Origin: Candidatus Omnitrophota bacterium
GTDB taxonomy: Bacteria > Omnitrophota > Gorgyraeia > Gygaellales > Profunditerraquicolaceae
Length of the DNA stretch: 34,321 nucleotides
NCBI GenBank assembly: GCA_026416665.1
Contig: JAOAET010000032.1
Span: forward strand, 1-34,321
Reading direction: 5' to 3'
Numbering within the stretch: the stretch's first letter is position 1; every line of letters starts with the position of its first letter. This document shows, in pieces, positions 1 to 34,321 of the stretch. The translations under genes were made by a program, and so were the position numbers. Under the pieces are notes generated by a model that saw only the letters and a list, made by a program, of their open reading frames with translations, ran no database searches and was not told the DNA's origin.

Positions 1-211
1 TCCCATCTCGAATAATTAAAGTATCTCCTCCTCTCATCAATGCTATACCTGATTTAATATATTTCTTGGCAGTCGACCAGGAAGTACCATCACCTAAATC
101 ATTGACTCGGCTACCATCTACATAATAAGTGGCAGCAAAAATGGAAAGGTTATGGGTAAAAAATATAAATATTATTAAAAAGACAAATAACATTATTTTA
201 GTTATATTCAT
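1..211 (-). CDS. Exported beta-helix-like protein, N-terminal part (cut by left edge)
   Basis: An open frame starts at the ATG at 211 and stays open to base 1, giving about 70 residues. Residues 1-26 form a signal peptide: a short basic start (MNITK) followed by a long hydrophobic core rich in I, L and F, with likely cleavage after an A-x-A-like site before TYYVDG. The mature start, A-T-Y-Y-V-D-G, followed by D-G-T-S-W-S-T-A and a later G-G-D-T-L-I-I-R-D-G stretch, is the usual opening of right-handed parallel beta-helix proteins (pectate-lyase-like fold) that often bind or cleave polysaccharide. It begins only 13 bases after the preceding glycosyltransferase, so it is probably the last or a late gene of the same operon. 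No good Shine-Dalgarno sequence is visible. The fold call is from the N-terminal signature only; catalytic residues lie outside the window. Confidence 0.72.
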   Translation of the reverse strand, partial: MNITKIMLFVFLIIFIFFTHNLSIFAATYYVDGSRVNDLGDGTSWSTAKKYIKSGIALMRGGDTLIIRDG

Positions 212-224
212 AAATGTCTTTGAA

Positions 225-1385
225 TTAATTTAATTTGCTCTCAATTAAACGCAAAAAATTTGCAACAATTACCTGCCAAGAATATTTACTCTGGACAATG
301 CTATAGCCTTTTTCCAGACGGACCGTCAATAAACTACTGTTCTCAATGATATAGTGAATCTGCTCAATGACCTCCTTAATATTATCAGCATAGAATAAAA
401 AATCTTCATCTATATACTCCAATTCCTTCAAACGCGTACTGATAACAGGCTTTTTCATAGAAAGATATTCAAAAAGTTTAATGGGACAGGCGCCATGAGA
501 AATACTAATGGGTCTAAATATATTAAGACATATATCCATCGCATCGATATACTTATATATTTCTGAATGCGCTACTCCGCCAGTAAGAACGACATTTCTC
601 AAATTCAATTTGCCTATTAAACGCTTAACTTCTACAAAATCTCTTCCAGTTCCTACCAAAAGAAAGGTATAATCAGGTAATCTACGTGCCGCCTCAAGCA
701 TTAATTCGAAGTCTATAAAGTACTCAAAAGAACCTATAAATCCAATAATAGGTTTCTTATATTGAGCTCTGATATCTTTTCCACTACCTATACGAGAAGG
801 ATCCAAATCAACCCCATTTGGTAAAATATGAATTTTATCACTGTTTGTGCTAACAATCTTTTCGGCTAAGACTCGGGATACAACCAAAGTCAAATCACTT
901 TTCTCGATCATTTCTCTTAGTATATATTCACCTAATTTAATTAAGACAGGATTAGAAAATATACCCAATTCTTGTTTTAACATCGCCGGATAATCATCAG
1001 CAATATCAAAAATCTTTAAACATCCTTTGATATCTATAAGAGGTAATTGGGGTATATTATACAAAAAAATAACATCAATATCGTAATCTTTAATGAAACG
1101 TCTTACTTCAGAAACACATTTATAACTATAATATCCTTTCTTAAAAAGTTTATTAAGAGGAATTCTTGATTTCCAAATAAAAGGATTTACTTTTACTTCT
1201 TGTAAAAAAAGATTTTGTGGAATCTCAACTTCTATTTCCTGAAAACTTGTCTCCTGGGAGAACTGTGGTGGTGGTTGAATTACATATACCCTGTGACCAT
1301 TCTTAGCCAAGGCGGAAAAAATCTGATGGTACCTTGTCCAATTAACACTTTTCCAACGAGCCATGTAAGGAAAAAGAAAATTCAT
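225..1385 (-). CDS. GT4-type glycosyltransferase
   Basis: A 386-residue cytoplasmic or membrane-peripheral glycosyltransferase with two Rossmann-like halves (GT-B). The C-terminal half has L-P-N-G-V-D near residue 190, K-K-P-I-I-G-F-I-G-S as the start of the donor domain, and the donor-site glutamate region K-L-F-E-Y-L-S-M-K-K-P-V-I-S. A central A-D-D-Y motif marks a subfamily that also includes the gene at 3407-4552. It should transfer one activated sugar onto the growing lipid-linked unit; donor and acceptor cannot be read from sequence. Its ATG overlaps the wecB stop as ATGA, so translation is probably coupled. Confidence 0.88.
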   Translation of the reverse strand: MNFLFPYMARWKSVNWTRYHQIFSALAKNGHRVYVIQPPPQFSQETSFQEIEVEIPQNLFLQEVKVNPFIWKSRIPLNKLFKKGYYSYKCVSEVRRFIKDYDIDVIFLYNIPQLPLIDIKGCLKIFDIADDYPAMLKQELGIFSNPVLIKLGEYILREMIEKSDLTLVVSRVLAEKIVSTNSDKIHILPNGVDLDPSRIGSGKDIRAQYKKPIIGFIGSFEYFIDFELMLEAARRLPDYTFLLVGTGRDFVEVKRLIGKLNLRNVVLTGGVAHSEIYKYIDAMDICLNIFRPISISHGACPIKLFEYLSMKKPVISTRLKELEYIDEDFLFYADNIKEVIEQIHYIIENSSLLTVRLEKGYSIVQSKYSWQVIVANFLRLIESKLN

Positions 1386-2491
1386 TTTTTCAGAAATATT
1401 TTTAAATGTTGAACTATTCGCTCTGCTGCCTTACCATCTCCATACGGAGAAATAGCTTTAGCCATCTTATTGTAAGCCATTTTATCTTTTAATAACCTTT
1501 CAACCTCTTTAATGATATTCGCCGTATTGGTGCCAATAAGTTTTGCAACACCTGACTTGATACCTTCCGGTCGCTCGGTCTCATGACGTAAAACAAGAAC
1601 AGGCTTTCCCAATACTGGTGCTTCTTCCTGAAGACCACCTGAATCTGTTAAAACAAGATAAGAGATTTTTAGCAAATAGACTAATTGATCGTACTCAACC
1701 GGGGCGACCAAATGAATTCTATCTTTCTTGTTTAAAATTCGGTAAACAGTGTGCTTCACATTAGGATTAAGATGAACAGGATAGACAACCTCAACATCTC
1801 TGTTACGCTTTACAATTTCACATAAAGCATTGCATATTTGTTCGATGGGCTTACCCCAGTTTTCTCTCCGATGAGCGGTTACTAAAATAACCTTGGAATT
1901 ATCTTTGAAAGTAACATCTACCCTTCTTTCCTTCTTGATTAACATTTTAAGAGCATCCACTACCGTATTACCAGTAAGAATAATTCTTGACTTATGAATA
2001 CCTTGTCGGATCAATACATCATATGCTGTTTTAGTAGGTGCAAAGTTATACTGGGCAATTGAAGAAATTATACAGCGATTAACTTCTTCAGGGAAAGGAT
2101 TATAAATGTCATATGTCCTTAAACCCGCTTCAACATGCCCTACAGCAATTCTCTGATAAAAGGCAGACAAAGCAGTAACCATCGCTGTGGTTGTATCCCC
2201 CTGTACTAACACAAGATCTGGCTTTAAGTTAGAAAGTATCTTTGTCATAAGTATTAAGGTTCTGGTAGTAAGGAAAGAAAGACTCTGATTCTCCTGCATT
2301 ATATTTAAATCGATATCCGCCTTTATATTAAAAATTTTCATTACCTGGTCCAACATGTGTCTATGCTGTCCAGTAACACAAACGACCGTGTTAAAGAAAT
2401 TATCCTCTTTTTTCAAAATCTTAATTACCGGTGCCAACTTAATTGCTTCTGGCCTCGTCCCCAATACAACAAGAATTTTCTTTTTTTGCAT
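1382..2491 (-). CDS. wecB: UDP-N-acetylglucosamine 2-epimerase (non-hydrolysing)
   Basis: A 369-residue enzyme of the WecB/MnaA family that interconverts UDP-GlcNAc and UDP-ManNAc in the cytoplasm. The family signatures are visible in order: G-T-R-P-E-A-I-K near the N-terminus, V-T-G-Q-H-R, Q-G-D-T-T-T, G-H-V-E-A-G-L-R-T, F-P-E-E-x-N-R, H-R-R-E-N-W-G, then L-T-D-S-G-G-L-Q-E-E and R-x-x-T-E-R-P-E. Length is typical. The start is secured by a strong Shine-Dalgarno site at 2499-2508. As a result the gene begins 53 bases inside the end of the upstream deacetylase, in another frame. It supplies ManNAc, which could be oxidised to ManNAcA if the dehydrogenase at 29931-31238 accepts it. No allosteric or hydrolysing (NeuC-type) features are seen. 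Confidence 0.95.
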   Translation of the reverse strand: MQKKKILVVLGTRPEAIKLAPVIKILKKEDNFFNTVVCVTGQHRHMLDQVMKIFNIKADIDLNIMQENQSLSFLTTRTLILMTKILSNLKPDLVLVQGDTTTAMVTALSAFYQRIAVGHVEAGLRTYDIYNPFPEEVNRCIISSIAQYNFAPTKTAYDVLIRQGIHKSRIILTGNTVVDALKMLIKKERRVDVTFKDNSKVILVTAHRRENWGKPIEQICNALCEIVKRNRDVEVVYPVHLNPNVKHTVYRILNKKDRIHLVAPVEYDQLVYLLKISYLVLTDSGGLQEEAPVLGKPVLVLRHETERPEGIKSGVAKLIGTNTANIIKEVERLLKDKMAYNKMAKAISPYGDGKAAERIVQHLKIFLKK

Positions 2492-3404
2492 TTAGTTGCT
2501 CTCCTTTTATTCTTTTGGCAATTTCTCTATATGTCAAAACCTCTATATCATCAGGTAAAGAAACAATAAAGTCTAACAGTCTCTCAAAATCTTTAATCTT
2601 TAATAAGTCGGCAGGGTCAATATAAATATTTATGTATGAATGTGTTCTTCGAGCGACTTCTAACAAATACTTAAATAAATCGATATATTCTCTAACTTTG
2701 CTATGGCCAAGTCTATATAATAAGTGAGGAGAATTAAATGAATGCCAGGTATCAAAAACAGTTAAGGGATGCCTAGGACAAGTTGAAAGTGGAAATTCTA
2801 TTATACCTTCAGAGGTAAAAAAAGGCATACCATTTGAATAAGTATTAGTTAACAAGGTTGACGAACAATATATGTACCTTAATTCCCGGAGTATAGAGTA
2901 GATGTCATTTGAGAAGAGATTCTTAAAATGAGGGGCACGGAATCCAATAGGAGAAATATCAAGAATTTTTTTACATACTTCATCACAACGAATAATTTCT
3001 TCAATCTTCTCTTTTCTACTAAGTAAATTAAATTTTTTATACGGGTTAATAATCTCATTGTCTGGATGTGAGTAAGTATGATTTATAATTTCGTGGCCAT
3101 GTTCAACGATTAATTTATGTTCATCAGGATATTGCTCAATTAATTTACCTACACATGCAAAAGAAGTTTTAAAAGGATATTTCGTGAAAATCTTAATTAG
3201 TTTCGGGAAAGCCTGTATATCCTTAGGATAATCACAATCAAATGAAATAGTCAAACAAGCAATTTTCATTTTCCAAGGAGTTTGTTTCCCCAGATTTGGT
3301 AGGAGAAATATTTTATACCAATTTCGTTGCCATAATAATGCTACGGCAGGAAAAACTAACGGATTCTTATTCAATTTAATAAGTAAATCAGTAAAGTAAT
3401 GCAT
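2439..3404 (-). CDS. Polysaccharide deacetylase (NodB-like, CE4)
   Basis: A protein of about 321 residues with the NodB-homology metal site. The motif S-F-D-C-D-Y supplies the two aspartates (D56 and D58 from the ATG at 3404), N-H-T-Y-S-H-P supplies the two zinc histidines (about H109 and H113), and F-R-A-P-H-F matches motif 3. The family removes N- or O-acetyl groups from amino-sugar polymers. There is no clear cleavable signal peptide, so it may act on a lipid-linked intermediate in the cytoplasm or be held at the membrane by its hydrophobic N-terminal stretch. A TTG two codons upstream (3410) is an alternative start overlapping the previous gene. The last roughly 17 codons overlap wecB. 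Confidence 0.88.
   Translation of the reverse strand: MHYFTDLLIKLNKNPLVFPAVALLWQRNWYKIFLLPNLGKQTPWKMKIACLTISFDCDYPKDIQAFPKLIKIFTKYPFKTSFACVGKLIEQYPDEHKLIVEHGHEIINHTYSHPDNEIINPYKKFNLLSRKEKIEEIIRCDEVCKKILDISPIGFRAPHFKNLFSNDIYSILRELRYIYCSSTLLTNTYSNGMPFFTSEGIIEFPLSTCPRHPLTVFDTWHSFNSPHLLYRLGHSKVREYIDLFKYLLEVARRTHSYINIYIDPADLLKIKDFERLLDFIVSLPDDIEVLTYREIAKRIKGEQLNAKKENSCCIGDEARSN
2499..2508 (-). promoter_or_regulatory. Strong ribosome binding site of wecB inside the deacetylase gene
   Basis: On the minus strand the sequence reads AAAAGGAGAG, with GGAG nine bases before the wecB ATG at 2491. It lies within the last codons of the deacetylase gene and fixes the wecB start, confirming the 53-base overlap of the two reading frames. 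Confidence 0.75.
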
Positions 3405-3406
3405 CC

Positions 3407-4552
3407 TCAACTTTCAATTTCCTTTATAAAATTTTCAAATTTATATTCCCAGTCTTCCTTTTCCATACAGCGACTTCGAGCAATACGATTTTCTTCTGAA
3501 TCGTTATTGATGTAATCTTCAATTGCTTTAGTGAATTCTTCTTTATTATAAGCAATTTTAATAACATTGGCGTATGACATTACTTCAGGAATCGGAGTAG
3601 AAACGACTGGACATCCAGCAGCAAGGTATTCTTTGAGTTTCAAAGGATTAGAATTACGAGTCAGAGTAGAATCAATAAAAGGAATAATTGCAACACTGAA
3701 GGCTTTTGCATAATTAGGCAACATCTGGTAATCTCTAGGGCCTAATATTACAACATTTTTATATTCGCTTAAATCGGGTATATCAGCATCCACCTTACCA
3801 ATGAGTAAAATTGTCCACTCGGGATATCTTAGAGCCAAAGATCGAATGAGACCAAAATCTAACCAATCGTTAGAAATATGTCCCCAAAAACCAATAATTG
3901 GTTTTTTTAACTTTTTTATATCTAGCGGAACTTCGGTCTCAGCCTTTAGAGCCTTATTAAATAGTTTCACATCAACCCCGTGAGGCAGATAGAGAACAGT
4001 TGGTTTGAATCTTCTTTTATGTTCGTAAAGTTGTTTAGAAGTTACAATCACATGGTCAGCCTTTTCAAGCAGTCTACTTTCCATCTCTTCAATTTTTTCT
4101 GTGGCAACTCCTCTAAAAGAGGTTATTTCATCAGCACAATAATAAATTATTTTCCTTTCTCCAAATCTACCTAATATATCCACAATATTGGGTAGAAAAG
4201 TAAGTAGGTACGGTTTATATAATTTTAACTTTACCTGATAATAGCGAATAAATAATGTCAACAAAATAGTATTTATGGCATCTATACATTTGATTCCATG
4301 AAAAGGTATAACTATCGGTGTAAATACAAAAAGATTAGAATTTATACGTTGTGCACCTTTTAAGTATTTCTTTAATTTATTGATGATTCGTGTAAGGTCA
4401 GACCTGGAGGCCTTGGGTTTCCTCAAACCTATTGAATTTATATACAAAACTTTGTTTTCCCGAGATAGACGTATCGCGATATGATATTGGCTTGTCTTTA
4501 AACCGCTATCCCATTCATCGGAAGAAAAATAGATAACGTTATTTCCTTTCAT
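3407..4552 (-). CDS. GT4-type glycosyltransferase (A-D-E subfamily)
   Basis: A 381-residue GT-B glycosyltransferase. It carries I-Y-Y-C-A-D-E near residue 140, L-P-H-G-V-D, K-K-P-I-I-G-F-W-G-H at the start of the donor domain, and P-L-K-L-K-E-Y-L-A-A-G-C-P-V-V-S-T around the donor-binding glutamate. It shares the same string of motifs and spacing with the product of 225-1385, so the two are paralogues separated by the deacetylase and wecB. A GGAG element sits nine bases before the ATG. The stop nearly touches the next start (3-base gap to the ATG at 3404). Sugar specificity is unknown; an inverse reading of substrate from the motif is not justified. Confidence 0.88.
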   Translation of the reverse strand: MKGNNVIYFSSDEWDSGLKTSQYHIAIRLSRENKVLYINSIGLRKPKASRSDLTRIINKLKKYLKGAQRINSNLFVFTPIVIPFHGIKCIDAINTILLTLFIRYYQVKLKLYKPYLLTFLPNIVDILGRFGERKIIYYCADEITSFRGVATEKIEEMESRLLEKADHVIVTSKQLYEHKRRFKPTVLYLPHGVDVKLFNKALKAETEVPLDIKKLKKPIIGFWGHISNDWLDFGLIRSLALRYPEWTILLIGKVDADIPDLSEYKNVVILGPRDYQMLPNYAKAFSVAIIPFIDSTLTRNSNPLKLKEYLAAGCPVVSTPIPEVMSYANVIKIAYNKEEFTKAIEDYINNDSEENRIARSRCMEKEDWEYKFENFIKEIES

Positions 4553-4555
4553 AAA

Positions 4556-5338
4556 TTATTTCTCCAAAATTAGCAAAACCCCATTAATTTTTTTATTATG
4601 AATGGCACCTATCTGAGGTGAAGCAATCTCTTTTAGGAAAGTTAATGATAATATTGGTAACAACCAACTACGAAAACATAACTTTACAAGAAAAGGCAAA
4701 CGATACCATATTCTACTAAAATCAATTTTTGGTTGACCAAAATAAATTTTTTTTACTAAATGTAAACCCGATGGTTTTATTAATCTATTACTTAAAGCAT
4801 TATCATCATATACACGTGAAAAACCCTTAGTAGTTAAAGTATCTTTTTCTTCTCGGAAAACGGTATCGTAACCAACGGTTATAAGAGCCTTCCCCGATTT
4901 TTTCAATATGCGACCAATCTCCTGCATAACTTTTATGTCTTTTTCGCCAGGTAGCAAAGGAAGGACTGCAAAACAATTAACCACATCAAATGATTCGTCA
5001 AAAAAAGGTAATTTTGCTCCGTCTGCACATATAGCATCAAAAGACCGCACATTAAGCCTTTGGGAATACTTCCTTTGCAGATTAATTTTTTTCTGGTTGA
5101 CATCAACTACTGTTACCTCAAAACCAAAAACCTTAGCAGCAAATAACCCCCATGTTTCTTCTCCACATCCAATATCTATTAACGTCGTTTTTTCTTTTTT
5201 TGTTTTTTGGAAATAAAAGTTAATTTGCTTCGCTGCTATTAAATATTCCCTTAAACGAAAATAATCAATTCCTTTTATAAACGATCTTAACCCTGCCTTA
5301 CAATTGATTAAATAAAATAAAAAAAAATTTTGTATCAT
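4556..5338 (-). CDS. SAM-dependent methyltransferase (class I)
   Basis: A protein of about 260 residues with a class I methyltransferase fold: motif I L-I-D-I-G-C-G-E-E-T-W-G, an acidic ribose-binding residue in V-T-V-V-D-V-N, then A-D-G-A-K-L-P-F and F-D-V-V-N-C-F as in Methyltransf_11 proteins. It probably methylates a sugar hydroxyl or a precursor of the glycan; nothing in the sequence fixes the acceptor. The ATG at 5338 is preferred because it falls one base after the previous stop. An in-frame ATG at 5377 would overlap the preceding glycosyltransferase by 38 bases. Hydrophobic C-terminal segments suggest membrane association. Confidence 0.82.
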   Translation of the reverse strand: MIQNFFLFYLINCKAGLRSFIKGIDYFRLREYLIAAKQINFYFQKTKKEKTTLIDIGCGEETWGLFAAKVFGFEVTVVDVNQKKINLQRKYSQRLNVRSFDAICADGAKLPFFDESFDVVNCFAVLPLLPGEKDIKVMQEIGRILKKSGKALITVGYDTVFREEKDTLTTKGFSRVYDDNALSNRLIKPSGLHLVKKIYFGQPKIDFSRIWYRLPFLVKLCFRSWLLPILSLTFLKEIASPQIGAIHNKKINGVLLILEK

Positions 5339-5339
5339 C

Positions 5340-6494
5340 TTATGTTCTACTTTCAATAAGTTCCTTAAAAACTTCATATCTTTCTAAAGAAGACTCATCC
5401 CAGGAAAGTATTCTAGGAATTTTTCTATCATCAGAAGAAAATTTCAGCAAAGAATCTTCGAAAGCCTTTCTTAATTCAGTTGGTCGACTAGGGGTGACCA
5501 ACATACCTTGTTCTGCAGAAGAAATTATTTCTGGTATTCCGCCCACCTTTGAAGCAATTATAAATTTTCTACAACTTAATGCTTCTAATAACACGTTTGG
5601 AAAACCTTCCCGAATACTGGGAAGACAGAAAATATCACAAGCATTCATCCATTCTGGTATTTCAAGTGGTGGTCTAATACCTACCAATCGTACAGAATCT
5701 GTTAAATTTTCTTCTCGAATAAATCTTTCCATATTCTTTTTTTCCCTGCCGTTACCTACAATAACTAGTAAATATTCACTGGATGAATTACTTATAAATT
5801 CTTTCCATGCCTCTAAGAGCGTGTGAACCCCTTTAACTTTCTCAAGATTTCCCACAAATAAAAAAATTTTTTTATCTAAAGGAAGTAATAATTTTTCCCG
5901 GCATATATTCTTATCTAATACCTTAAACTTATTCTTATCAACGCCGTTGTAAATAACTCTTATTTTTTCCTCAGGTATGCCCATCAACATAAGTTTTTCT
6001 TTCATATCTTCATTAACACTTATTACTTTATCGCTTAATAAACAACAATATTTAATTAATCTCTTACGTATGAAAAACTTAGAAAGCAAATTAACATCAC
6101 AACCTAATGCTTCAACCACAACCTTCTTCTTGAAATATTTTGCTAATAAAGTAGCCGCAAAACCATCAGGAAATAAATAAGGAGATAAAATAATATCAAA
6201 CTCAATCTCTCTATTGATATCCAACCACTTTTTAATTGCATAATAATAAATCCAGCCATGAAGAAAAATAAATATTTTAGGTGGTAAAAAAATTCGGGGG
6301 TGAAAAACACAAATACCTTCTATATTCTCATAAAAAGGAATTTTTCTAATCTTAATAAGCGACGGTATTCGTACCGGTGCAATAACAACTACATTTGCCA
6401 ACTTTGCTAACCCTTTTGCTATTTCTAGATTAAATGGTGCTTTCGCCGGTTCCTGTGAATTAGGAAACAACATTGTGAGTATTAGTATGTTCAT
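5340..6494 (-). CDS. GT4-type glycosyltransferase
   Basis: A 384-residue GT-B glycosyltransferase starting M-N-I-L-I-L-T-M-L-F-P with a glycine/alanine-rich N-domain (E-A-L-G-C-D-V near the middle). The donor domain opens with F-L-F-V-G-N-L-E-K-V-K-G and carries the E-x7-E motif E-G-F-P-N-V-L-L-E-A-L-S, followed by V-G-G-I-P-E-I-I. These are standard retaining GT4 features. It lies two bases after asnB and one base before the methyltransferase, so it is inside the operon. The residues do not reveal which sugar it transfers. Confidence 0.9.
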   Translation of the reverse strand: MNILILTMLFPNSQEPAKAPFNLEIAKGLAKLANVVVIAPVRIPSLIKIRKIPFYENIEGICVFHPRIFLPPKIFIFLHGWIYYYAIKKWLDINREIEFDIILSPYLFPDGFAATLLAKYFKKKVVVEALGCDVNLLSKFFIRKRLIKYCCLLSDKVISVNEDMKEKLMLMGIPEEKIRVIYNGVDKNKFKVLDKNICREKLLLPLDKKIFLFVGNLEKVKGVHTLLEAWKEFISNSSSEYLLVIVGNGREKKNMERFIREENLTDSVRLVGIRPPLEIPEWMNACDIFCLPSIREGFPNVLLEALSCRKFIIASKVGGIPEIISSAEQGMLVTPSRPTELRKAFEDSLLKFSSDDRKIPRILSWDESSLERYEVFKELIESRT

Positions 6495-6496
6495 CT

Positions 6497-8392
6497 CTAC
6501 GTTAAACTGTCTTTACAAATTTCTTTATCTATAAAAACACGGTGCCAGTATTCTAAAACAAGCAAACTCCATAAAAGTTTACTATAATCTTCTCTATTAC
6601 TATATTGCTTTTCTATTATCTCTTTAATAAAATCTCTATTGAAGTAGCCTCTATCAAGTGACCTTTCATTTAATAACACTGAAGCAATTTGTTTACTCAA
6701 ATTCCCTTGAAACCATATAGCTAGCGGGACAGGAAATCCTTGTTTTCTTCTATTTACTATGCCTTTTGGAAGAAAATCCTTATATGTTTGTTTGAGAATA
6801 AATTTGGTTGTAAATCCTTTTATTTTCCATTTTGAAGGGATCCTTCTACTAAATTCTACAAGTCTATAATCAAGAAACGGACATCTCAATTCAACAGAAG
6901 CAGCCATGGTCATTTTGTCCGCCTTTAATAGTAAATTATCCGCAAGCCACGTCTTTATATCTAAAAACTGCATTCTATCTAAAATATCTCTTCCTCTAAC
7001 CTTATCATAAAAATAATGTATCTTATCTTTAAAATTATTAGTTAAAGAAAGTTCTATTAAATCTTTAGAATAAAGCTTGTGCTTAATATAGTTAGAAAGA
7101 TCTGCCATATCGCCTAGAAATCTATCCTCAATTGGTAATCTAGCCCATTCCTTATACTTTTGCCCACGTCTTTCACCAAAAATAATAGGAAATAAGGGAT
7201 CAAAAAAAGAATATCTTAACCAACGTGGTATTCCACGATACCACTGTAAACCTCTCATTAAATTATAAATAGGATAACCACCAAATAATTCGTCTGAACC
7301 TTCACCTGACAATAAAACTGTAACATATTTTTTAGCCTTTTTGGACATCAACCATAGAGGGATACAAGCCTGATCAGCAATAGGCTCCTCAAGATGCCAA
7401 ATCATTTGAGGTATAGCATCATAGAAATCAACTGGTTCCAAAACAATTTCATAGTGTTCGGTACCAAAGTGATTCGCAACAATTCTTGCATAGCATAACT
7501 CACTATGTTCACTTTTGTCTTTATAACCAATCGAAAAAGTCTTAACCGGTGTTTTAGAAAATTTAGCCATAAGACCAACAATAATACTTGAATCAATGCC
7601 TCCACTTAAAAAGACACCTAGCGGGACATCGCTGATCAAACGTTTTCTAACAGCATCTTCTAGTATTAACTTCAGCTGTTCTTGAAAATTAGAAAACGAA
7701 TTTTTTTCTTCCCTGATTGAATCAAGCTGCCAATATTCTTGTTGTAATATTTGTCCGTTTTGTACAATAAGTATATGACCTGGTAATAGCTTTTTAATAT
7801 TCTTAAATAAGGTATTTGGTGCCACTACGTATCCCAATGTCAGGAATTCATCTATATTTTCATAGCTTACTTCTGGCTTTATTTTTCCTGTTCTTATCAA
7901 TCCTTTAATTTCTGAAGAAAAAATAAATATCGTAGAATCACAGTAGTAATAAAGAGGTTTCTTGCCTAATCTGTCACGCGCAAGGAAAAGAATCTGTTTT
8001 TTTTCATCCCAAAGAGCAAAAGCAAACATCCCATCAAAAATTCTGACACAATCAAAACCATACTCTTCATAAGCATGAACAATTACTTCAGTATCTGTTT
8101 TTGTTTTGAAAACATGTCCTTTGGTTTCTAGTTTCTTTCTTAATTCTCTGAAGTTATATATTTCACCATTCAGAATAATACTACAACTTTTATCTTCGTT
8201 AAAAATAGGTTGATGTCCAGTAGAAAGATCAATGATGCTCAAACGACGATGTCCCATATTTATAAAATTATGAAAAAAATATCCCTCATCATCTGGACCA
8301 CGATGTTTCATAACCTCTGTCATCAAATAAACAATTTCTTTATCCAATAAATTTTTTTTATCCAAACTTATCAAACCACAAATCCCGCACAT
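6497..8392 (-). CDS. asnB: Asparagine synthase-like glutamine amidotransferase
   Basis: A 631-residue two-domain enzyme. The N-terminal Ntn-type glutaminase (about 1-210) begins M-C-G-I-C-G, so Cys2 becomes the nucleophile after Met removal. It also has H-R-R-L-S-I-I-D-L at 48-56 and N-G-E-I-Y-N at 75-80. The C-terminal synthetase domain has the ATP-pyrophosphatase P-loop S-G-G-I-D-S at about 263-268 and the later S-G-E-G-S-D-E-L-F-G-G-Y. Ammonia from glutamine is passed to an adenylated carboxylate. In polysaccharide loci, and in exosortase-A-associated loci in particular, such proteins are thought to amidate sugar acids rather than aspartate. The uronate-making dehydrogenase at 29931-31238 supports that here, but free asparagine synthesis is not excluded. 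Confidence 0.92.
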   Translation of the reverse strand: MCGICGLISLDKKNLLDKEIVYLMTEVMKHRGPDDEGYFFHNFINMGHRRLSIIDLSTGHQPIFNEDKSCSIILNGEIYNFRELRKKLETKGHVFKTKTDTEVIVHAYEEYGFDCVRIFDGMFAFALWDEKKQILFLARDRLGKKPLYYYCDSTIFIFSSEIKGLIRTGKIKPEVSYENIDEFLTLGYVVAPNTLFKNIKKLLPGHILIVQNGQILQQEYWQLDSIREEKNSFSNFQEQLKLILEDAVRKRLISDVPLGVFLSGGIDSSIIVGLMAKFSKTPVKTFSIGYKDKSEHSELCYARIVANHFGTEHYEIVLEPVDFYDAIPQMIWHLEEPIADQACIPLWLMSKKAKKYVTVLLSGEGSDELFGGYPIYNLMRGLQWYRGIPRWLRYSFFDPLFPIIFGERRGQKYKEWARLPIEDRFLGDMADLSNYIKHKLYSKDLIELSLTNNFKDKIHYFYDKVRGRDILDRMQFLDIKTWLADNLLLKADKMTMAASVELRCPFLDYRLVEFSRRIPSKWKIKGFTTKFILKQTYKDFLPKGIVNRRKQGFPVPLAIWFQGNLSKQIASVLLNERSLDRGYFNRDFIKEIIEKQYSNREDYSKLLWSLLVLEYWHRVFIDKEICKDSLT

Positions 8393-8395
8393 AGA

Positions 8396-9514
8396 TTATT
8401 CAATAATCCTTTTTTGTCTTGCTATTTCCAAATATCTTCTTTCGTATGCCTTAATCATTGATTGCAAACTAAACTTTTTCAAAACACTTTCTCTTGCATT
8501 CTGCCCCAATTGTTTAATTAAAGACCGATCATTAATACATTTTTTTATTGCGGTTAACAAATCATCAAGATCGTTCGGGGCAATAAGAAAACCTGTTTTA
8601 TTTTCTTCAACTATTTCTTTATTACCGCCGACATGTGTTGCTATTACTGGTTTGCCACATGCCATTGCCTCAAGAATGGTATTGGACATCCCTTCACTAA
8701 GTGATACAAGCACAAATATATCAAATATGGGATACAGCAGAGGCATATTATTACGTTCACCCAAGAAAATTATTTCTGTCTTTATCTGTTGTGCATATCT
8801 TTCTAATTCTTTTTTACAAGGGCCATCTCCTATAATGATACATTTAGTATCTACTTCCTCTTGGTCTAATTTTTTCTTTGCTTCTATTAATAACCTTAAG
8901 TTTTTAATAGGAACTAATCTGCCGACACTACCGAACACGAATGTCTCCGGAGAAATACCTAATTCATCTCTTATGGTAGAATAAGATATAGGACTAAACT
9001 TTTCAGTATCGACTCCATTAATTAACACATCAATTTTATTCTCTGGAATGCTTATTTTGCTTATCAACTCTTTTTTTAACGATGCCGAAACAACAAAAAA
9101 CTTATCGACTAATCTAGATAAAAAACGCATAGCCCAAAGCCTTCGCAATTGTGATAAAACTAGAGTTCCGTGTTCACCATGAATAATGACAGGGGTCCCA
9201 GCAAGCTTTGAAGCAATAATCCCATATAATCCACTGTAGTAATTATGTGTATGAACAATATCTACTTTTTCTTTTAGAATTAGTTTTTTTATTTTATCAA
9301 ACAAATTAATCGAAAATCCCTCTCTCTGATGTAAACAAAAAATTTTAATTCTAGATTTATCAACTCTTTTTACAAATTCACCTTCTTTATTAAGACAACA
9401 GAGAGAAAGACTAAATAAATCTTTGTCAAGGTAATTTACAAGATTAACTATACCATTCTCCATACCACCAACTTCCAGTGATTCTTGAATATGCATTATA
9501 TGTATTTTTTTCAT
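8396..9514 (-). CDS. GT4 glycosyltransferase, PEP-CTERM/EpsH-associated type
   Basis: A 372-residue GT-B glycosyltransferase. The N-terminal L-E-V-G-G-M-E-N-G-I-V-N-L (about residues 13-25) and the following D-I-V-H-T-H-N resemble the sugar transferase family recurrent in exosortase-A polysaccharide loci. The donor domain shows G-S-V-G-R-L-V-P-I-K-N and E-G-M-S-N-T-I-L-E-A-M-A-C-G-K-P-V-I-A-T. It is cytoplasmic at the membrane face and adds one sugar to the lipid-linked unit. The match to the named subfamily is from memory of its motifs and was not searched. Confidence 0.88.
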   Translation of the reverse strand: MKKIHIMHIQESLEVGGMENGIVNLVNYLDKDLFSLSLCCLNKEGEFVKRVDKSRIKIFCLHQREGFSINLFDKIKKLILKEKVDIVHTHNYYSGLYGIIASKLAGTPVIIHGEHGTLVLSQLRRLWAMRFLSRLVDKFFVVSASLKKELISKISIPENKIDVLINGVDTEKFSPISYSTIRDELGISPETFVFGSVGRLVPIKNLRLLIEAKKKLDQEEVDTKCIIIGDGPCKKELERYAQQIKTEIIFLGERNNMPLLYPIFDIFVLVSLSEGMSNTILEAMACGKPVIATHVGGNKEIVEENKTGFLIAPNDLDDLLTAIKKCINDRSLIKQLGQNARESVLKKFSLQSMIKAYERRYLEIARQKRIIE

Positions 9515-9526
9515 ATTTAGAATGCC

Positions 9527-10204
9527 TTATCTATATTTTTTTGATCCAATTATTAAGAAACTTGCTGATATAATATGCAACCGCCTTGAGCCAGGCCAAA
9601 GATGATCAAGAAAATGAAAAGGGTAAAACAACCACCCCAACATTATATTTATAATCTTTGACAAGGTATCACAATTGAAAGAAAAAACTATTGAGAGAAA
9701 CTCTCTTAAAATCCACAAAAACATTGAAAAAGGACCACGGTTATTACATAATTTCTTAACTTCAAAATTATTAAATAACAACTTTACTCCTTCTATAGTA
9801 AAACGGTGATAGTCTGTAGGATCAGGATGGTATGGCTGTAAAAACGGTAAAGTAGCTAAAACAATTCCCCCTGGTTTCAGTATTCGTTCAATCTCCCTAA
9901 TGACGGCCTGCGGATCTTTTACAATCTCCAAAACAGCCGTAATTATTACACCGTCAAAAGAAGATTCTCTAAAAGGCAAGAAATGTGCATCAGCCACGAT
10001 ATCAACGTTTGGTAACTTAGCAATATCAAGATTAATAACGTTAGGAGAATAGCTACAATTTTTTGAACCAATATTTAGAATCTTACCACTAGAAGGAATC
10101 TTATTAATCAATTTCTCTATCTCTTTTTTTTGAATCCTCGATCCAAAATCAGGTACCTTTTTTATTTTTCTGTATAATTTATTTATTAGACCATTAATCT
10201 TCAT
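9527..10204 (-). CDS. SAM-dependent methyltransferase, divergent motif I
   Basis: A 225-residue methyltransferase-like protein. Motif I reads I-L-N-I-G-S-K-N-C-S instead of the usual D-x-G-x-G-x-G. The rest is conventional: V-I-N-L-D-I for the ribose-binding acid, V-A-D-A-H-F-L-P-F, F-D-G-V-I-I-T-A-V-L-E, and I-L-K-P-G-G-I-V-L-A-T-L-P. The D-P-x-D-Y-H-R-F block near residue 135 is common in methyltransferases of glycan loci. A hydrophobic C-terminal third suggests membrane contact. Probable role is methylation of a sugar or lipid-linked sugar. No Shine-Dalgarno site is seen; it starts one base after the preceding stop. Confidence 0.82.
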   Translation of the reverse strand: MKINGLINKLYRKIKKVPDFGSRIQKKEIEKLINKIPSSGKILNIGSKNCSYSPNVINLDIAKLPNVDIVADAHFLPFRESSFDGVIITAVLEIVKDPQAVIREIERILKPGGIVLATLPFLQPYHPDPTDYHRFTIEGVKLLFNNFEVKKLCNNRGPFSMFLWILREFLSIVFSFNCDTLSKIINIMLGWLFYPFHFLDHLWPGSRRLHIISASFLIIGSKKYR

Positions 10205-10205
10205 T

Positions 10206-11510
10206 TTATAGTGTATTTAAAAAATTAAAAAGTTTCAGTGTAAGAACTTTACGATCATATTTTTCTATTTCTTCTATGTTAATATTAACCAGCAAATTTC
10301 CTTTACTAAAATTACATACTATTTGTTTCAACGCCGTCTTTATTGAATCAATATCATAAAAATTAGCATTTATACCTAAACCTGTATTCCTTAATAAGTC
10401 AACAGTTTCATTGGATGGAAGAATTGCAAGAATAGGCTTCTTAAAGAACATATAGGTAAACACTTTACTAGGAATACACCATTTTTCTCTACAGTCATTC
10501 CTTTGCAGAAGAAGTAAGATATCTGCACTGGCCAATGTCTGATTAATATCTTCGGAAGGTAAAAAACCCACGATATTAAATATTTGTCTAAATGGCTCCT
10601 TTGAAATTACTTCTTTGTCGTATTCGGAGATCGTTCCAACAAGGTTAATTCTGATTTTCTCTAAAATTTCTTTATCGGAATAAAACATATCTTTTAAAGC
10701 GATATATAATGTATCTAACATCCCTTGATAAACTGTTCCTACAAAAGTGATATTAATAACTGAAGAAAAATCCTTTTTAATAATAATATTAGCATTAAGA
10801 ATATCACTATCATAACCATTAGTTATAACTTTTATTTTATCTTCTTCAAGATATCGATGACGAGTAAGAATAATACTTTTCATATTATTAGTGTTCGCAA
10901 TAATTAGATCTGCGTTCTTAAATAAACACGACTCAAAAAGAAAATAAATCTTCTTAAAAAACAATGGATAATGATTATAGTCTTCTCCTTCATAATCACG
11001 AAAATCTGCTATCCATCTTCTTTTTAAAAACTTCTTAGAGCACAATCCTAAAAGATGGCTTGAAGTAGTAGGCGAACTACTGAATATAATATCTATTTTC
11101 TTAGTCAACACAAGATAGAACAAACATAAGAATGCGGTGGGCAACCAACCTATTTTTCTATCTGGAAAGAATATCAAACTTTCTAATATATTTAGAAGAG
11201 TCTTTCTTGCCGAGCGCGCATTGCAAACTTTATTGTCACTTATACTTTTTTTCTGAAACTTCTTAAAGAATAAAACAAGCTTTGTTTTCATTCTATCTAC
11301 CTCAAATGAAAAAGTCCTGTAAATTTTAGTATCTGGAGGAATCAATTTTAATGTAGTTATATCTTTGGTGTCTCCAAACGGATTTTTTGCGGTTAGAACA
11401 TATTTCTCAATATCTTGCGGAAGGTTACGTAAAAAACCTAATATACGATATATACCAGGACTATTTATAGGTGGAAAGTTGTAAATGACAAAAAGAACAC
11501 GTTTCTTCAT
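10206..11510 (-). CDS. GT4-like glycosyltransferase
   Basis: A protein of about 434 residues beginning M-K-K-R-V-L-F-V-I-Y-N-F-P-P, with P-P-I-N-S-P-G as the glycine-containing N-terminal loop typical of large GT4 enzymes of the WbuB type. It contains W-I-A-D-F-R-D-Y near residue 190, I-T-N-G-Y-D, F-V-G-T-V-Y-Q-G, and a donor-site region I-P-S-K-V-F-T-Y-M-F-F-K-K-P-I-L-A. The ATG at 11510 is chosen: it follows the upstream stop by one base, while a TTG seven codons earlier (11531) would overlap it. WbuB-like enzymes often transfer acetamido sugars, which would fit the locus, but this is inference. Confidence 0.85.
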   Translation of the reverse strand: MKKRVLFVIYNFPPINSPGIYRILGFLRNLPQDIEKYVLTAKNPFGDTKDITTLKLIPPDTKIYRTFSFEVDRMKTKLVLFFKKFQKKSISDNKVCNARSARKTLLNILESLIFFPDRKIGWLPTAFLCLFYLVLTKKIDIIFSSSPTTSSHLLGLCSKKFLKRRWIADFRDYEGEDYNHYPLFFKKIYFLFESCLFKNADLIIANTNNMKSIILTRHRYLEEDKIKVITNGYDSDILNANIIIKKDFSSVINITFVGTVYQGMLDTLYIALKDMFYSDKEILEKIRINLVGTISEYDKEVISKEPFRQIFNIVGFLPSEDINQTLASADILLLLQRNDCREKWCIPSKVFTYMFFKKPILAILPSNETVDLLRNTGLGINANFYDIDSIKTALKQIVCNFSKGNLLVNINIEEIEKYDRKVLTLKLFNFLNTL

Positions 11511-11511
11511 T

Positions 11512-12765
11512 TTATATAGTTCGTGCCACAATATGTATTAACAAAATAATACATACTACTATCCCCAATATTTTCAATATATCTTCTACAGTAAACATCG
11601 ATCGCTCTGATGATGCGGCCCATCGTTGAACAACAACTGCAAATGCAAACAGGATAAAAAGAGGAATATAATAAGCACTGGAAGAAAAATAAGAGCCAAT
11701 TAAATACGCAATAAGACTAATTCTTATTGTTCGTGCTGACCAAGCAATATTACTGCTTATGTTATTACTTAAAGAAGTTAGGGAAACTTTATTTAAATTC
11801 TTAAAACTATAATAAAATAATGATATCCAAAGGAATAATCCCAGTATTCCAACTTCTGTTAATACCTCTATATAAGAACTGTGTGCTGCTATCTTGAAAT
11901 GTTCGTAGAACTGCCCTTTACCAATCCCCCAAATAGGAGTGGTCTTCCATATCATAAGACCATTGGCCCAAGCATCAATTCTCCCTAAGGCAGAAGCATC
12001 CTCTTGGTAACTAAAAGTGCTAGAAAACCTAGGCACGATTTTTATTAAAACAATAAATATTAGAAAACTCAAAAAGAAACTAAAGGTTTTCACAATATTT
12101 TTATTTGTAAAAGAATTCATAATCAAGAATACTGTTATGATAAAACAAATCAACCCTCCCCGGGATTGAGTCAAATATATACAGTAGAGATAAGATAAAA
12201 AGATTAAAAAATACAGTATTTTTTTAATCATATTTTTATTCACTTTTATGAACAAAAATATAAAAGGAGAAGTATAACAAAGACCATAGGCCAGTTGATT
12301 AGTATCAAAAATGCCTACACCACGTATTCTTCCTTCAAGATGCATTCCTACCCCAGTAAAATCAATACCATAATACTGTAAAATCCCCATTATAGAGTTT
12401 ATTGTCATTGCAAAAACAATAATCCTTAGTATTTTCAACAATTGTTTTTCGTTTTCAATAATACTAATAGTTAAAAAATAAATTATTACTATCTTGGCCC
12501 ATTCCAGAAATGTATCTATTGTGTAGCTAACCCACCCTACACTAATTGTTGAAAGAACAATTGCCCCCCACAAGAATATCATTAATAAGTTTTGTTGTGC
12601 TCGGCCAAAATTGAAATTTTGAGTTAACATAATACGAAAAATCCAGAATACCGCAAGCAATAGCATGGTAAAATATGCTAAAGGAAAACCCTTAATACCT
12701 GGAATAAACTCTTGAGGCTGTAAAAAAGTAATTATCATAAATAACAATAAAAATAAAAATGACAT
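11512..12765 (-). CDS. O-antigen ligase / polysaccharide polymerase (Wzy/WaaL superfamily)
   Basis: An integral inner-membrane protein of about 417 residues with roughly ten to twelve hydrophobic segments. The PF04932-type signature is present: T-Q-S-R-G-G-L near residue 205, then the long periplasmic loop with G-R-I-D-A-W, W-G-I-G-K-G-Q-F and A-A-H-S-S-Y-I-E-V-L-T-E-V-G-I-L-G. The arginine and histidine of this loop are the residues generally needed in ligases and polymerases. It either polymerises flipped repeat units or transfers the glycan to an acceptor; sequence alone cannot decide. An exosortase-associated O-ligase role is possible from the neighbours. The ATG at 12765 is preferred over an upstream GTG at 12780. 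Confidence 0.87.
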   Translation of the reverse strand: MSFLFLLLFMIITFLQPQEFIPGIKGFPLAYFTMLLLAVFWIFRIMLTQNFNFGRAQQNLLMIFLWGAIVLSTISVGWVSYTIDTFLEWAKIVIIYFLTISIIENEKQLLKILRIIVFAMTINSIMGILQYYGIDFTGVGMHLEGRIRGVGIFDTNQLAYGLCYTSPFIFLFIKVNKNMIKKILYFLIFLSYLYCIYLTQSRGGLICFIITVFLIMNSFTNKNIVKTFSFFLSFLIFIVLIKIVPRFSSTFSYQEDASALGRIDAWANGLMIWKTTPIWGIGKGQFYEHFKIAAHSSYIEVLTEVGILGLFLWISLFYYSFKNLNKVSLTSLSNNISSNIAWSARTIRISLIAYLIGSYFSSSAYYIPLFILFAFAVVVQRWAASSERSMFTVEDILKILGIVVCIILLIHIVARTI

Positions 12766-12771
12766 ATGAAA

Positions 12772-12775
12772 CTCC
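12772..12775 (-). promoter_or_regulatory. Ribosome binding site deciding the O-antigen ligase start
   Basis: GGAG on the minus strand lies six bases upstream of the ATG at 12765. The earlier in-frame GTG at 12780, which shares a base with the previous stop codon, has no comparable site, so the shorter protein is preferred. Confidence 0.6.
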
Positions 12776-12779
12776 GACA

Positions 12780-13940
12780 CTAGAGATTTCTTACTAAATA
12801 AACATAAGGTGCAACTACATAATCCCTATATAGATTAGGATTTCCGTCCCTGCCTGCCTCAGCTGCTTTAATTATATTAAATAGTTCCCTAGCAGTTACA
12901 TAATGAAGACAAAAATTTTCTCCGTCATTATATCGTTCTCTAAGATATTTATGCATCAAGAAAGCTTTTTCTCCAAAAAGTACATCCCAACTACTTTCTA
13001 TTGCCCCGTGGGTATGCAATTTAATTATCAACCAGTCATCCTTACCACCAATAGTAATCGCATTTTTTATCCAGAAATCGATTCTCTTTATGGAAGGGCT
13101 GTCCTCTGAATCCAAATCCGAAGTTTCTAACTGGAAACTTAAAAAACCTTTCTTATAATTTCTTCTTATCGCTAAAATCCCTTGGACAATCATTAAATCA
13201 CCCCATTCTTTTTTCCCTACTTCTACTTTTCTGCCCCAAGTATAGGACTTTTTATACCTATGATTATCTTTTGCGTAATATATTGTGTTAACTAAAAGGG
13301 GTTGAGCTAAATTTAAACAAGGAAAAGTAAAATCAGCGTAACAGCCACATTCTTTCAAGATTACAATTTCATTATTTACACCACAAAATTTTTTACCCCT
13401 TGAGTTATCCAAAGACCAATCACCATGAACAAAAGCAAAAGTTTTTTTCCCGTTAGGCAGAGTAAAAACTCCATATTTTGAATAATCATTAATACATGAT
13501 AAAATTTTTTTCTTCAGTGTCTCTCCCGTATCCGGAAAAGGTAACATGCGATTATGATGAAGATGCATCTCTATTTCTCCGAATCCGGAAGAACACAGTT
13601 GAACCAATGTCTTTAAAAAAGAAATGTCGTAATGTGGAGGATAAAACCAAGTATGCTGAGGGTGTCTACCATCAAAATCTGTAAAATTTTTTGCCATTTC
13701 AGGATAACACTTTACCCAAGTATTAACTCTTTTTATCTGTGCATCGTAACTAACATTACCGTTACCGGGTTCAAAATGATCCACTATACATAACAAAATA
13801 TGTCTTAACTTCTTCTGTCTTCTTCTAACTGGAAAACTGATTTTTGGGAAAATAATTTTGTAAATAAAATATACAATTCGCCAAGGTTTCATTAACATCG
13901 TGAAAAATAATAATATTGTAAAAAAAATAAACAGTTGCAT
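12780..13940 (-). CDS. Membrane-anchored polysaccharide deacetylase-like protein
   Basis: A 386-residue protein with one N-terminal membrane segment (about 2-18) followed by a basic stretch with R-R-R-Q-K-K near residue 40. The soluble part has three candidate metal or catalytic blocks: C-I-V-D-H-F-E-P (D54, H55), E-M-H-L-H-H-N (H126, H128, H129) and F-V-H-G-D-W-S-L-D-N-S (H172). Order and spacing recall the glycoside hydrolase/deacetylase (NodB-like) barrel, but the canonical H-S-H-T-H pattern is absent, so this is a divergent member or a lookalike. It could trim or deacetylate the glycan at the membrane surface. A GAGGA site precedes the ATG. I do not recognise a characterised homologue. 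Confidence 0.7.
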   Translation of the reverse strand: MQLFIFFTILLFFTMLMKPWRIVYFIYKIIFPKISFPVRRRQKKLRHILLCIVDHFEPGNGNVSYDAQIKRVNTWVKCYPEMAKNFTDFDGRHPQHTWFYPPHYDISFLKTLVQLCSSGFGEIEMHLHHNRMLPFPDTGETLKKKILSCINDYSKYGVFTLPNGKKTFAFVHGDWSLDNSRGKKFCGVNNEIVILKECGCYADFTFPCLNLAQPLLVNTIYYAKDNHRYKKSYTWGRKVEVGKKEWGDLMIVQGILAIRRNYKKGFLSFQLETSDLDSEDSPSIKRIDFWIKNAITIGGKDDWLIIKLHTHGAIESSWDVLFGEKAFLMHKYLRERYNDGENFCLHYVTARELFNIIKAAEAGRDGNPNLYRDYVVAPYVYLVRNL

Positions 13941-13948
13941 TTAAATCC

Positions 13949-15109
13949 TCAGTGCTGATTTAAACTCTGATATAATGAAAAGTAATTATCAACCATTTTA
14001 TCAATTGTAAATTTTTCTTCTACTATCTCTCTAGCCCTTTTCCCCATAGCTATTGCCTTAGTTTGATCACGTAAAACTTCAAGTATTGTATTAGCTAAAG
14101 CTATCGAATCAGCCGGCGGCACAAGGATACCTGACTCTTTATCTTTTATAATTTCTGGAATTCCACCAACTTTTGTTGCTATTACTGGTTTTGCCATCGC
14201 CATTGCTTCAATATTCACTATACCAAACGGTTCAGCTAACGATGGCAAAACAAATACATCACTAAGTGAAATAATCTGATTAACATCATTTCTTCTACCT
14301 AGAAAAACTACCTTATCATCCACAGATAAATTTCTTGCAAGTGTTTTTAAATTACTATCCAAAGGACCTTCTCCTACTATTAAAAGGACAGCCTGAGGAT
14401 AGACTTTCAAAATATGAGGTAAAGCCATTAATAAAAAATTAATTCCTTTACGAGGAATTAAACTACCAATTGTTAAAATTACTGGGCCGACATTACCAAT
14501 TAATTTTCCCTTAAGCTCTGATTTGTTAATATGATTGTTATACTTAGATAAATCTATCCCGTTATAAATTGTGGTAATCTTCTTCGAAGAAATTAAACGT
14601 TCCTCTAATATCTGTTTTTGCCCATGATAAACAGTACATATTTTTTCACAGACCAAAGAAACAATTCTTATTTTTGATAAATATTTTTTGATGGAAAAAC
14701 CTTTCCTAAGAGAAATTATTTCGGAATGTTGGTGCCAGACAAGTTTAACTTTAATTCTACATATTTTCAATAACAACCACAACAATAAAACAGTAGATTC
14801 ATTAATAAAGTGGAAAGCAACAATATCGATTTTATCTTTTTTTTCTAAAATACATCTAAAAACATAAAAGGCTAATTTAAAGTTATGTCTTTTCTCGGTT
14901 TTGCTATCAACCCACCACTTATTAAATATTGAATATTTAAAATTGGTTTGTTCAAGCATCTCTTTAACCTCTTTACACGGTTCAACCGGCAGAATAAATT
15001 CAATATGAATGTTATTAAAATTACATTTCTTTAGAAATAAATAATGAAAATCAATCCAAGAGTCAATTCTTTTCATGTTAATATCTTCAACTACTAGAAT
15101 TCCTTTCAT
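13949..15109 (-). CDS. GT4-type glycosyltransferase
   Basis: A 386-residue retaining GT-B glycosyltransferase. The donor domain is classical: I-L-T-I-G-S-L-I-P-R-K-G-I-N near residue 215, L-L-I-V-G-E-G-P-L, V-F-L-G-R-R-N-D-V, then P-S-L-A-E-P-F-G-I-V-N-I-E-A-M-A-M-A-K-P with both E-x7-E glutamates, and V-G-G-I-P-E-I-I. The N-terminal acceptor domain is less conserved and has a hydrophobic, lysine-flanked stretch suited to membrane binding. An AGGGA site lies seven bases before the ATG. Its specificity is unknown. Confidence 0.92.
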   Translation of the reverse strand: MKGILVVEDINMKRIDSWIDFHYLFLKKCNFNNIHIEFILPVEPCKEVKEMLEQTNFKYSIFNKWWVDSKTEKRHNFKLAFYVFRCILEKKDKIDIVAFHFINESTVLLLWLLLKICRIKVKLVWHQHSEIISLRKGFSIKKYLSKIRIVSLVCEKICTVYHGQKQILEERLISSKKITTIYNGIDLSKYNNHINKSELKGKLIGNVGPVILTIGSLIPRKGINFLLMALPHILKVYPQAVLLIVGEGPLDSNLKTLARNLSVDDKVVFLGRRNDVNQIISLSDVFVLPSLAEPFGIVNIEAMAMAKPVIATKVGGIPEIIKDKESGILVPPADSIALANTILEVLRDQTKAIAMGKRAREIVEEKFTIDKMVDNYFSLYQSLNQH

Positions 15110-15129
15110 TAATTTTCCCTTAATTTAAA

Positions 15130-16077
15130 TTATTTTTTAATTTTATTCTTCAACCTCTCAAAAAAATATAAAAATTTCTTCCTTAAAAAAACAAGTAATA
15201 AAGACTTAAATAGAATAGCGTATTTATCGTCTTCAACATCAAGCCGCCAAGGAAAAATGATGATGGCAAAAAAGGCATTAAGAATTGCTTGCTTTGAGTT
15301 TGAAACTAAATAGTATTCTCTTGCAGCATCAAGATAAGTATAACTATAAGCCCTCAATATTCCTATAGTCTTCATCTTATGTTTATATTTTTTTATAAAC
15401 TTTTTGTGATTAATTTTTATTAAAGAAGTATTTTTTGAATAACTATCACTATATATTCTTGTTTTTACCAAAGGCTCATCAATATTTGCAATCTCATACA
15501 TTTCTTCAATCCTTAACCACATATCTCTGTCTTCAGAACCCCTTAAGGACTCATCAAATAATCCAACTTTATCGAAAACTTCACGCCTTATTAATACTCC
15601 ACTAGGACCACCGCCTATAACATTTCGTATAATTAAATCACGACAAAAATACATTTTTTTAGTAATTTCATTTCCTCTTATTACTTTTATTATGTTACCG
15701 CTTTCATCTATATCGTATACTCCACATCCAACTGCACCAATACTCTCAAAACTTTCTAGAAAACTAAGCTGAATTGTAAGTTTACTCGGCAACCAAACAT
15801 CATCGGCATCAAGAAAAGCAATATACTCACCTTTTGCTTCTCTAATTCCCTTATTTCTTGCTGCGGAAGGTCCGGAATTTTTTTGAAAAAAATATTTTAT
15901 TTTTTGAGGAAAATTATTAAGATATTGATGAACTATTATTTCTGTATTATCGATAGAACCATCGTCAACAACAACAATTTCAAAATCCGAATAAGTTTGT
16001 TCTAACACACTAGAAATCGCCTCGGAAATATACTTTCCATCATTATGGGTTGGGATTATAACACTAACTTTAGGCAT
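15130..16077 (-). CDS. GT2 family glycosyltransferase
   Basis: A 315-residue GT-A glycosyltransferase starting P-K-V-S-V-I-I-P-T-H-N-D. It has the nucleotide-binding V-V-D-D-G-S (38-41), the N-K-G-I-R-E-A loop, and the metal-binding F-L-D-A-D-D-V-W (90-93). R-G-S-E-D-R-D-M-W near residue 180 supplies the probable catalytic acid of the family (E-D motif). The C-terminal 80 residues are basic and hydrophobic, suggesting peripheral membrane binding. Inverting transfer of one sugar residue is expected. No Shine-Dalgarno sequence is seen; the gene sits 12 bases after its upstream neighbour. Confidence 0.9.
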   Translation of the reverse strand: MPKVSVIIPTHNDGKYISEAISSVLEQTYSDFEIVVVDDGSIDNTEIIVHQYLNNFPQKIKYFFQKNSGPSAARNKGIREAKGEYIAFLDADDVWLPSKLTIQLSFLESFESIGAVGCGVYDIDESGNIIKVIRGNEITKKMYFCRDLIIRNVIGGGPSGVLIRREVFDKVGLFDESLRGSEDRDMWLRIEEMYEIANIDEPLVKTRIYSDSYSKNTSLIKINHKKFIKKYKHKMKTIGILRAYSYTYLDAAREYYLVSNSKQAILNAFFAIIIFPWRLDVEDDKYAILFKSLLLVFLRKKFLYFFERLKNKIKK

Positions 16078-16089
16078 ATTACTTTATTT

Positions 16090-17280
16090 TTAGAAGATTT
16101 CTTTTAAATAAGTTATATTTTTTTTAGCCAAATCCTGCATCTGAGGGATTTTCAGAGATAATATATTTCTTATTTCTGCTTCTTTATCTATCAAAATATT
16201 TAATTTTTGAAAAAGTATACGGCTGTTAAATTCTTCTATATTGATTAGGAGATCGTAGTTATCAAATAAATCCCTATTAATCCCTTTACTCTTTATACTA
16301 TAACCAATGGTCAATGTTGGGACTTTAGTTGATAAAGATGCGATTGTTGAGTGTGTTCTGGCGCCAATAAAAAAACGGCATTTTGAAATTATTGCCTTTG
16401 TTTGCATAGCATTATAAATCGGATCAATAATTTTTATTTTACTGGTATTGGAAAGTTCCCTATAAATTTCTTTCATAAATAGATAATCATTGTTAAAACC
16501 TTCATAAGAAACATGTGGTATTAATAATACAAATATGTCATAATGGTTTATTACTTTTCTAAGGAAAGAAATGCTTTCACTTATTATAAATTTATTATCT
16601 TTTTCACTAGAATACCGTGACAATATTGGCGAGATATTAAATCCTAAAGAATTGTCAAAAATTAATTCTGATTTATCAAAAACACTTTCGTCACAAGGTA
16701 GTAGGAAAGCAGGATCAGCCGTAACCCTTACGTTTTTATAAATTCCTATGGAGTCTAAATATCTTAACGTCTCGCTTTCCCGAACAGTTATCAAATCTAC
16801 TGAACTCAAATGAGAGATTATCTTTTTAAGTTGTTTGTCCTCAGAGAAAGGGCCGATGGAAGCAGCCCAAATCACTAATTTTTTATTATAGTAATTTTTT
16901 AACAAATTACCTAAATTTAACAAATCCTTAGGAAAACCATAATCTAAAGAATAGTTATCTCCTCCAATAGATAGAACAAAATCTATGTCTTCTATGTTTC
17001 GAATTATCTCTGAAAATATAATAAAATCTTCTTTTCCAAAAATGCGGTATATTTGTCTTAGAAACCAGTCTTTACTTAATCTTTGCCAAACATTAGATTC
17101 TGTAGAAATGACTTTAACATTATTGCCAAAATTAACAAGTTTGTCATTTGCGTAATCATAAGAAGATAACACAACCCGACAATCTTTAAAATTCTCACAA
17201 AGCAAATTTATAGTAGTTCTTACTATTGCCTCACATCCTCGATTTTTACAACTACCTTGCCCTATTAATAAGAAATTCAT
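16090..17280 (-). CDS. Polysaccharide pyruvyl transferase family protein
   Basis: A 396-residue protein of the PF04230 type. It opens N-F-L-L-I-G-Q-G-S-C-K-N-R-G-C-E-A-I, matching the G-x-x-N-x-G-D/C-E-A nucleotide loop of this family. The C-terminal half has F-F-I-G-A-R-T-H-S-T-I-A-S and V-P-T-L-T-I-G-Y-S-I-K-S-K-G, the conserved G-x-R-x-H and G-Y-x-x-K blocks. Members transfer pyruvate as a ketal from phosphoenolpyruvate to a sugar, but the family also contains proteins with other glycan roles. It lies directly after an FrhB-like gene, a pairing seen in many polysaccharide loci. A strong GGAGGAG lies three bases before the ATG. Confidence 0.85.
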   Translation of the reverse strand: MNFLLIGQGSCKNRGCEAIVRTTINLLCENFKDCRVVLSSYDYANDKLVNFGNNVKVISTESNVWQRLSKDWFLRQIYRIFGKEDFIIFSEIIRNIEDIDFVLSIGGDNYSLDYGFPKDLLNLGNLLKNYYNKKLVIWAASIGPFSEDKQLKKIISHLSSVDLITVRESETLRYLDSIGIYKNVRVTADPAFLLPCDESVFDKSELIFDNSLGFNISPILSRYSSEKDNKFIISESISFLRKVINHYDIFVLLIPHVSYEGFNNDYLFMKEIYRELSNTSKIKIIDPIYNAMQTKAIISKCRFFIGARTHSTIASLSTKVPTLTIGYSIKSKGINRDLFDNYDLLINIEEFNSRILFQKLNILIDKEAEIRNILSLKIPQMQDLAKKNITYLKEIF

Positions 17281-17296
17281 TTACTCCTCCAAGGAT

Positions 17297-19090
17297 TTAT
17301 TCCCACTCTACATTTTCCCTAATAACTTTTGCAGGCACTCCCGCAGCTAAACATTTGGGAGGAATATCTTTGGTAACTACTGAACCTGCTGCAATAATAG
17401 CTCCATCTCCAATAGTCACACCTTTAAGAATAATAGAACGAGTCCCAATCCAAACATGTTTTCCAATATTTATTTCTTTTGCCATCTGGTGCTTACTATC
17501 TAAGATAACATGTGCGTCACAGTCGCGTATTATGACGTCTCTGGCAATCGCACAACCTTCACCGATATTAATTTTTTTTGCACAATAAATCTGCGTACCA
17601 TCGTTACAAAAACCACCATTTAATACTAAAATTCCGTTTCTTACGACTCTTATGTCTGAACCATTGTATATCTCAAACTCCTTATTAACTATAAGTATTG
17701 CATTATCCTCCACTAACAATCTTGTCTCTAAACGTGAATTTTTAATCGTGTGCCAACCGACGATTAAATCTGCATTTAACTTTATAGTTGCCTTTTTGCT
17801 TATGTTCAAGCAAGAGTAACTTAGCGGGACAATAAAATTCATCTCGTCTTTTTTAATATTTTTGTAAAAGAAATTAATTTTTATAAAAGAAAGCCATTGA
17901 CTCAAAGAAAAACCTAAGAAATTAAATACCCTAAAAAAAGCAGAAATCAAAGTTTTCAAGTTATTTAACAAATAATTGTTAAAATTATTACGAAAATATT
18001 TTCTCGCTAGCCTATCAAAATGATAATTGTCTAAGTCTCTAAAAAAATCTTTCCTTTTTTTACACTCTGCTACAGAGTGAAGTAACGCCGGATTTCCACA
18101 AAGGACATCAGATAATTTGCACTGTCGCGCAAATATTTTGTTATTTATTTTCTCAAACAAAGAAATTCCTTTTGGTGAATTTATAATCACCACTGATGTG
18201 CCACAATCATTATCTAATTCTGGATAAATATTCTCTATCCCCCAGAAATCACCGAGACTTATATCGGAAATCCGTGGAATTTTTTTAAATTGACATTTAT
18301 AACATGAAGGTCTCAAGAAACAATTGGCTCTCAAATAACCTCTCATAAACAAATCCTGATGATAATCTTTAAGGTACTGTTTTCCATTAGAAAAAATTAC
18401 TTTGGTTGCAAAGCGATGCCATCCATACGATTTATCCTTGAATTTAATCTTGCTTATCTTAGATTTATATTTTTTCTCGAGCATATTGATATATTTCAAA
18501 AAAACCTTGGGGGAATTAACTCCACGACAAATAAAATCACAAGTAAATAGATTTACATAATCCTTCTCAAGAAAGTAATAAAGCCCTGCTATTTGACAAG
18601 GCGTTGCAGCAACTAATACTATTTTTTTTCTTTCTAAATTATCTTTAATTTCTTTATATAAAGTATTTATATGACTTTGCAAATATTTTGAACCCCTTAT
18701 CTCTTTTAACTTATCGGGATCATCTGTTAAAATATGAACGACTTTTAAATCACTGGTATAAATTGCTCCAGAGACAGCCCCACCGTCATCAAATATCTTT
18801 TCTGCAAGGGCAGAAAAGACTCCTCCAGACGTACTCTGTAAAAGCACTTTTTTATCTTTATTCCACGCTGCATATACTACGGGTGCTTCCAACCGTTCAA
18901 GATATAAAGAGTTTTGACTAACCAATGGACAAGCTTTTTCACAGAGGCGACAATTTATGCATTTTTTAATATCGACCGCTGGATATAAAAAACCTTCATT
19001 ATCCTCGACCATTATAATGCTGCTGTTTGGACAAACGTTTAAACAGGCGCAACAACCAGTACAATTTTCTTTATTAATAATTTTAATCAT
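17297..19090 (-). CDS. Fusion: FrhB-like 4Fe-4S protein with hexapeptide acetyltransferase
   Basis: A 597-residue protein with two unrelated halves and no stop or frame break between them. Residues 1-60 hold two ferredoxin clusters: C10-C13-C16-C20 and C44-C47-C50-C54. Residues about 70-345 match the coenzyme F420 hydrogenase/dehydrogenase beta-subunit family: [10 protein letters not shown] near 85, A-T-P-C-Q-I-A-G-L near 161, and [10 protein letters not shown] near 275. From about 420 to the end is a left-handed beta-helix acyltransferase, with [16 protein letters not shown] (probable catalytic His), I-G-K-H-V-W-I-G and V-T-K-D-I-P-P near the end. The second half should O- or N-acetylate a sugar. 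The redox half has no settled function in glycan loci. Confidence 0.88.
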
Positions 19091-19112
19091 ACAGACTTTG
19101 TTTTTTAAAATT

Positions 19113-20648
19113 TTACAAATAATTCGTCAAAAGAAATTTTTTAATTATTTTTTTAGGAATTCTTTTAATTAAAGACTCTTTTTCTAAATTACTTAAGCCA
19201 AAAGTAAGAATTATAAATAAGAATATAATTGTCTCAACAGTCACCCAAAAGACAATAACAACATAGTTAGGAGTAATCCATTCCTTAATAATGAACCAAA
19301 AAATATACAATCCTGAAATTGAAAAGATTGCAATAGGTAATATAGTATTCATATAGAGATTTTTAAAACTTAGATTTATAACTCGGCACAAATAGGTAGG
19401 CTGAATAAATGTCTTATTAATAATCAAAGGGATTGCTGTGCCCAGTGCAACTCCATAAATACCAAGTTTTTTTACTAAGATAATACTTAAAATAAAATTA
19501 ACTATTGCCTCAATACAGTTAAAGAATGCGTAGTATCTATGTTTTGATAAACCATATAATATGCCACGACATGGCTGCATAACATCCAACATAAAAGCCA
19601 CAAGCAAAATAACTAATACACCGTAGGCACCGATATACTCTTTCCCAACCCATCGCTCAATAAATGCCTTACCAAAAAGTATCAATAAACTTCCTACATA
19701 TATAGCCAAATAACAACTGATTTTGGTAAGAAAAACATAATTTTTACGAATTGAGTCATAATCCTGTGCGCCCTCATACTGGCTAAATAATGGAAAAGTC
19801 ATACCTAAAGCACTTTCAATAAAATCAAGAAAGTACTGAGCCAGCCTAAAACCTATAGAGTAGATTGTTATCTGATTTAACCCAATAGTGATAACTATAA
19901 CAAGGTTATCTATGTTAAAACGAATCTGATCCGCAATTTTTGAGACAAAAGTAAAGAAACTATATTTAAGTAACTGCCATATTTTTTGACGCTTGAAAAA
20001 TTTTAGTGAGAATAAAATATCTTTATATAATTTTTTGATAAATATAAAATTTAATAGATACCCTCCGACTTCGGTTGTCAAACCTATTATTGCTAAAGCA
20101 ATAATTCCTCCTCCCAATTTAAGAACTAATACGGTAGAGGTGGTCCTAAAAATAAGTTTTATTAGATCAACAAGACTTACAATGTCATATCGCATATTGC
20201 CTGTCAAGATTCCTTCGAAAATACTACAAGGGAAGGCAATAGCAACATTGATGCCCAAGATAAGTAAAGTTATTCTAAATAGTGAAATCTCCGTAATATT
20301 TTTAATAACTAATGGGGCAAAATATATTAACGCCAATGTAAATAGAATTGAAACAATGCCAATTAAGACAAACATAGCAAGAGAAGTATTTATGGTAGTA
20401 TTGACTTCTTCCTTCTCATTGGCACCAACTGCTCTAGAAATATACCTTTTTACAGCAAAATTAAGACCAAAATCCAAGAGGCCATAATACCCCAAAAAAG
20501 ACCCCACCAAAACCCATAGACCGTACATTTCATCACCTAAGTTTCTTATAATAAAAGGGGTAAGGGCTAAATTAATAAAAGCATTAAGAAAAAATAAGAT
20601 AATTCTTAGTATTGAACCCTTAACAAATTTTATTAAATTTGATGACAT
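19113..20648 (-). CDS. Oligosaccharide flippase (Wzx-like, MOP superfamily)
   Basis: A 511-residue integral membrane protein with about twelve to fourteen hydrophobic helices. The N-terminal pattern [16 protein letters not shown] and [16 protein letters not shown] is characteristic of polysaccharide transporter proteins of the MATE/MOP type. It should move undecaprenyl-linked repeat units from the cytoplasmic to the periplasmic face, handing them to the ligase/polymerase at 11512-12765. Length fits the family. No Shine-Dalgarno site is apparent; the start follows the upstream stop by six bases. Confidence 0.92.
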
Positions 20649-20654
20649 ATTTTT

Positions 20655-21587
20655 TTAGTGGGACAATCCCAAAAGAAATCTATAAATATTAAAAAGTAGT
20701 TTTATCTGGCAAGTTAATATTTCATTGTTCTTTATTTTTAGAAGATGGGTTAAACAATTTAACAAAACTGGTATTAATTGCCAAAGTTTACACAATGATA
20801 AAGATAATCGCCAGCAAAAACCATATGTATTACCATAGTGTTTCTGAAAAAATTTATTTCTACTCTTGTAGAATTCTAATTCAAATCTTGTATGTTCCTT
20901 GATAGAACTTTTGCCAAACAAATGGATTATTTTGGCCTTTGGTAAACAGAAAATCTTCCATCCTTTTTTTCTTGCCCGTAAACACAAATCTACATCTTCA
21001 GCATAGAAAAAAAAATCCTCATCAAATAATCCCACAGAATTTAATGTTTCTCTTCTTATCATCATTGCGGCTCCTAGAACATAATCAACGGCAAAAGGTT
21101 CCTCTAAATTTGAATCAACACATCTTTTAGGTGGCTTGCCAAAAATAAGTGGTCTTATTTCTCTGATTATTTCTGACCTAATCGTTGGAAAATAGCTATA
21201 AGACATGTTAGGTTTAAAATCCTCAGTTAATAAATTCGCTCCACATATTCCTGCTTCCGGGTTACTGTCAAGGAATGCAATCATATACTCTATTGCTTCT
21301 GATAACACTACGGTATCGCTGTTTAAAAACAAAACATATTCCCCATTTGTTAACGGTATAACTTGATTGTTCGCTCGGGAAAAACCAACATTTTCTTTAT
21401 TTTCTATCAAATTTACTTGTCTAAAATCCTTTTTTACCATTTCAGCGCTAGAATCTTTAGAAGCATTATCTACCACCCAAACTTCAAACCAAGTTTTTCC
21501 ATCTAGAGTATTAAAAATAGAATTTAGACAATTAAATAATAGATGTTTTGTATTCCAATTAATTATAATAATGGATAATTTAAGCAT
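20655..21587 (-). CDS. GT2 family glycosyltransferase (rhamnosyltransferase-like)
   Basis: A 310-residue GT-A glycosyltransferase beginning L-K-L-S-I-I-I-I-N-W-N-T. It has V-V-D-N-A-S (D40-N-A-S) and F-L-N-S-D-T-V-V (89-93) in place of D-x-D, then G-A-A-M-M-I-R-R and F-F-F-Y-A-E-D-V-D-L-C-L-R, the pattern of WbbL-like enzymes often annotated as rhamnosyltransferases. No dTDP-rhamnose genes are in the window, so rhamnose is not assured. The ATG overlaps the stop of the upstream hydrolase by eight bases. Confidence 0.9.
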   Translation of the reverse strand: MLKLSIIIINWNTKHLLFNCLNSIFNTLDGKTWFEVWVVDNASKDSSAEMVKKDFRQVNLIENKENVGFSRANNQVIPLTNGEYVLFLNSDTVVLSEAIEYMIAFLDSNPEAGICGANLLTEDFKPNMSYSYFPTIRSEIIREIRPLIFGKPPKRCVDSNLEEPFAVDYVLGAAMMIRRETLNSVGLFDEDFFFYAEDVDLCLRARKKGWKIFCLPKAKIIHLFGKSSIKEHTRFELEFYKSRNKFFQKHYGNTYGFCWRLSLSLCKLWQLIPVLLNCLTHLLKIKNNEILTCQIKLLFNIYRFLLGLSH

Positions 21588-22524
21588 TATTTTGTGTTAT
21601 CCTCGTTAGCCAATCACTGCATAACAGAAATAGTTCTTTTTGAGAATCCTCTGAAGAAAATATATGGTTTGTATTCTTAATAATATGAATTTCAGTAAAT
21701 TTTTTACAAATATTACTTTTCTCAATAAACCGATTACGAAATATCTTGTTAAACTCCCAAGTTGCTTGGTCTCGGTCTGCGTAAATGAATAACACTTTTC
21801 TTTGCGAAACACAATACTTTTGATAAGCATATATAAAATCCCTGTTTAATAAAAATCCTTTGTGTTCTTGTTCGGTTATTTTCCTTCCCAACTCAATATT
21901 TACTATATTGTTCCAGAGATACTTTAATGAAGCTCTAATAGAAATGCCTATCTTTTTGTATTCGCTTCTTCCAGTTAAAAATTTATACCATGCTTTTACA
22001 CTGCCCATCTTAAAAATATAAGAAGATAATAACGCGGCCTCCTCCAAATGATTATTTTCTTCCCTAAGTTTTGCTGATGAAAGCGTCACTGGACCAGCTA
22101 TCGAAATTATTCCTTCAACGCATTTAACTTTTAGTGCAGTAAAAAAAGCAGTTAAAGCCCCTCCACAAAGCCCAACAAGGATTATTTTATTTATCTTTTT
22201 AGCTTGCTTTATCATTTCTATTGCTGCTACTGTATCCTCTGCGAAATAACCTTTTTGAATCTCATTAAAGTGTTCGGTGATTATACCCTCCTTCAACTCT
22301 CCTTCACTATCTCCTATACCATGTGTATCAAATCGCAAAACTGTAAAACCCATCGCAGCAAGGAAACGTGCGAGTTTAACATTTAACCTATGCCAAGCAA
22401 CACGATAATTTAGCCCTGTATTAAGTAAAACCACTCCAATTTTGTTACTATTAGATTCAGGATAACTTAAAATACCATAAAGTTTTTCTTTCTTTTTGTT
22501 GTAAAAGCAAATAATATCTTCCAT
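21580..22524 (-). CDS. Alpha/beta hydrolase, exosortase-A hydrolase 1-like, Cys at nucleophile elbow
   Basis: A protein of about 314 residues with the alpha/beta-hydrolase core: L-L-N-T-G-L-N-Y-R-V near 33-42 (oxyanion region), V-L-R-F-D-T-H-G-I-G-D-S-E-G at 62-75, and the nucleophile elbow V-G-L-C-G-G-A at about 117-123, where Cys120 replaces serine. A late A-D-R-D-Q acid and T-N-H-I-F histidine complete a possible Cys-His-Asp triad. It resembles hydrolase 1 of exosortase-A polysaccharide loci and is a clear paralogue of its upstream neighbour. The ATG at 22524 is chosen; a TTG at 22557 would overlap that gene by 25 bases. Substrate unknown; an ester or thioester of the pathway is plausible. 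Confidence 0.82.
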   Translation of the reverse strand: MEDIICFYNKKKEKLYGILSYPESNSNKIGVVLLNTGLNYRVAWHRLNVKLARFLAAMGFTVLRFDTHGIGDSEGELKEGIITEHFNEIQKGYFAEDTVAAIEMIKQAKKINKIILVGLCGGALTAFFTALKVKCVEGIISIAGPVTLSSAKLREENNHLEEAALLSSYIFKMGSVKAWYKFLTGRSEYKKIGISIRASLKYLWNNIVNIELGRKITEQEHKGFLLNRDFIYAYQKYCVSQRKVLFIYADRDQATWEFNKIFRNRFIEKSNICKKFTEIHIIKNTNHIFSSEDSQKELFLLCSDWLTRITQNNA

Positions 22525-22532
22525 GTTAATAT

Positions 22533-23345
22533 TTAGGATAAGTTGTTTTTCACCCAAATTAAAGTTTTTTGAAAGATTTCTTGTGGAAAAGGATTATAAT
22601 ATTTCCATTCATTCCAGGTAAATTCAGGTTTCATAGATATATAGGTTATTTTTTTGTTTACTATCTCAAACCTTTCTTGCTGTCTAAAGCTATCATCTTC
22701 AAATTTAACTAATAAAATCGGTTTATCGATCCGATTAAGAATACTTATGATATCTACTCTCGTAGCTTGCTTCCACAATGAGTTAGTTACATACCAACCA
22801 TCGACATTGATCTTTTCACCCGATAAAATTTTATTTACTAACTGCTCTCTGTTTAAGATGATCTTCTTATGAACTAATAGTTGATTCGATAGATTACCAC
22901 GAAGATAGTCATACAAATAAGCCCTCACATCTATGATGGGTTCCCACAAAATAACTGAGTTAATTATATTATCATCCGACACTATCCCAGCAATAGTTGC
23001 ACCTAATCTTAAACCTAATAAATTTATTTTTATTAATTCATTTTTACTTTTTAATATCTTAATTGCGTCTTTTGTATCAGAAATCCTTGTTTCAATATCT
23101 GTTTCTTCAAATTCTCCTTCACTGTCACCTTCACCCATAAAATCAAATCTCAAAACACTGTAACCATTTGCTGCAAGTAGTCTTGCAAAATTTACTAGAA
23201 TCCGATATGTCTTTGTTTTCTCACCAAAAGTCGGAGATACAAAAACAAAACCTTGGTTGGTTTGTATCTGTTCTTTAGGACTATGAAAAAATGCAAAAAG
23301 TTTTCTGCCTGAATTGTTCCTAAAAAAAAATGCTTCCTCTTCCAT
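22533..23345 (-). CDS. Alpha/beta hydrolase-like, exosortase-A hydrolase 2-like, Arg at nucleophile elbow
   Basis: A 270-residue protein with alpha/beta-hydrolase topology: F-V-S-P-T-F-G-E-K near 35-43, V-L-R-F-D-F-M-G-E-G-D-S-E-G at 64-77, and an elbow L-L-G-L-R-L-G-A at about 109-116, where Arg113 stands at the nucleophile position. It is followed by I-L-W-E-P-I-I-D. No obvious catalytic serine or cysteine remains, so it may be a non-catalytic partner or use other chemistry. The G-L-R-L-G-A and L-W-x-P-x blocks recall hydrolase 2 of exosortase-A loci. The ATG at 23345 forms TGATG with the upstream stop and has AGGGA five bases before it. Confidence 0.82.
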   Translation of the reverse strand: MEEEAFFFRNNSGRKLFAFFHSPKEQIQTNQGFVFVSPTFGEKTKTYRILVNFARLLAANGYSVLRFDFMGEGDSEGEFEETDIETRISDTKDAIKILKSKNELIKINLLGLRLGATIAGIVSDDNIINSVILWEPIIDVRAYLYDYLRGNLSNQLLVHKKIILNREQLVNKILSGEKINVDGWYVTNSLWKQATRVDIISILNRIDKPILLVKFEDDSFRQQERFEIVNKKITYISMKPEFTWNEWKYYNPFPQEIFQKTLIWVKNNLS

Positions 23346-24187
23346 CAATTTCCCTGTGAACTATCTAAAGAAACAAGAAACTCAAGGAATTTCCGAGCAA
23401 TATATCTTCTTCCTAATATATTAAGGTGTCCTCCATCATCAGTATAAGAACTGATTAGAAAATAATATCCTATTCCTCGTTTATGAAAAATATTCATTTT
23501 GCCATTCATAAACATAGCCTCATATTTAGCCAAATCGAAAATATTTTCCATAGAACCCATTCTTTTGATTAATTCTTTATTGAAGATATTTCTTGCTATG
23601 TTATTATCAACCTCTCCTTTTTCACCTCTTAAGATTCTTTTTATTCGAGACTTCCAGCCATTTTCTAAATAATTAACAGTTAAAGGAACAGTAAAGTGAA
23701 TAAACTTTACGTTTGGGTATTTTTCTTTAAGATAAGACATGGTTGATTCATAATAACTAATCAGTTTATCAATATCTGTGGAAGATGTAATATCTACATA
23801 GCAGAATTTAAAAAAAGCAATATCAACAACCTGTCCTAAACCGCTTTCCATAAGACTTCTGAACTCATCACATTTAGAATATGGATCTAGATTCCTACCA
23901 ATTCTTTTATGAGCAAATACAGGTCCTTGAAAGTCCTCTAAGTTCGTTGTTTCTTTAATATTAAGTTTTAGTCCATCTATTAATAATCCACTTAATTCTT
24001 TAATGCCTTCAATAATATTTACTCCTACCGATTGATGTCCAAAGAATATTCTTTTTGACGATAAATTTTCCCACTGTCGGCTTGGGATCATACGGAGCCT
24101 AACAAAATCTTCTTTTTTTATACCATCAGGCCTTTGACAACCGATTATTTGCATAATTATAAAAATATAAATCAGAAATCTGGACAT
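23345..24187 (-). CDS. SGNH-hydrolase-like lipoprotein
   Basis: A 280-residue protein with a lipoprotein signal peptide: hydrophobic residues 4-15 and the lipobox I-I-G-C with Cys17, followed by Gln, so it should be lipid-anchored in the periplasm or outer membrane. The mature part has F-F-G-H-Q-S-V-G-V-N-I at about 48-58 (Ser53 as candidate nucleophile) and a C-terminal T-D-D-G-G-H-L-N with D251 and H254 as a D-x-x-H pair. This suggests an SGNH/GDSL-type esterase or acetyltransferase with an altered block I. A role in adding or removing acyl groups from the exported glycan fits, but I do not recognise a characterised member. It sits just before the two alpha/beta hydrolases. Confidence 0.68.
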   Translation of the reverse strand: MSRFLIYIFIIMQIIGCQRPDGIKKEDFVRLRMIPSRQWENLSSKRIFFGHQSVGVNIIEGIKELSGLLIDGLKLNIKETTNLEDFQGPVFAHKRIGRNLDPYSKCDEFRSLMESGLGQVVDIAFFKFCYVDITSSTDIDKLISYYESTMSYLKEKYPNVKFIHFTVPLTVNYLENGWKSRIKRILRGEKGEVDNNIARNIFNKELIKRMGSMENIFDLAKYEAMFMNGKMNIFHKRGIGYYFLISSYTDDGGHLNILGRRYIARKFLEFLVSLDSSQGN

Positions 24188-24192
24188 TATCT

Positions 24193-25182
24193 TTATTTAA
24201 GTTTGGACTCAATCATTGAAAGTAGATTTGGATTATCTTCTTCTTGATATATTTTTCTTAGCCCGTTTTGTCTATCTAACAAACCAGTTCTTACCATCAC
24301 AGCGATTTCAAAAGCGTAGGGATGAAAATTATACCTTTTCATATGAATTACATTTGCAAAAGAATTTAGTAAACAATTCGTGGAGTTAGTATCTAATCCA
24401 GTCGGGTTTACCCAACCTAATGACTTAATTGTCTTGATAATTTTGTCTTCGTTATAATCTAAAAAAGCAAGGATATTTACATTCCATGGGAAATTATCAT
24501 TTCTAAATAATTCTTCTTTCAAAAAGTAATGATTTATTTTCGACCCTATTATTTCAAACATAGGTCTTCGATACATCTCTTGTGTGGATTTGAAAAGATT
24601 TGCAGACATCTTCATTATTGATGAACGAATCGGAGCTTGACCTGGAGACCAACCCCAAGCAATAATAGGTATTCTTTTTTCAATAGCAAATTTAAGTGCA
24701 GTAAATTTTACAAAGGCGATACAACAATTACAAATAGAACTTGCCCGCTCAAGTGCCTTCATCGGAAACATTGACTGTTTTGTAGCAGCAAGAAATATTT
24801 TTTTAAGCAACTGAAAGTCTGCCTTAAAAATAATGTTGTCCACGCCAAGATTTTCGGTGACTGAACGAATATTTTTAAATGCCTGCTCTGAGACAAAACC
24901 ATTGTCAAAAGTTACCGTCAAAACAGTAAGTTTGAATTGTTCTTTAAGAAGATATAATGTATAAGTGCTGTCTTTTCCTCCAGAATATGCCAATAAACAA
25001 TCATAATCACTTTTGCCTTGCACCTCTTCTATTAGCTTGATAAACTTTTGATAACATTTTTTTTTCTCTTCTTCTAATTTATCGTTTCCCTTAAATTCGT
25101 GACAAAAGTTACAAACCCCTTGCTCGTCAAAATTAATACCTGGAAACGTTTCGGGCAGAACACACTTTGTGCATATTTTCAT
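24193..25182 (-). CDS. PP-loop ATPase, sugar amidotransferase-like (WbpG-like)
   Basis: A 329-residue protein of the N-type ATP pyrophosphatase group. An N-terminal zinc-type site has C4-x2-C7 and C24-x2-C27 flanking P-E-T-F-P-G-I-N-F-D-E-Q-G-V. The P-loop A-Y-S-G-G-K-D-S-T-Y spans about 65-74. A second cysteine group, C151-N-C-C154, and A-W-G-W-S-P-G-Q follow. The N-terminal layout matches proteins named N-acetyl sugar amidotransferase (WbpG/PseA type), which form amidino groups on sugars. The usual HisH/HisF-like partners are absent here, so ammonia or sulfur would have to come from elsewhere. The AAGGAA site supports the ATG at 25182. Confidence 0.72.
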   Translation of the reverse strand: MKICTKCVLPETFPGINFDEQGVCNFCHEFKGNDKLEEEKKKCYQKFIKLIEEVQGKSDYDCLLAYSGGKDSTYTLYLLKEQFKLTVLTVTFDNGFVSEQAFKNIRSVTENLGVDNIIFKADFQLLKKIFLAATKQSMFPMKALERASSICNCCIAFVKFTALKFAIEKRIPIIAWGWSPGQAPIRSSIMKMSANLFKSTQEMYRRPMFEIIGSKINHYFLKEELFRNDNFPWNVNILAFLDYNEDKIIKTIKSLGWVNPTGLDTNSTNCLLNSFANVIHMKRYNFHPYAFEIAVMVRTGLLDRQNGLRKIYQEEDNPNLLSMIESKLK

Positions 25183-25231
25183 AATCTATTCCTTTAAATT
25201 TTTAGATTAAACTTTTTTTCTTCTCTATTAT

Positions 25232-26254
25232 TTAGGTTGCAAATAACACTTCTTTATCTTTTTGTTGCCAAACATCCAAGGTAGGGGGTAATTCTCTTAG
25301 GTGTTTAGTGGCATTAAATTTAGAATTAAAATCCCTATAAACTCTCTTAATCTGTTCCTCATTAAGTTCCAATGTCTTACATACCTCAGTTAATGGAATC
25401 TTGTATTCCCAAGCAAATAAAAGTAAATCAAGTTTGTCAAAAGGAATACGAAAATAAAATTCTTCATCGGAGACAGTAAAACTCCAAGTGTCTGGGGTAG
25501 GAGTGCGTTCTTGAACTTCTTTAATTACCCCTAAATAATCGGCCAATTGGAAAACTTGATTCTTGTATAAATGAACAATGGGTTCTATATCAACACCACC
25601 GTCACCATGTTTAACAAATAAACCTTGAATACTTTCACTTTTATTGGTCGTTCCACAAACAAAATAATTCATTTTCTCCGCATAATAGTAAAGATGCATC
25701 ATACGTGTTCGTTGTTTGGTACATGTAGCAGCCACCAGACCATTAAGTTGATTTTTATTAAGGCGTTTAGATTTAATATTTCCTTTTTCATCAATAACTT
25801 GCAAAGTAAAGAAATTAAGGGCATCTTTATGTAAAAGGTCTGGTGGTAAAGTTATCTTTATCTTACAGTTTTCAGTGTAATCCGGGAAAATTTCTCTAAC
25901 AATAGTATCTCTTTTCTGGTAGGTGCCAAATCCTTCTAGAGTTGGTGTAATATTTACCACTTCATAACTAATACCTAATTTTTCTGCCTGTTTTTTTGCC
26001 AAATTAGCACTTTCCGGAAGGGATTCTTTCTCGGGTAGGATTAAACCAAACACCTTTTCTTTACCCAAAGCTTTTACACAGATAGAGGCAGTCACTGCCG
26101 AGTCAATCCCTCCGCTTATACCTACAACTGCTCCGTCTCGGTTGTAATTAATAGCATATTGGCGTATAAAATCACAAATACGCGCTGTTTCTTTCTCACA
26201 GTCGATTCTCAAGATATCTTTACTAAACCTTTTTTTGTCACCGGTATATTCCAT
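25232..26254 (-). CDS. nadE: NAD synthetase-like amide-forming enzyme
   Basis: A 340-residue protein with the ammonia-dependent NadE core: P-loop V-V-G-I-S-G-G-I-D-S-A (43-53), C-G-T-T-N-K-S-E (200-207) and K-H-G-D-G-G-V-D-I-E-P (215-225). No glutaminase domain is present. It is longer than ordinary ammonia-dependent NadE because of an insert around 120-175, and the region after T-P-T-P-D-T-W departs from the usual D-E-x-x-L-G ending. It may be true NAD synthetase, or an enzyme that adenylates and amidates another carboxylate. Its place directly after the acyl carrier protein and AMP ligase favours a pathway role. The start at 26254 is set by its ribosome binding site; an upstream ATG at 26314 overlaps the ligase. 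Confidence 0.82.
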   Translation of the reverse strand: MEYTGDKKRFSKDILRIDCEKETARICDFIRQYAINYNRDGAVVGISGGIDSAVTASICVKALGKEKVFGLILPEKESLPESANLAKKQAEKLGISYEVVNITPTLEGFGTYQKRDTIVREIFPDYTENCKIKITLPPDLLHKDALNFFTLQVIDEKGNIKSKRLNKNQLNGLVAATCTKQRTRMMHLYYYAEKMNYFVCGTTNKSESIQGLFVKHGDGGVDIEPIVHLYKNQVFQLADYLGVIKEVQERTPTPDTWSFTVSDEEFYFRIPFDKLDLLLFAWEYKIPLTEVCKTLELNEEQIKRVYRDFNSKFNATKHLRELPPTLDVWQQKDKEVLFAT

Positions 26255-26258
26255 ATAT

Positions 26259-26267
26259 CTCTCCTTT
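26259..26267 (-). promoter_or_regulatory. Ribosome binding site deciding the nadE-like start
   Basis: AAAGGAGAG on the minus strand ends four bases before the ATG at 26254. The alternative ATG at 26314, twenty codons earlier, would lie inside the AMP ligase gene. Confidence 0.7.
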
Positions 26268-26294
26268 ATTTTGAACACTATGCACCTGAAATAA

Positions 26295-27842
26295 TTAAAT
26301 CTCTGCAGAATCAACCACTACCCCTTCTGAAAGCAACTTCTTACTAATTTTTCCACTTGGAGTTTTCGGTAAGCTTTTCCTGAATTCAATAATTTTGGGC
26401 ACTTTAAAATTTTCCAAGTTTTTCTGACAGTGTAAAATAATATCTTTTTCATCTAAAAAAGATTTTTCTTTTAGAACAACAAATGCCTTTATTACATTAC
26501 CAAGTATATCGTCGGCTACACCTACCACTGCTGTCTCAACTACATCGTCTAATTCGTAGATTACATTTTCTACTTCTTTTGGACTCACCATCTCGCCACC
26601 AGTTTTTATGATGTCATCTTTCCGGGAAACAAAATATAAGTAACCTTCTTCATCCATCTTAAAATAATCACCACTATAAAGAATTTGTTCGTTACCATAC
26701 AGCCCTGGTTTAAGACGCTGTGCAGTAAGTTCTGGTTGATTCCAATAACCTTTCATTATCTGTGAACCTCTTATAACTAATTCACCAATGGTATTTGGTT
26801 GAGTAATCCTGTTTCCCTTCTCATCAACAAGCCATACTTCCATATTAGGCATTGCCTTACCTACGGATGTTGGTTTCCTTGTAATTAACTCAGGCTCTAA
26901 ATAAGAAACCCTCTTACATTCGGTCAATCCGTACATAGAAAAAATCTTTACATGCGGAAATAACTCTTTCAATCTGTAGATATGCTTGGGTGGTAATGCC
27001 TGTGCAGTATTGGTTATATACCTTAAACAGGAAAAGTCATATTTATTAAGATTATTTAGCTGTAAAAGAATTGCCGAGATGGCAGGGACAATCGGAAAAC
27101 CGGTCACCTTTTCTTTTAGTATCAAATCAATTATTTGGTAAGGATAAGTAAAGGAACGCTCCAGAATAACTTTTCCGCCGAAGCTAAAAGCCATCAATAT
27201 TTGATAAAGACCGTAGTCAAAAGAAAGTGGTAAACAATCTATAATTATATCGTCTGGGGTGTTCTCCAAGTACTTAGTTATAGAGTTTATCGCAGAGACC
27301 ATATTTAAGTGAGTAAGCATAACTCCTTTGGGATTGCCAGTTGAACCAGAAGTGTAGATAAGACTTGCTAAATCAACATCAATACAATTTTTAGGGGGTT
27401 GGCTGGCAGGAAATCTATCAAGTATCTGGTAAAAATTAAGTTTCCTATCTTGGCTATCTATTAAAATAATTGTTTTTAGATTAGGGCATTCAGCAAATTT
27501 TTCCTTAGCAGATGTGTAATGTTGCGTATCAGTAACTAGTATCTTAATAGAACAATCATTAAGGATGTAAGCTAGTTTATTTGGCTTAGTCTGAGGATTA
27601 ATTACAACGAAAATACCAGAAGCTTTTAGAGTAGCATAAATTGAAATCACTGATTCTACACAATTTTCTAAGTATATACCAACTCTTTCTTGTTTTTCTA
27701 GTCTATAAGCAAGAAAGGCATGGGCAAGACGATTAGAAAAAATATCTATTTGAGCATAAGTAAGACGTTTTCTTCCACAAACTAACGCCTCTTTATCAGG
27801 ATATAGTCTGGCAGTTTTTTCTAATAATTCGTTAATTAGCAT
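26295..27842 (-). CDS. AMP-dependent acyl ligase, exosortase-A-associated type
   Basis: A 515-residue adenylate-forming enzyme. Core motifs occur in order: A3 Y-T-S-G-S-T-G-N-P-K-G (163-173), C-L-P-L-S-F-D-Y-G-L near 210, M-Y-G-L-T-E-C, A7 Y-S-G-D-Y-F, A8 R-K-D-D-I-I-K-T-G-G-E, and A10 K-T-P-S-G-K-I-S-K-K with the catalytic lysine near the C-terminus. It activates a carboxylic acid as acyl-AMP and probably loads the acyl carrier protein encoded just upstream, with which its ATG overlaps by seven bases. The L-E-N-T-P-D-D and P-L-S-F-D-Y-G-L regions recall the AMP ligase of exosortase-A polysaccharide loci. The acid could be an acyl modification of the glycan or an amino acid; the pocket was not analysed. 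Confidence 0.9.
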   Translation of the reverse strand: MLINELLEKTARLYPDKEALVCGRKRLTYAQIDIFSNRLAHAFLAYRLEKQERVGIYLENCVESVISIYATLKASGIFVVINPQTKPNKLAYILNDCSIKILVTDTQHYTSAKEKFAECPNLKTIILIDSQDRKLNFYQILDRFPASQPPKNCIDVDLASLIYTSGSTGNPKGVMLTHLNMVSAINSITKYLENTPDDIIIDCLPLSFDYGLYQILMAFSFGGKVILERSFTYPYQIIDLILKEKVTGFPIVPAISAILLQLNNLNKYDFSCLRYITNTAQALPPKHIYRLKELFPHVKIFSMYGLTECKRVSYLEPELITRKPTSVGKAMPNMEVWLVDEKGNRITQPNTIGELVIRGSQIMKGYWNQPELTAQRLKPGLYGNEQILYSGDYFKMDEEGYLYFVSRKDDIIKTGGEMVSPKEVENVIYELDDVVETAVVGVADDILGNVIKAFVVLKEKSFLDEKDIILHCQKNLENFKVPKIIEFRKSLPKTPSGKISKKLLSEGVVVDSAEI

Positions 27843-28111
27843 AATTTTAGCTTCCTTGACACGTAAGCCGTTATTTTGTGTATAGAATCAAGATTATCAG
27901 GAATAAGTTCCTCGTCTTGAACCTGAAAACCAAAGGTTTCCTCAAGGAAACTGACTAGTTCTAAAACCCCTGTAGAATCTATAATTCCTTTGTCAAGTAA
28001 AGAATTATCATCTTTAAGTTCTACATTTCTAGTTGCGACAAAATTCTTATTTATAAATTCTGTTACTCTGCTCTTTATTTCATTTGCATTAGTTATTTGT
28101 ATCTGTGCCAT
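27836..28111 (-). CDS. Acyl carrier protein
   Basis: A 91-residue acidic helical protein. The phosphopantetheine attachment motif is G-I-I-D-S-T-G-V-L-E-L, with Ser46 as the modified residue. It is followed by the usual hydrophobic helix L-V-S-F-L-E-E-T-F and a late D-N-L-D-S-I segment. It is not the fatty-acid-synthesis AcpP (which has G-A-D-S-L-D) but the stand-alone carrier type paired with AMP ligases. It would carry the acyl group made by the ligase to an acyltransferase, perhaps the hexapeptide enzyme at 17297-19090 or an unseen one. The start has the strongest ribosome binding site in the window. Confidence 0.9.
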   Translation of the reverse strand: MAQIQITNANEIKSRVTEFINKNFVATRNVELKDDNSLLDKGIIDSTGVLELVSFLEETFGFQVQDEELIPDNLDSIHKITAYVSRKLKLC

Positions 28112-28118
28112 TTCTCTT

Positions 28119-28132
28119 CTCCTTCCTCCTTA
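28119..28132 (-). promoter_or_regulatory. Exceptionally strong ribosome binding site of the acyl carrier protein gene
   Basis: Minus-strand bases AAGGAGGAAGGAG contain two overlapping anti-16S matches ending seven bases before the ATG at 28111. High translation is expected, which fits a stoichiometric carrier protein. Confidence 0.7.
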
Positions 28133-28149
28133 AATTGCTTAGGTTGATG

Positions 28150-28917
28150 TTAAGGATCTGTCTTAAGCGCATACCGATTATTTAAATAAAGCAATACCTC
28201 GCTGAGTGACTCAAAATCACCCAAATCAAACCACACTCCTTCACAGATGCAAGCATAAACTTTATCTTTTCCAACCAACCATTGGATAAAAGAACCAGGT
28301 GTATCTTTATGATTACCCGATTCTAGATATTTAGAAATTAAAAAAAGTTTTTCTTTTGGCATAAAATAAATACAGGTGGCAATAAGATTAGAACGCGGTT
28401 TTTCAGGTTTTTCTTCAAAAGAAACAATCTGTCCTGTCTCATTCAATAAAACAATACCAAAACGCCTTAAATCAGGATGGTTATTGGGTAAATATACTGC
28501 TATTGTTGGAAAAAATTCTCTCTCTTGGACGATACGAACAAAATTGTTTAAATCGAAATCAAAAAAGTTATCACCCGCAATTATCAAAACATCGTCATCA
28601 TAACCAATTGTATTCAATGCTAACTGAATATCACCTATTGCGCCAAAACGATCTTCAACACAGTTTGAACCATCGTTAATTAAGACAATACGCTGTGTAA
28701 ATGACTTTGGCTTTTCATCTAACCAATTCTCAAACTGTTGGTAGAACTTGTTATTTGTAATAATTATCGTCTTGTCAATATCACCGACATGACTTACTGA
28801 GTCAAGGATGTAATCTATAATTGGCCGACCATGAATCTTAAGTAATGGCTTAGCAGTATTAATAGTCAAAGGATACAATCTTGTGGCATAACCTGCCGCT
28901 AAAATTATTGCCTTCAT
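28150..28917 (-). CDS. Sugar-1-phosphate nucleotidyltransferase
   Basis: A 255-residue nucleotidyltransferase with the signature M-K-A-I-I-L-A-A-G-Y-A-T-R-L-Y-P-L-T and K-P-L-L at the N-terminus, I-A-G-D-N-F-F-D-F-D for metal and sugar binding near 118-127, and F-E-E-K-P-E-K-P. These are features of the glucose-1-phosphate thymidylyl/uridylyl group. It makes an NDP-sugar from a sugar 1-phosphate; base and sugar cannot be fixed. The product of GlmM after acetylation would be one candidate substrate, but no acetyltransferase domain (as in GlmU) is present. Its ATG overlaps the epimerase stop as ATGA. Confidence 0.9.
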   Translation of the reverse strand: MKAIILAAGYATRLYPLTINTAKPLLKIHGRPIIDYILDSVSHVGDIDKTIIITNNKFYQQFENWLDEKPKSFTQRIVLINDGSNCVEDRFGAIGDIQLALNTIGYDDDVLIIAGDNFFDFDLNNFVRIVQEREFFPTIAVYLPNNHPDLRRFGIVLLNETGQIVSFEEKPEKPRSNLIATCIYFMPKEKLFLISKYLESGNHKDTPGSFIQWLVGKDKVYACICEGVWFDLGDFESLSEVLLYLNNRYALKTDP

Positions 28918-29873
28918 TTTTTCTTCCAGTATTCTATAGTTCTCTGTAAACCCTCTTCAAAGGAAACCTTTCCTACAAACCCAAATACTTGCTTAATACT
29001 TGAAATATCTGCCAATGTCCTAAACACATCACCCGGTCTTGGAGGTAAAAACTGTGGTTCTATACTTTTTTTTAAATACCCATTAATCAGTCCGACTAAC
29101 GAAATAACAGATGTATCCTTACCATTTGCAACATTAAATACTCCATGAAAGACACCACTTCCTTTTTTAGGTAGATTTATCTTAGTTAAGGCTAAAATAT
29201 TTGCTTCTACGACATTATCCACATAGGTAAAATCGCGTGATTGTTTACCAGTTCCGAATATAGGTGGCTGCTGGTCGTGTAGGATACAATAAATAAATTT
29301 TGGAATCACCACCGCATATTCGTCATCAAGTGCCTGCCGTGGCCCAAAGACATTAAAATAACGCAAACAAATTGTTTCAATACCAAAGTGTTCAGAGAAA
29401 ATTCGGCAATAATATTCTCCTGCTAACTTTGATAAGGCATAGGGAGAGATAAGCTGTGGATAAAATGTCTCCTTTTCAGGGAAAGTTGTTACATCACCGT
29501 AAACAGAACTAGAAGAAGCAAAGACAAAGCGTTTAACTTTTTGTTCACGGGCTGCTTCTAATAAATTTAATGTCCCATCTATATTTACCCGGTTATATTC
29601 ATGGGGCATACTCATTGATTTTGGGACACTCCGTAATGCTGCTTGATGTGAGATTGCTTCTATCGATTCACATACCCGAAGACAAATATCTTTATCACAG
29701 ATATCTCCCCTCACAAGTTCAAACTGCCTACTATAGTTTCGGGAAAACTCTAAATTCTCTTCTCTTCCTGAACAAAAGTTATCTAAAACTCTCACAAAAT
29801 GACCTTGTCGTAAAAGCTCATCTACCAGATTTGAACCAATAAACCCTGCTCCTCCAGTAACCAATATTCTCAT
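28914..29873 (-). CDS. UDP-sugar 4-epimerase (extended SDR; GalE/WbpP-like)
   Basis: A 319-residue extended short-chain dehydrogenase. It has the NAD loop G-G-A-G-F-I-G (7-13), the catalytic S-S-S-V-Y-G (121-126) with the Y145-x3-K149 pair, and R-Y-F-N-V-F-G-P-R-Q near 180. The stretch A-L-R-S-V-P-K-S resembles the WbpP/TviC subgroup, which epimerises UDP-GlcNAc or UDP-GlcNAcA at C4. Next to a UDP-HexNAc 6-dehydrogenase this predicts UDP-GalNAcA, as in the Vi and B-band O-antigen pathways. AGGAG lies six bases before the ATG. A dehydratase or UDP-glucose 4-epimerase function is less likely but not excluded. Confidence 0.88.
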   Translation of the reverse strand: MRILVTGGAGFIGSNLVDELLRQGHFVRVLDNFCSGREENLEFSRNYSRQFELVRGDICDKDICLRVCESIEAISHQAALRSVPKSMSMPHEYNRVNIDGTLNLLEAAREQKVKRFVFASSSSVYGDVTTFPEKETFYPQLISPYALSKLAGEYYCRIFSEHFGIETICLRYFNVFGPRQALDDEYAVVIPKFIYCILHDQQPPIFGTGKQSRDFTYVDNVVEANILALTKINLPKKGSGVFHGVFNVANGKDTSVISLVGLINGYLKKSIEPQFLPPRPGDVFRTLADISSIKQVFGFVGKVSFEEGLQRTIEYWKKK

Positions 29874-29930
29874 TTCTACTCCTGTTGGTTACTAAAACTT
29901 AAGATACAGAAAATCTTTTTGTCTATATTT
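29874..29930 (-). other. Longest intergenic gap in the window, no clear signal
   Basis: Fifty-seven bases between the dehydrogenase stop and the epimerase ATG. It is A+T-rich and contains only the epimerase ribosome binding site (CAGGAG, six bases before the ATG). I see no inverted repeat with a T tract and no convincing promoter. Confidence 0.55.
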
Positions 29931-31238
29931 TTATAGTTTGACCACATTGGGATAATCTTTTTTATAGACATTACGGGTATCAAAAATTAATTTTGCGTTT
30001 TTCTGGATTATTGTATAGTCTACATCAGAGTGATCAGTAACCAGAAGCACGCAGTCAAATAACCGTAATGTTTTTTTATCTAGTGATCTTATTCCTCTAA
30101 GATTAATTCTATCAATTTTTATGTAAGGTATATATGGATCATAAAAACAAACATTGACTTTTTTCTGTTGCAGGTCTTCAATAATTTCTAAAGCTGGGGA
30201 TTCTCTTAAGTCTTTTACATCTTTCTTATAGGTAACCCCCAGCACAAGTATCTTGCTATTTTCTAGAGCAATATTTCTTTCTTCAAAAAGCTCTTGGACA
30301 CGTTCTACTACATAATGTGGCATATAGCGATTCATCTCTAAAGCCAAGTCAATCATCTTGGTCTTATAACCAAGTTTCTTTGCCTTCCAGGAAAGAAATA
30401 CAGGGTCACAAGGAATACAATGTCCACCTATTCCTGGACCTGGATAAAAAGGCATAAATCCAAAAGGTTTTGTTTTTGCACACTCAATGACTTCCCAAAT
30501 ACTAATTCCCAGCTTATGACATAAAATAGCAAACTCATTAATCAAGGCAATATTTACTAGACGAAAAGTATTTTCAAGAAGTTTAGATGTCTCAGCTACC
30601 TCGGGGCTTGATACAGTAAATACCTTATCTACAATCTTACTGTATATATTCATTGCCAATTCTGACGATTTTCCAGATAAACCACCTATTGCCTTAGGAA
30701 TCTTAGTGACAGGAAATTTTTTGTCTCCAGGGTTAACCCGCTCAGGAGAAAAAGCAAGAAAGAAATCCACCTCCTCTTTTAAACCAGATTCTTTCAAAAT
30801 AGGCAGAGTAACTTCTCTAGTAGTAGTGGTGTAAGAAGTGCTTTCTAAAACAATAAGTTGGGCTTTACGCATATTACGCATAACTGTTCGTGAGGCAGCT
30901 ACTACATAAGAGATATCCGGAAATTTAACTTTTCTAAGAGGAGTAGGTACTGCTATTATAATCACGTCTGAATCTCGGATTACTTTTTCGTTACTAGTTG
31001 GATAAAACTTTTTCTTTTTTATTAACCTTAAAACTTGTTTGGGATCAACATCTACAATAAACCTTTCGCCTTGAAACAATTTATTTATACGCTCTTGGTC
31101 CGTATCAAAACCATAAACAAAATAATTTTTCTCAGCAAAGGCAACAGCCAAAGGCAAACCTACATAACCAAGTCCTATTAAGCAAATCTTAGCAGTCCCG
31201 TCGTTTATTTTTATTTTTAAAAGTTCATAGTTTGTCAT
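29931..31238 (-). CDS. UDP-N-acetylhexosamine 6-dehydrogenase (WbpA/TviB/WecC-like)
   Basis: A 435-residue nucleotide-sugar dehydrogenase that oxidises C6 to a carboxylate with two NAD. The Rossmann loop I-G-L-G-Y-V-G lies at 21-27. The middle has F-S-P-E-R-V-N-P-G near 163-171, a conserved lysine at about 219 and asparagine at about 223. The catalytic Cys274 is in P-G-P-G-I-G-G-H-C-I-P-C-D-P. F-M-P-F-Y-P-G-P-G and L-S-W-K-A-K favour UDP-GlcNAc 6-dehydrogenases over UDP-glucose enzymes. The start at 31238 is supported by a strong ribosome binding site; the upstream ATG at 31271 would add 11 residues ahead of an unneeded extension. Product: UDP-GlcNAcA, possibly UDP-ManNAcA after WecB. Confidence 0.9.
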   Translation of the reverse strand: MTNYELLKIKINDGTAKICLIGLGYVGLPLAVAFAEKNYFVYGFDTDQERINKLFQGERFIVDVDPKQVLRLIKKKKFYPTSNEKVIRDSDVIIIAVPTPLRKVKFPDISYVVAASRTVMRNMRKAQLIVLESTSYTTTTREVTLPILKESGLKEEVDFFLAFSPERVNPGDKKFPVTKIPKAIGGLSGKSSELAMNIYSKIVDKVFTVSSPEVAETSKLLENTFRLVNIALINEFAILCHKLGISIWEVIECAKTKPFGFMPFYPGPGIGGHCIPCDPVFLSWKAKKLGYKTKMIDLALEMNRYMPHYVVERVQELFEERNIALENSKILVLGVTYKKDVKDLRESPALEIIEDLQQKKVNVCFYDPYIPYIKIDRINLRGIRSLDKKTLRLFDCVLLVTDHSDVDYTIIQKNAKLIFDTRNVYKKDYPNVVKL

Positions 31239-31246
31239 AACTATGG

Positions 31247-31256
31247 CTCCTTCCCC
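31247..31256 (-). promoter_or_regulatory. Ribosome binding site deciding the dehydrogenase start
   Basis: GGGGAAGGAG on the minus strand ends eight bases before the ATG at 31238. The first in-frame ATG (31271) has only an AGGAG about 20 bases away, inside the glmM stop region, so the shorter product is favoured. Confidence 0.7.
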
Positions 31257-31284
31257 TAATTTTAATGGCATATAATCAAATTCT

Positions 31285-32670
31285 TTATCCCGCTCCTATT
31301 TGTTGGCGTATATGTTCAGCTAAGGTATTAGCTATATTTTCAACTACTGCCTTGTCTTTTCCTTCAACCATAACCCGCGCTAATTGTTCAGTTCCGGAAT
31401 AACGTAAAAGAATTCTTCCCTGACCATCCAACTTAGCATTACACTCTTGCAATATCGCAGATAAACGGGGAATTTGTTCAAAAGGTTTTTTCTCTTTTAC
31501 CTTTACGTTTATTAACACCTGAGGATACTTTATCATACACTCGGAAAGTTTGCTTAAAGGCTGTGCATATTCTTTCATTACTTTTAACACTTGTAAAGCG
31601 GTCAAAAGTCCATCGGGAGTGGTTAAATAATCAAGGAAAATAATATGCCCTGACTGTTCACCTCCCAATTTAAGGCTATTACGTAATAGTGCATCTAAAA
31701 CATACTTATCACCAACATTTGTAGTAATAAGTCTTACTCCGAGCTGTTCTAAAAAAACACGCAGGCCATAGTTACTCATTACTGTTCCTACAACCGCGTT
31801 AGGTTTTAGTCTATTTTGTTCTGATAGATACCTTGCGATAACTGCAATAGTAGTATCCCCATCTACAATTTCACCTTTTTCGTCAACCATGATACCTCTG
31901 TCACCGTCACCATCTACAGCTATGCCAATATTGGCAGAGGTATCTAATACCAACTGTTTTAACACTTCTGGATTAATTGCTCCTCCCTGGTTTATATTGT
32001 AACCAGAAGGTTCATCATTAATAGAAAAAACCCGCGCACCCAACCCTTCAAAAACATTTCTTGCAAATGGAGCAGCTGCACCCCAAGCACAATCAAGTGC
32101 AACGGTATAGCCACTTAAATCTAACCCTTTAACAGTTGACTGTAAAAATTCGGCGTAACGGTTTTGGGCATTAGGGAACTTAATTATCTTGCCTTTCTTT
32201 GCAGAAGAAATCTTACGTGTTTTATTTACTAGACGCTCAAAAATAATATTTTCCACTTTCTCTTCGTCTTCTTCTGTGAATTTATACCCTGCGGCATTAA
32301 AAAACTTAATACCATTATCAGTGGCCTTATTGTGTGAAGCTGATATCATAATCCCTGCTTGACAACTAAGTTCTTTAACAAAATAGGCAAGGCCAGGAGT
32401 GGTAATTGTTCCTACTAGCAGCACATCTATTCCTAAAACCGCAATATTCTTTGAAAGAATATTTTCAATATTTGCACCGCTTAGACGTGTATCTTTCCCA
32501 ATTACTACACGTATTTTTCTCCTACTTTCTTTTTTTTCTAGTAGACTTTGAGCTAGTGCCTGGGCAATAATGCTTAGCATATAATCGGTTAAGGGATACA
32601 CTCCAGGGGTTCCCCGAATACCATCTGTACCAAACAATTTTTGTTTATTCACAATAAGTCGTCTTACCAT
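31285..32670 (-). CDS. glmM: Phosphoglucosamine mutase
   Basis: A 461-residue alpha-D-phosphohexomutase converting glucosamine 6-phosphate to glucosamine 1-phosphate. It has F-G-T-D-G-I-R-G at 13-20, the phosphoserine loop I-S-A-S-H-N (Ser112), the metal loop D-G-D-G-D-R-G, the sugar-binding G-G-E-Q-S-G-H-I-I-F typical of GlmM, and the phosphate-binding R-Y-S-G-T-E-Q near the C-terminus. The last usually reads S-G-T-E-P. AAGGA lies eight bases before the ATG; a GTG six codons later is a possible but unsupported start. Its place in a polysaccharide operon suggests a dedicated supply of hexosamine phosphate, and it could be the genome's only copy. Confidence 0.93.
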   Translation of the reverse strand: MVRRLIVNKQKLFGTDGIRGTPGVYPLTDYMLSIIAQALAQSLLEKKESRRKIRVVIGKDTRLSGANIENILSKNIAVLGIDVLLVGTITTPGLAYFVKELSCQAGIMISASHNKATDNGIKFFNAAGYKFTEEDEEKVENIIFERLVNKTRKISSAKKGKIIKFPNAQNRYAEFLQSTVKGLDLSGYTVALDCAWGAAAPFARNVFEGLGARVFSINDEPSGYNINQGGAINPEVLKQLVLDTSANIGIAVDGDGDRGIMVDEKGEIVDGDTTIAVIARYLSEQNRLKPNAVVGTVMSNYGLRVFLEQLGVRLITTNVGDKYVLDALLRNSLKLGGEQSGHIIFLDYLTTPDGLLTALQVLKVMKEYAQPLSKLSECMIKYPQVLINVKVKEKKPFEQIPRLSAILQECNAKLDGQGRILLRYSGTEQLARVMVEGKDKAVVENIANTLAEHIRQQIGAG

Positions 32671-32684
32671 CTAAACAATCCTTC

Positions 32685-33473
32685 TTACAAGTACCGGTAA
32701 ATATATGCCGGTATGTGATATTGAATATTGGTCAAAATATAGCCTAATAGTTTTGCCTGTGCTTGTTTTAATAAGCCTTGTGCGTGGCTGACTACACCGC
32801 GCTGGGTCCTGCCTGCTTGAATAACCATAATCACCCCATCACTTTGTGCACCTATTAAACCTGCGTCTGTAACAGGTATAACCGGTGGTGAATCGAGAAT
32901 AATATAGTCGTATTTCTCTTTAAGAACATTCAAAAGATTCTTAAACTTAACTGAACCTAAAAGTTCCGCAGGATTTTGAGGCGGTTTTCCTGCGGATAAT
33001 ATCGTGAGGTTATTTATCCCAATACTTACAAAGGCATCTTCAGTATTTATGCGTCCTGTAATTAATTCTGATAAACCTGCTTCCTGCTCAAATCCCAGAT
33101 ACTTGTTTACTTTACTACGACGCAAGTCCGCATCAATTAAGAGTATCTGTTTTTTGTTTAAATCCTGAGCCATAGAAATAGCTAAATTTATACTGGTAAT
33201 GGTTTTCCCTTCACCATTAATGGAACTGGTAATAGTAATTATGTGTAGAGGCCGTTGGGCATTAAGCGCCAACAAATTAGTGCGTAAGATACGAAACTGC
33301 TCAGCAATAGGACAGCTGGGCTCGTAAAACGTAACTATCCGCGGGTCGATCTTTGAATCAACTGTCTTCTGGGCAATAAACTGGTAACGAACTTCTGATT
33401 TTGAGTCTAACTTCTCTAATCTTGCCATTCTCTCTTCTGCTGCTTTTCTTAAGGCATCGGTAATTTTACCCAT
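32685..33473 (-). CDS. CpsD/CapB-type tyrosine kinase (P-loop ATPase)
   Basis: A 262-residue cytoplasmic BY-kinase domain without its membrane partner fused. M-G-K-I-T-D-A-L-R-K-A is the usual start in polysaccharide loci. The Walker A is T-S-S-I-N-G-E-G-K-T (82-91), with N where P is usual. Walker A' is L-L-I-D-A-D-L-R-R (111-119) and Walker B is I-I-L-D-S-P-P (191-197). The C-terminus has only a short tyrosine group (Tyr252, 257, 259, 261). It controls chain length or export by cycling phosphorylation together with a Wzc/CpsC-type membrane protein, which should lie beyond the right edge. AAGGAA precedes the ATG. Confidence 0.92.
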   Translation of the reverse strand: MGKITDALRKAAEERMARLEKLDSKSEVRYQFIAQKTVDSKIDPRIVTFYEPSCPIAEQFRILRTNLLALNAQRPLHIITITSSINGEGKTITSINLAISMAQDLNKKQILLIDADLRRSKVNKYLGFEQEAGLSELITGRINTEDAFVSIGINNLTILSAGKPPQNPAELLGSVKFKNLLNVLKEKYDYIILDSPPVIPVTDAGLIGAQSDGVIMVIQAGRTQRGVVSHAQGLLKQAQAKLLGYILTNIQYHIPAYIYRYL

Positions 33474-33496
33474 TCTGTTCGTTCCTTTCTTTGAGC

Positions 33497-34321
33497 TTAT
33501 AATTTTGTCTTTACAACAGAATCACTATTACAGTGTAAAAATTGAACACAACTATTACAGCAAATTTGTCTTTCGTTTTTCTTGCCACGTATCCATTTAA
33601 GTTCGCAGTTGTAATAATGAATACATTGACAGCAACATTGTATCTGAAGACTCTCTTGTGCCGAATTAAGTTGTTCAGGCTGTTCTATCCAAGAAGCAGA
33701 AACATCTCTTTCACGCAGTACCTCCCTAACAATCTGAGCAGTGATAAGTTTTTTGTTATAGATAAAACCTGAAAGAAGCGCACTGTCACAGACTAAATTA
33801 ATAACCCGTGGAATCCCTTTGGAGTAATCATAAATAAGCTCAATTGCTTCTTGAGAAAAAATTGATTCGTAACCGTTTTCACAAACAAGACGCAGACGAT
33901 GCAAAATATAATCTTGCGTCTCTTGTCTATTAAGTGGGTTAATATGATAGTAGACGGCAATTCGTTGACGAAACTGTTCTAATTTAGGATTATTTAGTTT
34001 CAATCGTAAATCTGGTTGTCCTAAAAGAATAATCTGAATAAGCTTTTCTTTTTCGGTCTCCAAATTAGAAAGCATCCGTATCTCTTCTAATACCTTGAAA
34101 GTTAAATTTTGCGCCTCATCAATAATTAATACGACATTACTATCTTCGGCTAACTGCGTTATAAGATACTTGTTCAACCGAGAAAGCAATTTTTGTTTAG
34201 TCAAACCTGTAATTTCTACTTCAAACTCTTCTAATATAGAAGCTAATAACTCTTTCGAGGTCAGATGGGTATTGGTAATTAAAGCAACTTTAGTATTGTA
34301 ACTAAGTTTATTGAGAAGACT
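33497..34321 (-). CDS. ExeA-like AAA+ ATPase with cysteine-rich tail (cut by right edge)
   Basis: The frame is open to base 34321, so the N-terminus, including the Walker A, is outside the window; the TTG at 34204 is an internal codon. The first visible residues (L-L-N-K-L, then V-A-L-I-T-N-T-H-L-T-S-K-E-L-L) and V-V-L-I-I-D-E-A-Q-N-L as Walker B match the ExeA/GspA-like ATPase found in exosortase-A polysaccharide loci. F-R-Q-R-I-A-V-Y-Y-H and K-G-I-P-R-V-I-N-L-V-C-D are further family blocks. The last 46 residues carry two copies of C-C-x-x-C-x5-C, at 33605-33637 and 33530-33562, a possible metal site. The role is ATP-driven control of export or assembly. Confidence 0.88.
   Translation of the reverse strand, partial: SLLNKLSYNTKVALITNTHLTSKELLASILEEFEVEITGLTKQKLLSRLNKYLITQLAEDSNVVLIIDEAQNLTFKVLEEIRMLSNLETEKEKLIQIILLGQPDLRLKLNNPKLEQFRQRIAVYYHINPLNRQETQDYILHRLRLVCENGYESIFSQEAIELIYDYSKGIPRVINLVCDSALLSGFIYNKKLITAQIVREVLRERDVSASWIEQPEQLNSAQESLQIQCCCQCIHYYNCELKWIRGKKNERQICCNSCVQFLHCNSDSVVKTKL
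33530..33637 (-). repeat. Duplicated 11-residue cysteine motif in the ATPase tail
   Basis: The encoded blocks C-C-C-Q-C-I-H-Y-Y-N-C (33605-33637) and C-C-N-S-C-V-Q-F-L-H-C (33530-33562) have identical cysteine spacing and are separated by 14 basic residues. DNA identity between copies is limited, so this is a protein-level repeat. Confidence 0.8.

Follow-up and report, generated by a model that had tools for sequence, protein, structure and literature searches.

ATPases of the XrtA/PEP-CTERM type, which are described by the model TIGR03015, are encoded in polysaccharide loci where a chain-length determinant and a tyrosine autokinase (BY-kinase) flank the ATPase and an exosortase is found in the genome. 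The Zn2Cys6 binuclear cluster is built on a repeated CX2C with a third cysteine. A precedent for the spacing CX2CX5C is provided by WhiB1, in which C37, C40 and C46 are ligands of a [4Fe-4S] cluster (PMC6282962). The same spacing has been described for RseC of E. coli, which serves Rsx, a homologue of Rnf, and carries an oxygen-sensitive [4Fe-4S] cluster (PMC11729352). In C. ljungdahlii, rseC is located upstream of rnfC and acts as an activator of rnf, and its relative MucC has been tied to alginate regulation (PMC9124969).

Here, we analysed a DNA stretch of 34,321 nucleotides from a Candidatus Omnitrophota bacterium (the window), which represents an entire contig (C53) and ends with the gene of an ExeA-like ATPase. 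The reading frame runs off the contig end, and because the contig ends inside the gene, the N-terminus and the Walker A motif are absent from the data. In a profile search the protein matched positions 63-265 of TIGR03015 with a score of 218.6 bits, and PF13401 (AAA_22) was matched as well (1e-18). Two full-length relatives with the same C-terminal tail scored 307.7 and 300.6 bits, below the curated cut-off of 324.5, and the entire core of the tailed ATPase can be aligned to the model. The cysteine-rich domain described below lies C-terminally beyond the end of the model. The ATPase as such is nearly universal in the phylum (280 of 368 genomes with a match at E<=1e-60), and most copies are tail-less. 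A second ExeA-like ATPase lacking the cysteine tail is encoded in the same genome next to an HD-GYP-like gene (L002:1276-2184, plus strand).

The surroundings of the gene are those expected for an XrtA-type ATPase. The BY-kinase downstream of it reached 169.2 bits against TIGR01007 (cut-off 108) and is also the 3' neighbour of the tailed ATPases in L041-L045 and L053. A chain-length determinant is located upstream of the ATPase in relatives, matching TIGR03007 with 87 bits as a partial gene in L041. The exosortase (PF09721) is present in the window's own genome, and in G393 and G248 it shares a contig with the tailed ATPase. The rest of the window encodes glycosyltransferases, Wzy-like and Wzx-like proteins and sugar-activation enzymes and is therefore a polysaccharide locus. 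Within it we also noted a 597-residue protein combining a ferredoxin/FrhB-type part with a hexapeptide acyltransferase-like C-terminus (17297-19090, minus strand) and an AMP-binding enzyme beside an acyl-carrier-like ORF of 91 residues (26295-28111, minus strand).

Table 1. Positions of the ATPase, its tail and associated features (window coordinates unless a locus is given)
Feature	Position	Strand	Remarks
BY-kinase, polysaccharide biosynthesis tyrosine autokinase, downstream of ATPase	32685..33473	-	TIGR01007
ATPase, XrtA/PEP-CTERM-type (ExeA-like AAA), 5'-truncated	33497..34321	-	TIGR03015, PF13401; contig end
Stop of ATPase	33497-33499
End of ATPase core			about residue 205
Variable linker, ATPase core to Cys domain	33638..33706	-	identity and dN comparison
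Cys block 1, CCCQCIHYYNC, residues 229-239	33605..33637	-	all four Cys kept in each of 12 tails and 70 free proteins
Spacer ELKWIRGKKNERQI, 14 residues	33563..33604	-	KWxRG conserved; tail-specific Q before block 2
Cys block 2, CCNSCVQFLHC, residues 254-264	33530..33562	-	Cys invariant save one His in one free protein
Shorter double-CC paralogue, f12	L283:2972-3124	-
Shorter double-CC paralogue, f12	L284:3019-3174	+
Shorter double-CC paralogue, f12	L285:3041-3199	+

The C-terminal residues of the ATPase read ...QCCCQCIHYYNCELKWIRGKKNERQICCNSCVQFLHCNSDSVVKTKL. An initial annotation had reported two blocks with equal cysteine spacing between 33530 and 33637 at the end of this protein, and both the coordinates and the fit to C-C-x2-C-x5-C proved correct. 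It had further described 14 basic residues between the blocks; the length holds, but the spacer is only mildly basic, with five basic and two acidic residues. As a whole, the tail forms a compact domain with eight cysteines, an internal duplication of the C-C-x2-C-x5-C unit.

We found that the same eight cysteines are kept in 81 of 82 distinct sequences carrying the domain (12/12 tails and 69/70 free proteins, in which the domain is not joined to an ATPase), with profile E-values down to 1e-26, which exceeds what chance would produce. The consensus, CCxxCQxYWTCETKWYRGExxEENxCCxxCxYYxxC, runs through the domain without gaps. The spacer tryptophan is nearly as constant (12/12 tails, 64/70 free proteins). 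In the divergent family f15 the KWxRG motif is lost and all eight cysteines remain at the same spacing; cysteine ligation is therefore the invariant property and probably the core function of the domain.

That no such tail is known for ExeA-like ATPases, as the initial annotation had remarked, was borne out by our searches, in which neither the family libraries nor the PDB gave a match and most homologous ATPases lacked the tail. Tail-only, wide and deep alignments retrieved nothing significant from Pfam, NCBIfam or the PDB; in the PDB, alignments A1 and A4 had no sequence match and A2 a single chance match (E 0.88). Two AlphaFold runs (mean pLDDT 63.5 and 64.5) yielded no confident fold. The profile searches for the domain covered Omnitrophota. 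When contigs across phyla were scanned for the eight-cysteine DNA pattern, the matches listed included four real domains, all of them from Omnitrophota, the remaining ones listed being mostly chance or poly-Cys reading frames. No relative of the domain was detected on plasmids, phages or viral contigs. The domain constitutes an unnamed Cys8 family in a poorly known, uncultured phylum.

In a first set of 58 relatives, four further ATPases were tailed with all eight cysteines, and order- and phylum-wide searches brought the total to 12 Omnitrophota ATPases, each with identical spacing. Close homologues (L007-L010, L220) have intact cores from which the tail is cleanly absent, several tail-less homologues being 64-75% identical, and the tail is therefore dispensable for the core enzyme. 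In a tree of 56 cores, tails occur in two clades, namely family f23 (4/4) and the surroundings of the window (8/14). At least two gains or losses are forced on this tree, and the fewest that explain it are five. The glutamine before the second CC (Q24) is present in 12/12 tails and 0/70 free proteins, and this shared residue favours a single origin of the tail with subsequent clean losses; the domain tree cannot settle the number of fusions, because a domain of 36 residues is too short.

The absence of the tail from several close homologues could be taken to mean that it is a non-functional extension. Of the two signs of this named beforehand, tail-less close homologues and random loss of cysteines, the first was found in some homologues and the second was not seen in any tail, so that the outcome is mixed; absence is clean, no relics were found beside tail-less sister ATPases, and we encountered no decayed tails. 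All eight cysteines are kept in every tail across two ATPase clades. Moreover, the linker between core and domain (17-26 residues) often shows only 17-28% identity between tailed pairs, with dN about 1, close to random, whereas the tail retains 44-86% identity with dN of 0.07-0.56, and the core is held more strongly still. For pairs involving the window, the linker has 22-27% identity and dN >1, compared with dN of 0.2-0.3 for the core and about 0.56 for the tail. Since dS was mostly saturated, we relied solely on the contrast between regions, which shows that purifying selection acts on the tail. A non-functional extension is very improbable.

The domain is not restricted to ATPases. Using a profile of five tails, we found it as a free, single-copy protein of about 51-70 residues in other Omnitrophota orders, and a profile of 40 sequences detected it in 103 of 384 genomes of the same class (9 tails, 88 free proteins and 6 divergent f15 members). 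The free gene is divergent from rnfC in 52 of the 53 pairs on the same contig, 44 of which lie within 500 bp. Of the 88 genomes that encode the free protein, 72 also have rnfC, compared with 153 of the 296 that do not encode it (Fisher p 3e-7, without phylogenetic correction). The head-to-head arrangement was seen in L051, L055, L289, L290 and about 40 further loci; in the rnf region, the free gene is a small, conserved gene that lacks an annotation. On its other side, a convergent MFS transporter gene is often found. Other contexts include CheC-like genes (f36) as well as a NifU-like gene and others (f28).

Tail and free copy were found together in none of the sampled genomes, an absence that is not statistically compelling by itself. 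Free copies may be hidden by the incompleteness of MAGs. For f36 genomes, in which the free protein is present, no ATPase match was reported; free protein and ATPase therefore do not always act together. On these grounds we rejected as sole explanation a functional link based on the fusion alone, with the free protein acting on the ATPase.

The eight invariant cysteines in two equal units fit two four-cysteine metal sites. Zinc or Fe-S binding had been proposed for nine cysteines and histidines together; the eight cysteines at invariant spacing in 82 divergent sequences lend this good indirect support, but conservation does not extend to the ninth cysteine (the third of CCC) or to the histidines. 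Judging from this pattern, the domain very likely binds metal, and a regulatory or docking role on the ATPase is probable. Overall, the best explanation, with a probability of roughly 0.6, is a module with two metal sites (Cys4+Cys4, zinc or [4Fe-4S]) that would regulate or dock the ATPase. Zinc and [4Fe-4S] are indistinguishable from these data. In ancestors of some Omnitrophota, the domain was joined to the C-terminus of the polysaccharide ATPase, where it would most likely tie assembly or activity of the enzyme to metal or redox state or to a partner, e.g. the chain-length determinant or the tyrosine kinase. A similar task in Rnf electron transport is probably performed by the free homologue, whose gene lies head-to-head with rnfC. 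The rnfC synteny is a strong clue, the fusion would tie metal or redox chemistry to the synthesis of envelope polysaccharide, and both open the functions of the free protein and of the tail to direct testing.

A metal-free disulphide switch or thiol relay might be suggested by the vicinal cysteine pairs and by the fact that some free copies, in L064 and L066, have a thioredoxin-like gene in their vicinity. However, bonds within vicinal CC pairs are rare, and neither the ATPase nor the free homologue has an evident export signal, so that both are presumably cytoplasmic in anaerobes. A metal would better fit the eight invariant cysteines, and we consider the switch improbable.

If the metal is zinc, the domain could be a purely structural module (two zinc sites or a two-zinc cluster) for protein-protein or membrane docking without any sensing. 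All-cysteine ligands, CxxC knuckles and the two-fold repeat resemble the logic of Zn2Cys6, the partners of the ATPase are encoded alongside it, and docking needs no redox chemistry. We give this reading a little less than an even chance. Pure docking in polysaccharide export would not account for the synteny between the free gene and rnfC. Compared with Zn2Cys6, which is eukaryotic and has six cysteines with a CX6C spacing, the domain has eight with CX5C and no Pfam match.

The alternative metal site, an oxygen-labile, redox-active [4Fe-4S] cluster in each half, would make the domain a sensor. The free protein would then control rnf in the manner of RseC or WhiB, as their functional analogue, while polysaccharide export would follow the redox state through the fused copy. 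The CX2CX5C spacing shared with WhiB and E. coli RseC is consistent with such a sensor, as are the head-to-head position with rnfC and the situation in C. ljungdahlii, where rseC upstream of rnfC activates rnf and MucC is linked to alginate (PMC9124969). True RseC is rare among these bacteria (5/30 genomes above cut-off, 0/9 tailed genomes). Nevertheless, the metal is not set by spacing alone and Pfam matches to RseC or WhiB are lacking, and we hold the sensor reading only tentatively. The broader proposal is that redox-sensing Fe-S proteins with two clusters form a family of their own, which controls Rnf energy conservation in its free form and, through the fusion, places polysaccharide export under the same redox control. 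It appears unlikely at present; such a family would so far be seen only in Omnitrophota.

The likeness to RseC/MucC (PF04246) is confined to the CX2CX5C of the E. coli protein and the tie to Rnf. RseC has one cysteine motif and two transmembrane helices, whereas the eight-cysteine domain has two cysteine units, and the five RseC proteins found in Omnitrophota have CxxCx2C instead. Homology to RseC was rejected, with an hhalign probability of 0.2% and no PF04246 match at E<=1 among 40 domain members. Like the free eight-cysteine protein, WhiB-like (Wbl) proteins are small and combine C-x2-C-x5-C with a more distant cysteine, and the Wbl ligand spacing was recovered in the domain alignment (last cysteine of block 1-x15-C-x2-C-x5-C). 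However, Wbl proteins are found only in Actinobacteria, the domain has two cysteine units and lacks the GVWGG motif, and the WhiB Pfam model matched none of 40 members at E<=1.

In family f50 (L049; L277:3096-3521, plus strand) the domain is N-terminal to an apparent two-helix membrane segment. This pairing is in line with the [4Fe-4S] sensor and gives the f50 fusions an RseC-like layout without homology to RseC. Finally, three f12 genomes encode a second, shorter double-CC paralogue (MMCCEICPRYVACEEEEHLNDLCCVSCSDYKSC) with an acidic tail, which adjoins a conserved gene set including a probable glycosyl hydrolase.
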